A stretch of 60,828 nucleotides of DNA, taken from NCBI GenBank assembly GCA_018818165.1, contig JAHISP010000083.1, forward strand, positions 1-60,828, read 5' to 3'. Made by a program: the position numbers and the translations under genes. Position 1 is the first letter of the stretch, and each line of letters starts with the position of its first letter. Under the pieces are notes generated by a model that made no database searches, was not told the origin of the DNA, and was given only the letters and a program-made list of their open reading frames with translations. This DNA is from Bacteroidota bacterium (lineage in GTDB: Bacteria > Bacteroidota > Ignavibacteria > Ignavibacteriales > Melioribacteraceae). Shown here piece by piece: positions 1-60,828 of the stretch.

Positions 1-378
<378 letters not shown>

Positions 379-421
379 AAATTTACTTAAAACTCGCGTA
401 ATCTTACTTATCTTGTCATTC

Positions 422-461
422 ACTAAAGTCTTGCTTTAGTCATTCACTCTGTTTAAGAACA
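422..461 (-). promoter_or_regulatory. rRNA leader: boxA-like element and hairpin
   Basis: Between the rRNA promoter and the 16S 5' end, the minus strand carries TGTTCTTAAACA at 450-461. This resembles the boxA antitermination element (TGCTCTTTAACA type). A hairpin follows at 422-440 with 7-bp arms ACTAAAG/CTTTAGT. The order is boxA then stem, unlike the E. coli boxB-boxA order, so the hairpin may instead be part of the 16S processing stalk. Function is inferred from position and similarity only. Confidence 0.45.
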
Positions 462-480
462 TCATTTCAAATGGACTCGA

Positions 481-509
481 AACTTAAGTGTTTTATTTAA
501 TTTTGTCAA
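481..509 (-). promoter_or_regulatory. rRNA operon promoter (sigma-70 type)
   Basis: The minus strand has a perfect -35 hexamer TTGACA (504-509), a 17-nt spacer and TAAGTT as -10 (481-486). This sits about 100 nt upstream of the mature 16S 5' end, which is the expected place for an rrn promoter. An A/T-rich stretch lies upstream of the -35. Confidence 0.7.
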
Positions 510-1310
510 GCAAAATTATTTTATTATCACTTTTTCATTGTATATCAGAACATAAATCATCAAGTCTCTAAATATTGCATCATCAAATATAAGAACTATT
601 TTAATAAAATCAAAATATTTTTTTAGAAATTTTTATTTCTTATTTCGTTTATTTAATAGCCAAAAATTCAAATAACATAATCCAAAAAATTACATTCATG
701 AAGTTAATTTATTTTTTTTATTTATCCAAATTATTTTTTAAATATTATCTAATCAAAATCGATAAACTGAAGAAAACAAAGTCTCTAATTAGCAAAATAT
801 CCTTACTAAGGATATATCTGTTTATAAGGAAAACTTATATCAGTAGCCTAAATGTGCATAATGATTTTCATTTAAATATTCAGATATTTATTAAAAGGCA
901 TTTAAATAACCAATTCAACTCTATCGACCTTAGATTTTAGACAATATTATTTACAATTTTAAAAGTATTGGCTTATTGGTACAACACATAATGCGACTCT
1001 ACAATGGGCTGATATTATTAACAGGTTAAGTACAATATATCTGCCGCACTTCACCGGTCGGAGAATCACTTATGGAGAATAGCTATCATATGTTAATGCT
1101 AATCGTTTAGCCAAATCTGATTTTGGTCATTATTATAGTAATGTTTGGCTAACAACAAATAACTACGATATAATCAATATTGAATACGATGATGTTGAAT
1201 AATTAATCTTTTAGTATTAGAGTTGTATGTAAAAAGTTTTGTGCAAATGGAAAATATTATTAACCAATTACAGAAGAATTATTTATGAAACTATCAAAAG
1301 TAACAATTTA
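510..1310. other. Gene-poor AT-rich spacer with decayed coding remnant
   Basis: No intact gene is supported here. An 80-codon open frame at 698-940 has a Lys/Ile/Phe/Tyr-rich composition typical of AT-rich non-coding DNA. At roughly 1000-1203 one plus-strand frame reads like protein (ATLQWADIINRLSTIY, then FTGRRITYGE, a stop, then LAKSDFGHYYSNVWLT) and is interrupted by an in-frame TAG. It looks like a decayed gene, but I do not recognise the family. Its position beside a transposase remnant suggests an insertion-sequence graveyard between the rRNA operon and the dcw cluster. Confidence 0.5.
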
Positions 1311-1321
1311 ACAATTACTTA

Positions 1322-1875
1322 TTGATTTAATAATTACAGAGCTAAAGAATCGTGGAGTTAAAGAAAAATTAATTGCAACTGCAGATAGCTTAAAGGGATT
1401 TACAGAATCAATTGAATCTATTTTTCCCGAATATGAAGATCAACAGAGTATTATCCATCAGATAAGAAACATTTTAAAGCATACTGCATCCAAAAATCAG
1501 AAAAATTTTATGACTGATTTGCAACCATTTTATAAGGCTCCAATGGAAGAAGCTGGGCTTTTAGCACTTGATAGATTAGAAGAAAAATTTGGTAAAAAAT
1601 ATCCTTATCCTATAAATTCATGTCCAAAGGACTCCTTCGGAGTCGAAATAATTGGAACCACTTAGCCGTGTTTTTCAAATACCCAGAACAAATAAGAACA
1701 GTAATTTATACGACAAATGCAGTTGAAAACTTACATCGTCAATTAAGAAAAGTTACAAAAAATAGAGCACTTTTTCCTAATAGCATATCCTGATTTATAG
1801 GGAACATTGCTCTAACTAAAATGTTTTATCTTGCTTATAAAGACATAGCTAAAAAAAAGGGCTATATCTATTAGA
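1322..1875 (+). pseudogene. IS256/Mutator-family transposase remnant
   Basis: Translation from about 1340 gives ELKNRGVKEKLIATADSLKG and then IIHQIRNILKHTASKNQKNF. After a break at about 1620-1650 it continues in another frame with FFKYPEQIRTVIYTTNAVEN and LHRQLRKVTKNRALFPNSIS. These match the conserved C-terminal part of IS256-family (Mutator-like, DDE) transposases. The N-terminal two thirds, including the first catalytic Asp, are missing. A frameshift at a short inserted palindrome and an in-frame TGA near 1790 make it non-functional. No terminal inverted repeats were identified. Confidence 0.85.
1630..1644. repeat. Small GC-rich palindrome inside transposase remnant
   Basis: GACTCC-TTC-GGAGTC is a perfect 6-bp-arm hairpin. 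Compared with the usual transposase reading (Trp-Arg-Asn-Asn-Trp at this point), roughly 20 nt including this palindrome appear inserted, and they shift the reading frame. It resembles the short hairpins in the variable helices of rnpB at about 38200-38370. Confidence 0.55.
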
Positions 1876-1980
1876 GCTTAATCCTTCATTTTTTCTTAAT
1901 TTTCCATTATATATTATGATCGGCAAAAGCTGTTTATCAATAAGTATTTTGTCATTTACATAAAATATGAGACACTACCT

Positions 1981-2730
1981 TTAATCAGAATTTAGGAGTC
2001 CCATTCTAAGAACATCATGAACAACGCCATCAACTTGAGTTTCGTTTCTGAGTATTCCTTCAACCTTAAAACCAAGTTCTTCATTAATTTTAATATTGTG
2101 AATATTAGTGTCAACGGTATTTAAGTATATCTTTTTCAATTTTAATTTTTGGAATCCATATTTTATCCAATATTTAGTTGCTTCTTTTCCATAACCGTGA
2201 GCTCTATGCTCAGGCACTCCAATCAATTTTCTTAACTCTGCCTTTTGATGAACTGTATCTATATTTAAAAAAGCAACAACGCCGATAGGTGTTTTATCCT
2301 TTAGAGTAATTATTCCCAATTTGTTATACTTGGATGAAGTTAATTGCTCAATTATTCCATCTTGCGAATTAGTCATTGAAAGTAAAAAATAACGTCCAAA
2401 TTTATCTTGCATCCAATCTTCCAGAAGTATTAAATCATTATTTTTTTCAAAATTACGAATACATATTTCTTCAGCTTCAATGGGAAGTTCCCAGTTTTCT
2501 TCATCAGATTTAATTAATTTTTCTGAATTAATTTCTCTTTTTGTATATTGATTATCTTTAACATCAATTGCATATTCCAGAAGAATATTAACATATTTAA
2601 GATAGTCTTCATATTTGAAACCATATTCCAATGATTCCTTAAAAAAATTTCTTGTTAATGTTTCAATGGTTGTATCTGGTATTTTACTTTTTTCCATTTT
2701 CATCTCAAAGATGTTTTTAAAAAATAACAT
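1981..2730 (-). CDS. GNAT family N-acetyltransferase (RimJ/RimL-like)
   Basis: A 249-residue protein. From about residue 80 to the end it matches acetyl-CoA-dependent GNAT transferases of the RimJ/RimL/SpeG group. The acetyl-CoA motif region is EHRAHGYGKEATKYWIKYGF, followed by LKKIYLNTVDTNIHNIKINE and ELGFKVEGILRNE. The N-terminal 80 residues are a helical extension that I do not recognise. Substrate is unknown: ribosomal protein N-termini, polyamines and small amines are all possible. The start is uncertain. Position 2730 has no Shine-Dalgarno, and ATGs at 2703 and 2697 follow a weak GAG, so the protein may be 9-11 residues shorter. It lies just beyond the terminator of the dcw operon and is probably transcribed separately. 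Confidence 0.85.
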   Translation of the reverse strand: MLFFKNIFEMKMEKSKIPDTTIETLTRNFFKESLEYGFKYEDYLKYVNILLEYAIDVKDNQYTKREINSEKLIKSDEENWELPIEAEEICIRNFEKNNDLILLEDWMQDKFGRYFLLSMTNSQDGIIEQLTSSKYNKLGIITLKDKTPIGVVAFLNIDTVHQKAELRKLIGVPEHRAHGYGKEATKYWIKYGFQKLKLKKIYLNTVDTNIHNIKINEELGFKVEGILRNETQVDGVVHDVLRMGLLNSD

Positions 2731-2739
2731 TTAAAATAT

Positions 2740-2809
2740 AAAAAAGGCTGTATCAATTTCATAGCATTTGCTCCCTGATTACCACAACAAGGTGAAAATT
2801 GATACAGCC
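2740..2809 (-). terminator. Intrinsic terminator after ftsZ
   Basis: Read on the minus strand, GGCTGTATCAATTTTC (2794-2809) can pair with GAAATTGATACAGCC (2746-2760), giving a stem of about 14 bp with a loop of about 33 nt. TTTTTTATATTTT follows directly. It lies 41 nt after the ftsZ stop, consistent with termination of the dcw operon. The long loop is unusual for an intrinsic terminator. Confidence 0.75.
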
Positions 2810-2850
2810 AGTAAATAGCTTGTATTTATAATTTAAAGAACTGTAAATAA

Positions 2851-4107
2851 TTAGTCCATCATCATCCTAAGAAAATCAGAACTATCACTTTCATTTTCAT
2901 TTTCGGTTGATTTGGCTGGTTTTGCTATTCTGCTTTCAAAATTAAAGCCGGCTTGGGTTTTATCCTCACCATTAAAAAAGTCGAAATTTTTATTCATTCG
3001 CTTAATTGTAGGAACTTCAAAATCAGCATCTTCATTCAATTCAAAATCATCCAACGAGAATGGGAGAAAACCTTTTTCTTCCACTTTTTTAGGTTTTACT
3101 TGTTCAGCTTCCTTAGGTTTTTGAGTTCTTCCAAAGCCAGAAGTTGTATTAAATCCTGTTGCAATAACAGTATATGAAACATATTCATTCATATCTTCTT
3201 TTTGAACTAATCCAAAAATAATATTAGCTTCTTCCCCAGCGGCATCATATATAACTTGGTTACCATCATTAATCTCTTTCATGGTAAGAGTTGATGATGC
3301 AGTTACATTTAAAAGAATATTTTTAGCACCTTTGATGCTAATGCCTTCAAGAAGTGGAGAGGATATAGCTTTATGTGCTGCTTCCTCTGCTCTATTTTCG
3401 CCACTAGCAATTCCACACCCCATAAGTGCTTCACCACTATGATTCATCACAGAGCGTACATCTGCAAAATCAACATTAATTTGTCCTTCAATAGTTATAA
3501 TATCTGCAATTCCACGAGTAGCTTCGTAAAGAACTTCATTTGGTTTATCAAACGCTTTAAATGCCCCAGCAGAATCATCAAGAACATTAAGAATTCTCTC
3601 GTTAGGAATAACAATAAGAGAATCAACATACTGACGCATTTCACTTATTCCTTCTTCAGCGTTCAGCATTCTCTTTTTTCCTTCCCATTTAAATGGCTTT
3701 GTTACAATACCAATAACAAGTGCCCCAATACTTTGTGCAATAGAGGCAACTATTGGAGCCGCACCAGTACCAGTTCCACCGCCCATACCTGCAGTAATAA
3801 AAACCATATCGCTACCATCAAGTATTTTAGTAATTTTTTCTCTATCTTCTTCTAAAGCTTTTCTGCCAACATTAGGGTCGGCTCCAGCCCCCAAACCTTT
3901 GGTTAAATTTGTACCAATCTGAATTTTATGATCGGCGTGACTGGTTTTTAAAACTTGAGCGTCAGTATTAATTGCAACGTACTCAACTCCTGAAAGTCCC
4001 CTTTTCATCATACTTTCAATAGCGTTACAACCTCCACCTCCAACTCCCAATACCTTTAACTTTGCTGATAGAGTTATCTCTTGGTCAAGTATGGCAAATT
4101 TAGGCAT
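2851..4107 (-). CDS. ftsZ: Cell division protein FtsZ
   Basis: Tubulin-like GTPase that polymerises at midcell into the Z-ring. The start at 4107 is chosen because AAGGAGG sits just before this ATG; an in-frame ATG 15 codons upstream lacks such a site. This gives 418 residues. The glycine-rich nucleotide loop LKVLGVGGGGCNAIESM lies at about 17-33 and the tubulin signature GGGTGTG at about 109-115. The T7 loop (NVDFADVRSVM) supplies the catalytic Asp. After about residue 320 comes a disordered linker ending in SDFLRMMMD, a somewhat divergent C-terminal peptide for FtsA binding. It is the last gene of the dcw operon, 22 nt after ftsA and before a terminator. Confidence 0.98.
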   Translation of the reverse strand: MPKFAILDQEITLSAKLKVLGVGGGGCNAIESMMKRGLSGVEYVAINTDAQVLKTSHADHKIQIGTNLTKGLGAGADPNVGRKALEEDREKITKILDGSDMVFITAGMGGGTGTGAAPIVASIAQSIGALVIGIVTKPFKWEGKKRMLNAEEGISEMRQYVDSLIVIPNERILNVLDDSAGAFKAFDKPNEVLYEATRGIADIITIEGQINVDFADVRSVMNHSGEALMGCGIASGENRAEEAAHKAISSPLLEGISIKGAKNILLNVTASSTLTMKEINDGNQVIYDAAGEEANIIFGLVQKEDMNEYVSYTVIATGFNTTSGFGRTQKPKEAEQVKPKKVEEKGFLPFSLDDFELNEDADFEVPTIKRMNKNFDFFNGEDKTQAGFNFESRIAKPAKSTENENESDSSDFLRMMMD

Positions 4108-4129
4108 AAATCCTCCTTGTTGTGGTTTT

Positions 4130-5374
4130 TTATAATTCATCGAAAAATTCAATAACTTTTTTAAATATTCCTTTAATGTTCACACTTCCTTTTTTTGCTT
4201 TGGTGCTTGTTCCACCCCATGTATCACTTGATGTAGAACCAGGAACTCCTTTTATTAGTCCGGAAACAGTTGCAAATTCTGGACTTCCAATTTCGTCGGA
4301 AAGGCCCTCTCCAAATTCTAAAGGAACTCCAATTCTGCAAGGCAATCCAAGAACACTTTCTGCTAAATCAGTGCAGCCTCTTAATAAAGCACCCCCACCA
4401 GTTAAAACAACACCAGCTTTAATTTTCCCTTTTAAACCTGATTGGCGAAGTTCGTTATCAATTAAAGCAAAAAGTTCTTTCATACGAACACTAATAATTT
4501 GAGTAAGTAGAGTTACAGGAATTTTTACATTTCCTCTTGCTCCAACTCCTTTAATATAAATGGTTTCTTCCTTTATAATAGCTTCTTGTGTGGCATAACC
4601 ATAATCTTTTTTCAATTGCTCAGCATCAGCCGTTACAATTCCAAGAGATTCTCTTATATCATTTGTTACTTGATTGCCAGCAACACCAAATACTTTTGTG
4701 TGCTTGATGCTATTATCATGAAAAATTGCTATGTCGGTTGTACCGCCACCAATATCAATAAGCAAAACACCTAAATCTTTTTCATTATCTTCAAGTACTG
4801 AAACACTTGATGCTATTGGTTGCAGAATATAATTCTTAACAACATATCCAGCTTTTTCAACAGAGCGTTTAATATTTTGAATTGCTGGAATAGCTGCAAG
4901 AACAACGTGATTAACAGCTTCTAACCTTGAACCGCACATCCCTATTGGATTATCAATACCACCTTGATAATCAACTGAAAATTCCTCTGGAATTATGTGA
5001 AGTATTTGTCTATCAACAGGTATTTTTAATGTTCTTACATCAGCCTTTAATCTATCTAGATCACTTTGAGATATTTCATCATCTTCACCGCTTATTGTTA
5101 CAAAATTACGATGTCTAAGGCTGGTAATATGCTCTCCAGCAACACCAACGTTTAATTCTTTAACCTGAATGCCTGCTCTATTTTGTGCTACTTCTAAAGC
5201 TTCGCTAATTGCTTGACTAGTTTTTGCTATATTTGCAACCAGCCCTTTATTAAGGCTATCAGATGGAGTAACCCCAAACCCTAATACTTTTAATCCCGTC
5301 GCAGTTTGTTCAGCAATAACCGCACAAACCTTTGTTGTTCCGAGATCTAAACCTACAATAATATTATTTTTCAT
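4130..5374 (-). CDS. ftsA: Cell division protein FtsA
   Basis: Actin-like ATPase that tethers FtsZ filaments to the inner membrane and recruits later division proteins. The 414 residues include phosphate-1 motif VGLDLGTTKVCAVIAEQ at the N-terminus, phosphate-2 LLIDIGGGTTDIAIF near 205, and adenosine motif VVLTGGGALLRGC near 325. The SHS2/1C domain lies between about 85 and 165. The C-terminal tail NIKGIFKKVIEFFDEL is the expected amphipathic membrane-targeting helix. Its ATG overlaps the ftsQ stop in an ATGA junction with AGGA upstream, suggesting translational coupling. Confidence 0.97.
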   Translation of the reverse strand: MKNNIIVGLDLGTTKVCAVIAEQTATGLKVLGFGVTPSDSLNKGLVANIAKTSQAISEALEVAQNRAGIQVKELNVGVAGEHITSLRHRNFVTISGEDDEISQSDLDRLKADVRTLKIPVDRQILHIIPEEFSVDYQGGIDNPIGMCGSRLEAVNHVVLAAIPAIQNIKRSVEKAGYVVKNYILQPIASSVSVLEDNEKDLGVLLIDIGGGTTDIAIFHDNSIKHTKVFGVAGNQVTNDIRESLGIVTADAEQLKKDYGYATQEAIIKEETIYIKGVGARGNVKIPVTLLTQIISVRMKELFALIDNELRQSGLKGKIKAGVVLTGGGALLRGCTDLAESVLGLPCRIGVPLEFGEGLSDEIGSPEFATVSGLIKGVPGSTSSDTWGGTSTKAKKGSVNIKGIFKKVIEFFDEL

Positions 5375-6144
5375 GAGTTACTATCCTGTTCACTATTCTT
5401 TTCATTAGATTTACCAACGTATAAATACTTTGAATATCGTAAGTCTATATAACTCAAAGTGCTTTCAATTTTAGAGTAATCTAATTTTTGCATTAATTTT
5501 TCAAATAAAACTATTTTTTCAATTTCATTATTTCGTCCCACAACTATTGGAATATTCAAAGATGAGAACTGCAATATTATATCTTTTCCATCTCTCAAAT
5601 TTACTTCAGATAAACTTTTATACAGTTTTGGATTAATAATTTTAATCGCGGCAATTATTTTTAATCCAATTTTTACATCACTATTCAAGATAGCTTTGCT
5701 GAATTCTGTAATTTCCGACGCTTTGCTAGGTTCGCTAATTATTGGAAAATCAATCATTTCTGAGTTTTGCAATTTTGGAATTACAACAGCTTCATCGGAT
5801 ATTAAATATTCCTTGCCATTTGCCATAAGTAGAGATACAAAGTTTTTTTCAAATATTTCAATATTTAAAATTCCCTCAGACAGAATAACATCAACACTTT
5901 TTATATATGGGTGTTTATCTAATCTATCTTTAATTAATTTAGAGGAAAGCACAGAATATTCATCATGATTATCAAGATGAGCATAGTTCATATATTCGTT
6001 TTGCGATAAATGATAATTACCTTTTAGCTCAATAAATTTTATTGTTGTATTATCATTCTTCTTAATAACAAATGAAAGCACTACAATTATTCCAATTATA
6101 GTAGTGAATAAAATTATGCTTCCTATTTTAACTTTGTTATTCAA
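5371..6144 (-). CDS. ftsQ: Cell division protein FtsQ/DivIB
   Basis: A bitopic inner-membrane protein of 257 residues that links early and late divisome components. It has a short basic N-terminus, one membrane helix at about 7-27 (IGSIILFTTIIGIIVVLSFV) and a periplasmic POTRA domain from about 34 to 105 (IKFIELKGNYHLSQNEYMNY). A FtsQ beta domain follows. The start is a TTG directly after the murC stop; no in-frame ATG occurs before the membrane helix, so a TTG start is needed. Identity rests on topology and its murC-ftsA position, because FtsQ sequences diverge strongly. Confidence 0.9.
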   Translation of the reverse strand: MNNKVKIGSIILFTTIIGIIVVLSFVIKKNDNTTIKFIELKGNYHLSQNEYMNYAHLDNHDEYSVLSSKLIKDRLDKHPYIKSVDVILSEGILNIEIFEKNFVSLLMANGKEYLISDEAVVIPKLQNSEMIDFPIISEPSKASEITEFSKAILNSDVKIGLKIIAAIKIINPKLYKSLSEVNLRDGKDIILQFSSLNIPIVVGRNNEIEKIVLFEKLMQKLDYSKIESTLSYIDLRYSKYLYVGKSNEKNSEQDSNS

Positions 6145-7530
6145 TTAATTTTCTCTTGTCTTTTTGTATTCTGCAACAAACTCTTCGCCATATTTCCAAA
6201 CATCACCAGCACCAAGAGTAATAATGATATCATCATCTTTTACAATTTTTAAAAGTGTTGATGATATTTCCTCTTTGTTTTCAATGTATATTACATTTTT
6301 ATGTCCAAAACTCTTTGCAGCATTGGCTATTAGTTCACCAGAAATTCCTTCAATTTTTTCCTCGCGAGCTGGATAAACATCTGTGCAAATAAATACATCA
6401 GAATTTAGAAATGCTCTTCCAAACTCTGTATAAAAATCACGTGTGCGAGAAAACAAATGAGGCTGAAAAACAGTTACTAATCTTCTTTTCCATCCACTTC
6501 TAATACCAGAAAGTGTTGCATTAATCTCTGTTGGATGATGAGCATAATCATCAATTATTAATATTTCATTATTGTATTTAGTTTCAAATCGTCTATATAC
6601 CCCTGTGAAGGATTCTAGTGATTTTTTAATTACCGAAAATTTAACTCCCAATTCCTTTGCAATTGTAACAGCAACAAGCGAATTATTTACATTATGTTTT
6701 CCAGGAATATTTAGTGTAATTTCTCCTAATTCTTCACCTTTGTAATCAACAGTAAAAGTAGTTTTAAATTCATGACATTTTATATCGATAGCTCTAACAT
6801 CCGCTTGCTGAGTAGTTCCATATGAAATAACCTTTTTCTTAATTAAAGGTCTAATATCCTGAAGTGCTGTTTCATCCAAACAAAGAACTACAAATCCGAA
6901 AAATGGAACTTTGTTTGCAAATTGAACAAATGCACTTTTGATATCATCAAGATCCTTATACGTATCTAGGTGTTCTGTTTCTAGTGTTGTAATTGCAGCA
7001 ATGCAAGGAGTTAGACTTAAAAACGTCCTGTCAAATTCATCAGCTTCCACAACAATGTAATCACTATGTCCAAGGCGGGCATTTGTACCGCCAAGACTAC
7101 TAAGCTTTCCACCAACTATGATTGTTGGGTCAATACCAGCCTCTGTTAAAACAAGTCCAACCATCGAAGTTGTAGTTGTTTTTCCGTGAGTTCCAGCAAT
7201 TCCAATTCCATATTTCATTCTCATAGTTTCCGCTAGCATTTCAGAACGTTTTATTACTGGAATATCTTTTTCCATTGCCGCTTTCACTTCCGGATTTGCT
7301 ATATTTACAGCTGATGAATATACAAGAACATCAACATCACTTACATTATCTGCAGAATGACCAATGATTACGGGTATTCCAATGCTTCTCAATCTTTCAG
7401 TAGTTGCTGATTCGTTCATATCAGAGCCAGATATTGTAAATCCTCTATTGAGCATAATTTCTGCTATTCCGCTCATTCCAATACCGCCAATTCCTACAAA
7501 GTGTATTTTATTTATAACATTTTTAAACAT
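6145..7530 (-). CDS. murC: UDP-N-acetylmuramate-L-alanine ligase MurC
   Basis: Cytoplasmic Mur ligase that adds L-Ala to UDP-MurNAc using ATP. Its 461 residues show the three Mur ligase domains. The Rossmann-type UDP-binding start is HFVGIGGIGMSGIAEIM (about 10-26). The ATP loop is GIAGTHGKTTTTSMVG near 110-125. The central metal/substrate region is VVEADEFDRTFL. The C-terminal domain contains DDYAHHPTEI and LGAGDVWKYGEE. ATG with AAGGAT upstream sets the start. It follows murG by 11 nt and abuts ftsQ. Confidence 0.97.
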   Translation of the reverse strand: MFKNVINKIHFVGIGGIGMSGIAEIMLNRGFTISGSDMNESATTERLRSIGIPVIIGHSADNVSDVDVLVYSSAVNIANPEVKAAMEKDIPVIKRSEMLAETMRMKYGIGIAGTHGKTTTTSMVGLVLTEAGIDPTIIVGGKLSSLGGTNARLGHSDYIVVEADEFDRTFLSLTPCIAAITTLETEHLDTYKDLDDIKSAFVQFANKVPFFGFVVLCLDETALQDIRPLIKKKVISYGTTQQADVRAIDIKCHEFKTTFTVDYKGEELGEITLNIPGKHNVNNSLVAVTIAKELGVKFSVIKKSLESFTGVYRRFETKYNNEILIIDDYAHHPTEINATLSGIRSGWKRRLVTVFQPHLFSRTRDFYTEFGRAFLNSDVFICTDVYPAREEKIEGISGELIANAAKSFGHKNVIYIENKEEISSTLLKIVKDDDIIITLGAGDVWKYGEEFVAEYKKTREN

Positions 7531-7541
7531 CTATTTAATCC

Positions 7542-8645
7542 TTAAATAATACTTGCTAGTTTTATAATTTCTTTTGCAATTAGATTAGCTGCGTCAGGTT
7601 TAGAGAAATTTTTTATATTATTGCTAAATTCTGCCAATTGTTTATCATCAAAAATTAGAATTTTTACTTTCTCAACTATTGTTTCATTTAATTTAATATC
7701 TTCAATCAATTCAGAAGCGTTTACATTTTTTAATACTTCAGCATTTTTAAATTGGTGATTAGCCGCAACATTGGGAGATGGAACGAATATTACTGGTAAT
7801 CCAAGATATGCTACTTCTGCAATTGTAGTAGCTCCAGCTCTAGCAATAATTAAATCTGCAGCAGAATATGCTAAAGCAATATCATCAAAATACTTTACAA
7901 CTTTAATGCTTTCGTTCTGTAGTGAACTATATGTATTAAAATATAATTCACCAGTTTGCCAAAGAATGTCTATCCCAAATTCTGTTAAGCTTTTTAAATT
8001 ATTTTTAATTGATTCATTTATTGTTCTAGCACCAAGACTACCTCCAACAATAACAAGCGTCTTCTTTGCAATATCCAAACCAAAACTTCTTTTTGCTTCA
8101 TCTTTATTAGTCTTTACAATATCCACTCTTATAGGATTTCCAGCAACAACAAGCTTCTCTTTATCTTTGAAATACTTTTTAGATTCTTCGAAACTTAAAA
8201 ATATTTTTACTACTTTTTTCTCCAATAAACGATTTGTTAAACCTGGATAAGTATTTTGCTCAAGCAGAACTCCTTTAGCTCCCATAAAAGTTGCGCCCCA
8301 CATTGCTGGTCCAGAAACATAAGCACCAGTACCTATTGCAACATGTGGTTTATATTTTATACAAATAAAAAGTGATTGAAGCATTGAAACAAATAATTTT
8401 ATTGGGAACAATAAATTTTTCAAATTTAATTGTCTAGAAAAACCACTTATCCAAATAGACTTAAATTTAAATTTCATTTGTGGTACAACTCTAGCTTCAA
8501 TTTTATTTTTAGTTCCAATAAAAATAATATCACAATTAGGTTGTAACTCTTTAATTTTCTGAGCAACTGCAATCGCCGGATATAAATGCCCGCCTGTTCC
8601 ACCACCGGCAAAAAGATATCGATATTTCACATTAGTATTAGTCAA
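7542..8645 (-). CDS. murG: Lipid II synthase MurG (GlcNAc transferase)
   Basis: Peripheral inner-membrane GT-B glycosyltransferase (family GT28) that transfers GlcNAc from UDP-GlcNAc to lipid I, making lipid II. The 367 residues contain the N-terminal glycine loop FAGGGTGGHLYPAIAVA, the second loop VGGSLGARTIN, and the UDP-GlcNAc site ARAGATTIAEVAYLGLP with VPSPNVAANHQ. The start shown is a TTG with AAGGG 9 nt upstream that overlaps the ftsW stop by 8 nt. A GTG five codons downstream (8630) is an alternative closer to the typical family N-terminus. Confidence 0.96.
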   Translation of the reverse strand: MTNTNVKYRYLFAGGGTGGHLYPAIAVAQKIKELQPNCDIIFIGTKNKIEARVVPQMKFKFKSIWISGFSRQLNLKNLLFPIKLFVSMLQSLFICIKYKPHVAIGTGAYVSGPAMWGATFMGAKGVLLEQNTYPGLTNRLLEKKVVKIFLSFEESKKYFKDKEKLVVAGNPIRVDIVKTNKDEAKRSFGLDIAKKTLVIVGGSLGARTINESIKNNLKSLTEFGIDILWQTGELYFNTYSSLQNESIKVVKYFDDIALAYSAADLIIARAGATTIAEVAYLGLPVIFVPSPNVAANHQFKNAEVLKNVNASELIEDIKLNETIVEKVKILIFDDKQLAEFSNNIKNFSKPDAANLIAKEIIKLASII

Positions 8646-9750
8646 TAGTACTAACCCTTACTGTTTTATCCTTATTACCTTGATTTGCAATATTAATCAG
8701 TATTCCAACAGACGCACAAAAAAGGATAATTGAAGTTCCACCAAAACTTATAAATGGTAAAGTAATACCGGTAGTTGGCATAAGACCGGTAACTACCGAT
8801 GCATTTAGAAAAGCACTTATAATTATGTTAAAAGAAATTGCAAATGCTAAAAGTTGTCCATACTGATTATCCGATTTTTTTGCAATAATTATTCCAATAT
8901 TAAATAGTGTAAAGAATAATAATAATACTACCGTAGCTCCAAGAAAGCCAAACTGTTCTCCAAGTATTGAGAAAATAAAATCGCCATAAGATTCTGGAAG
9001 AAATAAATCACTTTGTCTACTAGCGCCAACTCCAACTCCAAATAAACCACCGCTACCAAGTCCAATCTTAGCTTGAAGTACTTGAATATTGGGTTCATTA
9101 TTTCCATTAAAGCTTGATATAAAACCAAGTATTCTTGATCTGGAATGAGAAAATAACATCATTAAGCTAATACCAGCAAGGCTTAATACACCAAGCGAAG
9201 CAACAATATGTTTAAGTTTAGCTCCACCAATATAAAGAAGAATAAAACTTGTAAATACAATTATCATTGCAGTACTTAAATTTGGTTGAATAACAACTAA
9301 TCCAGCTACTGCAATAATCAAAATTAGTGGATATTTAAACCCATTTTTAAAATCCTCAATTAATTTTCCTTTGCGTTCAATCAACCCAGCTATGTGCATG
9401 AATAAAACCAGTTTTACTAGTTCAGATGGTTGAAATTGTATTATACCAAGGTCAATCCAACGTGCTGCACCTTTATATTTAGGGGCTAATAACACAGTAA
9501 ATATTAGTAACACTATTACAAACAATAAGGCTTGCTTGCTATACTTATTATAGTATTGATAAGGAATTATTGAAAATACGATACCAACAAGTATTGCAAA
9601 TATCATTTTACTAATATGAGATTTGAATAAGAAATAAATATTATCAAATCTTACTTCGCTATATGTGCTACTTGCAGTAAATACAAGAATTGCACCTAAA
9701 ACCATAAGTGATAAAACTATTGCTAACAATATTCTAACTAAAATTTTCAT
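8638..9750 (-). CDS. ftsW: Septal peptidoglycan polymerase FtsW (SEDS family)
   Basis: Polytopic SEDS-family glycosyltransferase that polymerises lipid II at the septum with its partner FtsI. The 370 residues hold about ten membrane helices. SEDS landmarks are GAARWIDLGIIQFQPSELVK, VVIQPNLSTAMIIV (with the conserved Asn-Leu-Ser-Thr) and GITLPFISFGGTSIILF near the C-terminus. The large extracytoplasmic loop includes IGLGSGGLFGVGVGASRQ. It lies directly after murD and overlaps murG by 8 nt. Its place within dcw favours FtsW over RodA. Confidence 0.96.
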   Translation of the reverse strand: MKILVRILLAIVLSLMVLGAILVFTASSTYSEVRFDNIYFLFKSHISKMIFAILVGIVFSIIPYQYYNKYSKQALLFVIVLLIFTVLLAPKYKGAARWIDLGIIQFQPSELVKLVLFMHIAGLIERKGKLIEDFKNGFKYPLILIIAVAGLVVIQPNLSTAMIIVFTSFILLYIGGAKLKHIVASLGVLSLAGISLMMLFSHSRSRILGFISSFNGNNEPNIQVLQAKIGLGSGGLFGVGVGASRQSDLFLPESYGDFIFSILGEQFGFLGATVVLLLFFTLFNIGIIIAKKSDNQYGQLLAFAISFNIIISAFLNASVVTGLMPTTGITLPFISFGGTSIILFCASVGILINIANQGNKDKTVRVSTID

Positions 9751-11085
9751 TTATAATTGCATCACTATTTGTTTAAATATATATCCACGATGTTCGTAAT
9801 TGTTGAACATATCAAAACTTGCGCATGCTGGCGACAATAAAACTACTTCACCATCTCTTGCAATTTTGTAAGCATCATTAACCGCAAATTCAAGAGAATC
9901 GGCTTTTTGAACTTCAACTATGGATTGAAAATAATTGAATATTTTATCAGCTGAAGAACCAATTGCATAAATCTTTTTTACATTTTCACTTACCAATTCT
10001 TTAATCCTGCTGTAATCATTTCCTTTGTCTTTACCACCAAGGATTAAAATAATTGGCGTTTTGAAACTACGCAGTGCGAACCAGACTGAATCAACATTTG
10101 TGGCTTTGGAATCGTTTATAAAATTAATTCCATTAATAGTTCTAACTAATTCTAGTCTATGTTCAACACCTTTAAATGAAGCTAAAGCTTTTTGAATTGC
10201 TTCATTATCAAGATTTAATAATTTTGCTACAGCTAATACGGACATTGCATTATATAGATTATGTTCGCCTTTAATTTGTAAACTGTCTGTCCTGCATATG
10301 CTCTCAATCATATTTCCATGTTTCATGACAAACATTTCGCCATCAATAAATACACCTTCATTTAATGGAGATGATGAAAATGGAATTTTAGTACCGTTCT
10401 CAATTTTTATTTTTGATAAGTATTCATCATCAATATTATAGATAAAATAATCATCATCATTTTGGTTTTGATTAATTTTTAATTTTGATTTAGCATATTT
10501 ATTAAAATCATTATCATATCTATCTAAATGATCTGGAGTAACGTTTAGTAGAATTGCATATTTGGGTTTAAATTCATCAATATAATCCAATTGAAAACTG
10601 GAAACTTCAAGTACTACAAATTCATTTTCTTTTACATCTAATGTAATCTCTGAAAATGCTAAACCAATATTTCCAGCAGAATATGATTTTAATCCACAAG
10701 TATTTAATGTGTGATTGCACAATTCTGTTGTGGTAGTTTTACCATTACTACCTGTAATAGCAACAATATTACCTTTACAAAACCAAGACGCAAATTCAAT
10801 TTCGCTAATTACTTTTATGCCTTTTGTAATTGCATCAATAAGTATTTTAGAATTAGAAGGTACGCCGGGACTAGTGATTATAAAGTCGCAATCAAAAACT
10901 TTATCAGAATGACCGCCAAGTTCATAATTAATTCCAAGTTGGTCCAACTCATCAATCTTTTTCATTTTGTCCGAAAAGTCGCTAACGAATGGAATAGCAT
11001 TTAATTTATGCGCCAATTTAGCTGCGGCAATTCCACTTCGCACAGCTCCAAGAATTGTAATATGTTTATTCGTAATATTTTTCAT
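9751..11085 (-). CDS. murD: UDP-MurNAc-L-Ala-D-glutamate ligase MurD
   Basis: Cytoplasmic Mur ligase that adds D-Glu to UDP-MurNAc-L-Ala. The 444 residues include the N-terminal Rossmann start ITILGAVRSGIAAAKLA, ATP loop VAITGSNGKTTTTELCN near 110-127, FINDSKATNVDSVWFAL, and the C-terminal LLSPACASFDMFNNYEHRG, which is characteristic of MurD. The ATG overlaps the mraY TGA (ATGA), a sign of translational coupling. Confidence 0.97.
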   Translation of the reverse strand: MKNITNKHITILGAVRSGIAAAKLAHKLNAIPFVSDFSDKMKKIDELDQLGINYELGGHSDKVFDCDFIITSPGVPSNSKILIDAITKGIKVISEIEFASWFCKGNIVAITGSNGKTTTTELCNHTLNTCGLKSYSAGNIGLAFSEITLDVKENEFVVLEVSSFQLDYIDEFKPKYAILLNVTPDHLDRYDNDFNKYAKSKLKINQNQNDDDYFIYNIDDEYLSKIKIENGTKIPFSSSPLNEGVFIDGEMFVMKHGNMIESICRTDSLQIKGEHNLYNAMSVLAVAKLLNLDNEAIQKALASFKGVEHRLELVRTINGINFINDSKATNVDSVWFALRSFKTPIILILGGKDKGNDYSRIKELVSENVKKIYAIGSSADKIFNYFQSIVEVQKADSLEFAVNDAYKIARDGEVVLLSPACASFDMFNNYEHRGYIFKQIVMQL

Positions 11086-12191
11086 CTTACCTTAAATGAA
11101 GCTAAACTTACAATTACTAAAATTATTGTGATAATATAAAATCTCATAACAATCTTGGGTTCTGCCCATCCAACTAACTCAAAATGATGATGAATTGGCG
11201 ACATTTTAAATATTCTTTTTCCTACACCATAACGTTTTTTTGTATACTTAAAATAAGTTCTTTGAAGAATTACGGATAGTGTTTCCACAAAAAAGATTCC
11301 ACCCAACAGAGGAATAAGTAATTCTTTTTTAATTAATATTGCAATAATTCCAAATACACCACCAAGTGCAAGTGAGCCAGTATCTCCCATAAAAACTTGT
11401 GCGGGATAAAAATTAAACCATAAAAAGCCAAGACCAGCACCAATTATTGCGGCTATAAAAACAGTAAGTTCACCTGAGCCAGGTAAATATACTATGTTCA
11501 AATAGTCTGCCCAAATAACATTTCCAGAAACATAACTCATAATAGCAAGTGCAAGCATTACGAATGTTACTGTTCCCATTGCTAAACCATCTAAGCCATC
11601 TGTAAGGTTAACTGCATTGGATGTTGCTGTGATTATAAATATAACAACTGGAATATATAAATATCCAAAATCCCAGTTTAGATTTTTGAAAAATGGAATA
11701 GTAGTTTGTGTGTTATACTCAGCAAACTCGGGTAAAAAGTAAATTGCACTACCAACAACTAGTCCAACAATGATTTGTCCTAGTAATTTATATCTAGCAA
11801 TAAGTCCTTGCGAGTATTTTTTAACTACTTTTAAATAATCATCAGCAAAACCAACAAATCCTAAAAATATTAAACCAAAAAGAGCAAGCAAAATATATGT
11901 GCTAGTTATATCGCTCCATAATAATACTGGAACAACAATAGCAAGAAGAATTATCAACCCGCCCATTGTTGGAGTTCCTGCCTTTTGCATATGTGTTTGA
12001 GGTCCATTTTCTCGTATTGTTTCACCAACTTGTAATCTTTGTAATTTAGCAATAATTTTTGGTCCAATATAAAAAGCAATTGCAAGAGCAGTAATTGCAG
12101 AAATTGAGGAACGAAATGAGAGATATTTAAAAATTCCAAATCCAGGAATATCAAACAATTGATTCAAATAATCAAATAAGTAATAGAACAT
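11082..12191 (-). CDS. mraY: Phospho-MurNAc-pentapeptide transferase MraY
   Basis: Integral membrane enzyme that transfers phospho-MurNAc-pentapeptide to undecaprenyl phosphate, forming lipid I. The 369 residues have about ten membrane helices and the family motifs: KAGTPTMGGL, FADDYLKVV (catalytic Asp pair), NAVNLTDGLDGLA, FMGDTGSLALGG and KMSPIHHHFELVGWAEPKIV. Its ATG overlaps the murF TAA by one base (TAATG). This MraY/MurF coupling is typical of dcw clusters. Confidence 0.98.
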   Translation of the reverse strand: MFYYLFDYLNQLFDIPGFGIFKYLSFRSSISAITALAIAFYIGPKIIAKLQRLQVGETIRENGPQTHMQKAGTPTMGGLIILLAIVVPVLLWSDITSTYILLALFGLIFLGFVGFADDYLKVVKKYSQGLIARYKLLGQIIVGLVVGSAIYFLPEFAEYNTQTTIPFFKNLNWDFGYLYIPVVIFIITATSNAVNLTDGLDGLAMGTVTFVMLALAIMSYVSGNVIWADYLNIVYLPGSGELTVFIAAIIGAGLGFLWFNFYPAQVFMGDTGSLALGGVFGIIAILIKKELLIPLLGGIFFVETLSVILQRTYFKYTKKRYGVGKRIFKMSPIHHHFELVGWAEPKIVMRFYIITIILVIVSLASFKVR

Positions 12192-13570
12192 TAGTTTATT
12201 TTCTCCCTTATTTGTTCAGCAAAATCTTCCATTTTCATTCCACGTGAGCCTTTAACTAAAACCACTTGATTATTAAAATCGTATTGTTTAATAAAGGATG
12301 TTAAAAGTTTTCGAGTAGAAAAATATTTTGAATTAATTTTTTCCTTTTCAAGTTCTAATGATAAATTTTTCATTAGCTTACCAATTGTGAACACATTTTT
12401 AATTTTGCTCTTAAGTATAATTTTAGATAGCTCTTTATGAATTAACTCTGCATTTTCACCTAGTTCAAACATATCTCCAATTACCAAAGTTTTTGTTGAA
12501 TATGTTTTTATTCTTTTAAGTAGGTCAATTGCAGCCATCATTGAAGCTGGATTAGAATTATAAGTGTCATCAATTAAAGTAGCGTTTGAGAAAGGCTTAA
12601 CAAAAAGTCTTCCTTTTACTTGACTAATCTTACTTATTCCAGCTAAGATCTGAGAAGGTGTTAGCCCTAAATGCAATGCAACACCAACAGAAATTAGAAC
12701 ATTTTTAGCACTGGATGAACCATAAATAGGAAGGTCTATTTCAATTTTGGAGTTTAGATATTCGACAACAAGTTTAGTTTTACCTTCAGGAGTATATCCA
12801 ATAATTTTACCCATAATATTTGGTTTACCATTAAACCCAAACGTGATTCTTTTTTTTATATTTTTGGTTTGAGATTTAATTAGTGGATCATCGGTATTTG
12901 CAAATATTTTTCCACCATTGTTAATTGCTGCATTAAGCAAGGTACTCTTTTCTTTATAAACACCATTTCTATCAATTAAATACTCAAGATGTGAATCACC
13001 AATATTTGTAATAATTGCATAATCTGGTTGCGCAATATTTGCGGTATATTCTATTTCGCCAAAATGATTAGTTCCGTGTTCTAAAACCAAAACTTCAGTA
13101 GAGTTTTTTGTGGATAAAATTGTTTTAGGAATTCCAATATGGTTATTGTCATTTGCTAAAGTTTTTTCCGTTTTGAATTTTTCATTTAAGAGTGTAGCCA
13201 AAATTTCTTTTGTAGTTGTCTTTCCGTTGCTTCCAGTAATTGAAATAACTATACCTTTAAATTTGCTTCTAAATATTGCAGCAAGTTCACCATAAGCAAG
13301 AGTTGTATTTGGAACAGTTATAACAGTGCAATCCAAATTACTAAAGTTTTTAAGTCTGTTTTTGTTTATCATCACTGCAGAAGCACCCTTTAAAATTGCT
13401 TCTTTGATAAAATTATGTCCATCATATTTATTGCCTTTTAATGCAACATAAAGAGAATTTGCTTTAATTGTCCTACTATCAGTAGATATTTTAGAAACTG
13501 ATTTAAATTTATCAGGATTATATATTATAGAATTATTCAAATTAAATATATCTGTTAAGCTTATTTTCAT
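12191..13570 (-). CDS. murF: UDP-MurNAc-tripeptide D-Ala-D-Ala ligase MurF
   Basis: Cytoplasmic Mur ligase that attaches D-Ala-D-Ala to complete the pentapeptide precursor. The 459 residues show the N-terminal uridine-binding segment (ISTDSRTIKANSLYVALKG), ATP loop SITGSNGKTTTKEILA, LVLEHGTNHFGEIEYTANI, TLIDDTYNSNPASMMAAIDL and the C-terminal VLVKGSRGMKMEDFAEQI. The TYNSNP motif is diagnostic of MurF. It overlaps murE upstream by 4 nt and mraY by 1 nt. Confidence 0.97.
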   Translation of the reverse strand: MKISLTDIFNLNNSIIYNPDKFKSVSKISTDSRTIKANSLYVALKGNKYDGHNFIKEAILKGASAVMINKNRLKNFSNLDCTVITVPNTTLAYGELAAIFRSKFKGIVISITGSNGKTTTKEILATLLNEKFKTEKTLANDNNHIGIPKTILSTKNSTEVLVLEHGTNHFGEIEYTANIAQPDYAIITNIGDSHLEYLIDRNGVYKEKSTLLNAAINNGGKIFANTDDPLIKSQTKNIKKRITFGFNGKPNIMGKIIGYTPEGKTKLVVEYLNSKIEIDLPIYGSSSAKNVLISVGVALHLGLTPSQILAGISKISQVKGRLFVKPFSNATLIDDTYNSNPASMMAAIDLLKRIKTYSTKTLVIGDMFELGENAELIHKELSKIILKSKIKNVFTIGKLMKNLSLELEKEKINSKYFSTRKLLTSFIKQYDFNNQVVLVKGSRGMKMEDFAEQIREKIN

Positions 13571-15042
13571 TTGTAAGCCTCCAAATATTTTATTGCAATT
13601 TCTTTATCAGAGAAATGATGTTTTACACCATTTATTAATTGATATTCCTCATGCCCTTTACCCGCAATAAGAATAACAGCATTATCTTCTGAATTACAAA
13701 TAGCTTGCTTAATTGCCTCTTCTCTGTCTTCAATAACTTTAGAATTATTTCTTTTTATTCCTGTCAATATTTCATTAATAATTTCAAATGGATCTTCAGA
13801 TCTTGGATTATCAGAAGTAACATAAATTTCATCACTTAATCTATCAGCAATTTCACCCATAATTGGTCGCTTCGTTTTATCTCTGTTTCCACCACAACCA
13901 AAAACTGTATAAATTGGACGTGTATTGTTTACAATTTCCCTAATTGCACCTAAAGCTTTTTCTAAACTATCAGCTGTGTGAGAATAATCGACAACGACTT
14001 TTTTATCATCCTTGCAAATTACTTCAAATCTGCCTGGCACTTGAGGTGTTGAATCAATTCCTTTGATAATTAGATTATTTGGATATTTTTCATTAACTCC
14101 AATAATGGCTACTGATGCAGCATTATACGCATTAAACTCGCCAATCAACTTTGTGTTAAATTGAAATTCCTCATCACTACTTTTTAACTTAAATGATGTG
14201 CCATCCATATTATATGAAATATCATTAATCAAATAATCTGCATCAATATTTTTCCCAAATGAATATTTCGTGGAAGTATTATCAGACAATAATTTTTCAT
14301 AACTTTTATCGTCACTATTGTATATAACTACTGCTTCGGGTTTAAGATTATCAAAGAATATTTTTTTTGCATCCAAATAGTTTTCAAAGTCTGAATGAAA
14401 ATCTAGGTGGTCCGATGTAATATTTGTAAATACCCCATAGTCAAAATCCAGACCTCTAACTCTATCAAGCACTAGTGAGTGAGATGAAACCTCCATTGCG
14501 CAATGTGTAATTCCAGCATTGACCATTTGTCTTAAAAATTTATTTATTGTGTTACTTTCTGGAGTTGTCAATTGAGAATCTTCTATAAAATCACCAACAA
14601 TATTGGAAATAGTTCCAAGAAGGCCTGTTTTATATCCGGCTGTTTCAAAAAGATTTTTTACATAAAAGGCAGTTGTGGTTTTTCCATTTGATCCCGTAAT
14701 TCCAACAAGTTTAAGTTGTCTTGATGGATGCTCATAAAACTCACACGATAAATCAGCAAAAGCTTTTCTACTATTTTCAACAACAATTTTTACAACATTA
14801 TTATTTGTAAAAAATTCATCGGGATATTCATCGTTTCTTTCAAGAACTATTACACTGGCTCCATTGCTAACAGCACTTCCAATAAATTGATGCCCATCAA
14901 CTGTAAAACCTTTAACGGCAACAAACATGGAGCCACTTGTAACTTCTCTTGAATTGTTAGTTATGTCACTAATGTCTCTTGATTCTGACAAATCAGAAAT
15001 ACTAATAACTTTAATATTTTGAATTAATTTACTTATTGTCAT
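13567..15042 (-). CDS. murE: UDP-MurNAc-tripeptide synthetase MurE, meso-DAP type
   Basis: Cytoplasmic Mur ligase adding the third amino acid to the stem peptide. The 491 residues include DITNNSREVTSGSMFVAVKG, ATP loop VGITGSNGKTTTAFYV, the carbamylated-lysine region and VFGCGGNRDKTKRPIMGEIA. The segment YVTSDNPRSEDPFEI contains DNPR, the motif known in MurE enzymes specific for meso-diaminopimelate, so a meso-DAP peptidoglycan is predicted. The junction with ftsI is TGATG (1-nt overlap). Confidence 0.97.
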   Translation of the reverse strand: MTISKLIQNIKVISISDLSESRDISDITNNSREVTSGSMFVAVKGFTVDGHQFIGSAVSNGASVIVLERNDEYPDEFFTNNNVVKIVVENSRKAFADLSCEFYEHPSRQLKLVGITGSNGKTTTAFYVKNLFETAGYKTGLLGTISNIVGDFIEDSQLTTPESNTINKFLRQMVNAGITHCAMEVSSHSLVLDRVRGLDFDYGVFTNITSDHLDFHSDFENYLDAKKIFFDNLKPEAVVIYNSDDKSYEKLLSDNTSTKYSFGKNIDADYLINDISYNMDGTSFKLKSSDEEFQFNTKLIGEFNAYNAASVAIIGVNEKYPNNLIIKGIDSTPQVPGRFEVICKDDKKVVVDYSHTADSLEKALGAIREIVNNTRPIYTVFGCGGNRDKTKRPIMGEIADRLSDEIYVTSDNPRSEDPFEIINEILTGIKRNNSKVIEDREEAIKQAICNSEDNAVILIAGKGHEEYQLINGVKHHFSDKEIAIKYLEAYK

Positions 15043-17054
15043 CAGTTAATTCTCAATTTACTATTTGTATTTTGCGTAAAACAACTTAAGTTGCAAAGAG
15101 TAGTTCCATTTAATTTTGTGCCTGCTGAAATACTCTGGAATACAACATTTCCACTTCCAATAACCTGATATTTTATTCCTAAACTATTTAGCATTTTAAT
15201 GGCATCTCTTTTAGTCAAATTAATTAAATTTGGCATTGTTGAACCATCACTAATAATACTCTCTTTGTTTCCCACTTTAACTTCGGTTTTTTCATCTTCT
15301 AGATTAGATGACACAAATATTTTTTCATCAATAATTTCATTGGATGTTATTTTTGCATCATTCAGTATTGTTCTTTTATTGTTATCATTAATAATGTTTT
15401 TATCCGAATCGGCAATACGTAATGCAATTTCATGAAATATAGGTGCCGCAACTCTTCCACCATATTTACCTATTGATGGTGACATAACCACGATTAATGC
15501 AATATATTTTGGATTATCTGCTGGGAAAAATCCGACAAAAGATGAATTGTAATCGCTGCTAGAATATTTATTGTTAATCAATCTTTGAGCTGTTCCGGTT
15601 TTGCCACCAACTTGCATATTAGGTAATTGGGCTTCAACACCAGTTCCATTTACAACTACATCCTTCATCATATCAATTACTCGTTTCGAAGTTTTTTCTG
15701 AAATTACACTTCTAATTTTATTTCGAGAGAATTCTTCAACAATATTCTCTTTTTCATCTTTTATTGATTTTATAATGTAAGGTTGCAATAAATCACCGCC
15801 ATTAACCAAAGCACAATATGCATTTAATAGTTGAATTGGTGTAACACTAATTTCATATCCGAACGCAATAAAATTTTTTGATATTTTAGAATATTGCTTA
15901 GGTTTCTTTAAAAATCCAGGTGTTTCGCCAGGAAGATTGATAGAAGTTAAATTTCCAAATCCATAGTTTCTTAAATATCTATAAAACGTATCATCGTCTA
16001 TTTTATCACTCAATTTTGCAATTCCTACATTGCTAGAGTGAGTAATAATTTCTGTTGAAGTAAGTTTGAGAAAATTATGAGTATCTCTTATTGTAGCACC
16101 TTTAACTTTATAATTTCCATTTTCAGTATTTGTTAGTTCACTTTCCTTGGTTAACTCTTCTTCAAGAAGCATTGACATAATAAGAGGCTTAATAGTTGAG
16201 CCAGGTTCATAAGTATCAGTTAATGCTCTATTTCTTCTTTCTTGATCTGAAAAAAGATTATAATTTGCAGGGTCATAATCTGGTTGATTAGTTAAAGCTA
16301 AAATTTCACCAGTTGAAGGGTCCATAATGATGCCAACCGCAGATTCTCCCTTATATTTTTTCAATCCTTTGTTTAGTTCTTCTTCCAAAATTCTTTGACA
16401 ATTTCTGTCAATTGTTAATTGAATATTATTTCCAGGAGTCGGCTCAATTGAATTTTCTTGATTAATTGTAACAACTCTACCTTGAACATCATTTTCAATA
16501 AATTTATATCCATCAACTCCCGTTAAATATTTATCAAAATGCTTCTCAACACCAGATACTCCATCCAAATTCCTATCAACAAAACCAAGAATATGAGAAG
16601 CCAAACTTCCATAAGGATAAACTCTTGAATAATCTTCTATTTGGAAATATCCGTTAATCATTAGGTCACTTAATAGCAAAATTTTTTCCTTAGAAGCTTT
16701 CTTTTCAATACAAATATTTTTGTTAGCACTATTCAAAATATTCAAATAGTGTTTTTCACTTTTATTGAACAGTTTACCAAATCTTTTGGCAATTTTTTCT
16801 TTTTCACTCTTATTCGTCATTCGCGTATCAATAAAAAGAGAAACATCATTTTTCGTAAATGATAAAATTTCACCATTCCTATCCTTAATTACTCCTCGCT
16901 CAGCTTTTATTTTTACAGATTTATTTTGCTGACGCTTCGCAATTTTAGTGTATTTTTCATTATCAACAACTTGAATTGTGAACAATTTAGCCACAATAAC
17001 AATTAGCATAATAAAAACAAAAAACATTATTAAAAGCACTCGAGAATTATTCAT
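15042..17054 (-). CDS. ftsI: Septal penicillin-binding protein FtsI (PBP2/3 class) with PASTA domain
   Basis: Class B penicillin-binding protein; its transpeptidase cross-links septal peptidoglycan with FtsW. The 670 residues have an N-terminal membrane anchor (about 7-27) and a pedestal domain starting near AERGVIKDRNGEILSF. The transpeptidase domain carries active-site SxxK at Ser286-Lys289 (EPGSTIKP), SxN at 340-342 (HSSNVGIAK) and KTGT at 485-488. A single C-terminal PASTA domain occupies about 606-665 (TMPNLINLTKRDAIKMLNSL). PASTA on a division PBP is common in Gram-positives and Bacteroidota but absent in E. coli FtsI. It overlaps ftsL by 8 nt. Confidence 0.96.
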   Translation of the reverse strand: MNNSRVLLIMFFVFIMLIVIVAKLFTIQVVDNEKYTKIAKRQQNKSVKIKAERGVIKDRNGEILSFTKNDVSLFIDTRMTNKSEKEKIAKRFGKLFNKSEKHYLNILNSANKNICIEKKASKEKILLLSDLMINGYFQIEDYSRVYPYGSLASHILGFVDRNLDGVSGVEKHFDKYLTGVDGYKFIENDVQGRVVTINQENSIEPTPGNNIQLTIDRNCQRILEEELNKGLKKYKGESAVGIIMDPSTGEILALTNQPDYDPANYNLFSDQERRNRALTDTYEPGSTIKPLIMSMLLEEELTKESELTNTENGNYKVKGATIRDTHNFLKLTSTEIITHSSNVGIAKLSDKIDDDTFYRYLRNYGFGNLTSINLPGETPGFLKKPKQYSKISKNFIAFGYEISVTPIQLLNAYCALVNGGDLLQPYIIKSIKDEKENIVEEFSRNKIRSVISEKTSKRVIDMMKDVVVNGTGVEAQLPNMQVGGKTGTAQRLINNKYSSSDYNSSFVGFFPADNPKYIALIVVMSPSIGKYGGRVAAPIFHEIALRIADSDKNIINDNNKRTILNDAKITSNEIIDEKIFVSSNLEDEKTEVKVGNKESIISDGSTMPNLINLTKRDAIKMLNSLGIKYQVIGSGNVVFQSISAGTKLNGTTLCNLSCFTQNTNSKLRIN

Positions 17055-17400
17055 ATTTACTATCTACAATATTTTTTATTTGCTCTATTCTTAATTGGTT
17101 AACAAAAATATTTTCAACAGTATTATTTATTCTAACCATACCTAATCTCATTTTTGCAATTTCCACTATTCTACCTTCAGCGGATAGTTTTTGAACTTCA
17201 ACTAAATTTGTTTCAAGTTGATTTTGAACTATTTCCAATTGTTTTTCTTTCTGATAAATTTCTTTATATAAAAATTTTATTTCTGTTTGCAAAAAAAGAA
17301 ATCCAAATATCAACGTTACTAATGGGAATACAATAACTATCAATAATTTGGAAACTGATACTTTACTTTTGGGCTGCTTACGATTTATCTTTTCAGTCAT
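17047..17400 (-). CDS. ftsL: FtsL-like divisome protein
   Basis: A small bitopic protein of 117 residues: basic N-terminus, one membrane helix at about 18-40 (LLIVIVFPLVTLIFGFLFLQ), then a coiled-coil (EIYQKEKQLEIVQNQLETNL) and the conserved end EIAKMRLGMVRINNTVENIF. This is the architecture of FtsL/FtsB-type septum-formation proteins that activate FtsWI. The family is poorly conserved in sequence. The call rests on topology, the REIAKMRLGMV-like motif and its place between rsmH and ftsI. Confidence 0.85.
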   Translation of the reverse strand: MTEKINRKQPKSKVSVSKLLIVIVFPLVTLIFGFLFLQTEIKFLYKEIYQKEKQLEIVQNQLETNLVEVQKLSAEGRIVEIAKMRLGMVRINNTVENIFVNQLRIEQIKNIVDSKYE

Positions 17401-18317
17401 ATCTTCTCTGCAACTCTTAGTTTAGCACTTCTTGCTCTTTTATTGTTCTTAATTTCTTCTGCACTTGTAACTATTGGTTTGCGAGTAATAATTTTTAACT
17501 CTGGTTTTGTATTACAAACGCAAACAGGATATTCCGGTGGACAAATACAATCCTTTGTTTTTTCCTTTAAAAAATCCTTTACTATTCTGTCTTCCAATGA
17601 ATGGAACGTTATCACAACAAGTCTTCCATTTTTATTTAGAAGTGATACTGCTTTATTTAAGAACTCTTCTAATTCTTCTAATTCATTATTTACATATATT
17701 CTTAAAGCCTGAAATATTCTTGAAAGGGCTTTTGTTAAATATTTTTCTGGTGTAATTCCTTCAATAATTCCTTTTAATTGACCAGTAGTTTTAATTTTAT
17801 TATTGATTCTGTAATCACAAATCATGTTTGCAATTTTTTTTGAATTCCTTTCTTCACCATATTTGAAAAAAATTTCCGTTAATTCTTTTTCAGCAAGTTT
17901 ATTTAAATAAAATGAAGCTGGTTCACCTTTTGATTTATCCATTCTTAAATCAAGCTGCACATCTTCTCGAAAAGTAAATCCAGAATCTTTATCATCCAGT
18001 TGAAAAGAGGAAACCCCTAAATCAACAAATATTCCATCATATTTTTCAATAAACTCAATTTTGGAAATATTACTAATATTAGTAAAACTTGTATTATAAA
18101 GTCTCACTCTATCATCGTTTTTAAATTTATTTTTGCAATGCAAATATGCATTCGAATCTTTATCTGTTCCTATAAATTTGGCTTTATCGTCCAAATGTGA
18201 CAAAATTAATTCAGAGTGTCCCCCAAATCCTATAGTCCCTTCAAAATACAACCCAGATTTATTAGTAATTAAATTTACAACACTTTCTTTTAATAATACG
18301 GGTGTATGATGATTCAT
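17397..18317 (-). CDS. rsmH: 16S rRNA (cytosine1402-N4)-methyltransferase RsmH
   Basis: SAM-dependent methyltransferase (formerly MraW) that modifies C1402 in the decoding centre of 16S rRNA. The 306 residues include the N-terminal HHTPVLLKESVVNLI, SAM loop GTIGFGGHSELIL, FVDLGVSSFQLDDKDSGFTF, DLRMDKSKGEPASFYLN, and the C-terminal VVITFHSLEDRIVKDFLKE and IKNNKRARSAKLRVAEK. A GC-poor gap of 62 nt separates it from mraZ. The ATGA junction couples it to ftsL. Confidence 0.97.
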   Translation of the reverse strand: MNHHTPVLLKESVVNLITNKSGLYFEGTIGFGGHSELILSHLDDKAKFIGTDKDSNAYLHCKNKFKNDDRVRLYNTSFTNISNISKIEFIEKYDGIFVDLGVSSFQLDDKDSGFTFREDVQLDLRMDKSKGEPASFYLNKLAEKELTEIFFKYGEERNSKKIANMICDYRINNKIKTTGQLKGIIEGITPEKYLTKALSRIFQALRIYVNNELEELEEFLNKAVSLLNKNGRLVVITFHSLEDRIVKDFLKEKTKDCICPPEYPVCVCNTKPELKIITRKPIVTSAEEIKNNKRARSAKLRVAEKI

Positions 18318-18379
18318 TTTTTTTAATTTATTTTATTAGCAAAAAAATAGTTTCAATAATTTAGAACATTTAAATTTTA

Positions 18380-18820
18380 TTAAATCTTCATTACTTCCTT
18401 GGCTATGTTTTCGTATGGTTCTTCAATCTCTTTTAAATATTCTTCATATAACTTTGGATTCCATACTTCTATATATTTGTTCATTCCAAGAATAATTACG
18501 TCTTTTTCAATTTCGGCAGCTTCAATTAATTTTTTTGGCACTAATAAGCGGGATTGGCTGTCAAAAGTATCTTCGGCAGCTTCTTGCAAAAACATTCGCA
18601 TAAACTTTGCATCAACAGGATCGAATGTATTAAGTTTGTCTAATTTACTTGCAACTAATTCTTTCCAATAGTTCATTGGGTAAATATTAATGCACTTTGA
18701 TGAACCACGTGTAAGCACAAAAGTATCATTTGCTTCAGGAGAAACAAATTTTCTTAGTCTTGCAGGAATTGAAATTCTTCCTTTTGCATCAATCGAATAA
18801 TTAAAACTACCTAAAAACAT
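18380..18820 (-). CDS. mraZ: Transcriptional regulator MraZ
   Basis: DNA-binding regulator of the dcw operon in the AbrB/SpoVT swapped-hairpin superfamily. The 146 residues contain two copies of the fold, FNYSIDAKGRISIPARLRKF (about 5-24) and EDTFDSQSRLLVPKKLIEAA (about 83-103). Each has the conserved DxxGR/R-hook pattern. In characterised bacteria MraZ binds TGGG-containing repeats upstream of its own gene and represses the operon. Matching repeats are present here at 18869-18882. It is the first gene of the operon. Confidence 0.97.
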   Translation of the reverse strand: MFLGSFNYSIDAKGRISIPARLRKFVSPEANDTFVLTRGSSKCINIYPMNYWKELVASKLDKLNTFDPVDAKFMRMFLQEAAEDTFDSQSRLLVPKKLIEAAEIEKDVIILGMNKYIEVWNPKLYEEYLKEIEEPYENIAKEVMKI

Positions 18821-18858
18821 ATCTTTTTCAATTTATTTGACATAATTAGGGAATCTTA

Positions 18859-18911
18859 AACATTCTTTCCCACTAGTACCCAAATTAACTCTTTTAATAG
18901 GGAAATGTCAA
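18859..18911 (-). promoter_or_regulatory. dcw operon promoter with overlapping MraZ boxes
   Basis: On the minus strand TTGACA (18906-18911), a 17-nt spacer and TTAATT (18883-18888) form a sigma-70-like promoter. Immediately downstream, TGGG occurs at 18879-18882 and 18869-18872, exactly 10 bp apart (TGGGTACTAGTGGGAAAG). A degenerate third copy (TGTT) lies at the next 10-bp step. This matches the known MraZ operator, direct TGGGN repeats with 10-bp periodicity. It would place the repressor over the start of transcription. Confidence 0.75.
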
Positions 18912-19045
18912 GTAATATTTTATTTTTTTAATGTTAAATTGGGTTAAATAATGAAGTTATAGATATATGCAAAGCATATGAATTATATTTGCACATTGTA
19001 ATTAATTGATAGTAATACTTCGAAGAGGAAACTTAAAGGACATTG
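18912..19045. other. Intergenic spacer without recognised gene
   Basis: AT-rich spacer between the dcw promoter and the tRNA gene. I see no open frame with a ribosome-binding site here. Confidence 0.6.
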
Positions 19046-19050
19046 GCTTG

Positions 19051-19123
19051 AGCCAACTGGCGGAGTCGAACCGCCGACCTACTCATTACGAATGAGTTGC
19101 TCTACCAACTGAGCTAAGTTGGC
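19051..19123 (-). tRNA. tRNA-Thr (anticodon CGT)
   Basis: The minus strand folds into a 73-nt cloverleaf. Acceptor arms are GCCAACT/AGTTGGC. The D-arm region is TAGCTCAGTTGGTAGAGCA. The anticodon arm ACTCA-TTCGTAA-TGAGT gives anticodon CGT, which reads ACG (threonine). The T arm is GGCGG-TTCGACT-CCGCC and the discriminator base is T. The 3' CCA is not encoded and must be added enzymatically. Confidence 0.95.
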
Positions 19124-19136
19124 TTATAAATTATAA

Positions 19137-19163
19137 AATGAGTATACAGGGTGCATACTCACT
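19137..19163 (-). terminator. Possible terminator hairpin before tRNA-Thr
   Basis: On the minus strand TGAGTAT-GCACCCTGT-ATACTCA forms a 7-bp stem followed by TTTTATAATTT. It lies between the COX24-like gene and the tRNA, so it could end the HU-TPR-COX24 transcript. The stem is short, so confidence is limited. Confidence 0.45.
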
Positions 19164-19194
19164 TAATAATTAAAATGATTAAAAAACCAAACAA

Positions 19195-19287
19195 TTAGAG
19201 TTTCTTTTTATGTCTATTTTTTCTTAATCTTTTCTTTCTCTTATGAGTCGACATTTTATGACGTTTTCTTTTCTTTCCACTAGGCAT
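19195..19287 (-). CDS. AURKAIP1/COX24-like small basic protein
   Basis: A 30-residue, very basic protein beginning MPSGKKRKRHKMSTHKRK and ending in a run of Lys/Arg. About half its residues are Lys or Arg. The MPSGKKRKRHK-x3-HKRKKR pattern matches the short bacterial AURKAIP1/COX24-domain proteins widespread in Bacteroidota. These relate to mitochondrial ribosomal protein mS38, and a ribosome-associated role is plausible. The start has AAAGGAG 8 nt upstream. It follows the TPR gene by 13 nt, so they are probably co-transcribed. Gene-finding length cut-offs would usually miss it. Confidence 0.85.
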   Translation of the reverse strand: MPSGKKRKRHKMSTHKRKKRLRKNRHKKKL

Positions 19288-19300
19288 AGTGCTTTCTCCT

Positions 19301-19897
19301 TTAGTGATTATCTAATAAATTTTTTGCTTTAATTCCAATATCAGAATTTGGATCTATTTTAATTGCTTTTTCAAAATATTCTTGCGATTTGCTAATATTA
19401 CCTTTCGCAGAATTTACAATTCCTAAATTAAAATGTGCAATTTGGTGTTTAGGATTTATTAAAATCCCACTTTCCATTGTTTCAATAGCTGAATTATAAT
19501 TTCCAAGTTGGTAAAAACATACTCCCATATCAATAATTACATCAACATTTTTGGGGTCTTTAATTAAATATTTTTTATAATTCTCAATTGCTTTAACATA
19601 AAAGCCAGAATCATTTAATAAATGTGATAAACTTAATAATGAATTTAAATCTTCTGGATTATTTTTAACTTTTTCTTCAAGAAATTTAATTTCATTTAAA
19701 GAAGTTAAATCATGACTATTTTGATTTTGAGCAACATTTTCTGAGTTGTTTGCATTTTCAATTTCAACAACTTTAGGCCCATCAAAAGTTCCTGCAGAAT
19801 ACAAAATTATCATTCCAATAAAAGCTAAGAAAAAAGTAACATAAATTATTTTAGTTATATTTATCTCTAGCGATTTATTTTGTGGTTTATTTTTCAT
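19301..19897 (-). CDS. Membrane-anchored tetratricopeptide repeat protein
   Basis: A 198-residue protein with an N-terminal membrane helix at about 14-34 (IIYVTFFLAFIGMIILYSAG) and then a low-complexity Asn-rich linker. Three to four TPR units run from about residue 70 to the end (NPEDLNSLLSLSHLLNDSGF, DPKNVDVIIDMGVCFYQLGN, NPKHQIAHFNLGIVNSAKGN, and a final unit). TPRs are protein-protein interaction scaffolds; the partner is unknown. It sits between an HU gene (1-nt gap) and the COX24-like gene. Confidence 0.8.
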   Translation of the reverse strand: MKNKPQNKSLEINITKIIYVTFFLAFIGMIILYSAGTFDGPKVVEIENANNSENVAQNQNSHDLTSLNEIKFLEEKVKNNPEDLNSLLSLSHLLNDSGFYVKAIENYKKYLIKDPKNVDVIIDMGVCFYQLGNYNSAIETMESGILINPKHQIAHFNLGIVNSAKGNISKSQEYFEKAIKIDPNSDIGIKAKNLLDNH

Positions 19898-19898
19898 T

Positions 19899-20201
19899 TT
19901 AAGAATTACTTTCCTTTATTTTCATACCTTTATCAACTGCATTTTTAAAATCTTTCGAGAATTTAAATGTCGGTACAAAATGTTCATCAACAAAAACCTT
20001 TTCTCCCGTTCTTGGATTACGGGCATATCTTGAATTTTTCTTTTTTACTTTATAACTACCAAATCCTCTAATTTCAATTCCATTTCCATCACGTAATGAT
20101 TGAATAACTGTATTGAGGAATCCTTCAATAATTGCTTCAGTTTCTAATTTTGTTAAACCTGTACCTTCAGCAACTCTTTCCACGATATCAGCTTTGGTCA
20201 T
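19899..20201 (-). CDS. HU/IHF family DNA-binding protein
   Basis: A 100-residue nucleoid protein that bends DNA as a dimer. It starts MTKADIVERVAEGTGLTK and has the IRGFGSYKVKKKNSRYARNP segment. The family signature with the DNA-minor-groove arm is RNPRTGEKVFVDEHFVPTFK. Length and sequence fit HU/IHF; I cannot say which subtype it is functionally. TAAGGAT upstream of the ATG supports the start. It is probably the first gene of the HU-TPR-COX24-like operon. Confidence 0.95.
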   Translation of the reverse strand: MTKADIVERVAEGTGLTKLETEAIIEGFLNTVIQSLRDGNGIEIRGFGSYKVKKKNSRYARNPRTGEKVFVDEHFVPTFKFSKDFKNAVDKGMKIKESNS

Positions 20202-20476
20202 ACTAAATCCTTATTACTTATTTTAGAAAATATATTAGAGCTTCACAATTTATAAAAATACACTTAAATTTCAAAATCGAAATAAATATAAGTTTTTATT
20301 TATAAATAGGTTATGGAGTTAAATCAAATAATTTAAACTCTTTTTAAAATGAAAGATGCAGTATTTTATAAAAAACTGAAGGACTTATTTCTTTCAATGA
20401 ATAACATTGTATGGATTCAATTTGAAAGAGAGATTTAATAATGATATATTTGTTTTTAATAAATAATATTTGAGAT

Positions 20477-20911
20477 ATGGAATTATTACCAATTATATAC
20501 TGGAGTTTACTAGGCGTTGGTCTTTTAGCGCTTATTGTTATATTATTCTCTTTTATAACATTTAAATTCAGAAAAAAGCTTGGAAACATTCCCTCTACTG
20601 AAGTAAAAGGTAAAGAGCGTAATAAAAGAATAGTAGTTAAAAATCCGGAAAAATTACAAGCAGAAAAAAAGCATCACCCCAAAGTTCAGACTAGATCAAA
20701 ACAAAAAGCTGGAACTACTAATTCTAAAAGTAAAAGTTCTTCTGATGAAAACATTGGGCTTTATAAAAAGCCAACTAGGGAAACGCCTAAAAAAAGAGTA
20801 GAAATTCTGAACCAAAATATGGATGATAATTCATCAATGAAAAAACCTGTAAATAAAGACACAAAATTTCACTCTATAAAAATTGAATCAAAACAAGATG
20901 GTTGGAATTAA
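20477..20911 (+). CDS. Hypothetical single-pass membrane protein with basic tail
   Basis: 144 residues with one N-terminal membrane helix (about 5-29, IIYWSLLGVGLLALIVILFSF). A long hydrophilic, Lys/Ser-rich and probably disordered cytoplasmic tail follows. No domain is recognised. TTTGAGAT precedes the ATG, which is a weak ribosome-binding site. The gene converges on pepF, with 8 nt between the stops. The clear helix and start context suggest it is real, but function is unknown. Confidence 0.6.
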   Translation: MELLPIIYWSLLGVGLLALIVILFSFITFKFRKKLGNIPSTEVKGKERNKRIVVKNPEKLQAEKKHHPKVQTRSKQKAGTTNSKSKSSSDENIGLYKKPTRETPKKRVEILNQNMDDNSSMKKPVNKDTKFHSIKIESKQDGWN

Positions 20912-20919
20912 TTTTTATT

Positions 20920-22764
20920 TCAAATTAAAGACTCGAGTAAATCCAAAAGTTTAGTCATTTTTTTAGTAATAGCAATTATTGGTGTCGATGTAGTCATATC
21001 AATACCAGCTTTCTTTAACACTTCAATTGGATAATCTGAACTTCCCGCATGAAGAAAAGATAAATATTTTTCAACTGCAACATTTCCTTCATTTTTAATT
21101 TTTTGAGAAAGAGTTTCTGAAGCCGCAAAACTTGTAGCATACTGGTAAACATAAAAATTGTAATAGAAATGTGGAACTCTTGCCCAAGTGTAAGTTTCTT
21201 CATCATCCAGAGTCATTTCACTTCCCCAAAATTGAAGATGCAATTCACCATACAATTTTGACAACACATCAGGTGTAAGAGCTTCACCTTTATAGTTTAT
21301 TTCATGAACTATTTGCTCAAACTTAGCAAAAAGAGTTTGTCGGTAAAAAGTAGTTACAATATTGTTGATATTCTTTTCAATTAATGAAAGTTTTTCGTCT
21401 TTGCTTTCTGCCTTTTCAATCAAGTAATCCAGCAATAAAGCTTCATTAACAGTTGATGCAACTTCAGCAACAAATATTGAATAATTTGCATAAGGATACG
21501 GCTGACTTTCCCCAGTATAATAGGAATGCATATTGTGCCCCATTTCGTGAGTTAAAGTAAATATATCATTCAACTCATCGCTCCAATTTAGAAGCACATA
21601 AGGATGAACTCCAAATGTAGTACCAGAAGAATAAGCACCGCTTCTTTTCGATTTTGTTTCAAAAACATCAATCCAGCGATTATTAAAAGCAAATTTGACA
21701 TCATTTATATATTTATCACCAAGCGGATTTAGAGAGTTTAGAACCATTTTCATTCCATCCTCAAATAAATATTTTTTCTTTACAGATGGAAATAAAGTAA
21801 CATATGCATCATAAGCATGAAAAGAATCTAGATTAAGTATTTTCTTTTTCAAACTTGCCCATCTGTGCAGTGGTTCTAAATTTTGGGATACAGTATTAAC
21901 TAAATTATCGTATACAGAAAGAGGAATATTATTTGCATTCAATGCAGCTTCTCTGCTGGAAGAATAATTTCTAGTTTGAGCATTAAAATATTCTGCTTTT
22001 ATATTACCACTAAACAATGCTCCAAGTGTATTTTTATGCTCAACAAATGGGATGTAAAAATTTTCATAAAAACGCTTTCTATAATCCCTGTCTAAAGAGT
22101 ACATTGCTGAGCTATATCTTCCTTGAGTGATTTCAATATCATTCCCATTTTCATCTTTAATTGTTGGAAATTTCAAATCTGCATTAGTTAATAATCCGAA
22201 AACAGAGGATGCAACTTGAAGCGCAGGAGATACATTTGCCATTATTCTTTCTTCATCTGCACTTAATGTATGCGCTTTGGTTCTTAATAAGTCATCTATT
22301 AAATGTCTATATATTGTTAAATCTTTATTCTCATTTATAAAATTATTTAGTTTATCTTCTGAAATTTTTAATATTTCAGGTTTAATAAAAGAGGATGCTG
22401 CAGAAAGTTTAGAGGCAAGAATCATTAATCTATCGTACATTCCCTGATATTTTTCATAACTCAAATCTAAATCCTTTGCCAACATTGCATATAAATGAAG
22501 TCTGTCAAGGATAATTCCTATTTTTTCGTCATACTTTAAACATTTTAACAAATTTTCTGCGGATTTACCCAAAGTGCCCATAAATTTGCTAAGCTCAATA
22601 GTTTTATTTTCAATTTCCTTAAATTCTTTTTCCCAATCTTCATCCGATTTATAGATGTCCTTCAAATTCCATTTGTATTTATCATCTATATTTTCTCTTT
22701 TTAGTAATCCAGAATTTATTTCTTCGTGATCAAGATACTTTTCATTTTTAATTCCACTTAACAC
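20920..22764 (-). CDS. pepF: Oligoendopeptidase F (M3 metallopeptidase)
   Basis: A 614-residue cytoplasmic zinc peptidase of family M3, which cleaves short peptides. The zinc-binding HExxH is visible in FTLTHEMGHNMHSYY, with the downstream glutamate in YSIFVAEVASTVNEALL. The N-terminal part has the all-helical M3 architecture (WNLKDIYKSDEDWEKEFKEI) and the C-terminus has FWGSEMTLDDEETYTWARVP. The start is a GTG with GGGGAAG close upstream; no in-frame ATG is nearby. It lies 28 nt after the AddA-like gene and may belong to its transcript. Confidence 0.95.
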   Translation of the reverse strand: MLSGIKNEKYLDHEEINSGLLKRENIDDKYKWNLKDIYKSDEDWEKEFKEIENKTIELSKFMGTLGKSAENLLKCLKYDEKIGIILDRLHLYAMLAKDLDLSYEKYQGMYDRLMILASKLSAASSFIKPEILKISEDKLNNFINENKDLTIYRHLIDDLLRTKAHTLSADEERIMANVSPALQVASSVFGLLTNADLKFPTIKDENGNDIEITQGRYSSAMYSLDRDYRKRFYENFYIPFVEHKNTLGALFSGNIKAEYFNAQTRNYSSSREAALNANNIPLSVYDNLVNTVSQNLEPLHRWASLKKKILNLDSFHAYDAYVTLFPSVKKKYLFEDGMKMVLNSLNPLGDKYINDVKFAFNNRWIDVFETKSKRSGAYSSGTTFGVHPYVLLNWSDELNDIFTLTHEMGHNMHSYYTGESQPYPYANYSIFVAEVASTVNEALLLDYLIEKAESKDEKLSLIEKNINNIVTTFYRQTLFAKFEQIVHEINYKGEALTPDVLSKLYGELHLQFWGSEMTLDDEETYTWARVPHFYYNFYVYQYATSFAASETLSQKIKNEGNVAVEKYLSFLHAGSSDYPIEVLKKAGIDMTTSTPIIAITKKMTKLLDLLESLI

Positions 22765-22792
22765 AACTTCCCCGCTATTCTAATCTTATTAT

Positions 22793-25700
22793 TTATTCAA
22801 CTATACAATTATAATTTTTATCTGAAAAATAACAACTTTTGCAATGAGATTTATTTTTATTATAAATACTATTTCTCATTGCTGTTATTCCAAGATGCAT
22901 ATTAGTTTCAAATTCTTGAAGTATTTCTTTAGTAACATTTATTGACGCATTTTCATCTGGGGCTTCAATAAAAACAAGTTTACAGACTATATTTTCAATC
23001 AGTGGATTCATTCTGTTTACTAAATAAGCATAAAACATAAGCTGATATTTATAATTCTCCAATTTTTCTTGTGCAGAATATTTCTTTAAACTATCAGTTT
23101 TATAATCTATAATGTGGGCAGTACCATTTTCAAAAATTATTTTATCAATAATTCCATAAAGATAAAAGTCTTTTTGCTTGATGTATATTTCATATTCATT
23201 TTTATAATTATCAAACTTACTTATGCTTCTATAAATATCTGAATCGTAATAATTATTTACCATATTTACAATTGTCAATTTAGTTTCTTGTAGTTCGTTA
23301 GCGCTCAACACTTCAGAATTTAATAGCAGAAGTTCCTCAACTCTTTTTACCAAATTCTCTCTAGCTGTCTCTTCTTCTAATAATTTATGAATAATACTGC
23401 CTTGAACATTTGCTGGAATGGAAATATTTTCACCTATATTTTCATTGCTGAAATCCAAATACACATCTTGTTCCTTCTCTTTGTAAAAAAGAGAAGTAAA
23501 ACCTAAATCATAAACCAAATTATATTTTAGTGGACATTGATTATATACAGATATTTTACTTGCTGAAATTATCTCGTTTTGTTCAACATCGCTTATTGAA
23601 TTGATTTTAATTTGCAATGAACTATCTTCAATTTCATAAAACTCATTTTTACTTATTCCATTTTCAGTTTCAGTTTCAATTTGCTTAATAAATGGTATTT
23701 CTAAATTCACTTCTGTTTCTGAATTAGTAAATCCATTTTCACCTTCTCGCATAAAAGTAATATTTCCTGAAATTTTCTTAATTCCAACAAACTCTTCAAT
23801 TCTAAGTCCCTCTTTAAATAATGCGAGAAAAGATTGGTTTGCCGGCACCGCATCTACTTTCAAGGTTGCTGAAATAAACAGATAGCTTTCTGCCCGTGTA
23901 ACTGCAACATATAAAAGCCTTTTCAACTCTGCATTGCTTTTCTTCATACTTATATAGTTGTAAATTCCAATTATGGGTGCGGTAGTATTAGTTTCGGAAT
24001 AGCTTTCGTTAGAAGTTTTTGTTAAAATACCAAATTCCTTATCAATGCTTATGCTTTTTGATTTTACTTTATCATCCAATCCCTTGCTATTTGTATCAAT
24101 TAAAAAAAGCACTGGAAACTCCAAACCTTTAGAAGCATGAATTGTCATAAGTTTAACATTTTTATCATTTTCCGAAATAACAGCTTGGCTTTCATCTTCT
24201 GTTTTATCAATACCCTCTCTAAGAAATGAAACAAAATCATAAAGTGTTGTTGAACCCTTATCCAAAAATGAAACAGCTGTACTTATTAGTTTATCCAAAT
24301 TTGAAAATATTTGTTTACTGTTTTTTAAGATTGCAACCTTACTCCAATAACCTGATTCCTGCAAAACATCTCTTAGCAATACTGAAAGTTGCTTTGATTT
24401 TGCATTCTGAATATCAGCTATTAACTGAAAGGTTATATCTTTAAACTCTACGTTTGTATTGCTAAACAATAACAGTTTTTCATAAAAGGATTCACCATTA
24501 AGTTTTGATATTTCAAATAATGATTTATCAGATCTCACAAAAAATGGTGAACGCAAAATTGCTATTAAAGCTTCATCGTTTTTGGGATTTAAAAGAAAAC
24601 TTAAATAATTATAAACGTCATATATTTCTTGTCGTTGATAAAAACCTTTTCCACCATATATTTGATAAGGGATATTTAATTTTTGCAACTCTTTTTCCAA
24701 CTCAACAAAAACTTTTCTTTTACGAGCAAGGATAGCAATATCTTTAAACTCAATATTATTATTTTCTACTAGTTCAATTATTTTTTTTGCAACCAACCTA
24801 TATTCGCTTTCCGAATCCTGACTTCCATCTGAAATCAGAAATGCAATTTCACTCTCTTTATCTTCCTTCTTTGCATAAATTAACTCATCATATTTTACTT
24901 CGTTAAACATCAAGTTTGGGCTTTCAAATAATTTCCCAAATAATTTATTTGTGAATAAAGTTAGTTCCTTTGATAAACGAAAACTATGTGGCAACTGAAG
25001 CAAACTGTTTTCATCATTAGCGTTTTTAATTGCGTCCTTTGTTTTATTGAAGATTTGTAAGTCAGCCCCGCGAAACATATATATACTCTGCTTCTCATCA
25101 CCAACAATAAATAAGTTCCCACGATTAAGATAATCCAGAATTGGTATAAATATATTATACTGCGTCTCGTTAGTATCTTGATATTCATCTATCATAAAAT
25201 ATTCATATCGTGAGGCTAGATAAGATTTTACATCATCACGCTGAACTAATTTTTCTGCCATGAGTAACAAATCTTCAAAATCAAGAAATCCCCTTTGCAT
25301 TTTTTTCTGGTTATACCTTGCCATTATAGGCTTCCATAAATTTAGAATATCATAACCACATTTTGCCAGTTCTAGTTCTGCCGATTTATAATCATCTGAG
25401 TAATCAATGATTTTAAATTCAGAATAAAAATTCTCAACAAAATCGATATTATTATAAATGCCCTCTCTAAATTTATTTGGTAAATATCCAGTTGCCTTAA
25501 TTGTTCCCTTCAGAATTAATATTTCGGCAAAAATATTTTTAACAATTGATATCGTAGCAAAAATATCATTTTGATTCTTTGTTGAAACTAACAATTTTTT
25601 TACACGTGCAACTATTTCATTTTCATGTTTAATTGATTCCGCCCTTTCATTTATTGTTTCCACTGCGGTGAACAAGTGTTTAATGTTTTCCGAAAATATT

Positions 25701-26338
25701 AGCTCAAAAAACATCTCAAATTTATTTCTAAATATTTCAGCAGTTTCAGTATCACTTTGTTTGTAAAGGGTTTCTTCTAACTTTTCAATATCCTGCCTTC
25801 TGGAAATCATTCCTTTTAACACAGATTTTAATATTTTTTTTGAACCAAGCAGTCTGATATTTCGTTTTACAAATTCAATTAAGGAATCATTGTTGCGTAT
25901 AGTTTTTTGTATTATTTCATCAATAGAAGAAGAAATTAGTTCGTCCGAAACTCGTTGATCAATCGGAATAAAATTTGCATCTATTCCAGCTTCAGTTGGA
26001 AATTCCTTCAATAACTCCGTACAAAAGGAATGGATTGTTGATATTTTTGCAGATACTAGTTCTCTTCTTAATCTTTCCAGTTTTTTTATTTGAGAACTTT
26101 GGGTTTCCTCTTTCAATCTTGTTTCAATTTCACCAGCAATTCTTTTGTATAATTCAGATGCAGCTTTTTCTGTAAAAGTAATTGCAACAATATTGTTAAG
26201 TGAAATATTTTCCTCATAAAGTATTGACAAAAAACGTCGCACTAACACAAATGTTTTTCCAGAACCAGCATTAGCAGTTAGCGAAATATGTCTACTATGA
26301 TTTAAAGCTTCTTTTTGATATTGTGTTAAATTATACAT
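22793..26338 (-). CDS. addA: AddA/RecB-like UvrD-family helicase with C-terminal PD-(D/E)XK nuclease
   Basis: An 1181-residue superfamily-1A helicase-nuclease for double-strand-break end processing. Walker A is SLTANAGSGKTFVLV (about 15-29). Other motifs are FLDFEDLLLMAE, MIDEYQDTNETQYNIF (Walker B), VGDEKQSIYMFRGAD, KLMTIHASKGLEFPVLFL and RLLYVAVTRAESYLFI. The nuclease core shows GIIDKIIFENGTAHIIDYKTDS. YNQCPLKYNLVYDLG and the terminal HCKSCYFSDKNYNC supply four cysteines in the arrangement of the Fe-S staple seen in AddB/Cas4-type nucleases. No addB neighbour is present. It overlaps the histidine kinase by 8 nt. Confidence 0.88.
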   Translation of the reverse strand: MYNLTQYQKEALNHSRHISLTANAGSGKTFVLVRRFLSILYEENISLNNIVAITFTEKAASELYKRIAGEIETRLKEETQSSQIKKLERLRRELVSAKISTIHSFCTELLKEFPTEAGIDANFIPIDQRVSDELISSSIDEIIQKTIRNNDSLIEFVKRNIRLLGSKKILKSVLKGMISRRQDIEKLEETLYKQSDTETAEIFRNKFEMFFELIFSENIKHLFTAVETINERAESIKHENEIVARVKKLLVSTKNQNDIFATISIVKNIFAEILILKGTIKATGYLPNKFREGIYNNIDFVENFYSEFKIIDYSDDYKSAELELAKCGYDILNLWKPIMARYNQKKMQRGFLDFEDLLLMAEKLVQRDDVKSYLASRYEYFMIDEYQDTNETQYNIFIPILDYLNRGNLFIVGDEKQSIYMFRGADLQIFNKTKDAIKNANDENSLLQLPHSFRLSKELTLFTNKLFGKLFESPNLMFNEVKYDELIYAKKEDKESEIAFLISDGSQDSESEYRLVAKKIIELVENNNIEFKDIAILARKRKVFVELEKELQKLNIPYQIYGGKGFYQRQEIYDVYNYLSFLLNPKNDEALIAILRSPFFVRSDKSLFEISKLNGESFYEKLLLFSNTNVEFKDITFQLIADIQNAKSKQLSVLLRDVLQESGYWSKVAILKNSKQIFSNLDKLISTAVSFLDKGSTTLYDFVSFLREGIDKTEDESQAVISENDKNVKLMTIHASKGLEFPVLFLIDTNSKGLDDKVKSKSISIDKEFGILTKTSNESYSETNTTAPIIGIYNYISMKKSNAELKRLLYVAVTRAESYLFISATLKVDAVPANQSFLALFKEGLRIEEFVGIKKISGNITFMREGENGFTNSETEVNLEIPFIKQIETETENGISKNEFYEIEDSSLQIKINSISDVEQNEIISASKISVYNQCPLKYNLVYDLGFTSLFYKEKEQDVYLDFSNENIGENISIPANVQGSIIHKLLEEETARENLVKRVEELLLLNSEVLSANELQETKLTIVNMVNNYYDSDIYRSISKFDNYKNEYEIYIKQKDFYLYGIIDKIIFENGTAHIIDYKTDSLKKYSAQEKLENYKYQLMFYAYLVNRMNPLIENIVCKLVFIEAPDENASINVTKEILQEFETNMHLGITAMRNSIYNKNKSHCKSCYFSDKNYNCIVE

Positions 26339-29300
26339 CTGTTCTTATTTCTATTTTTATTGTTGTACCCTTTTCAGAAGTTTGCTCAACAAATATTTCA
26401 CCATTTGTTTGATTTAAAAATCTTTTTATCAAAGCTAACCCAAGACCCATTCCATTTTTCTTAGTAGTAAAATTTTCTTCAAATATTCTTGACAAAATTG
26501 AACTTGCAATTCCAGAACCATTATCTTTAATTAGTAATTCCACCTTTCCATAATTTTGGACAGCAAATATAATAATTTCCTTTGCATTAGCTTGAATTGA
26601 ATTTCTTATAAGATTAATCATCATCCTTTGGAATTGCTCTTTATCACTAGTTACTATTATGCTAGTTTCACTTGATGAAATATTTATTGAACAATCTTCG
26701 TCAATAAATAAATCTACTATTTCATTTACTAAAACTAGCACATCCAATTTTTCCAATTTTAAACTTGGCATTTTTGCAAAATTAGAGAACTCGGAAGCGA
26801 TATTTTTCAATGTATCAATTTGGTTAATAATAGTTGACGTTACTTTCTCAAAAATTGAATTATACTTTTCACTTTTGTCATTGTGAGCAGCAACTAAATG
26901 CTGAACAGCTAATTTCATTGGAGTTAAAGGATTTTTTATTTCATGAGCAACTTGCTTTGCCATTTCACGCCAAGCTGATTCTCTTTCAACTTCAGCCAAC
27001 TCAATTTGATTTTTTTTAAGTTCTCTAACCATTAAATTAAAGCCTTCTATTAGCTCTTTTACTTCCCCACTTTGATTATTATGAAGTTGAATGTCCATAT
27101 CACCATGGCTCACTGAGCGAGTAGCTTTTGTAAGTTTTTCAATGGGAGATGATATTTGATTAGCTAGAATAGTGCTTAAAATAATAATAAAAATAATTGC
27201 AAGTGAATATGTGCCAAATAGGAACACATTCAATTCAAGTCCGCTCATTGGTAACTGGTAATTATTAAATAAATCCGTCACCTTTATTATGAACTCTTCT
27301 CCTGAAATATCTGATTTATGGTAAAGCGTGTTATAAAAGAATTTTTCAATGTTCTCTTCCACAATTACTTCTTTCATTCCATATTTATTTATAGCTACAA
27401 GCACATCTGGATTAAGTATTAGCGGCAACAGTCCAATTCTGTAATATGTTCCTTGAGAGCTATAGATAAGATTTTCATTTTCATAAATGGAGTAATTTAT
27501 TCCAAGATCCTTTGTTGCTTTATCAAAAATTGATTGCATTTTTAGTGAAGAAGAATTTATATATGTATTTATATACTCTTCAACACTATCAGCACGTTTT
27601 CCTAATTTATAGTTAATTGTTTGTTCATTTTTTCCATCAGTAATATTCTTAAAGTACCAAGCCAATAGAATTAAGGGAATTATAGAAACTATAAGTAATG
27701 AGATAAGAATTTTTGATTTGAAACTTATTCTGAAATTTTTCCATTCATTGTATTTAATTAAAATTGTTATAATTAATAGAACAAAAATCATTATGCTATG
27801 AATAAAAAACACTTTGAAAAAGTCGAACAAATTCCAAGTAATATCTTTATCACTTAAACCGACAGCAATTAGCTTTTCTCCATTTTTATCAGCATATTTT
27901 TTAATATAAAAGATATTGTTTTCGCCATCAATATCAATATTTTTCCAAACTTCTTCGTTCTTTACCAGTGGAGTATTTTTTATTGCTTCTTCTTCGCGTT
28001 TTGTCAAAAATATGTTTGTAAAATAATTTGTAATCTGGTTATTTCTAAACTCATATATTTTTAGCAAATCTAAGTTAACAGAAAGCTTTTTAAAAGGATT
28101 AATTGAACTAATTAGTTTATCATTGTTTTCAGTTTCTATATTAAAAGCATCATAAACAGCTACTATTTCTACGTAGCCAACCAAGCTTTTTCTATCTTCT
28201 ATTTTTGTTATTACCGATATTATTTTGCTTGAAGTTTTTTCGTTGAAAACATCAATTTTCCTTGCAACCTTATTTCCGCTTTCAAGCTCATCCCAATTCC
28301 ACCAAAACGGTTTATTTAATTTGTACTCGAAACTGCCAATGAGATTTTTATTTATATCAATTATATTAATTACTGAAGCCTGTACTTCTGTAGAAAGATA
28401 AGTTTTAGTCCATAGCAAAAATGCTTCGGCGTTAAGGTTGTTATTAGGCGCAGCTATTTTTGTAGCCAAGGTTGTATCATTTATCGCCTTGTTTAACGCA
28501 TCATCCACATAGTACTCATACAAACCCACGTTTGATCTGGTAAGTTCATTTGAAATAGTTTTAAGTGAATTTATTTCCAATTGAGTATTAAAAAAATTAA
28601 GGAACGATATTGATAAAATAGAGCCAGAAAATAGCAAAGTTACCATTTTTGTTAAATTACTTACTTTATAATATTTCCAATAAGAAGATATTCCAAAAAC
28701 AAACAGCAAAAAAAACAGACTAAATAATATTGAGCTTTTAGCAAAAAAGAATTCATCAATTAAAATAAAAGCTAGTAAAACTAAAAAAAGCAAAGGAACA
28801 AAAATATAATTTCTAATTCTCATTATTCCGTTGCTAAGCTCAATTAATAATGAGATAAATGTGATTGAAAACAAAGCTGTTGTAAGACCAATTAAGAAAA
28901 TATTTAGATACATAAAAATTGTTTGATAACTGGCGTACAATGATGCATCTTTGAAATATAGAATGGAAGAATCGAATATTATACTTTTAAGTGCTGACGC
29001 AAAACCATTATATAAAAGAATTATCAAAGATAATATTATGATGATTAACAACACTTTATTTGCTTTTCTTAAATTTTCAAAATTATTTTTGTTTGGGAAA
29101 GAGAAGAATATTTTAATACTTAATAGTAACACTGCTGTAATTGTTAAAAATAATTCAAGCGGTGATTTTGTCAATCCAAAAGCAAAAGTTGAGGAAAAGT
29201 AAATAGGGTTAATTAAGTCTGAAAACCCTAGATAGTCACCAATGCTGAGTATATAAATAATTATTCTTATAGTAATTATAGAAAATGTGAAGTAGATAAT

Positions 29301-30101
29301 TTTGAAAAGAGCGTTTTTAATTTTAATTCTATAATTAACCCAAACAAAAAGAAAAACAATTAAAAATATTGCAAATATTGATTGTAGTAATGCTATTTCT
29401 TCTTTCAACTTTTGAATATCAGCATTTTTACTTATCTCGTTTATTTTAAAACTACCAATAATTTCGTCTAAATTATTCTTAATGTAATATGAATTCCCAC
29501 CAATTCTGTCATTATTAAATTTGATTGAAACAGAAATATTGTATTCTTTATTTATAAAATCAGTTAAACTTAAATTTTCGTAGTATGCGTTTTTAAGTTT
29601 ATGTTTTTTTTGAATTGGGATTGCAATAAAAATTTGAACTGAGTCAATTTCTGAAATGATAGCTAAATATGTTATTAAAGAAGTTTCAAAAAAGAAAGCA
29701 TTTCTATTTCTGTGTTGTGTTAAAAGATTTTTTATCTCGTAATATGTAATTAACTGTTCTTTATTCCATCCAACGAATTGAGCCGATTTAAATATGTTTA
29801 TTTCAAAATTTTTATACTCCCCCAATTTTAAAAATTCTAAAAAATCTATTGTTTCAACTGGTTTCAATTCCGAAACATTTTTCTGAATTTCTAAAATGTT
29901 TTTGAGTAGTTCAGTTTCTTTTTCAGAAACGATTGACTGGATTCTTTTGCTAATTAGACTTTCTTTTTTGTTAAACTCAACCTGCCAGTTATCGGAATAA
30001 TTACTCACTATTAAAGGTGATATAATTCCTATAAGCAGTATAAAAAAAACTGTTACAATTGATAAATACAAATATTTTGGGTTAAATATTTTGTTTAGCA
30101 T
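26331..30101 (-). CDS. Large NtrY-like transmembrane sensor histidine kinase
   Basis: 1256 residues. The N-terminal ~780 residues hold many membrane helices (about 12-14 by eye) interleaved with extracytoplasmic segments. HAMP-like ISSPIEKLTKATRSVSHGDM follows near 1000, and then the kinase core. The H-box is REMAKQVAHEIKNPLTPMKL (His in AHEIKNP), the N-box MMINLIRNSIQANA, and the G-boxes IKDNGSGI and GMGLGLALIKRFLNQ. The H-box type matches NtrY. No response regulator is adjacent. The ATG overlaps the DUF4783-like stop (TAATG) and the end overlaps the addA-like start. The signal is unknown. Confidence 0.88.
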   Translation of the reverse strand: MLNKIFNPKYLYLSIVTVFFILLIGIISPLIVSNYSDNWQVEFNKKESLISKRIQSIVSEKETELLKNILEIQKNVSELKPVETIDFLEFLKLGEYKNFEINIFKSAQFVGWNKEQLITYYEIKNLLTQHRNRNAFFFETSLITYLAIISEIDSVQIFIAIPIQKKHKLKNAYYENLSLTDFINKEYNISVSIKFNNDRIGGNSYYIKNNLDEIIGSFKINEISKNADIQKLKEEIALLQSIFAIFLIVFLFVWVNYRIKIKNALFKIIYFTFSIITIRIIIYILSIGDYLGFSDLINPIYFSSTFAFGLTKSPLELFLTITAVLLLSIKIFFSFPNKNNFENLRKANKVLLIIIILSLIILLYNGFASALKSIIFDSSILYFKDASLYASYQTIFMYLNIFLIGLTTALFSITFISLLIELSNGIMRIRNYIFVPLLFLVLLAFILIDEFFFAKSSILFSLFFLLFVFGISSYWKYYKVSNLTKMVTLLFSGSILSISFLNFFNTQLEINSLKTISNELTRSNVGLYEYYVDDALNKAINDTTLATKIAAPNNNLNAEAFLLWTKTYLSTEVQASVINIIDINKNLIGSFEYKLNKPFWWNWDELESGNKVARKIDVFNEKTSSKIISVITKIEDRKSLVGYVEIVAVYDAFNIETENNDKLISSINPFKKLSVNLDLLKIYEFRNNQITNYFTNIFLTKREEEAIKNTPLVKNEEVWKNIDIDGENNIFYIKKYADKNGEKLIAVGLSDKDITWNLFDFFKVFFIHSIMIFVLLIITILIKYNEWKNFRISFKSKILISLLIVSIIPLILLAWYFKNITDGKNEQTINYKLGKRADSVEEYINTYINSSSLKMQSIFDKATKDLGINYSIYENENLIYSSQGTYYRIGLLPLILNPDVLVAINKYGMKEVIVEENIEKFFYNTLYHKSDISGEEFIIKVTDLFNNYQLPMSGLELNVFLFGTYSLAIIFIIILSTILANQISSPIEKLTKATRSVSHGDMDIQLHNNQSGEVKELIEGFNLMVRELKKNQIELAEVERESAWREMAKQVAHEIKNPLTPMKLAVQHLVAAHNDKSEKYNSIFEKVTSTIINQIDTLKNIASEFSNFAKMPSLKLEKLDVLVLVNEIVDLFIDEDCSINISSSETSIIVTSDKEQFQRMMINLIRNSIQANAKEIIIFAVQNYGKVELLIKDNGSGIASSILSRIFEENFTTKKNGMGLGLALIKRFLNQTNGEIFVEQTSEKGTTIKIEIRTDV

Positions 30102-30535
30102 TAGTTAATTATTATTTGAGATATTTTCCAGTTCTCAGCTTCCAACTTTAGAGCAATAAAAACTTGAGACTCCCCACGTATCCCATTTTTGCTATATATT
30201 AGTTTCCCAATTGCAAAAGGTTTTTCTTCGCTCAAGTTAGTATTAATTAACTTGAAAAAAATTGGTTTATAGTTTTGTAAAAAATCTTTTAGAATATAGA
30301 AGGATTGGTTTGAACTGTAATATGAAGATTCCCCATTTTCAAGACTTATATATGTTTCAGATATAAGATTATTTGAAAATTCCTTTATTGCACCTGTTCT
30401 AATTCCATTCTCAAATTCAGAAAAGATTTTATTTATTTGCTTATTATTATCTGATTGAGAGAAGGTAAATTCAGCACCAAATAGCATAAACAGAAATAAA
30501 CTTGAAAGTAATATTTTAGGGAATATTTTTTTCAT
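30101..30535 (-). CDS. DUF4783-like exported protein
   Basis: A 144-residue protein with a signal peptide (MKKIFPKILLSSLFLFMLFG, cleavage probably after AEFTFS). The NTF2/cystatin-like body includes INKIFSEFENGIRTGAIKEF and FYILKDFLQNYKPIFFKL, ending LEAENWKISQIIIN. This pattern resembles the DUF4783 family of Bacteroidota, whose function is unknown. It shares a one-base stop/start overlap with the giant kinase, so a periplasmic accessory role for that sensor is possible but unproven. Confidence 0.65.
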   Translation of the reverse strand: MKKIFPKILLSSLFLFMLFGAEFTFSQSDNNKQINKIFSEFENGIRTGAIKEFSNNLISETYISLENGESSYYSSNQSFYILKDFLQNYKPIFFKLINTNLSEEKPFAIGKLIYSKNGIRGESQVFIALKLEAENWKISQIIIN

Positions 30536-30612
30536 TCAAAACCAATTTTAAACAGTTAAAATATATAAAATGGAAACTAAATTCAGAAACAAATGTTTCT
30601 TCTCGCAGAATT

Positions 30613-30646
30613 ATCCCAATCTTTCAATTACTTGAAAGATTGGGAT
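30613..30646. terminator. Perfect 15-bp hairpin downstream of lipoprotein gene
   Basis: ATCCCAATCTTTCAA (30613-30627) and TTGAAAGATTGGGAT (30632-30646) are perfectly complementary around a 4-nt loop. The hairpin lies about 70 nt after the stop of the minus-strand lipoprotein gene. Neither strand has a strong T-run after it, so it may be a Rho-independent terminator of weak type, an RNA-stabilising stem or a repeat element. Confidence 0.5.
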
Positions 30647-30714
30647 AGTAACTTTTGGAAAGTAATAAATACAATTTAATTAAGTGATTTAACAATCATT
30701 AAAATATGATAGCT

Positions 30715-31560
30715 TTAATAATTTCTATTTGCAATTACATCATGAGCATGTTTTCTTTCTCCAATTCCTCTATTGGTTTTAAGCTCAATATTTCCATTTG
30801 CTGTTTGATATGCCCAATCAAATTGAACACCATCACTATAAAGTTCTGTTATTCTTATTTTTGCATAATGGTTATCGAAAGTCCAGATAACATATGTATT
30901 TCCCTTTATAGCTCTAACATATTTTACATTGTCACCAGGTTGTGCATCTATCCAGCCGCCTGATGGTGCAAATGAAATATCATAAATATCATTTGTTCTT
31001 CCCATATTTTGAATATCTGTGTCATTCCAGACATTTAGATAAAGCACGCCATTATCATTCTCAAAAAAGAAATCTGTGTTTTCTGAATCATAATAGTCAA
31101 CTTTATATTTGCTAAAATCATAACCAGAAATACTAGGATAATTTCTAAAATCATAAATAAATTGATTAAATCCTTCGGGACGAGGTGTATCGTATGCCAC
31201 ATCATAACTCAAGTCACTCTCATTTCCATCGAAATCATATGAAGCCACCGCATAATAATTTGTTATTCCGTTAGCTGCGCCATAATCGTAAAAATATGAT
31301 TTTTCTGTAGTACCCAATAAATTGTACTTACCATCATATTGGTCGCTATAATAAACCGCATAACCAGCTAAATCTGAGTTATAAACCGGGCTCCAATCGA
31401 TAATTACTAAATTATCTCCTGTTTCCGTTGTAATGTTTGTTGGAACATTTGGAGGTATGTTATCATAATGTTCATTATCATAATAGTTAAGAAAATTTTC
31501 TTGACATGATATTAGTGTCAATGTTGCAACAAATAAAGCTATTTTATAAAGTGATTTCAT
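30715..31560 (-). CDS. Lipoprotein with fibronectin type III domain
   Basis: 281 residues from the ATG at 31560, chosen because GGAGGA sits 6 nt upstream; an in-frame TTG four codons earlier is less likely. The signal peptide ends in lipobox LTLISC, so the protein is probably lipidated and envelope-located. An FN3-like domain runs from about 35 to 120 (PPNVPTNITTETGDNLVIID, then WSPVYNSDLAGYAVYYSDQY). The C-terminal half is Asp/Tyr-rich and unrecognised. FN3 lipoproteins of this type are frequent in Ignavibacteria. Its substrate or partner is unknown. Confidence 0.8.
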   Translation of the reverse strand: MKSLYKIALFVATLTLISCQENFLNYYDNEHYDNIPPNVPTNITTETGDNLVIIDWSPVYNSDLAGYAVYYSDQYDGKYNLLGTTEKSYFYDYGAANGITNYYAVASYDFDGNESDLSYDVAYDTPRPEGFNQFIYDFRNYPSISGYDFSKYKVDYYDSENTDFFFENDNGVLYLNVWNDTDIQNMGRTNDIYDISFAPSGGWIDAQPGDNVKYVRAIKGNTYVIWTFDNHYAKIRITELYSDGVQFDWAYQTANGNIELKTNRGIGERKHAHDVIANRNY

Positions 31561-31663
31561 TTTATCCTCCAATTTTTATATTGAGAGACAAATTAAGTGC
31601 CAAACTTTATATAGGTCTAATTATTATATTAAGCGGTAAAAACCAAGTATTATGAAGAAGTAA

Positions 31664-31704
31664 TTAACTTCACTGTTCACAAAAGTAGTCAACAGTGAAG
31701 TTAA
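31664..31704 (-). terminator. Terminator after pyrC
   Basis: A perfect 14-bp inverted repeat, TTAACTTCACTGTT (31664-31677) and AACAGTGAAGTTAA (31691-31704), with a 13-nt loop. It begins 12 nt after the pyrC stop on the minus strand. The downstream sequence is T-rich (TTACTTCTTC) but not a pure T-run. Confidence 0.65.
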
Positions 31705-31715
31705 ATATTAACAAA

Positions 31716-33005
31716 TTAGATATGATTAAATTCACCATCAAAATACATCTGTGAATTATTTATAACAGCTACAGATTTTCCCTTTAACTCTCTTCCATTA
31801 AATGGGGAATTTTTTGAACGTGATTTAGAATTTTTAATATCAAATTTGAATTCTAAGTCTAAATCAATTATTGTAAAATTTGCCTTTTCACCAACTGCAA
31901 TTTGAGGAATTTCGAGGTTCAATACTCGCCTTGGATTAATGGAAAGTTTTTCAACAACTTGTTCAAGTGTCAATTTTCCTTTATGATAAAGCTCAGTTAA
32001 AGTAAGTCCAAGTTGAGTTTCAAGTCCAACAATTCCATTTGGTGCATAAATATACTCTAACTCTTTATCTTCAATTGAGTGAGGTGCATGATCACTTGCA
32101 ATGCAATCTATTGTACCGTCTTGCAAACCTTTAATTATTTCATCAACATCTTTTTGCTGTCTCAAAGGTGGATTCATTTTATAGTTTGTGTCAAATGCTT
32201 TCACGCAGTCATCTGTAAGCGTAAAATGATGAGGAGCCGCTTCAGCTGTTACATCAACACCTCTAAGTTTGGCTTCTCTTACAAGCTCAACAGAACGTTT
32301 AGAACTAATATGGGCAATATGTATTTTTCCTCCAGTATACTCGGCTAAAAGGATTCCACGCATAACAATTAAATCTTCTGCAACTGTTGGAATAGAAGGT
32401 AAACCTAACTCTGTTGAAACAAAACTTTCATTCATTGAACCACCAGCTAAAGACTCATCCTCACAATGTTCAATTATTGGTGAATCAATCATTTTAGCGT
32501 ACTCCAACGCATTTCTAAGAAGAGAAGCAGTTTTAACTGCTGTTCCATCATCCGAAAATCCAACAGCACCTGCGTCAGAAAGTTCAAGCATTGGAGCAAG
32601 TGCTTCACCTTTTCTTCCCTTTGTAACAGCTCCAATTGGATTAACATCCACAAGATGATCTTTTGCTCTATCAGCAATAAATTTAACAACTTCTGCCGAA
32701 TCTATAGCAGGATTTGTATTTGGCATACACGCAATACCAGTAAAACCTCCAGCAGCAGCACTGTTACTTCCGCTAATAACAGTTTCTTTATCTTCACCAC
32801 CAGGTTCTCTGAGATGAACATGCATATCGTATAAACCAGGAACACAAACCTTTCCACTAAAATCAAAAACTTTGGCATCTACAAACTTTGATGAATCAAG
32901 GTTTTCTATTTTTTCAATAATTCCATCTTTTATTAAGATATCGGAATTTATATCTAAATCTTGCTCTGGATTTAGTAATCTTAAGCCTTTTAAAATTATT
33001 TCCAT
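31716..33005 (-). CDS. pyrC: Dihydroorotase
   Basis: Zinc amidohydrolase for the third step of pyrimidine synthesis, carbamoyl-aspartate to dihydroorotate. The 429 residues fit the long (class I, PyrC-B. subtilis-like) form. The metal-binding HxH is in LYDMHVHLREPGGEDKETV. IIEHCEDESLAGG and KIHIAHISSKRSVELVREAK contain further ligand histidines. The catalytic Asp lies in CIASDHAPHSIEDKE. It lies 4 nt after pyrB, forming pyrR-pyrB-pyrC. Confidence 0.96.
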   Translation of the reverse strand: MEIILKGLRLLNPEQDLDINSDILIKDGIIEKIENLDSSKFVDAKVFDFSGKVCVPGLYDMHVHLREPGGEDKETVISGSNSAAAGGFTGIACMPNTNPAIDSAEVVKFIADRAKDHLVDVNPIGAVTKGRKGEALAPMLELSDAGAVGFSDDGTAVKTASLLRNALEYAKMIDSPIIEHCEDESLAGGSMNESFVSTELGLPSIPTVAEDLIVMRGILLAEYTGGKIHIAHISSKRSVELVREAKLRGVDVTAEAAPHHFTLTDDCVKAFDTNYKMNPPLRQQKDVDEIIKGLQDGTIDCIASDHAPHSIEDKELEYIYAPNGIVGLETQLGLTLTELYHKGKLTLEQVVEKLSINPRRVLNLEIPQIAVGEKANFTIIDLDLEFKFDIKNSKSRSKNSPFNGRELKGKSVAVINNSQMYFDGEFNHI

Positions 33006-33009
33006 TTAA

Positions 33010-33936
33010 CTACTCCTCACTCTTAGTCCCTAATAAATATAATACAGCCATTCTAATAGCCACTCCATTTGTAACCTGATTAAGAATTATTTGTGATGAA
33101 CCATCGGCAACTTCTGACGAAATTTCAACACCTCTATTTATTGGTCCGGGATGCAGAATTAAAACATTTGGATTATTTTTATCAATTCGTTCTTGTGTAA
33201 TTCCAAAATAATTATGATACTCGCGAACCGAGGGAATTAAAACACCAGCATCTCGTTCTAATTGAATTCTTAACACATTTAGAACATCATTTTCAGCCAT
33301 TGCTTTATCAATATTATTATAGACTTTAACTCCAAATTTTTCCATGTCCCAAGGAATCATAGTTGATGGTCCGCAAACAGAAACATTGGCTCCCATTGTT
33401 TGCAAGCCATAAATATTAGATAAAGCAACTCTGCTATGACTAATATCGCCAACAATACAAATATTGAGTCCTTCCAATTTGCCAACTTTTTCTCTTATTG
33501 AGTACATATCTAGCAAACCTTGTGTTGGATGCTCATGCCGACCATCTCCAGCATTTATTATTTTTGCTTTAGATATCTGAGTAAGATATTTTGGAATTCC
33601 AGCAGATTCATGACGACAAACTATCATATCCACTTTCATTGCTTCAATATTTCTAACGGTATCTTTAAATGATTCTCCTTTTGCAGCACTACTTCCAGAT
33701 TTTGTAAAATTTATTGTGTCTGCTGAAAGTCTCTTTTGGGCTAACTCAAATGAAAGCCGCGTTCGTGTTGAGTTTTCATAAAAGAGGTTAACAATTGTTT
33801 TGCCTTGAAGTGTTGGAACTTTTTTAATTGGTCTTTCTAGCACTTCACGAAAAGTTGTAGCTGTATCCAAAATTAATTGGATATCTTCTTTTGGAACACC
33901 TTTTAGTCCCAATAGATGATTTGATGATAAACCCAT
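33010..33936 (-). CDS. pyrB: Aspartate carbamoyltransferase catalytic subunit
   Basis: Catalyses carbamoyl phosphate plus aspartate to carbamoyl-aspartate. The 308 residues contain the carbamoyl-phosphate loop FYENSTRTRLSFELAQ, the mobile loop SGSSAAKGESFKDTVRN, GDGRHEHPTQGLLDMYS (HPTQ motif), and aspartate-binding LRIQLERDAG and HPGPINRGVEIS. No regulatory subunit (pyrI) is adjacent. AAAGGAT precedes the ATG. PyrB and PyrC in the same operon could physically associate, as known in some bacteria. Confidence 0.97.
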   Translation of the reverse strand: MGLSSNHLLGLKGVPKEDIQLILDTATTFREVLERPIKKVPTLQGKTIVNLFYENSTRTRLSFELAQKRLSADTINFTKSGSSAAKGESFKDTVRNIEAMKVDMIVCRHESAGIPKYLTQISKAKIINAGDGRHEHPTQGLLDMYSIREKVGKLEGLNICIVGDISHSRVALSNIYGLQTMGANVSVCGPSTMIPWDMEKFGVKVYNNIDKAMAENDVLNVLRIQLERDAGVLIPSVREYHNYFGITQERIDKNNPNVLILHPGPINRGVEISSEVADGSSQIILNQVTNGVAIRMAVLYLLGTKSEE

Positions 33937-33951
33937 TAATTTATCCTTTAT

Positions 33952-34497
33952 TTAATCATTTATAATTTCAACAAGATAGACTGAATCTTCATCATCTATT
34001 TCAGTCATTTTTACTTTTACTTCTTCATTAATTGATGTGGGAATATTTTTGCCAATATAGTCTGCAGTTATTGGCATTTCACGATGACCTCTATCTACTA
34101 ATACACAAAATTGTATAGTATTTGGTCTTCCTAAATCCATTATAGCGTCAAGAGCCGCACGCACGGTTCTGCCTGTATAAAGAACATCATCAATTAATAT
34201 TACGTCTTTTTCAGATATATCAAATGAAATATCCGTAACTGATACTTCGGGCTGCTTTAAGCGTATTCTAAAATCATCCCGATAAAGGGTTGCATCCAAT
34301 GTTCCTAAATTAGGTTTTACACCTTCAATGGAATGAATTTTTGCTTGGATTCTTTTTGCAAGAAAATCACCTCTTGTTCTCATTCCAAGCAGAACAATAT
34401 TTTCTGACCCTTTATTGTGCTCAATTATTTCATGAGCTAAACGCGTGACAGTTCGATCTAGATCTCTACTATCCATTATTTTTGCTTTTATGTCCAT
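33952..34497 (-). CDS. pyrR: PyrR bifunctional regulator/uracil phosphoribosyltransferase
   Basis: 181 residues from the ATG at 34497. An in-frame TTG two codons upstream is the alternative; GAGGAT is better spaced for the ATG. The phosphoribosyltransferase fold is evident from the PRPP motif VILIDDVLYTGRTVRAALDA, with LLGMRTRGDFLAKRI and DRGHREMPITADYIGKNIPT. In other bacteria PyrR binds pyr mRNA leaders in response to UMP and has weak uracil phosphoribosyltransferase activity. It heads the operon, so autoregulation through the short leader hairpin at 34509-34532 is plausible. Confidence 0.95.
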   Translation of the reverse strand: MDIKAKIMDSRDLDRTVTRLAHEIIEHNKGSENIVLLGMRTRGDFLAKRIQAKIHSIEGVKPNLGTLDATLYRDDFRIRLKQPEVSVTDISFDISEKDVILIDDVLYTGRTVRAALDAIMDLGRPNTIQFCVLVDRGHREMPITADYIGKNIPTSINEEVKVKMTEIDDEDSVYLVEIIND

Positions 34498-34508
34498 ATA
34501 CAAAAAAT

Positions 34509-34532
34509 CCTCATTGACTCGCGTCGCAGAGG
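34509..34532 (-). promoter_or_regulatory. pyr leader hairpin covering the Shine-Dalgarno
   Basis: Between promoter and pyrR start, the minus strand reads CCTC-TGC-GAC-GCGA-GTC-AAT-GAGG followed by ATTTTTT. A GNRA-type tetraloop caps a 3-bp stem, then a 3x3 internal loop, then CCTC paired with GAGG. The GAGG is the likely ribosome-binding site of pyrR. This could be a translational switch or a weak attenuator. It does not show the known B. subtilis PyrR-binding consensus. Confidence 0.35.
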
Positions 34533-34540
34533 TCCTTATA

Positions 34541-34568
34541 GATTTAATATATTGTTTTGTTTTGTCAA
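34541..34568 (-). promoter_or_regulatory. pyr operon promoter
   Basis: TTGACA (34563-34568) and TAAATC (34541-34546) with a 16-nt spacer on the minus strand predict transcription starting about 35 nt before the pyrR ATG. The -35 is a perfect consensus; the -10 is weak. Confidence 0.5.
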
Positions 34569-34608
34569 CCTTGCTTATCTCTCGGATAAATTTAAAGGAA
34601 ATTGTTTG

Positions 34609-34625
34609 TGCAAATATAATTTGCA
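34609..34625. promoter_or_regulatory. Palindrome upstream of the pyr promoter
   Basis: TGCAAAT-TAT-ATTTGCA is a perfect 7-bp-arm inverted repeat about 40 bp upstream of the pyr -35 hexamer. The size and location suit a dimeric regulator. The protein is unknown and chance is possible in such AT-rich DNA. Confidence 0.3.
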
Positions 34626-34663
34626 GAGTTTAGAAAGTAAAGGAAAATTATTTTTATTTAAAC

Positions 34664-34692
34664 AAAAAAGGATTGTTTTACAATCCTTTTTT
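34664..34692. terminator. Bidirectional-type terminator after OmpA-family gene
   Basis: AAAAAAGGATTGT-TTT-ACAATCCTTTTTT is a perfect 13-bp hairpin with A- and T-runs in its arms. It lies 24 nt after the stop of the minus-strand OmpA-family gene and is a strong intrinsic terminator. Confidence 0.85.
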
Positions 34693-34715
34693 GACTTTAT
34701 ACTTTTTTGGACTTT

Positions 34716-35858
34716 TTAGTCAAGAACTTTAAACTCAATTCTTCTGTTCATTGCTCTTCCATCAGCATCTTTATTATCACCAATGGGGTTTTCTTCCCCA
34801 TAGCCTACTGCTTTTACTCTTTCAGCACTAATACCACGAGCAAGTAAGTAATTTTTAACTGTATCAGCTCTTTTTTGAGCTACAATTTTGTTTGATTTTG
34901 CAGAACCAATATTGTCAGTATAACCTTGAACTTCTACTTTTAGACTTGGATTTTGGTGCATCATTTTAGATATGTGAAAAAGAATTGGATATGCCTCTGG
35001 TTTTAATTTATTACTATTAAAGTCAAAGTTTACTCCCATGAGCAACATTCTGTTGTTTATGTCATCTGCATCCATAACGTATGACCCACTACCAGTTCCA
35101 CTTGCAACTTCTTTCTCAACAACAATTTCTTTTATTACTTCGCGTGGAATATATTTTTTAACTATGTTCTCAAGCCTTTCATAATCAACTGGAGTTGGCA
35201 TTTCAAGTCCGTCATACAATTGGCAAATTTTTGATGGTTCTCCTTTTGAGAAATACCACTCAACACCAAAGTCTATTTTCATAAATGCATCTGAATTAGC
35301 TCCAAACAAGCCATATCCTACAGATCCAGAACTACCATCAAAATCACTTGATGCTAATTGGTAACTACCTATTTCTGTTTTTAGTTTCCAATTATCCGAT
35401 AAATTTGCTAATGCTCCTAAACTAAATCCAACTTGCAAAGCCAATTTTCCATCAACATCTGCTCTTGTTGGAACAGCTGAGTTATCAACTGAATAATAAT
35501 TTTGTCCAAAACCAATAGTCATAAATGGAGAAAATGATTCACATGGCATAAAATAATAGACTAAATCTAAATTACCAGCAAAACTTGTTGTAGTAATGTC
35601 TAGGTTAGTGTTTCCATTAGGAGAGTTAGTTAAACTACCAAAATTTAGTCCTAATCTTAAACCAGTATGTTCAGTAAAATTTCTTTGCAATGAAACATAA
35701 CCACCATAACTTTTGAGTGCTCTTGGCATAACATCAGTGGAAGTTAAGTGTAATATTGAACCACCAAAGCCTAATGACCAAGAATCTTTTAGAGCTTGTG
35801 CCTTAATTGATAAAGTTGCAAATAATATTGCTACAAATATTGTAACTAGTTTTTTCAT
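34716..35858 (-). CDS. OmpA-family outer-membrane protein
   Basis: 380 residues: signal peptide (MKKLVTIFVAILFATLSIKA), an N-terminal eight-strand-type beta-barrel of about 190 residues (alternating aromatic strands such as FMPCESFSPFMTIGFGQNYY), a linker, and a C-terminal OmpA domain. The OmpA domain has the peptidoglycan-binding pattern VEVQGYTDNIGSAKSNKIVA and RAMNRRIEFKVL. It anchors the outer membrane to meso-DAP peptidoglycan, consistent with the MurE type in this window. GGGAGATGTT precedes the ATG. It is a single gene ended by a strong terminator. Confidence 0.92.
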   Translation of the reverse strand: MKKLVTIFVAILFATLSIKAQALKDSWSLGFGGSILHLTSTDVMPRALKSYGGYVSLQRNFTEHTGLRLGLNFGSLTNSPNGNTNLDITTTSFAGNLDLVYYFMPCESFSPFMTIGFGQNYYSVDNSAVPTRADVDGKLALQVGFSLGALANLSDNWKLKTEIGSYQLASSDFDGSSGSVGYGLFGANSDAFMKIDFGVEWYFSKGEPSKICQLYDGLEMPTPVDYERLENIVKKYIPREVIKEIVVEKEVASGTGSGSYVMDADDINNRMLLMGVNFDFNSNKLKPEAYPILFHISKMMHQNPSLKVEVQGYTDNIGSAKSNKIVAQKRADTVKNYLLARGISAERVKAVGYGEENPIGDNKDADGRAMNRRIEFKVLD

Positions 35859-36037
35859 AACATCTCCCTAATCTATTTTATGAAAAAAAATATATTAATT
35901 TAATTTTTGTCTTAACAATAAAACTAATAGAAGTTAATTATTAAGATCTTTTATCTCAAGATATTAATAATTAATTAATACGGTTATTATTATTTTATTT
36001 AAAATAAATTTAGTATTAAAAACATTCATTATCAATA
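35859..36037. other. AT-rich intergenic spacer
   Basis: Very AT-rich spacer with no open frame. It should contain the promoter of the OmpA-family gene, but no clear -35/-10 pair stands out. Confidence 0.4.
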
Positions 36038-37729
36038 TTAACTTGCATAGGCTAATTGCAAATTTACCTTTCCTAACGAAGCAACAATATGGAATTCTTC
36101 TTCACTAATTTTTTCAACTTCACCGTAATACTTTTTCTCACTGCTATCCTTTTGTGTAGTTGCTGCTAATTCTTTGGCAGAGAGAACTATCAAATTTTCT
36201 ACTATTAAATTAAACCCATTTTCAATATCTGCTTTTCCTTCAAGTAAGTAAGGCCCCATTGTAAGCGTTTTTTCAGCAAAGTGTTTGTAAACATTTGGGA
36301 AAAGAACAGCTTCAAATGTCCCCGTTAAATCTTCAAGAGAAAGGAATTTCATAATCTCTCCTTTTTTTGTTTTGATCCTTTTGGATGCCATAAACCAACC
36401 AACAATTTTAATTTTCTGCCCGTTATATTTTGCCATGTCTGATGCCTTAATTATATCTTTCCTATTTATCGTTTTAGAGAAAAACTCCAACGGATGTCTC
36501 GTAATCATGTAACCAAAAGTTTCGTATTCTATTTTGCAAATTCTTGAAATTGGATATTGAAATTCTGTTGCAACTTCCATTTCTAATTTATACGATTCAA
36601 ATGCAAATAAGTCTTGGTTTTCCTCATCAAAAATTTTTCGTTGCAATAGATAAATATCCAATAAGCGCATTAATGTAGGGCGAGTAGAATTTAGCGAATC
36701 CATTGCTCCGCATTTAATGAGTAATTCTGCTTCTTTAACATTTGGTTTTATCCTAATTAGAAAATCGATTAATGAAACATACCGTCCATTATAATCCCTC
36801 TCTTTAATAATTTTTCTACTTAAAATCTTCGAAAGAGTTTTAATTGCTAAAAATCCAACTTGCAGACAACCATCAATTCCAACGTACTCATACTTGCTTC
36901 TGTTTATATCTGGCAGTAAAATTTTTAGTCCCATTCTTCTACACTCTTGGATATAAACAGCGGCAGAGTAATATCCCCCTTGGTTATTAAGAACGCTTGC
37001 CATAAACTTCTCTGGAAAGTGTGTTTTCAAATAAGCAACTTGGTAAGAAACAATAGCAAAAGATGCGCTATGTGCCTTATTAAAAGCATACCCGGCAAAC
37101 GATTCTATTTGATGCCACAATTGCAAAGTTGTTTTTTCTGGATAGTTTTTTTCCCTGCACGATGCAAAAAATTTATCAATTAATCTTTGCATCGATTTGT
37201 GAGAACGCATTTTGCCACTCATTGCTCGCCTCAGTAAATCTGCTTCCTCAAGTGTAAGTCCACCAATTTTATTAATAACTTTCATAACATCTTCTTGATA
37301 AACCATTACGCCATATGTTTCACTAAGAAGGTCCTTTATCTCTGCATTTAAATATTTACGTTTACTAGGATCCTGGTGACGCTCAATAAATTCTTTCATC
37401 ATTCCACTTTCAGCAACACCTGGACGAATAATTGAGCTGGCGGCAACAAGCATTTCAAAAGTATGACAATCCAAACGCCTTAACAAAGAGCGCATGCCAG
37501 GAGACTCTATATAAAAACACCCTATTGTATTACCACTACGTATCAACTCATTCGTTTTTGAATCATTCTGTATCATCTCTTGATCAAAAATATCAAAATC
37601 CACTTTTCCCTTTTGCCGCCTAATAGCGTAGTGAATTTTGGGCATACTAAACCTTTTTCCATTATTTTGTGGAAGTAGGTATTCGTCCATTTCTAGTAAA
37701 TTATTTTTTATTTTTTGACTAAATTTCAT
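36038..37729 (-). pseudogene. N-terminally truncated DNA polymerase III alpha (DnaE-like) gene
   Basis: About 563 residues from the ATG at 37729, or 571 from a GTG at 37753. It matches only the C-terminal half of bacterial DnaE. It begins at the end of the palm, then shows NTIGCFYIESPGMRSLL, IRPGVAESGMMKEFIERHQD, YGVMVYQEDVMKVINKIGG, FAGYAFNKAHSASFAIVSYQ, a tandem HhH region and an OB domain (IKIVGWFMASKRIKTKKGEI). The PHP domain and the catalytic aspartates of the palm are absent, and no upstream ORF supplies them. It cannot be a polymerase alone, so it is a decayed paralogue or a repurposed fragment. The reading frame is intact over 560 codons, which suggests a recent event or retained function. 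Confidence 0.8.
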
Positions 37730-37764
37730 AATATATAGTGCTATTTTGTTCACTATATATTATG
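37727..37764. promoter_or_regulatory. Perfect 14-bp inverted repeat at the truncated dnaE start
   Basis: CATAATATATAGTG (37727-37740) and CACTATATATTATG (37751-37764) are exact complements separated by CTATTTTGTT. The left arm contains the candidate ATG of the half-dnaE, and the right arm contains its alternative GTG. It could be an operator, an mRNA hairpin blocking translation, or the scar of the rearrangement that removed the 5' half. Confidence 0.6.
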
Positions 37765-37977
37765 AATAATTTACTTCTATTGCAACATTATTTTTACTCT
37801 TTTAGATAAGCCCTAATTTGTCATTAGAGATTTATTCCTATCGACAAATCTGGGGTAAACTTAATTGCAAATAAGGACAATATATCTTTTCAATATTTCC
37901 CATTTGATAGAAAATATTTTGTATATTTAAAGTAATTGAGAAAAAGAAAATAATAATAAAATAAGGTAGAGAGATAT

Positions 37978-38403
37978 TGATATCGCAAGTTGGGCAATTG
38001 CTATTCTATAGTTTACTATTGGAATAGAGGAAAGTCCGAACTCCAAAGAACAGAGTGCCGGGTAACTCCCGGGGGTTATAGTTTATAGCCATAACTACGG
38101 AAAGTGCAACAGAAAATATACTTTCTCGATTTATCGAGATAAAGGTGAAATGGCAGGGTAAGAGCCTACCGCTTTGCTAGTAATAGCAAGGGTCCGTAAT
38201 GGAGTCCCGACTTGTCGGGATCAGTGCAAACCCCACTTGGAGCAAGATCATGTAAAGGATTGTCTGCAAATGCAGAGCAAAGTTGTTCGCTTTGATGATT
38301 CCGGGTAGATCGCTTGATTCTGATAGTAATATCAGAACTAGATAAATAATTGCCATCCCGATTTATCGGGAAACAAAATTCGGCTTACAGATTTGCGATA
38401 TCA
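37978..38403 (+). ncRNA. rnpB: RNase P RNA (type A)
   Basis: Catalytic RNA that trims tRNA 5' leaders. The ends pair perfectly as P1: TGATATCGCAA (37978-37988) with TTGCGATATCA near 38393-38403. Core conserved segments are present in order: GAGGAAAGTCCGAACTCC, AGAGTGCCGGGTAA, GGCAGGGTAAGAGCCTACCGC, GGAGCAAGATCATGT and GGCTTACAGATTTGC. Several variable helices carry simple GC-rich hairpins (CTCGATTTATCGAG, CCCGACTTGTCGGG, TCCCGATTTATCGGGA). It lies 24 nt before recJ on the same strand. Confidence 0.96.
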
Positions 38404-38426
38404 TTTTCTCTCTATAAAATAATACA

Positions 38427-40148
38427 ATGATTGAAAAAAAATGGACAATCAAAGAAGCACCAGATGAACAAACTGTGCTGGCTTTGGCTGATAGCCTTAA
38501 TATATCTAATATATTAGCGACTATACTAATCCACAGGGGTATTACTAATTTCAATGAAGCGAAAATTTATTTCAGACCTGATATGGATTCGCTACATGAC
38601 CCCTTTTTAATGGATGGAATGCAAGAAGCCACAAATAGAATAATTGACGCAATTACAAGCAATGAAAAAATTGTTGTTTATGGGGATTATGATGTTGATG
38701 GAACTTCTTCAGCTGCATTACTTTATCTATTTCTTAAAGAATTAAATGCAAATGTAGAAGTTCATATTCCAAATCGTTTAACAGATGGTTATGGACTTTC
38801 AAATGAATCTATAAACCTTCTTGCCAAAAAAAAGACCAACCTGATAATTACAGTTGATTGTGGAATAACTGCAGTAGATGAAGTTGCTCATGCAACTTCG
38901 CTTGGCATTGATACAATAATTAGCGACCATCACAAGCCAAAGGAAACAATTCCAAATGCAGTAGCAGTGCTCGACCCTCTAAAGCCTGGTTGCAACTACC
39001 CATACAAATATCTCTCTGGTGCTGGTGTTGCATTTAAACTAGCTCGCGCCGTTTCTGATAGAGTAGGTCGTAAAGATGGCATCCTACAATACCTTGATTT
39101 GGTAGCACTTGCAGCCGCCGCTGATATTGTTCCTCTAACTGACGAAAATAGAATTTTGGTTAGAAGAGGAATGGAAATGATAAACAGTAATCCTCGACCT
39201 GGAATATTAGCTTTAATCAAAAAAGCAAAAAAGGAAGTTGGTAGCTTAACTGCCGGGCAAGTTGTTTTTACAATTGCTCCGCGAATAAATGCTGTTGGAA
39301 GAATGGGTGACGCAAAAAGAGCTGTTGATTTATTTATTGAAAAAGATATTGATGAAGCAGATAGAATGGCTCAAATTCTTGAAGATGAAAACTACCAACG
39401 CAGAAAAATTGATGAAATGACTTTTTCGCATGCTGTTTCAATTATTGAGGAAAAAGTTGATTTAGAGAAAGAGGTAGCTATAATAATTCATGTTGATGAA
39501 TGGCATCCCGGAGTAATTGGAATTGTTGCATCACGTGTGGTTGAAAAATACTATCGCCCTGCAATTATGTTGTCAACCGTTGATGGTGTTGCAAAAGGTT
39601 CAGCAAGAAGCATAACGGGGTTTAATATTTACGAAGCACTTCAGGAATGTAACGATATGCTTATTCAATTTGGTGGGCACGAAGCCGCCGCCGGTGTTGC
39701 TATTGAAATTGCAAACATTGACAAATTCAGAATAAAGTTTAATCATGTTTTGAGAGAGAAAATGAAGGAAAAGGATATTGTACCAGAAATAAAAGCTGAT
39801 ATAAATATTTCTCTTTCGGATATTACTCCAAAATTTGTAAGAATTCTTGACCAATTTGCACCGTTTGGTCCGGGAAATATGCGCCCAGTATTTGTAGCAA
39901 AAAATGTACAACTTGCAAATTACCCAAGAATTGTTGGTAATAATCATTTACTTACAACCATAAAACAAAATGGAGGGGATAAGGTGTTTGATGCCATTGG
40001 ATTCAACTTAGGATATTTTGCTGAAATTATTGCTAAAGATAGAGATTTAATTGATATTGTTTTTACAATTGAAAAAATTTCTAGAAATGGGGTTTCATAT
40101 CCCCAAATTAGATTGAAAGATATTAAAGTTAAAGAAAACGTTAATTAA
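38427..40148 (+). CDS. recJ: Single-stranded-DNA-specific exonuclease RecJ
   Basis: 5'-3' ssDNA exonuclease of the DHH superfamily, used in recombination and mismatch repair. The 573 residues show metal-binding motifs DYDVDGTSSAALLYLF (about 93-108), ITVDCGITAVDE and IISDHHKPKETIP (DHH), YKYLSGAGVAFKLARAV, a DHHA1 domain with FGGHEAAAGVAIEIA, and the C-terminal OB fold FAPFGPGNMRPVFVAKNV. Length is normal. The following yebC starts 15 nt after the stop, so recJ-yebC-ruvC-ruvA probably form one operon. Confidence 0.96.
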   Translation: MIEKKWTIKEAPDEQTVLALADSLNISNILATILIHRGITNFNEAKIYFRPDMDSLHDPFLMDGMQEATNRIIDAITSNEKIVVYGDYDVDGTSSAALLYLFLKELNANVEVHIPNRLTDGYGLSNESINLLAKKKTNLIITVDCGITAVDEVAHATSLGIDTIISDHHKPKETIPNAVAVLDPLKPGCNYPYKYLSGAGVAFKLARAVSDRVGRKDGILQYLDLVALAAAADIVPLTDENRILVRRGMEMINSNPRPGILALIKKAKKEVGSLTAGQVVFTIAPRINAVGRMGDAKRAVDLFIEKDIDEADRMAQILEDENYQRRKIDEMTFSHAVSIIEEKVDLEKEVAIIIHVDEWHPGVIGIVASRVVEKYYRPAIMLSTVDGVAKGSARSITGFNIYEALQECNDMLIQFGGHEAAAGVAIEIANIDKFRIKFNHVLREKMKEKDIVPEIKADINISLSDITPKFVRILDQFAPFGPGNMRPVFVAKNVQLANYPRIVGNNHLLTTIKQNGGDKVFDAIGFNLGYFAEIIAKDRDLIDIVFTIEKISRNGVSYPQIRLKDIKVKENVN

Positions 40149-40163
40149 TTTATAGGAGTTATT

Positions 40164-40889
40164 ATGTCAGGTCACTCTAAGTGGTCAACCATAAAGAGAA
40201 AAAAAGAGGCTCTCGATCAAAAACGCGGAAAAATATTTACGAAATTAATTAAAGAAATTACCGTTGCTGCTAAAATAGGTGGTGGAGATGTTGATGCAAA
40301 TCCACGATTAAGACTAGCAGTTGATAATGCAAAATCCGCGAATATGCCTTTAGATAATATTGAAAGAGCCATAAAAAAAGCTACTGGCGAATTGGAAGGT
40401 GTAACATTCTTAGAATTAATGTATGAAGGTTATGGTCCATCTGGTGTTGCATTTATTGTTGAATGCTTAACTGACAATAAAAATAGAACTGTTGCAGAAG
40501 TTAGACATCTGTTTACAAAACATGGTAACGGACTTGGAGAAACTGGCTCTGTTGCTTGGATGTTCGATAGAAAAGGTATTATTACTCTTCCTGCTCAAGG
40601 AAAGGCAGAAGATGAAATTTTTGAAATAATTCTTGAAGCTGGTGCTGATGATTTGCAAACAGAAGAAGATTTTTTTGAAGTTACAACCTCAGTAGATTCA
40701 TTTGAAACTGTTCGCAAAGCACTTGTTGATGCAGGACTTGAAATAGAAAATGCTTCTTTACAATGGATTGCAAAAAACACAATTGAAGTTGAAGGTGAAC
40801 AATCTGAAAAAGTTGAAAAGCTTTTTGATATGCTTGATGATAGCGACGACGTGCAAAATGTATATTCAAATGCTGACTTTAACGAATAA
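40164..40889 (+). CDS. yebC: YebC/PmpR family protein (TACO1-like)
   Basis: 241 residues starting MSGHSKWSTIKRKKEALDQK, the near-invariant YebC N-terminus. MYEGYGPSGVAFIVECLTDN, then RTVAEVRHLFTKHGNGLG and GSVAWMFDRKGII follow. The family was described as transcriptional regulators. More recent work links it to translation of difficult sequences such as proline stretches, as for mitochondrial TACO1. It commonly neighbours ruvC, as here. A good site (ATAGGAGTTATT) precedes the ATG. Confidence 0.96.
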   Translation: MSGHSKWSTIKRKKEALDQKRGKIFTKLIKEITVAAKIGGGDVDANPRLRLAVDNAKSANMPLDNIERAIKKATGELEGVTFLELMYEGYGPSGVAFIVECLTDNKNRTVAEVRHLFTKHGNGLGETGSVAWMFDRKGIITLPAQGKAEDEIFEIILEAGADDLQTEEDFFEVTTSVDSFETVRKALVDAGLEIENASLQWIAKNTIEVEGEQSEKVEKLFDMLDDSDDVQNVYSNADFNE

Positions 40890-40904
40890 ATTAAAATCCA
40901 TATT

Positions 40905-41438
40905 ATGATTATTATTGGAGTAGATCCCGGAACCATAATTACTGGTTTCGGGATTGTTAAATATGAAAATAGCAAGCTAAGTTATTTATATTCAGGAATA
41001 ATTAAAACACCTACAACCAAAGAAATTCCTCCTAGATTAGAATCAATTTATAACGAACTAACACGACTTATAAAGCTATATAACCCATCACAATTTGCTA
41101 TTGAAACTGTATTTTATAATAACAATGTTCAATCCATTTTAAAAATTGGATATGTAAGAGGAATATCGCTGTTAGCTGCGCAACAACACAAACTTGAGAT
41201 TAATGAATACTCACCACGTGAAATTAAAAAATCAGTTGTGGGTAATGGTGCTGCATCCAAAGAGCAAGTTCAGTTTATGATTAAAAAATTGCTAAGTTTG
41301 AATATTGATTTTCCAAAATTTGACGAAAGTGATGCAATTGCAATTGCAATATGCCATGCTTTCAAAAAAGATTCACTTTCACACAAAAGTGGAAGTTGGA
41401 AAAAATTTATTGATGCTAATCCAGATAAAGTTTTATAA
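40905..41438 (+). CDS. ruvC: Holliday junction resolvase RuvC
   Basis: Endonuclease that resolves Holliday junctions with RuvAB. The 177 residues contain the catalytic acidic residues: Asp in IIGVDPGTIITGFGIVKYEN, Glu in FAIETVFYNNNVQSILKIGY, and the Asp pair in PKFDESDAIAIAICHAF. The junction-binding loop precedes SPREIKKSVVGNGAASKEQV. It lies 15 nt after yebC and 17 nt before ruvA. ruvB is not in the window. Confidence 0.96.
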   Translation: MIIIGVDPGTIITGFGIVKYENSKLSYLYSGIIKTPTTKEIPPRLESIYNELTRLIKLYNPSQFAIETVFYNNNVQSILKIGYVRGISLLAAQQHKLEINEYSPREIKKSVVGNGAASKEQVQFMIKKLLSLNIDFPKFDESDAIAIAICHAFKKDSLSHKSGSWKKFIDANPDKVL

Positions 41439-41455
41439 AATTATATGGCAAAAAA

Positions 41456-42049
41456 ATGATTGGATATTTAACAGGCAAAATAATTACAAAAAAACCAACT
41501 CAAATTTTATTAGATGTAAATGGTGTTGGTTATATAATTAATATTACAATTTCTACTTATGAATCTTTATCCAAAAATAATGGGGAAAATGTTTCACTTT
41601 ATACTTATTTAAATGTTCGCGAAGATGCACTTATTCTCTTCGGCTTTTCTACAATATCTGAAAAAGAAATGTTTGAACTGCTAATTAGTGTTAATGGAGT
41701 TGGGCCTAAATCGGCGCAATCAATTCTTTCTGGAATACAGATTGATGAATTACATACAGCACTGAGAAATAACGACTTGAGTAGAATTATTGCAATTCCT
41801 GGAATTGGCAAGAAAACTGGAGAAAGATTATTAATTGAATTAAGAGATAAAGTTGAAAAACTTTCTGATAGTTTCGCATTTTCATCCGATAGTAATTATG
41901 GAATAAAAAATGATGCAATTTTAGCATTGTCTCAACTTGGATATAATCAAAAAGTGGCTGAAAAAGCTGTAAGATCCATTTTAAGCGAATTAGAAAACCC
42001 TTCGTTGGAAACTTTAGTTAAAAATTCACTTAGTCTTCTTAATAAATAG
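41456..42049 (+). CDS. ruvA: Holliday junction DNA helicase subunit RuvA
   Basis: Tetrameric junction-binding protein that loads the RuvB motor. The 197 residues have the N-terminal OB domain (MIGYLTGKIITKKPTQILLD), two helix-hairpin-helix motifs (LLISVNGVGPKSAQSILSGI and RIIAIPGIGKKTGERLLIEL), and the C-terminal domain III (ALSQLGYNQKVAEKAVRSIL) that contacts RuvB. It is the last recognised recombination gene of the recJ-ruvA block. Confidence 0.96.
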   Translation: MIGYLTGKIITKKPTQILLDVNGVGYIINITISTYESLSKNNGENVSLYTYLNVREDALILFGFSTISEKEMFELLISVNGVGPKSAQSILSGIQIDELHTALRNNDLSRIIAIPGIGKKTGERLLIELRDKVEKLSDSFAFSSDSNYGIKNDAILALSQLGYNQKVAEKAVRSILSELENPSLETLVKNSLSLLNK

Positions 42050-42208
42050 TTTTTCATTTTGGGATAAATTTATACCTAAAATTTTTCTTGTTTTTTAAAT
42101 TTTTGTTGAATAACTTGCAGTCAAAATTAAACAAATCACTTACAATAAAGGAAAAACTATAGAATATATCTCTACCATTATTATTATTTACTACTGTAGA
42201 GGTCCTTT

Positions 42209-42325
42209 ATGGAATTATTATTACTTATAGTTTTAACTATTATTTTTCTTGTTTCGCTTTCAATTATATTTAAAATCAATCCAATTAAAAACCATTTTTC
42301 ATTCATAAAAAAAAGGAATAGATGA
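42209..42325 (+). CDS. Small hydrophobic membrane protein (38 aa)
   Basis: A short frame, MELLLLIVLTIIFLVSLSII, followed by FKINPIKNHF and a basic tail ending KKRNR. It forms one membrane helix with a positive C-terminus. GTAGAGGTCC lies just upstream of the ATG as a possible ribosome-binding site. No family is recognised. It is too short for most gene callers and AT-rich DNA makes hydrophobic frames common, so support is modest. Confidence 0.4.
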   Translation: MELLLLIVLTIIFLVSLSIIFKINPIKNHFSFIKKRNR

Positions 42326-42415
42326 TACTTTTCTACTTTTGTCATTTTGTGACACTATTTTATTCGTTATAACTAAAATTGAAAATATCATTATCCACTA
42401 ACTTATGGAGCTATT

Positions 42416-42673
42416 ATGGAAGCAAGAGAAAGTGTGTTTCGAAACCCAATTTCTGAATTAATCAGTGATGAAATTTTTTATCTATTAAAAGATAGAAATT
42501 TAATTAATGAAAAAAACTTAAGAGATTACCAAATTAAAAAGAAATTTAAAGCCCTTAGAAGTAACTCAATTAATTCTACAGAAGCTATTGAAGTAATAAG
42601 ACAAGATTACCCATACTTGCAATTTGATTCCATTAGAAAAATAATATATTTGGGAAATAAAGAACCCATTTAG
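42416..42673 (+). CDS. Hypothetical protein (85 aa)
   Basis: 85 residues, mostly helical and charged (FRNPISELISDEIFYLLKDR, LRDYQIKKKFKALRSNSINS, then TEAIEVIRQDYPYLQFDSIR). The ATG follows TATGGAGCTATT, a convincing ribosome-binding site. No cysteines, membrane helix or signal peptide. The domain is not recognised; the pattern resembles a small winged-helix or helix-turn-helix fold, but this is a guess. A convergent terminator follows. Confidence 0.65.
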   Translation: MEARESVFRNPISELISDEIFYLLKDRNLINEKNLRDYQIKKKFKALRSNSINSTEAIEVIRQDYPYLQFDSIRKIIYLGNKEPI

Positions 42674-42682
42674 TTAATAATA

Positions 42683-42719
42683 TTAAGAGAGAGTGGGTTG
42701 GTATAATCCACTCTCTTAA
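42683..42719. terminator. Convergent terminator hairpin
   Basis: AGAGAGTGG (42688-42696) and CCACTCTCT (42708-42716) pair around an 11-nt loop, with A/T-rich flanks. It sits between two genes that face each other and probably serves both. Confidence 0.6.
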
Positions 42720-42720
42720 C

Positions 42721-43944
42721 TTATGCTTTATCCAACGAAAAGCTAAAAGTAGCACCAAATCCTTCTGTACTATCAGCCCAAATTTTGCCATTGTTTTTTT
42801 CTAGTAATTCTCTACATAAAATAAGACCAAGTCCAGTGCCAGATTCGTTAGCAGTTCCAACAGTTGTTAAATGTTCATCAAGTTTAAATAATTTATTCAA
42901 ATTTTCAACACTAATTCCAACACCAGTATCTTTAATATGAATTATTACTTTTCCACTATTCTCTTCAGACGTAATATCAATGTCACCATTTCTTTTAGTA
43001 AATTTAATTGCGTTTGAAATTAAATTTTGCATCACAGAACTAATCATTGTTTTATCACCAATTATATTATGTGATAAATCAATACTATTCTTAATTTTAA
43101 TACTCTTTTTAGAAGCAAGATTTTCCAAAAGCATAATTGTCTTACTTGCTAAATCTGCCATATCTAGTTTTTCTTGCGTTTTGCTAAATCTTCCAGTCTT
43201 AATTTGTGCCCATTGCAATAAATTTAGCAATAAATTATATACGCTATGGGCTGATATATTAATCTCCTTTGAAAAAGACCTTATTTCTTCCATTGATAAT
43301 TCTGGCAAATCTTCAACCAAAAACTCAGATAAGTTAAGCAAAGCATTAAATGGGCTTTTCAAATCATGTGCAATTATTGAAAAAAATTTATCTTTTTCAT
43401 CATTTATTTTTTTTAATTCATCCTCAGAAATTTTTAGTTGTATATTTAAATTTGCTAATTCCTCATTATATTCTCGCAGAAGTTTTTCTTGTAGCTTTGT
43501 TTCAGTAACATCTCTAATTATTCCAGTATAGCCCAAAACTTTGCCTGCATCATTCTTTAACATAAATGATGTTTCAGTTACAATTATTTCTTTTCCACTT
43601 TTATTTTTAATTTTAATCTCATAATCCTTTACAAATCCATCATTTTCAATCTTTTCTATTAATCTATCTCTTTCTTCTGGATTAACATATAAATCCTCAG
43701 CAATATTAATTTTCATAATATCTTCTTTGGAATCATATCCAAAAAGCTCAATTCCAGATGGATTTATATCCAACAATTTTCCCTCTGGTGTGCTTTCATA
43801 CAAAACATCTTTTAACTCCATAAAAAGATTATGATATTTCTTCTCTGTGCTTAAAATGGAAGCTCTATTTTTCTCATCCAAAATATTCTTAAGTCTTTCA
43901 TTTTCGCTTCGGAGTTCTTCAAGTTCTTTATTATAATTTTCCAT
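42721..43944 (-). CDS. PAS-domain sensor histidine kinase
   Basis: 407 residues from the ATG at 43944, which has ACAGGT upstream; an in-frame ATG at 43995 would add 17 residues unlike the family. An N-terminal coiled coil (NKELEELRSENERLKNILDE) precedes a PAS domain (LFMELKDVLYESTPEGKLLD through GYTGIIRDVTETKLQE). A second coiled coil follows, then the kinase core: H-box FFSIIAHDLKSPFNALLNLS, N-box VMQNLISNAIKFTKR, G-boxes HIKDTGVGIS and GTGLGLILCRELLEKNNGKI. No membrane helix, so it is cytoplasmic. No partner regulator is adjacent. Confidence 0.92.
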   Translation of the reverse strand: MENYNKELEELRSENERLKNILDEKNRASILSTEKKYHNLFMELKDVLYESTPEGKLLDINPSGIELFGYDSKEDIMKINIAEDLYVNPEERDRLIEKIENDGFVKDYEIKIKNKSGKEIIVTETSFMLKNDAGKVLGYTGIIRDVTETKLQEKLLREYNEELANLNIQLKISEDELKKINDEKDKFFSIIAHDLKSPFNALLNLSEFLVEDLPELSMEEIRSFSKEINISAHSVYNLLLNLLQWAQIKTGRFSKTQEKLDMADLASKTIMLLENLASKKSIKIKNSIDLSHNIIGDKTMISSVMQNLISNAIKFTKRNGDIDITSEENSGKVIIHIKDTGVGISVENLNKLFKLDEHLTTVGTANESGTGLGLILCRELLEKNNGKIWADSTEGFGATFSFSLDKA

Positions 43945-44023
43945 ATTAAACCTGTTAAATAATTTATTGGTAAATTTGCAGTTAATATACATCATTTAAT
44001 AATTAGATAATAAATAATTTGAT

Positions 44024-44776
44024 ATGGTTGAAATTTTCCAATTAATTCTCCTTTTTATTTTTGGCATAATTGCCGGAATAATAAACGTAAATGCTGGTGG
44101 AGGTTCAACCTTAACTTTACCAATGCTTCTTTTTCTTGGCTTGGATGGAGCAGTTGCAAACGGAACAAATAGAATTGCTATTCTATTTCAAAATACCTCA
44201 GCTGTTTTGTCATTCAAAAATCAAAACCATTCACAATTTAAATTAAGTTTTAAATTGGCTTTATTTACGCTGCCTGGTGCTATTTTAGGAGCCTATTCAG
44301 CAATACGAATTAGCAATGACTTATTTGAAAAAATACTTGCTGTAATTATGATTGGCGTAATAGTAACTATGTTACTTCCTAAAAAATCTGTTGAAACAGT
44401 AAGCGAATTAACCAAAAAGCAAAACTTTTACGTCTATTTGGCTATGTTTGGCGTAGGCTTTTATGGTGGATTTATTCAAGTTGGCGTTGGATTTTTATTA
44501 ATGGCATCGCTTCACTATTTAATGAAACAATCGCTAGTTTTTGTAAATATGCACAAAGTTTTTATAGTTCTTATTTATACTATTCCTGCATTATTAATAT
44601 TTATTCTTTCTAATAATGTAAATTGGGGATTTGGATTTATACTAGCAGCGGGTAATATGATTGGCGCATGGTGGGGAGCAAAATTTTCTGTGAAAGGTGG
44701 CGATAAGGTTATTAAAATTATCTTAATTATTGCTATTAGTATAATGTCCTTAAAATTATTTGGAGCATTTGGATGA
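44024..44776 (+). CDS. TauE/SafE-family membrane transporter
   Basis: A 250-residue polytopic protein with about eight membrane helices in two related halves. Each half starts with a Gly/Asn-rich motif (IAGIINVNAGGGSTLTLPML and GVGFYGGFIQVGVGFLLMAS). These are typical of the TauE/SafE (DUF81) family, proposed exporters of sulfite or organosulfur anions. The transported substrate here is unknown. The stop overlaps the start of the next methyltransferase gene (ATGA), suggesting co-expression. Confidence 0.9.
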   Translation: MVEIFQLILLFIFGIIAGIINVNAGGGSTLTLPMLLFLGLDGAVANGTNRIAILFQNTSAVLSFKNQNHSQFKLSFKLALFTLPGAILGAYSAIRISNDLFEKILAVIMIGVIVTMLLPKKSVETVSELTKKQNFYVYLAMFGVGFYGGFIQVGVGFLLMASLHYLMKQSLVFVNMHKVFIVLIYTIPALLIFILSNNVNWGFGFILAAGNMIGAWWGAKFSVKGGDKVIKIILIIAISIMSLKLFGAFG

Positions 44777-45396
44777 AGAACAAATTTCATTGGTATGATG
44801 GACTTTTTTACGATAAAATGATTGCACCCAATCAAGATGATACTTTCCAAATTATGCGAGAAATGATGAACCCAAATTCATCCGTAATAGATATTGGAAC
44901 TGGAACTGGAAGATTTGTATTTCAAGCATCAAATACGTTTAGAAAAATAGTTGGGGTTGATTTATCTTCTCGAAATATAAATTTTGCCAATTCTCAATTA
45001 GAAAAATCAAATTTTACAAACATCTCTTTCCTTCATGCTAATGCAACCGAAATAAAATCCCATTTTCCCGAAAAATTTGATTATTCAACTGTTTCATATG
45101 TAATTCATGAAATGCCTTACGAAATGAGATTAACTGTATTAAAAGCTATGAATGAAATTTCAAATACAATAATAATTGGCGATTATTTTGTTCCTCAACC
45201 CAAAAATATAAGAGGAATTTCTAACAGAATTGCGGAATTTCTTGCTGGAACTGATCATTTCAATAATTATCGCAATTTCACAAAGCACAATGGAATTTAT
45301 GGATTGGTTGAAACTCTTGGAATGTTAATAGTTCAAGAAAAAATTGGTGTTCATGGTACTTCGCATATTGTTAGAATTAATAAGAAAATTGACTAA
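44773..45396 (+). CDS. Class I SAM-dependent methyltransferase
   Basis: 207 residues with a Rossmann methyltransferase core. The SAM-binding motif I is SVIDIGTGTGRFVFQAS (about 36-52), the acidic loop GVDLSSRNINFANSQL, and motif IV region FDYSTVSYVIHEMPYEMR. The YVIHEMP segment recalls small-molecule methyltransferases. Substrate is unknown. It is translationally coupled to the TauE-like transporter and followed 42 nt later by the YwiC-like gene; the three may form a cluster. Confidence 0.85.
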   Translation: MKNKFHWYDGLFYDKMIAPNQDDTFQIMREMMNPNSSVIDIGTGTGRFVFQASNTFRKIVGVDLSSRNINFANSQLEKSNFTNISFLHANATEIKSHFPEKFDYSTVSYVIHEMPYEMRLTVLKAMNEISNTIIIGDYFVPQPKNIRGISNRIAEFLAGTDHFNNYRNFTKHNGIYGLVETLGMLIVQEKIGVHGTSHIVRINKKID

Positions 45397-45438
45397 CAAT
45401 ATTATAAATCAAAATACAATTAATAGAAAGAAGTTAAA

Positions 45439-46203
45439 ATGTTGTTAAATAAAGTGGCAATACCAAAGGAACACGGAGCGTGGGGATTTGTGTTGGAACC
45501 ACTAATACTTTCACTAATAGTTGCCTTCTCAGTAAATGGATTATTGCTTGCACTTGCATCATTTATACTATTTTTAGCAAATCAGCCAATTAAAATTATT
45601 TTTACAAAATCTATATCAACCAAACATAAATCAGCGGCGACTAAAATTCTATTCTTTTATTCAAGTATTATCTTTCTGTTATTTGTTGCCATTATTGTAA
45701 ATGCAAAAATAGTTTATTTACTTCCATACGCATTTGGATTATTAGTAATGTTACTTTTCCTTTTTTTTCAGATAAATAATTTGGGAAGATATTTATTTTT
45801 TGAATTTATTCCATCTTTTGGTATTACTCTAATGGCTATTTCAATAGTGCTAATGAATGGTTCGTTTCAATATAATGTGTGGATTTTTGGAATTCTATTG
45901 CTTAGCCGCGCAATTCCAACAATTATTTATGTAAATGCAAAAGTTAAAGAGGTAAAAAGGAAAGATTATTCAAAAGCCGCAACGAATTTAACAAATTCAA
46001 TATCGGTTTTAATTATTTTTTTATTGGGATGGAATTCTTTGCTTCCAGAATTATCTTTTTTAGCTTCAATTATTCTTTTACTTCGTTCAGAGATAGGATT
46101 TTCAAAATTAAACTTTACAAAAACTGTTAAACAAATTGGAATTGCAGAATTTGTTTACGGTTCTCTATTTGTTGTAATAAATGGAATAGTGTTTTTAATT
46201 TAG
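45439..46203 (+). CDS. YwiC-like membrane protein
   Basis: 254 residues and about eight membrane helices. The N-terminus VAIPKEHGAWGFVLEPLILS contains the PKEHGAWG signature of the YwiC-like family. This family has a UbiA-like topology; function is unknown, and in some bacteria it lies near nitrate-respiration genes. The stop codon overlaps the stop of convergent recQ by two bases, which leaves no room for a terminator between them. Confidence 0.85.
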   Translation: MLLNKVAIPKEHGAWGFVLEPLILSLIVAFSVNGLLLALASFILFLANQPIKIIFTKSISTKHKSAATKILFFYSSIIFLLFVAIIVNAKIVYLLPYAFGLLVMLLFLFFQINNLGRYLFFEFIPSFGITLMAISIVLMNGSFQYNVWIFGILLLSRAIPTIIYVNAKVKEVKRKDYSKAATNLTNSISVLIIFLLGWNSLLPELSFLASIILLLRSEIGFSKLNFTKTVKQIGIAEFVYGSLFVVINGIVFLI

Positions 46204-48365
46204 TTTTTATTCTGGAATAAATAATTTAATCTTAATATTCTCAAATCGATGTAACTAACAGTTTCATTCATGGCATCAAAAACAGGGCGTAGAAGCTCAA
46301 CTCCTAATTTTTCAAATTGCTCATAAACTATTTTTTGAGTTCTTTTATCGCATTCTAAGATATTAAAAAGCATTACTGGATTTATTGGCTCAACTAAATT
46401 GCTATACTTTGATAAATGTTCAACCAGAGTATCAATCTTCATATTATATTCATTCAGAATAGCATCAACCGATTTTCCCGACTTAAATTCTTCGCCAATT
46501 ATTTTATACTTTAATTTCTTTACAATTCCACCAACTACATTCCTTTTATTTATAATATTTGAGGAAACAACTGGAATATTAAACTTTTGGCAATAATTTG
46601 AAATAAATAGAATAAACTTTGCACCATATTTATTATACTTAGCCTCACCAATTCCATGAATATTCTTCATGTCTTTTTCGGTTGTAGGAAAAAATGTAGC
46701 CATTTCAATAAGTGTTTTATCAGGAAAAATTGCATAAGGCGGTAATCCACTTTTGTCAGCAATATTTTTACGCGCTGAACGTAAAACACCGAACAGCTTT
46801 TTATCATATTCCAAATTGGTAATACTTTTGCTTTCAAATTTAGTTTCAACATCCAATTTGCCTTTTACTTCAACTTCACCTTTTAATGCAGCATATCCGC
46901 GATCAGTAATTTGCAATCCTCCAAATTCAAAATCCTTGGTTAAAAGACCTCTTACAATTAATTGGTGCGAAATGGATAACCAAACTTCGCGTGGATGCTC
47001 TTTCCCAATTCCATAAGTTGATAACTTATCATGGTTTTTATCTAATACTTTTTGATTTTTAGAACCTAGTAAAATATCTACAATATGCATTGCTCCAAAA
47101 ATTTCTCCTGTTCGCTTAACGCAGCTCATAAATTTTTGAGACTCAACTGTAATATCTGTAAGCTCTTTAACTCCACGATTGCAGTTGTCACAAATTCCAC
47201 AATTTTCTTGATAGTATTCCTCACCAAAATATGTTAGTAGTGGAATTCTTCTGCAAGTATAGGTTTCTGCATAACGAATAAGTTTATCCAAATGCTGCTT
47301 GGCAACTAATTTTTCGCGTCCTTCTTTTTGATCAATAAAATAATTTATTTTATTAATGTCGCCATAACCAAAAAGCAACAAACAATCAGCGCGCAAACCG
47401 TCACGACCCGCTCGTCCAATCTCTTGATAATATGATTCAATGTTTTTTGGTAAATCATAGTGAATTACAAACCTTACGTTTGGTTTATTTATTCCCATCC
47501 CAAAAGCGACTGTAGCAACAATTATTGAAATATCATCCTTAATAAATTTTTCTTGATTCTGCATTCGCTCATTGTCTGAAAGTCCAGCGTGATAAGGCTT
47601 AACAGAATATCCATGTTCATCCAATTCAGCAGTGAGTTCATCAACTTGTTTACGCGAAAAACAATAGATAATTCCCGATTGATTTTTGTGCTTTTCAAGA
47701 AAATTCAAAGTCTGTTTTAATGGAAACGTCTTTTCAACAACTTGAAGGAACAGATTGTCCCTATTAAAACTGGCAACAAACCGATTTGATTTTTTGAATT
47801 TTAGATTTTCAATTATGTCATTTTGAACTTGTGGAGTTGCAGTTGCTGTTAACGCCATAAAAACCGCATCTGGAAATCTAGGTTTTAATGTTGCAATTTC
47901 TCTATAAACTGGACGGAAATCATGCCCCCATTCAGAAATACAATGCGCTTCATCTATGGTTATACAATCAACATCCAATTTTTCTAATAATTCTAATGTC
48001 CGTTCAAGCATTAACGTTTCTGGAGCAACATAAAGTAACTTCACATTTCCATTTCTAACTTGTTCAACATTAAATTGATAATCCAATTGACTCAAAGATG
48101 AATTTAGGAATAAAGCATTTACACCAAGTTCGCTTAATTGCTCAACTTGATCTTTCATTAGCGAAATTAATGGAGAAACCACAACTGTAATTCCGTTAAA
48201 AATTAGTGCTGGAATTTGGTATGTTAGCGACTTTCCACCACCAGTTGGCATTATAACTAATGTGTCATTTTTTGAAATTATATTTTCAATTACTTCTTTT
48301 TGAAGCGGTCGGAAAGAGTGATAACCGAATATTTTACTAAGTATGCCTTCAGCTTTTTTTATCAT
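46200..48365 (-). CDS. recQ: ATP-dependent DNA helicase RecQ
   Basis: A 721-residue 3'-5' helicase for recombination and replication-fork repair. Walker A is VIMPTGGGKSLTYQIPAL (about 37-54), Walker B CITIDEAHCISEWGHDFRP, motif VI YYQEIGRAGRDGLRADCLL. The RecQ zinc site is CRRIPLLTYFGEEYYQENCG followed by CDNC. A winged-helix RQC domain, then an HRDC domain (DKTLIEMATFFPTTEKDMKN), then a helix-turn-helix extension of about 100 residues follow. All family motifs are intact. Confidence 0.96.
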   Translation of the reverse strand: MIKKAEGILSKIFGYHSFRPLQKEVIENIISKNDTLVIMPTGGGKSLTYQIPALIFNGITVVVSPLISLMKDQVEQLSELGVNALFLNSSLSQLDYQFNVEQVRNGNVKLLYVAPETLMLERTLELLEKLDVDCITIDEAHCISEWGHDFRPVYREIATLKPRFPDAVFMALTATATPQVQNDIIENLKFKKSNRFVASFNRDNLFLQVVEKTFPLKQTLNFLEKHKNQSGIIYCFSRKQVDELTAELDEHGYSVKPYHAGLSDNERMQNQEKFIKDDISIIVATVAFGMGINKPNVRFVIHYDLPKNIESYYQEIGRAGRDGLRADCLLLFGYGDINKINYFIDQKEGREKLVAKQHLDKLIRYAETYTCRRIPLLTYFGEEYYQENCGICDNCNRGVKELTDITVESQKFMSCVKRTGEIFGAMHIVDILLGSKNQKVLDKNHDKLSTYGIGKEHPREVWLSISHQLIVRGLLTKDFEFGGLQITDRGYAALKGEVEVKGKLDVETKFESKSITNLEYDKKLFGVLRSARKNIADKSGLPPYAIFPDKTLIEMATFFPTTEKDMKNIHGIGEAKYNKYGAKFILFISNYCQKFNIPVVSSNIINKRNVVGGIVKKLKYKIIGEEFKSGKSVDAILNEYNMKIDTLVEHLSKYSNLVEPINPVMLFNILECDKRTQKIVYEQFEKLGVELLRPVFDAMNETVSYIDLRILRLNYLFQNKN

Positions 48366-48416
48366 AGTGCAAATTTAAGAATTTTTAAATTCAACATTTC
48401 AATATTTTATTTTCTC

Positions 48417-48490
48417 GTAGCACAGATTAGTAATCTGTGTATTTATTATAGCAATTACATTTATTTTCACAGAATGCTATTCTGTGCTAC
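48417..48490. repeat. REP pair (BIME-like) downstream of the RAYT gene
   Basis: GTAG-CACAGATTAGTAATCTGTG (hairpin A, 48417-48439) and CACAGAATGCTATTCTGTG-CTAC (hairpin B, 48469-48490) face each other across a 29-nt A/T spacer. The GTAG foot next to each hairpin is the tetranucleotide known to mark REP elements mobilised by RAYT proteins. The same pair, in the same orientation, ends the array at 49453-49527. Both are followed by ACAAAACCAAAT. Confidence 0.9.
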
Positions 48491-48501
48491 AAAACCAAAT
48501 T

Positions 48502-49089
48502 TTATAAAACCAAATAATTTGGATGACAATAAGTATTGTTCCATTTTTTCCAATCATCAACCAGCCCAGCTTTAACCGGATTCATCAAAACGTATTTTAC
48601 TATATTAAATAGTTCTCGTTCATCTCTAACCAACCTATCAAAACTTTCATCTTGCCAAAACTGACCTGAGCGCCGAAGTACAATATTTGCTTCACGTGCA
48701 GAAATTCTTTTGACTGATTGCATAATTTTACTAATTCCTTTATTCCCATCAAGCAACTCAAAGACTACATGAACATGGTTTGGCATAATACAATAGCAAA
48801 TGAGTTTGTATTCTTTGTTATTTGGAAACTCAAGTGTAGCTTTAACAATTTCAGCAATTGATGGAATTGTTAAATAATTTAATCCCAGTTCATTTGAATC
48901 CAAAAGAGAATCGTATTTTGTAAAAAGACGTTTTTGTTGAATTGATGTTAATTTTTTATAAGCGTTAAATTCTTGTTGCAATTCTTGTAAAGCTATTTGT
49001 GGTATACTATTAGCGAGCCTATAAGTTAAAAAATATTGCCCATCATTATAATGGAGATGAGGCAGATTGCGTCTATGAAATGTTTTCAT
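48502..49089 (-). CDS. REP-associated tyrosine transposase (RAYT, Y1_Tnp)
   Basis: 195 residues of the IS200/IS605-like HUH single-strand nuclease superfamily. The two metal-binding histidines are in YCIMPNHVHVVFELLDG. The catalytic Tyr is in LFNIVKYVLMNPVKAGLVDD. The family-typical GQFWQDESFDRLVRDE is present. RAYTs nick and join REP hairpins and are domesticated relatives of IS200 transposases. The N-terminus HRRNLPHLHYNDGQYFLTYR is standard. The gene is intact and lies between matching REP elements, so this looks like a complete RAYT/REP locus. Confidence 0.93.
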   Translation of the reverse strand: MKTFHRRNLPHLHYNDGQYFLTYRLANSIPQIALQELQQEFNAYKKLTSIQQKRLFTKYDSLLDSNELGLNYLTIPSIAEIVKATLEFPNNKEYKLICYCIMPNHVHVVFELLDGNKGISKIMQSVKRISAREANIVLRRSGQFWQDESFDRLVRDERELFNIVKYVLMNPVKAGLVDDWKKWNNTYCHPNYLVL

Positions 49090-49111
49090 GGTATTTCCTC
49101 TTATTTTTTTT

Positions 49112-49527
49112 CACAGATTAGTAATTTGTGGAAATATAGTACAATTAATTATTAATATTTTTAGCAAAATTTTTTAGAATAAACATGTTTGTAGCACAGA
49201 TTAGTAATCTGTGTATTTATTATAGCAATTACACTTATTTTGCACAGAATAGTGATTTGTGGAAATATAATACAATTAATTATTAATAATTTCTGCATAG
49301 TTTTTTAGAATAAACATGTTCGTAGCACAGATTAGTAATCTATGCCTTTATTTTAGCAATTACGCCTATTTTGCACAGAATAGTGATTTGTGGAAATATA
49401 ATACAATTAATTATTACTATTTTCAGCATAATTTTTTAGAATAAACATGTTCGTAGCACAGATTAGTAATCTGTGTATTTATTTTAGCAATTACGCCTAT
49501 TTTACACAGAATGCTATTCTGTGCTAC
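49112..49527. repeat. 131-bp tandem REP array
   Basis: A direct tandem array with an exact 131-bp period. GTAG-hairpin A begins at 49191, 49322 and 49453. Hairpin B copies begin at 49112, 49243, 49374 and 49505. Each unit holds hairpin A, a spacer containing TAGCAATTAC, hairpin B and a 60-bp A/T-rich segment ending TTTTTTAGAATAAACATGTT. Internal B copies are eroded (CACAGAATAGTGATTTGTG); only the last is a perfect palindrome with CTAC. The array lies just 5' of the RAYT gene. Confidence 0.92.
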
Positions 49528-49723
49528 AAAACCAAATAATATGGTATTTTCTTTAAAACAACACAATTAGTTTAATTGGAAATTTATTTTTAATAAGGCA
49601 AAATATCGTTTTATAATTACGTAACATTTCACTATTTTTGATTTATGAAACAAATAAAAATAAATATCGCCTCAGAAAATCAATCTAAATTCCATTTATT
49701 GGGATATTTTTATACTTGCCTCT
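49528..49723. other. Spacer upstream of cysE
   Basis: AT-rich spacer between the REP array and the cysE regulatory region. No open frame or recognised riboswitch was seen. Confidence 0.5.
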
Positions 49724-49747
49724 GTTAAACCTAACTAACGGTTAAAC
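49724..49747 (+). promoter_or_regulatory. Candidate operator upstream of cysE
   Basis: GTTAAACC-TAACTAAC-GGTTAAAC is an inverted repeat (one mismatch, 8-bp arms, 8-nt spacer), 35 nt before the cysE ATG. TATACTTG directly upstream resembles the Bacteroidota -7 box TAnnTTTG. It could bind a dimeric regulator of cysteine synthesis; this is inferred from position only. Confidence 0.35.
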
Positions 49748-49781
49748 TCATATTATAAACATTTTACAAAAGGCATTAACG

Positions 49782-50633
49782 ATGATTAATGATGATCAAA
49801 ATTTATCCTCATTTGCGGATAAATTATTAGAAAAAAGAAAAGAATATAAACCCCTAAATCCGATAAAATCAGCTTCGCATAGTTTTTTGAATGAATTGTT
49901 GGAACTCCTTTTCCCACACTATTCAGTTAAAAATTACTATAACTCAGAAGAAATTGTGAGCAAAGTCTATTTACTTAGAAGAAACTTACAAGAAATTTTG
50001 ATTTCACTTAATAATGGAATGGAATTTAAGGCAAAGGATTGCTCCAAAACTTTCATTGAAAATATACCAAATGTTCATTCCCTTTTGTTAAGAGATGCAG
50101 AAGCTATTTGTAAAGGTGACCCAGCGGCAAAAAGTGTTGATGAAGTTATATTAGCATATCCTGGTTTTTCGGCAATTGCAATTTATAGATTAGCCCATGA
50201 ATTGTATAAATTGAACATTCCCCTTCTGCCAAGAATATTTACTGAATATGCACATCAAAATAGTGGAATTGATATTCATCCAGGTGCAACTATTGGCGAA
50301 TCGTTTTTTATCGATCATGGAACTGGAATTGTAATTGGTGAAACAGCCCATATTGGAAATAATGTAAAAATATATCAAGGTGTAACACTCGGTGCACTAA
50401 GCGTTGATAAGGATTTAGCCGAAACTAAACGACATCCAACAATTGAAGATGACGTAATTATATACTCAAATGCTGTAATTCTTGGTGGAAAAACTACTAT
50501 TGGAAAAGGTGCTGTAATTGGCGGAAACGTTTGGCTGACACGTTCGGTGCCAGCAAATTCCGTTGTATTCCACAGAAGTGAAATAAATTTTAAAGAAAAT
50601 TTTGAATCAGAAGTTTCAAATTTTATAATTTAA
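49782..50633 (+). CDS. cysE: Serine O-acetyltransferase
   Basis: Acetylates serine to O-acetylserine, the first step of cysteine synthesis. The 283 residues have a helical N-terminal domain and a left-handed beta-helix of hexapeptide repeats: GIDIHPGATIGESFFIDHGT, GIVIGETAHIGNNVKIYQGV and KTTIGKGAVIGGNVWLTRSV. The catalytic His/Asp region is FFIDHGTG. The longer N-terminus fits the SatA/EpsC type of Bacteroidota. It lies 15 nt before cysK. Confidence 0.94.
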   Translation: MINDDQNLSSFADKLLEKRKEYKPLNPIKSASHSFLNELLELLFPHYSVKNYYNSEEIVSKVYLLRRNLQEILISLNNGMEFKAKDCSKTFIENIPNVHSLLLRDAEAICKGDPAAKSVDEVILAYPGFSAIAIYRLAHELYKLNIPLLPRIFTEYAHQNSGIDIHPGATIGESFFIDHGTGIVIGETAHIGNNVKIYQGVTLGALSVDKDLAETKRHPTIEDDVIIYSNAVILGGKTTIGKGAVIGGNVWLTRSVPANSVVFHRSEINFKENFESEVSNFII

Positions 50634-50648
50634 TGAAAGGTTACAAAA

Positions 50649-51563
50649 ATGAAAATAGAAAATATATTGGAGAGCATTGGAAACACTCCTCACGTAAAAA
50701 TAAACAAATTGTTTGCTTCATCACAAAATAATGTTTGGATTAAATTGGAAAGACAAAATCCAGGCGGAAGCATAAAAGATAGAATTGCACTATCAATGGT
50801 TGAAGACGCTGAAAACAAAGGGATTCTGAAAGCTGGAATGACGATAGTTGAGCCAACATCTGGTAATACTGGAATTGGTTTAGCTATGGTTGCCGCAGTT
50901 AAAGGCTATAAATTGATTTTAGTTATGCCAGAATCAATGTCAATTGAAAGACGGAAAATTATGTTAGCTTACGGTGCAAATTTTGAACTTACTCCGCGTG
51001 AGCTTGGAATGAAAGGTGCAATTGCAAAAGCTGAGGAATTGCAAAAGCAAAATTCAAATTATTGGATTCCATCCCAATTTGACAATGATGCAAATCCAGA
51101 TACTCATCGCAAAACAACTGCTCTTGAAATAATTAAAGATTTTCCAGAAGGAATTGATTACTTAATAACTGGCGTTGGAACTGGAGGCCATATTTCGGGA
51201 ACTGCGGAAATTTTGAAAAAGGAATTTCCACAATTAAAAGTATTTGCTGTTGAACCAATAGATTCGCCAGTAATTGGTGGCGGACAACCGGGTCCACACC
51301 CACTACAAGGCATTGGAGCTGGTTTTATTCCAAAAAACTTAAACACAAGTATTTTGGATGGAGCAATTTCGGTAAGTAAAGAAGAAGCCTATCTTTTTAC
51401 TCAACGACTTGCAAAAGAAGAAGGCATTTTTGCTGGAATTTCAACAGGTGCAACACTTGCGGCTATTAACCAAAAGATAAAGGAAATTGGAACAGGCAAA
51501 ACAATACTTGGCTTTAACTACGATACTGGTGAAAGATATTTAACTGTTGAGGGTTTGTTCTAA
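50649..51563 (+). CDS. cysK: Cysteine synthase A
   Basis: PLP-dependent O-acetylserine sulfhydrylase making cysteine from O-acetylserine and sulfide. Its 304 residues contain the PLP lysine in [18 protein letters not shown], substrate loop [16 protein letters not shown], phosphate-binding [15 protein letters not shown] and [10 protein letters not shown]. Length and motifs are those of CysK. It is co-directional with cysE and ends at a strong terminator. Confidence 0.96.
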
Positions 51564-51627
51564 TCTTTTTCTTAATCTTAATTCTTATTTAATCTGTTTT
51601 TCAATTTAGAGAGATAATTAAAATATC

Positions 51628-51664
51628 AACCTTGATGGTTTCACAAGCCTTCAAGGTTTTTTAA
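51628..51664 (+). terminator. Terminator after cysK
   Basis: AACCTTGATGG-TTTCACAAG-CCTTCAAGGTT followed by TTTT. The stem is about 10 bp with one bulge. It lies 64 nt after the cysK stop. Confidence 0.8.
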
Positions 51665-51681
51665 TATAGCAATTACACGGA

Positions 51682-52590
51682 TTAAACATTAAAACGCTTT
51701 TTAATTTTTTTAATGTTTCTTACACTTACTTGAAATTCTTCACTTAAATTTTTTAGATATAGACTATAAAAGCCATCATTCCCTTGATTCATTCTTTCAA
51801 TAAATTCCATATTGATTATTGTTGATCTATGAATTTGCAAGAAAGAAATTGTAGGTAGAATATCCATCCATTTTTTAAGCGACTTTCTAATTATATATTT
51901 TTTTGAATCAGTAGTTGTAATTTTTGAATACTCCTTTAACGCTGTTACACAAAGAATACTTTCAAATTTAATAATTCTTAGCTTAGTGCCTATCTTAACT
52001 AATATATGATTTTCTACTGGTTGCAGCTTTTCCGATGCTTCTATTGTCTCCTCACTTAATTTGCTAAACTTACTTTTAATTGAATTGAATTTTTCAAGCC
52101 TAACTCTTATTGCAGTAATCAAGTTGCCGTAATTAAGTGAATCTGCAATATAATCATCTGCGCCTGTGTTCATAATTTCTCGCATTTCAATCAAGCTTGG
52201 GGAAGATGTTAAATATAATAGAGGAATAATTTTAGTTCGTTCATTGTTATGCAGTTCTTTAACTACATCAGAGCCAGATATACCGTTATTAAATATATCG
52301 CAGATAATTAAATCAGGGAGATATATTTTTGCTATTTCCAATCCATTGTTAACATCTTCAGCTAGATATGTATTGTATCCAGCGTTGGTTAACAAAATGT
52401 TTAGTTCTTCAATGTTTGAACTGTTATTATATATAATAAGAATTTTATTCAGGAATAACTCAACGTTGTTAAATAAAATTTTAATGAAGTAAAATAGTGA
52501 AAATATTTTACAAATAATTTGAATCAACAAACGTTCACAACAAATATTAAACGTTTGTTGACATAAGTTAGTCAATAAATTTTTATTCAA
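51682..52590 (-). CDS. LytTR-type response regulator with degenerate receiver
   Basis: A receiver-like domain (from KILIIYNNSSNIEELNILLT to about ADDYIADSLNYGNLITAIRV) is followed by a LytTR DNA-binding domain (HILVKIGTKLRIIKFESILC through SFLQIHRSTIINMEFIERMN). The phospho-acceptor Asp is kept (DLIICDIFNNG), but the acidic pair is YNNS and the usual Lys is replaced (YIADSL). The start is unresolved: no in-frame ATG precedes the receiver, and the only near-cognate far-upstream start is the TTG at 52590. That would put a 12-bp inverted repeat inside the coding region; an unusual start near 52452 is more likely. Divergent from the porin-amt genes. Confidence 0.8.
   Translation of the reverse strand: MNKNLLTNLCQQTFNICCERLLIQIICKIFSLFYFIKILFNNVELFLNKILIIYNNSSNIEELNILLTNAGYNTYLAEDVNNGLEIAKIYLPDLIICDIFNNGISGSDVVKELHNNERTKIIPLLYLTSSPSLIEMREIMNTGADDYIADSLNYGNLITAIRVRLEKFNSIKSKFSKLSEETIEASEKLQPVENHILVKIGTKLRIIKFESILCVTALKEYSKITTTDSKKYIIRKSLKKWMDILPTISFLQIHRSTIINMEFIERMNQGNDGFYSLYLKNLSEEFQVSVRNIKKIKKRFNV
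52524..52561. promoter_or_regulatory. 12-bp perfect inverted repeat in the regulator/porin-amt divergent region
   Basis: TCAACAAACGTT (52524-52535) and AACGTTTGTTGA (52550-52561) are exact complements with a 14-nt spacer. The motif lies between a LytTR regulator and the divergent TorF-like porin and amt genes. TTGACA overlaps the right arm on the plus strand (52558-52563). A dimeric regulator controlling either or both directions is plausible. Confidence 0.6.
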
Positions 52591-52688
52591 TTATTTAATT
52601 CATAAAATTCGACACTAAAAATTATTAACAAGACATTACTTTCTTATTTAACAAAAGAAACTTGTCACAAAACATGAGGAAAATGCTT

Positions 52689-53417
52689 ATGGAAAAGAGA
52701 TTTCACAAAATTAAATTAATCGTTTTTGCACTTATGAGCATAAGTTGCGTTATTTCAGCTCAAAGTAAATTTGCGTTAAATACCAGTGCTGATATTGTTA
52801 GCCGATATGTATGGAGAGGGATAGATTTTGGACGCTCGCCTGCAATTCAACCAACTTTATCTTTGGGATATGGCGGACTTGAAGCTGGCTTTTGGGGCTC
52901 TTATACTTTAAATAGTATAACATCAGCTTCTGACGAATTAGACTTCTGGCTTGCTTATTCAGTAGACATCAGCGCATTATCAATTACTGCTTTAGTTAAT
53001 GATTATTATTTCCCCAATAATGGCAAAGCACTTGGAAATTTTAATAACTATGACGATGTTGAAGGAAATGGTGCACACACCCTGGAAGCTGGTTTGGTAT
53101 TAAGTTCTGATAGCTTTCCTTTATCGCTATCATCCTATTACAACTTTTATAATGATGCTGGTAATAATATGTACTTCCAACTTGATTGCCCTTTTGAGGT
53201 TAATGATTATGAAGTAGATTTATTTGTGGGAGCAACAACTGGAAGCAAAGAGAATCCAGATTATTATGGAACAGAAGAATTCAATATAATTAATGTTGGT
53301 TTGCAAGTTTCAAAGGAAATAAAAATTACTGAAGATTTTAGTTTGCCAATTTTCACTTCATATATTATTAATCCAACACTAGAGCAGCATTACCTTGTGT
53401 TTGGAGTTAGTTTTTAA
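52689..53417 (+). CDS. TorF-family putative outer-membrane porin
   Basis: 242 residues from the ATG at 52689, which has TGAGGA about 9 nt upstream; an earlier in-frame TTG and two ATGs are less well placed. The signal peptide is IKLIVFALMSISCVISAQS. The mature protein begins with NTSADIVSRYVWRGIDFGRS and is built of alternating strands (LSLGYGGLEAGFWGSYTLNS), ending with Phe. It matches the TorF/TIGR02001-like porin family, which often accompanies ammonium transporters. amt follows 28 nt later, so it may admit ammonium or another N source. Confidence 0.85.
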   Translation: MEKRFHKIKLIVFALMSISCVISAQSKFALNTSADIVSRYVWRGIDFGRSPAIQPTLSLGYGGLEAGFWGSYTLNSITSASDELDFWLAYSVDISALSITALVNDYYFPNNGKALGNFNNYDDVEGNGAHTLEAGLVLSSDSFPLSLSSYYNFYNDAGNNMYFQLDCPFEVNDYEVDLFVGATTGSKENPDYYGTEEFNIINVGLQVSKEIKITEDFSLPIFTSYIINPTLEQHYLVFGVSF

Positions 53418-53445
53418 TTAAGTAATAAAATTTAGGAGTAACATT

Positions 53446-54663
53446 ATGTTTGATACTGGTTCAACAGGATTTATGTTAGTAGCAACTAGCTTAGTTATGT
53501 TAATGACTCCCGGGCTTGCCTTTTTCTACGGCGGGTTAGTTGGGAGGAGAAATGTTTTAAGTATTATGATGCAAAGTTTTGTATCGTTGGGATGGACTAC
53601 CGTTATATGGTATGCTGTGGGATTTTCACTCTGCTTTAGCGGCGGTGAGGGTGGTGTAATTGGAAATTTGGATATGGCTTTTTTAAGTGGGGTTACTGTA
53701 AATAGTGTTTTTGGGTCAGGTACGGGTGCAATTCCAATGTTTATTTTTATTGCTTATCAAATGATGTTTGCAATTATTACTCCTGCACTTATTACTGGTG
53801 CCTTTGCTAACAGAGTTAGGTTTCCCGCCTATTTGCTTTTCTTAACATTTTGGTTATTCTTTGTTTATTTCCCATTAGTTCATATGGTTTGGGGTGGCGG
53901 CTTGTTGGCTGATTTAGGAGTTCTAGATTTTGCTGGTGGAATTGTTGTGCATGCTACTGCAGGTATGGCTGCGCTAGCTTCAGTTTTTTATGTTGGTAAA
54001 CGAAAAGTTTCAGAACGTGGGCCTCACAGCATTCCTTTAGTAGCTTTGGGTACTGGGCTTTTGTGGTTTGGATGGTACGGTTTTAATGCAGGAAGTCAAC
54101 TTCAAGTTGATGGAATAACTGCTGCTGCATTTATTAATACAGATATTGCTGCTTCTTTTGCTGCAATTACCTGGTTATTTATTGAATGGAGAAAAGAAAG
54201 GAAACCTAAATTTGTGGGTTTGCTAACTGGTGCTGTTGCCGGACTTGCAACTATTACTCCAGCTGCTGGTTTTGTTTCACCTGGTAGTGCAGCAATAATT
54301 GGTCTTGTTTCTGGTATAGTTTGCTATTATGCAGTATCTCTTAAAAATAAATTACATTGGGATGATGCTCTTGATGTTTGGGGCGTACACGGTGTTGGAG
54401 GAATTTTGGGAGTTATTTTACTTGGAGTATTTGGTTCTTCAGCAATAAACCCTAGTGCAACTGATGGGCTAATTTTTGGTGGTACAGGATTCTTTTTAAC
54501 CGAAACAATAAGCGTTCTTGTTGCTGGTGCTTATGCATTCCTTTTTACATACGCAATGTTGTGGGTTATTGATAAAATTACCCCTGTTAAAGTTACAAAA
54601 GAAATGGAAGAAGGCGGCTTGGATGGATTTTTCCATGGCGAAGTTGCTTACGAAGATCAATAG
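53446..54663 (+). CDS. amt: Ammonium transporter Amt
   Basis: Inner-membrane Amt/Mep/Rh channel for ammonium uptake, normally trimeric. 405 residues, about eleven helices, N-terminus outside (GFMLVATSLVMLMTPGLAFF). The signature is LDFAGGIVVHATAGMAALAS with the pore His; the twin His is in WDDALDVWGVHGVGGILGVI. The C-terminal regulatory tail ends FHGEVAYEDQ. No signal peptide and no adjacent glnK, unlike many amt loci. AGGAGTAACATT precedes the ATG; a strong terminator follows. Confidence 0.96.
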   Translation: MFDTGSTGFMLVATSLVMLMTPGLAFFYGGLVGRRNVLSIMMQSFVSLGWTTVIWYAVGFSLCFSGGEGGVIGNLDMAFLSGVTVNSVFGSGTGAIPMFIFIAYQMMFAIITPALITGAFANRVRFPAYLLFLTFWLFFVYFPLVHMVWGGGLLADLGVLDFAGGIVVHATAGMAALASVFYVGKRKVSERGPHSIPLVALGTGLLWFGWYGFNAGSQLQVDGITAAAFINTDIAASFAAITWLFIEWRKERKPKFVGLLTGAVAGLATITPAAGFVSPGSAAIIGLVSGIVCYYAVSLKNKLHWDDALDVWGVHGVGGILGVILLGVFGSSAINPSATDGLIFGGTGFFLTETISVLVAGAYAFLFTYAMLWVIDKITPVKVTKEMEEGGLDGFFHGEVAYEDQ

Positions 54664-54685
54664 TTAGTACTAAATAAAATACAAA

Positions 54686-54719
54686 ACTCCAAAGTTTCTA
54701 AAACTTTGGAGTTTTTTTA
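54686..54719 (+). terminator. Terminator after amt
   Basis: ACTCCAAAGTTT-CTA-AAACTTTGGAGT followed by TTTTTT: a perfect 12-bp stem. It lies 23 nt after the amt stop, and its A-rich left flank could also serve the facing gene. Confidence 0.92.
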
Positions 54720-54744
54720 CTGACTAAATCTTTGTGCAATATAT

Positions 54745-55584
54745 TTAATCTATAGCAACTGTAACGCCTATTCCAAGTACACCATCTATCATATCACTAA
54801 TTTCATCCTTCAAATAGATTTTATAAAATATTTTTGGGCTAACAACCGAACCTTTCCATTGAGTTCCAAAATTAAGCATATTAACAAAGCGATCACTAAT
54901 ATTATCTATATCTTCTGTTAAAATTACCACACCAAGTAGTTCAACATCAAACAATAAGTTGTTTGCTTTATACCCAGCATCAAATCCATAATGAATAAAT
55001 AATTCCCCATTGGCGTTATTGTCTCCAGTTGGTAAAATAAAATTAGGACCTACTTCAAACACAACATTAAAATTTTCTCTGCTAATTCTATGATGGGCAT
55101 AGTTAACATATATGCCCATGGTGTTTGGTGCAAATTTTTGTAGATCATAATAATTGCTGTATAAACCGTTTATAGCTGCATTTTTTTCAGCTGTAGGCAA
55201 ATACACGCCTACTGAAAAAACTGATCTGCTATTATTGATAATTTTCTTATTTGTTTGTATCCCAATAAAAATATTTCCAATCCCTTGTTTTTCATAATGA
55301 TATTTCCACCAAGAAGTTTCAAAATCATAGTTTGTATTTATATATGGAATACTACTTATTAAATTTAATTTTGAACTTATTGGAATATTGAGATAAACCT
55401 GATAAACCCCAGAAAATGCAGACATATTATAATTGCTTGAGTAAAAAGTTTTATCAAAACTAAAGCCGAACTGTTTAGTTGTATCTGGCAAAGTTTGCAG
55501 ATTTATTGTCTGCGCTAAACAAATGTTAATTGATAAAAACATTAGTAAATAAATAAGTTTAATTTTGACGGAATTGATTTTCAT
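54745..55584 (-). CDS. Predicted outer-membrane beta-barrel protein
   Basis: 279 residues from the ATG at 55584 (GGAGGC upstream; an in-frame ATG four codons earlier overlaps that site). The signal peptide is IKLIYLLMFLSINICLAQT. The mature region is built of alternating amphipathic strands (LNLISSIPYINTNYDFETSW, RSVFSVGVYLPTAEKNAAIN, NVVFEVGPNFILPTGDNNAN) typical of barrels. It resembles proteins annotated as transporter/phenol-degradation-type outer-membrane proteins, but the family is not certain. Its substrate is unknown. Confidence 0.7.
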   Translation of the reverse strand: MKINSVKIKLIYLLMFLSINICLAQTINLQTLPDTTKQFGFSFDKTFYSSNYNMSAFSGVYQVYLNIPISSKLNLISSIPYINTNYDFETSWWKYHYEKQGIGNIFIGIQTNKKIINNSRSVFSVGVYLPTAEKNAAINGLYSNYYDLQKFAPNTMGIYVNYAHHRISRENFNVVFEVGPNFILPTGDNNANGELFIHYGFDAGYKANNLLFDVELLGVVILTEDIDNISDRFVNMLNFGTQWKGSVVSPKIFYKIYLKDEISDMIDGVLGIGVTVAID

Positions 55585-55596
55585 TTTTGCCTCCAT

Positions 55597-55847
55597 TTAG
55601 TTTGCATGAAAAATATTTTTTATTTTTTTTGAAAAAAGAATGATTTAATACAACCCTACACAGTACTGACACACCTTCATATTTTTTAAAAACAACTTAA
55701 TTAATAAGCTATTGAATTCCAAGATTTGAATAAGCATAAAACTGGAACCCGAATTACTTTCTTGCTTCTAATTAGTTTCTATAGTGAGTGTGAATGGATT
55801 TTGCATGATAACTTTGTTAAATCCCTTTTTAGATATTAGTGAAAGTA
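55597..55847. other. Intergenic region, possible unannotated plus-strand transcript
   Basis: No protein-coding frame of note. A plus-strand terminator at its right edge, with no plus-strand gene before it, hints at a small RNA or a relic gene. Part of the region must also contain the promoter of the minus-strand barrel gene. Confidence 0.35.
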
Positions 55848-55851
55848 CAAA

Positions 55852-55883
55852 CCTTGGAGGTTTCAAAAACCTCCAAGGTTTTT
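55852..55883 (+). terminator. Strong hairpin with plus-strand T-run
   Basis: AACCTTGGAGGTTT-CAAA-AACCTCCAAGGTT followed by TTTTT. It is a near-perfect 13-bp stem. The T-run is on the plus strand, although both neighbouring genes are on the minus strand. It resembles the cysK terminator in sequence (AACCTTG...AAGGTTTTTT). Confidence 0.7.
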
Positions 55884-55887
55884 TGCT

Positions 55888-56361
55888 TTATCCTTCAATC
55901 AAATTTTTCAACTGAAACTCATGCCTAATTGGATGCATAACTGCATGTTCAAGCATAGCATCAATGCAATAATCAACATCCCAATTTGATTTAAATGTTG
56001 GCGAGTGGAATTTTTCTTCTGCAAGATCAGCAAGTGGTATGCGCCATTTTTCCAATAAGTAGATTATATATTCATCCGCTTCATTTTCAATTTTATCTGC
56101 TTCGGGTGCTGGCTTAATTTCTAGATCTGGAAGTTCCAACTTGCTGCATATCCAAACCATGTATCCACGTGCTGCTCTAAATACGTGGTGAAGAAGTGTG
56201 TTTAATGATTTATAATCTGGATCTTCAGTTTTGGGCAACGCAATATTTAATCTTTTAGCCTCACGCCAAACCAATAAAAAAGAACGCAAATATTTTTCAT
56301 GCAATAAAACTAAAGTCCTAGCACCGTTATATTTATATTTTTTTAAGTTATTGGAGTTCAT
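55888..56361 (-). CDS. DinB/YfiT-like four-helix protein
   Basis: 157 residues with the layout of the DinB/YfiT metal-binding superfamily. The helix NTLLHHVFRAARGYMVWICS carries the first histidine. The C-terminal helix CIDAMLEHAVMHPIRHEFQL has the HxxxH-type ligands, followed by KNLIEG. DinB-like proteins include thiol-dependent transferases, but many have no assigned activity. AGGATAAAAA precedes the ATG. Confidence 0.75.
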   Translation of the reverse strand: MNSNNLKKYKYNGARTLVLLHEKYLRSFLLVWREAKRLNIALPKTEDPDYKSLNTLLHHVFRAARGYMVWICSKLELPDLEIKPAPEADKIENEADEYIIYLLEKWRIPLADLAEEKFHSPTFKSNWDVDYCIDAMLEHAVMHPIRHEFQLKNLIEG

Positions 56362-56492
56362 TTTTTATCCTTTCAATTATATTTTAAAATAACTATTAAG
56401 TGTAACTACTGCAAAAGAATTAGAGCCTTAGCTAGTTTCAATCAAATATTGATTGACTTTTATATGGCAAAGTATAAATTAATTAAATTTTA

Positions 56493-57308
56493 TTATTTCA
56501 AAAAGCTCAAAAATGGAATTTCATTTGAAAGAAAGAAGGATAAAAAACTAATTCCAAGCCATAAGCAGACAATTATTCCAATATACTTTAAAGTGTTTTC
56601 AGATCTAAACATTTTTGAAAAAGCAATGCCAACAACCACATAGAACCAAATTGAAAATAAATCTAACTTGCTTAATAAAAACCCGATAAATTTAGTTTTA
56701 TCCAAATCCAAAAATGTAGTGACACTTAAATCTGTAATCATTTTGCTCATCAACATTGCAATTACTAATTGAAGAATAACTTGCAAAACCAAAATATAAA
56801 ATGGTAAACCATATGCTACTAGTGAATCCCCGTATTGACCATCACTTTTGAGAACAAATTTACTTATTAATAAAAAGAATCCACTAATTATAAAAAAACT
56901 AATTGATGTGAAGAAAACGAACCCAATGATTTGTGGAATTAAGATTGTCAGCCCGCCATCTTCCATTCTTTTACGAATCATTTCTAACTGTATATCTGCT
57001 TGTTCTCTAGTGATCTGCCCACTTTCAACAATAACATCCAGCTTTTTTTCAATTGCCACGGTTTGCTTTTCCATGGAAGAATATTTTATTTGCGGATTTG
57101 TTTGCATAACTATAATTGAGATACTGGAAACAATAATAAAGACTAATAATGGAACTAACCAATCAATTATTTTAGAAGGAGTTTGAGCTATTTTTCGAAA
57201 TGTTTTCGAGGGTTCAGAAAACAAGCCCACTATTTTATTGGTGTGAGATAATTCATTGTCTTCAAAAAATTCATCTTCATTTAATTGGTTGTTGTTTAGT
57301 TCACCCAT
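56493..57308 (-). CDS. Yip1-domain membrane protein
   Basis: 271 residues. The N-terminal acidic segment is cytoplasmic, then VGLFSEPSKTFRKIAQTPSK (the typical Yip1 entry motif) leads into about five membrane helices (WLVPLLVFIIVSSISIIVM, FVFFTSISFFIISGFFLLIS and others). A coiled-coil loop (KQTVAIEKKLDVIVESGQIT) lies between helix 1 and 2. Bacterial Yip1 proteins have unknown function. GGAGGCAAA precedes the ATG. It lies 21 nt after the MutS-like gene and may be co-transcribed. Confidence 0.85.
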   Translation of the reverse strand: MGELNNNQLNEDEFFEDNELSHTNKIVGLFSEPSKTFRKIAQTPSKIIDWLVPLLVFIIVSSISIIVMQTNPQIKYSSMEKQTVAIEKKLDVIVESGQITREQADIQLEMIRKRMEDGGLTILIPQIIGFVFFTSISFFIISGFFLLISKFVLKSDGQYGDSLVAYGLPFYILVLQVILQLVIAMLMSKMITDLSVTTFLDLDKTKFIGFLLSKLDLFSIWFYVVVGIAFSKMFRSENTLKYIGIIVCLWLGISFLSFFLSNEIPFLSFLK

Positions 57309-57329
57309 TTTGCCTCCATTTCAACTAAT

Positions 57330-58952
57330 TTATTTATAATTACTCTGTAGCATTAATATTTTTGCAGTTTCTTTGGCTTTCTCTGTTACGGCATTAGGAT
57401 ATTTTTTTATTTCCAATAATTTTATTGCATTTCCATGAAAACATGAATCACGTTTTATCTTATAATCAAAAAAGTATTTATTGTTCTCAACTTGTTCATT
57501 GAAATGATACATCTCAAAACTATCACCTAATAAATTTTGTAACTCAATGTCATGAGTGGTAACTAAAACCAGGCTTTTATTATTTAAATAATCTAAAACT
57601 GCCGATGAGGATGCTAATCTCTCAATTGTATTTGTACCTCTAAATATTTCATCAATTAGGAACAAGTACTTTTCGCTTTTTTCAGAAAGTTTCATAAATT
57701 CTTGCAACTGCTCTACTTCAACAAAAAAGTAACTCTTTGAATCTCTTAGATTGTCCTCTCTTTTTATTGATGATTTAACAACAAACGGGAATGAACTAAA
57801 ATGTTTTGCGTGGCAAAGATATATTGTTTGAGCAAGTATAACATTAACTCCTACTGTCTTAATAAATGTTGTTTTACCCGCCATATTTGAACCAGTTATT
57901 AATGCAGATTTTTCTAAGGAATTTAGTGTATTTGTTATTGGTTCGGAGAGGAGTGGATGATATATATCTCCAAATGAAATATTGGCAGAATTATTAAAAG
58001 TAGGTGAACAAATATTAGGATTTTCTTCAATGTATGAGGCAAGTGAAATTAATGTATCAAGTTCCCCAATTGAAACAAAGATTTTTTCTATTTCAAATAA
58101 GTATTTTTCCAATGCAACGATAGTGCGTATGTAAGCAACTAAATCCATCAGCATGAATAAATTCAGATATCCAATTATTGCTTCGCCCAACTCACCCAAA
58201 GAAGATTTGTCAATAACTAGATAGCCGAGCTTTCGCCTCAATTTAGTAAGCAATGAACTATGTTTTTTAAGTAGTTCAATTTGTTCAATAGGTTCGTTTG
58301 TTTTGACTTTCGCAATTTTAATGCTAGCAAAAATAAGACGATTTAAACTGGATAACGCTAAAAAGTACTCATATATTTTATCTGTATATATTCTATTAAT
58401 AATAAAATTTGTTAAAATTACCGCGATAAAAGGGAAAAAGAAAAAGCTATTAATAGGAATTAGTATTAGAGAAAAAAACGATAAAAATGAAAGCAAATAA
58501 ATCCCCCAATAGTATTTTGGGCGAGATGGAAAAATTCCTAAAAGTATATTGGAAATAAAATAAGAACCTATATTATTAAGATTTAATAATGGAACCTGTA
58601 ACTCTTCACGCGTTTTAGTATTAGCATTTAAATACTTTGCTACGGAAATTCGTTTTTTTAGAACATTTTCATCCTTTTCGTATTTATGTAACAAATGATA
58701 TAGAAATTGCTGCCCAATACTTGATGAAGTTCTATCAAGAAGTGAAAAAATAGAATCAAAATTTAGATCAGTCCACGTTCGGCCGTTGATATATTCAGTT
58801 TCTGATTTCTTCTTTATATCATTATGATAAATAGAAATCAAATCAAAATTTCTGTGCTTTTTAATTGATTTAGCCCATCTATTTCTTATGATATTAATTT
58901 TCTTTTCTCTTATGAAATATGTTCCTATTACTTTAAATAAATTCTTTAGCAT
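57330..58952 (-). CDS. Membrane-associated MutS-like ATPase
   Basis: 540 residues from the ATG at 58952; an in-frame TTG five codons upstream is possible. It has a basic N-terminus, two membrane helices near 150-195 (YYWGIYLLSFLSFFSLILIP, FFFFPFIAVILTNFIINRIY), a MutS core-like helical region, and the MutS ABC ATPase. Walker A is ALITGSNMAGKTTFIKTVGV, Walker B YLFLIDEIFRGTNTIERLAS, followed by LVLVTTHDIELQNLL. It lacks the mismatch-recognition and connector domains, so it is not mismatch-repair MutS. Such membrane MutS relatives are known in Bacteroidota without assigned function. Confidence 0.88.
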   Translation of the reverse strand: MLKNLFKVIGTYFIREKKINIIRNRWAKSIKKHRNFDLISIYHNDIKKKSETEYINGRTWTDLNFDSIFSLLDRTSSSIGQQFLYHLLHKYEKDENVLKKRISVAKYLNANTKTREELQVPLLNLNNIGSYFISNILLGIFPSRPKYYWGIYLLSFLSFFSLILIPINSFFFFPFIAVILTNFIINRIYTDKIYEYFLALSSLNRLIFASIKIAKVKTNEPIEQIELLKKHSSLLTKLRRKLGYLVIDKSSLGELGEAIIGYLNLFMLMDLVAYIRTIVALEKYLFEIEKIFVSIGELDTLISLASYIEENPNICSPTFNNSANISFGDIYHPLLSEPITNTLNSLEKSALITGSNMAGKTTFIKTVGVNVILAQTIYLCHAKHFSSFPFVVKSSIKREDNLRDSKSYFFVEVEQLQEFMKLSEKSEKYLFLIDEIFRGTNTIERLASSSAVLDYLNNKSLVLVTTHDIELQNLLGDSFEMYHFNEQVENNKYFFDYKIKRDSCFHGNAIKLLEIKKYPNAVTEKAKETAKILMLQSNYK

Positions 58953-58967
58953 ATTTTCCCAATTCAA

Positions 58968-59240
58968 ATAATCGTTTTATTACTTATAAATTTTAACCGT
59001 AAGATAATATTTTCCAGCACACCATTACCTATAATATCCCTCAATTCATTTCTTGAAGGGCAACTTAAAAATAAGCTAGTTAAATTCAAAATGTGTAAAA
59101 TTTTTGTTAAATACCGTAATTTGAGTAGTGTAATCTCAGCCAATTTTTATTAAATAATATCTCAACTTGCACTGCTTCTCAAAAATACCATCAGAGTACT
59201 TAACCCATCATCTTTTATAAACTTAAAAAATTCTCGTTGA
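58968..59240. other. Intergenic spacer, no gene seen
   Basis: AT-rich spacer upstream of the MutS-like gene. No frame with codon use like the neighbouring genes. It should contain the promoter of the MutS-like/Yip1 transcript. Confidence 0.4.
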
Positions 59241-59539
59241 TCAAATAGTTTCCAATTCCTTTTTTTGTGTTTTGAACTTAGTATGCAAAGATATTTCATC
59301 CCCCTTTGCAAGGACTATCAACTGTGATAAGGAAATCAATTTTTCTTTACATACTGCCCTCTCTGTCTATTTGTTAAGGTTTCCCATTATTTTTATCTTA
59401 TCTTTTGGTGCAATGGTAATAAGCAAATCCCTTGTGCCAGATATTCTTACTCTTTTTGTTTGATTAGGAATTAAAGTGTATCCTAGCAAAAGAATACTCA
59501 CCGAGCCCTCTTCATATTTTAAAAATCTTTTACCTTGTT
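59241..59539 (-). pseudogene. Possible small gene remnant with one in-frame stop
   Basis: One minus-strand frame directly after the OmpA-domain gene reads SVSILLLGYTLIPNQTKRVR, then ISGTRDLLITIAPKDKIKIM, GNLNK, a TAG at 59367, then CKEKLISLSQLIVLAKGDEI and KKELETI to a TGA. The residue mix looks like real protein, and only one stop separates the two halves. There is no ATG at its start; a GTG near 59505 is the only candidate. The family is not recognised, and this may be chance. Confidence 0.3.
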
Positions 59540-59547
59540 TCTAAAAT

Positions 59548-60828
59548 CTATTTTCTAATTTCAATTTCTACTCGCCTATTCTTTATTCTTCCGTCTGCTG
59601 TTGAGTTTGAGAAAATTGGGTTTTCCTCTCCCTTCCCTTCCATAAAAAGTTGAGTTGAGTCGTATCGCTTTTTAATATAATTGAAAACGGCTTCCGCACG
59701 TTTTTGCGAAAGGGCAAGATTGGCGGCTTTTGTACCAATATTATCCGTATAACAAAATATTGTGGTTTCTGCATTATGATTTTGTTTTAATGCTTCGGCA
59801 ATTATATTTAAACTTGCTTTTGCGTCATCGTTAAGGTTTGAAGACATTGTAGAAAAATTTACCTTTGTTAATCTGATAATAACTACATCATCTTTGTCAA
59901 TAACTTCTGCATCATCCTTTAGATATTCCTCAAGATCTGAAGCAATTGATGACAAATTTTTATCAGGTAATATTTTATCTTCATCATTATTTACTTGTGG
60001 AAGTAAAGCTTCGCCTTGTTGAGTAAGGATAATTTCTTCCCAAGATTGCTCACCAGGTTCCAATCGTTTTGCAATTTCGGTTATATATCGCGCATTTTTA
60101 GCCGAGCTAAGAGCATTTTCAGTTAGATTTTTAATTTTTGAAAGTGAGTAGTTATCACTTTCAATAAGCAATGTTACTTCTGAAAGATAATCTTGGCTTT
60201 TCTTTAGAGTAATTGGAGCAAATTCCTCAGCTCCCTCATCAATAGCCAATTGAATTTCATTTCGTGTATCGTTAAGAAAATAATCCTTTAGTGAGGTATG
60301 TTTCGCCAAAGTATATTTTAACTTTGCTTCCATCGCAAATTCATTGGCTTTGTCAAATTTTTCATTTTCAAAAGCTTCTGCAGACTCAATTAATAATTCC
60401 TCGCCTTCTTTCCAAATATCATATGTATATTTTTCGGCTTCTACTGTTTTTGCATCTCGGCGAGCATTAATAACCTCATGATATTCTTTTGAAAATGCTG
60501 TTGCATTTTTTGAGGCATCTTCAAATAATAATTCAGTATCAGAAATTAATTTGTCTATCTCGCTTAATTTTCTACCAATTGAAATTGCATCTAAAGTTGA
60601 TAACATTTTGTCCTCAGCCTTAGCGAAGGAAATAGGTGCTAGCAGTTGAGCAAAGTATTTATTTGTTTCACCAATCACTTCAGAATTATCAGTAAGTTTT
60701 TTAGCCTTGCTGCTATATAACTTTGCTGTGGAATAATAGTCATCTGTTGTATTAAGATATTTCTTTGTTTGTTCTAAATTACCGTCATCATATTCATTAA
60801 GAGCCTCATTTAATTTCATTTCTCCAAG
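59548..60828 (-). CDS. OmpA-domain protein with helical repeat region (5' end outside window)
   Basis: At least 426 residues, continuing past the window edge. The first visible Met (60819) has no proper ribosome-binding site and the frame stays open to the border, so the true start, signal peptide and perhaps a lipobox lie outside. The N-terminal part is long helical and Ala/Lys/Glu-rich (SSKAKKLTDNSEVIGETNKY, AEAFENEKFDKANEFAMEAK), like coiled-coil or DUF4398-type repeats. The C-terminal 120 residues are an OmpA domain (TTIFCYTDNIGTKAANLALS, RAEAVFNYIKKRYDST, DGRIKNRRVEIEIRK). Probably a peptidoglycan-binding outer-membrane lipoprotein. Confidence 0.85.
   Translation of the reverse strand, partial: LGEMKLNEALNEYDDGNLEQTKKYLNTTDDYYSTAKLYSSKAKKLTDNSEVIGETNKYFAQLLAPISFAKAEDKMLSTLDAISIGRKLSEIDKLISDTELLFEDASKNATAFSKEYHEVINARRDAKTVEAEKYTYDIWKEGEELLIESAEAFENEKFDKANEFAMEAKLKYTLAKHTSLKDYFLNDTRNEIQLAIDEGAEEFAPITLKKSQDYLSEVTLLIESDNYSLSKIKNLTENALSSAKNARYITEIAKRLEPGEQSWEEIILTQQGEALLPQVNNDEDKILPDKNLSSIASDLEEYLKDDAEVIDKDDVVIIRLTKVNFSTMSSNLNDDAKASLNIIAEALKQNHNAETTIFCYTDNIGTKAANLALSQKRAEAVFNYIKKRYDSTQLFMEGKGEENPIFSNSTADGRIKNRRVEIEIRK

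Follow-up and report, generated by a model that had tools for sequence, protein, structure and literature searches.

A probable REPtron with a 131-bp tandem array in an Ignavibacteria-type genome, and in-frame REPs in loops of its secreted-protein domains

Introduction

REP-associated tyrosine transposases (RAYTs) of subclass 2.4, which correspond to group 4 of Bertels et al., are known from Bacteroidetes together with REPs that have a GTAG foot or a double foot, and REPs lying inside the tnpA gene are described as special to this subclass (PMC6006769). In Pseudomonas fluorescens SBW25, REPINs occur with their flanks in tandem repeats, and REPIN clusters lie beside each of the three RAYTs (PMC3116915). 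In Escherichia coli, REPINs are commoner where the RAYT gene is present (PMC8049555). Intragenic REPs have also been reported, with loops suggested as possible acceptors; a shared intragenic site is noted there only for recB of two Xanthomonas (PMC3733652).

We analysed a stretch of 60,828 nucleotides (the window), which is contig C34 of the 4.88-Mb draft genome (G000) of an uncultured Bacteroidota bacterium. A preliminary reading of its sequence, referred to below as the original prediction, had proposed a complete RAYT/REP locus and had called such arrays little studied in this bacterial group. The latter claim was partly wrong, as the GTAG and double-foot REPs of Bacteroidetes subclass 2.4 RAYTs had been published (PMC6006769); in the open-licence literature, the matches that pair 'Ignavibacteri' with 'RAYT' look unrelated.

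Results

The window carries an intact RAYT gene (48502-49089, minus strand) encoding 195 residues with the motifs PNHVH, FWQ and YVLMNP. Its neighbours are a recQ-like helicase gene (46200-48365, minus strand), assigned from Pfam domains and context, whose start codon is separated by 52 bp from the start of the RAYT/REP block, and a gene for a cysE-like hexapeptide transferase (49782-50633, plus strand), assigned from Pfam domains; by its context the latter probably encodes a serine acetyltransferase. The RAYT passes the NCBIfam REP_Tyr_transpos model NF047646 (87.5 bits, cut-off 80) and matches PF01797 at 1.9e-8, the Y1 domain having a HUH motif and a single catalytic Tyr. Among solved structures, E. 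coli TnpArep (4er8, E 5e-6) is its sole match at E values up to 1, with the PNHVH (HUH), WQ and YVLMNP (Tyr) motifs aligned. An autonomous IS200/IS605 element was considered and rejected: the NF033573 score of 23.8 bits is below the cut-off of 55, and there is no second copy of this RAYT gene in the genome, the next match being 51% identical over 79 residues. The closest named record comes from a sister species, Ignavibacteriales bacterium CG18 (L049), the RAYT of which is 96% identical. The dN of 0.017 against a dS of 0.071 between the two genes indicates that the protein is under constraint.

REP hairpins lie on both sides of the gene. On its 3' side, hairpin A (GTAG CACAGATTAGTAATCTGTG; 48417-48439, plus strand), with a GTAG foot, an 8-bp stem and a 3-nt loop, is followed after a 28-nt spacer by hairpin B (GTAG CACAGAATAGCATTCTGTG on the opposite strand; 48468-48490, minus strand), so that the pair forms a REPIN running from GTAG to CTAC (48417-48490, plus strand). 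A second REPIN on the 5' side (49453-49527, plus strand; hairpin A at 49453-49475, hairpin B at 49505-49527) closes the tandem array. Folded as single-strand DNA, hairpins A and B have z-scores of -6.1 and -5.0, and each outer REPIN folds into one long hairpin (z -4.8 for 48417-48490 and -5.4 for 49453-49527). The two outer REPINs had been described as the same sequence, which is true of their hairpins; over the whole element, 70 of 75 aligned positions are identical by eye. The open reading frame, the NF047646 score and the hairpin matches bear out the original prediction of an intact RAYT between REP elements with a GTAG foot, and all of its coordinates were correct.

The tandem array on the 5' side of the gene (49107-49523) has a period of exactly 131 bp and about 3.1 copies, with 91% matches and no indels according to TRF, which delimits it at 49107-49512. 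Hairpin A is perfect in unit 1 (49191-49213, plus strand) and has one mismatch in unit 2 (49322-49344, plus strand). The internal copies of hairpin B (49243-49261 and 49374-49392) are eroded, as had been noticed: the CTAC foot is lost and 6 of 9 positions pair, so that the internal units are not REPINs. One more eroded hairpin without a foot (49112-49130), absent from the original prediction, belongs to the array and is separated by 22 bp from the downstream RAYT start. It was tried as a 5'-UTR structure of the RAYT gene and rejected, its fold being no better than that of shuffled sequences (z -0.16). A sigma-70-like scan for a promoter in the repeated unit found 8 sites where 11.0 were expected, and we claim no promoter.

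The array had been called exact. Its period is, but its units are not, with pairwise identities over 131 bp of 0.878, 0.916 and 0.947. L049 has the same spacer and outer pairs as the window, and 15 N inside its array (a scaffold gap or masking) make the copy number of the sister species unreadable. The comparison with the sister species covers 116 columns, of which 103, 105 and 106 are identical between pairs of window units and 103, 106 and 104 between each of these units and that of the sister. The duplications therefore look about as old as the species split, an age judged on non-coding columns, for which the coding divergence of 2.7-3.7% is an unfair yardstick.

The hairpins belong to a dispersed family. 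A genome-wide search, which the original prediction had proposed, gave 99 matches to GTAGCACAGANTNNNANTCTGTG with up to 3 mismatches (52+47, double-foot copies being counted on both strands) and one to the reversed pattern (1+0), and the REP is thus a real dispersed family. Double-foot copies are found at C11:16082, C15:10646 and C22:28846. In the genome stretches scanned, a script listed 55 hairpin places: 9 at the window locus, 8 in the loop of an FN3-like domain, 12 in sorting-domain loops and 26 others. Four of the 55, two of them in the window array, have only 6 of 9 positions paired; some minus-strand coordinates are good to a few bases, and the weak place C9:31043 truly lies elsewhere. 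The 26 other places are mostly outside long open frames. At the mismatch limit used, the C85 cluster alone among them is paired as REPINs; the rest appear as singlets, which may be remnants.

Two local arrangements were seen in this set. At C85:5998-6092 and 6566-6660 (L110), two copies of a REPIN and its flank stand at a distance of 568 bp, and G001, the genome of the sister species, has one copy (L241). At C86:54165 and C9:31539, the REP lies within a short MITE-like element whose inverted ends resemble GGGGTCAAAT / ATTTGACCCC by eye.

A second RAYT, encoded by a 253-codon open frame on C27, is accompanied by another hairpin family and is 37% and 51% identical to the window RAYT in two parts. 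Its locus (L018:873-2206) has a 68-bp array, with 4.5 copies on one side and at least 3.3 on the other, up to the contig end, and the RAYT gene itself holds an in-frame REP between the HUH and Tyr motifs.

The sequences of G001 and L049 are identical wherever they were compared. G001 has the RAYT at the same place, with REPINs on both its sides. Between the window and L049, dS along the block is 0.07 for RAYT, 0.18 for cysE and 0.55 for recQ, an unevenness that suggests recombination between lineages near the locus; the rise from RAYT to recQ within 46200-50633 suggests a recombination edge in recQ. Six of the 26 dispersed REP places (the C85 cluster counted once) are common to G001 in a strict test on both 120-bp flanks, and four further places (C21:20461, C22:51040, C78:68852 and C91:17736) are collinear with G001 by BLAST. 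A clean empty site in G001 was sought with the flanks of nine REP places. Four were recovered and none was clean: the C61 site holds a degraded REP, the C35 and C83 sites are diverged intergenic DNA without a REP, and the C11 site is rearranged. The other five flanks had no match among the 40 of 240 candidates scored.

Three genomes of the same genus (G002, G003 and G004) are without a close RAYT, their matches to the RAYT model all being below the cut-off. They have 2, 3 and 9 REP matches respectively, against 39 and 64 in the two RAYT carriers. Hairpins in strains lacking the gene had been named beforehand as evidence against a link between the two; such hairpins do exist, but in these low numbers. 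None of the 26 REP places passes the strict two-flank test in G003 or G004, and BLAST with longer flanks aligns C22:51040 and C22:249094 with G003 and C78:68852 with G004. In G004, the interval between recQ and cysE holds a single intact hairpin A, at a distance of about 33 bp from recQ, and an open reading frame of about 150 aa, and no RAYT. Beyond the hairpin on the recQ side, the same stretch has by eye an apparent second, interrupted REP half. A RAYT remnant was considered for G004 and set aside: the stretch resembling the 3' end of the RAYT gene (L254 near 2105-2137, by eye) is about 20 nt long, too short to claim loss. G002 has recQ and cysE in the same order as G004, and its two pattern matches are both on other contigs. 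The genus thus offers a series at one locus, with RAYT and REPINs in G000 and G001, a REP without RAYT in G004 and neither seen in G002, which makes the decay or persistence of REPs without a RAYT testable.

Across the family, the hairpin pattern (up to 1 mismatch) is present in 27 of 79 genomes and a RAYT relative, at 1e-10, in 31 of 79. The hairpin occurs in all six genomes whose RAYT reaches at least 57% identity, compared to 21 of the remaining 73 (Fisher p 0.001). At a threshold of at least 44% identity the association is weaker (9/16 compared to 18/63, p 0.07), one reason being that the hairpin changes with the RAYT. Among the 58 RAYT relatives from named genomes, 55 entered a test of proximity, in which GT[AG]G hairpins were found within 400 bp of the gene in 40 of the 55, compared to 5 of 33 pairs in the distal control, for which 22 loci were of insufficient length; in the other 15 relatives the test found no hairpin close to the gene. 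Hairpins of the GTAGCACAGA type occur at 11 of the 18 nearest RAYT relatives (L049-L066), and GTAGCGCG hairpins at 11 of 15 Hymenobacter RAYT loci.

With 150 of 221 candidates scored, the type IX sorting domains (PF18962) of the genome number at least 150. In at least 12 of these 150 (for example L125, L174, L181, L190 and L191), a REP is read in frame in a single loop, between IKYSIP and LKVYDILG. After six domains with an unparsed pattern had been dropped, 77 were parsed; the loop has 5 residues in 48 of them and exactly 11 in all 12 REP carriers, where the REP-encoded part reads STEYYSV or close variants. A 10-residue class comprises 12 domains, with a GTGAAAA-like short repeat as its apparent building block by reading. 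Three more REPs lie in broken sorting domains (C15:5965, C68:470 and C68:4911), and of the 12 sorting-domain places in the 55-place scan, nine are in open frames and three in broken ones. A GGCGAAGCCATCCCTTTGGGAT palindrome is present in three frame-broken, REP-bearing sorting domains (C15 near 5910, C68 near 411 and 4852; L023, L048, L107).

Other repeats occupy the same loop. A GTCATTGCGAG repeat fills it in three domains (L198, L341 and L342, the last two nearly alike), which account for 3 of the 19 genome places of that repeat. A CCCCTCTTG-GAGGGG palindrome is found there in two domains (L217 and L343), and a palindromic ACATTCCATGGAATGT insert in one (L161). In about 430 kb of loci from this genome, L343 not among them, the last two inserts have no copies beyond L217 and L161. 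L198 and L217 have very similar flanks and different inserts.

G070, which belongs to another genus and is without a close RAYT, has 30 pattern matches, mostly in coding modules. Sorting domains contain 13 of its 16 REP places, 12 of them assigned by coordinates and one by reading (for example L283, L291, L299, L303 and L307), and the loop has 12 residues in all five parsed REP domains, one more than in the window genome. A further insert of 25 residues, VSLSNHDNGGVTLRQAQSD, occupies the same loop at L334 of G070; it has no copy in the loci scanned in our genome.

Upstream of the sorting domain, hairpin A is found at one loop of a domain that we call FN3-like, a descriptive label with no Pfam call behind it. 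In these 8 places (L118, L107, L116 and L123), it is translated in frame as VAQISNLC (VAQISNLR in one variant) between FE(I/V)ER and NWE.

A single origin of the sorting-domain REP was considered and not retained. A tree of 113 domain flanks from 4 genomes needs at least 13 label changes, at least 4 of them forced by starred branches, and the tree of the 77 rows of this genome alone needs 8, with 2 forced; these are weak trees (216 columns; stars on 8 of 110 branches and on 5 of 74), with recombination likely and rows sampled non-randomly. Moreover, the flanks of REP rows are more alike among themselves (0.761) than to others (0.660), and module duplication therefore contributes. We consider it somewhat likely that this loop is a recurrent in-frame landing and refuge site for unrelated palindromic repeats, the copies of which then ride with module duplication or recombination. 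Because REP copies would ride with the modules of secreted proteins, the same reading implies that a REP family could outlive its transposase. If so, the sorting-domain loop would show selfish palindromes sheltering in secreted proteins and diversifying them. Among the matches listed from the open-licence literature, no paper connects type IX sorting domains to insertions of REPs or palindromes.

Discussion

The gene, its hairpins, the array, the dispersed family and the co-variation of hairpin and RAYT are very probably the parts of a REPtron, in which the RAYT dispersed REPs and REPINs over evolutionary time and the array is a tandem duplication that is now eroding. The RAYT would be a Y1-transposase-type HUH nuclease acting on single strands and, to judge from the TnpArep literature, would recognise hairpins with a GTAG foot. 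By homology, it may slowly have spread the CACAGA(T/A)T family, REPs and REPINs alike, across the genome, presumably by cleaving and mobilising these elements. Selection maintains the gene, and both outer REPIN pairs are intact. The 131-bp array would have arisen when a promoter-side segment consisting of the spacer and hairpin A was duplicated in tandem, and would since have been decaying. Recombination between repeats, or slippage of replication there, is the most likely cause of the duplication.

Alternatively, the hairpins could be kept as host elements, either bidirectional terminators or mRNA stabilisers, with the RAYT incidental or acting as their regulator. Hairpin A followed by a T-rich tract does look like a terminator at three places of the locus, where 0.3 would be expected; REPs also persist in genomes without a close RAYT, and several REP sites are common to both species. 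However, 20 of the 55 hairpin places are in the two coding-module loops, where a terminator would make no sense, and the type of hairpin tracks the RAYT. We regard this explanation as rather unlikely.

The original prediction went further than a REPtron acting over evolutionary time, proposing an element that is active now or was so very recently, with a RAYT that multiplied its own REP unit on the spot. This claim was not supported, and we consider it improbable. Its array units are as far from each other as from the unit of the sister species, its internal hairpin B copies are without a foot, and 6 to 10 REP places are common to G001 (at least 6 by the strict test). These observations outweigh for us a RAYT that is intact and constrained, outer hairpins that are perfect, a RAYT gene closer than recQ between G000 and G001 (dS 0.07 against 0.55) and REP places of which some are not common to G001. 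Finally, it is very unlikely that assembly or binning of the draft genome produced the array as an artefact, even with a run of N in the same stretch of the sister record and the array of the second RAYT stopping at a contig end, since the units differ mutually, unlike the repeated assembly of one unit, and the spacer is also present in the sister species.

Read as a REPtron, the locus can be set beside the described systems. It resembles subclass 2.4 (PMC6006769) in the NHVH and WQ motifs of its RAYT, in the GTAG foot and the long and double-foot hairpins of the genome, and in the in-frame REP within the C27 RAYT gene. It differs in its Tyr motif, YVLMNP in place of the YIxNNP that accompanies NH[IFV]H and WQ in subclass 2.4, and in that the RAYT gene of the window has no internal REP. 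As in SBW25 (PMC3116915), REPIN-type repeats with flanks are arranged in tandem beside a RAYT gene; here, however, the array has a single full REPIN, its terminal copy, and the hairpin places number in the order of 50, compared to about 1000 REPs in SBW25. With the E. coli TnpArep REPtron (4er8), the locus shares the HUH and Tyr motifs, aligned by sequence, and inverted REP pairs adjoining the gene, whereas TnpArep belongs to subclass 2.2 (PMC6006769) and the window RAYT resembles 4er8 over residues 84-187 only. The palindromes read in frame in proteins, possibly in loops, recall intragenic REPs and the Rickettsia palindromic elements (PMC3733652), with the difference that here they concern paralogous domains in several genera, with the REP at one loop and other palindrome-bearing inserts there as well. 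Since tandem REPIN clusters, clusters beside a RAYT and in-gene or double-foot REPs have already been published, the window locus is a good further instance of a known arrangement. It carries RAYT/REPIN biology into an Ignavibacteria-type lineage, in which one genome has two REPtrons, and what is new lies beside it, in the in-frame REPs of the sorting-domain loop and of the loop in the neighbouring domain.
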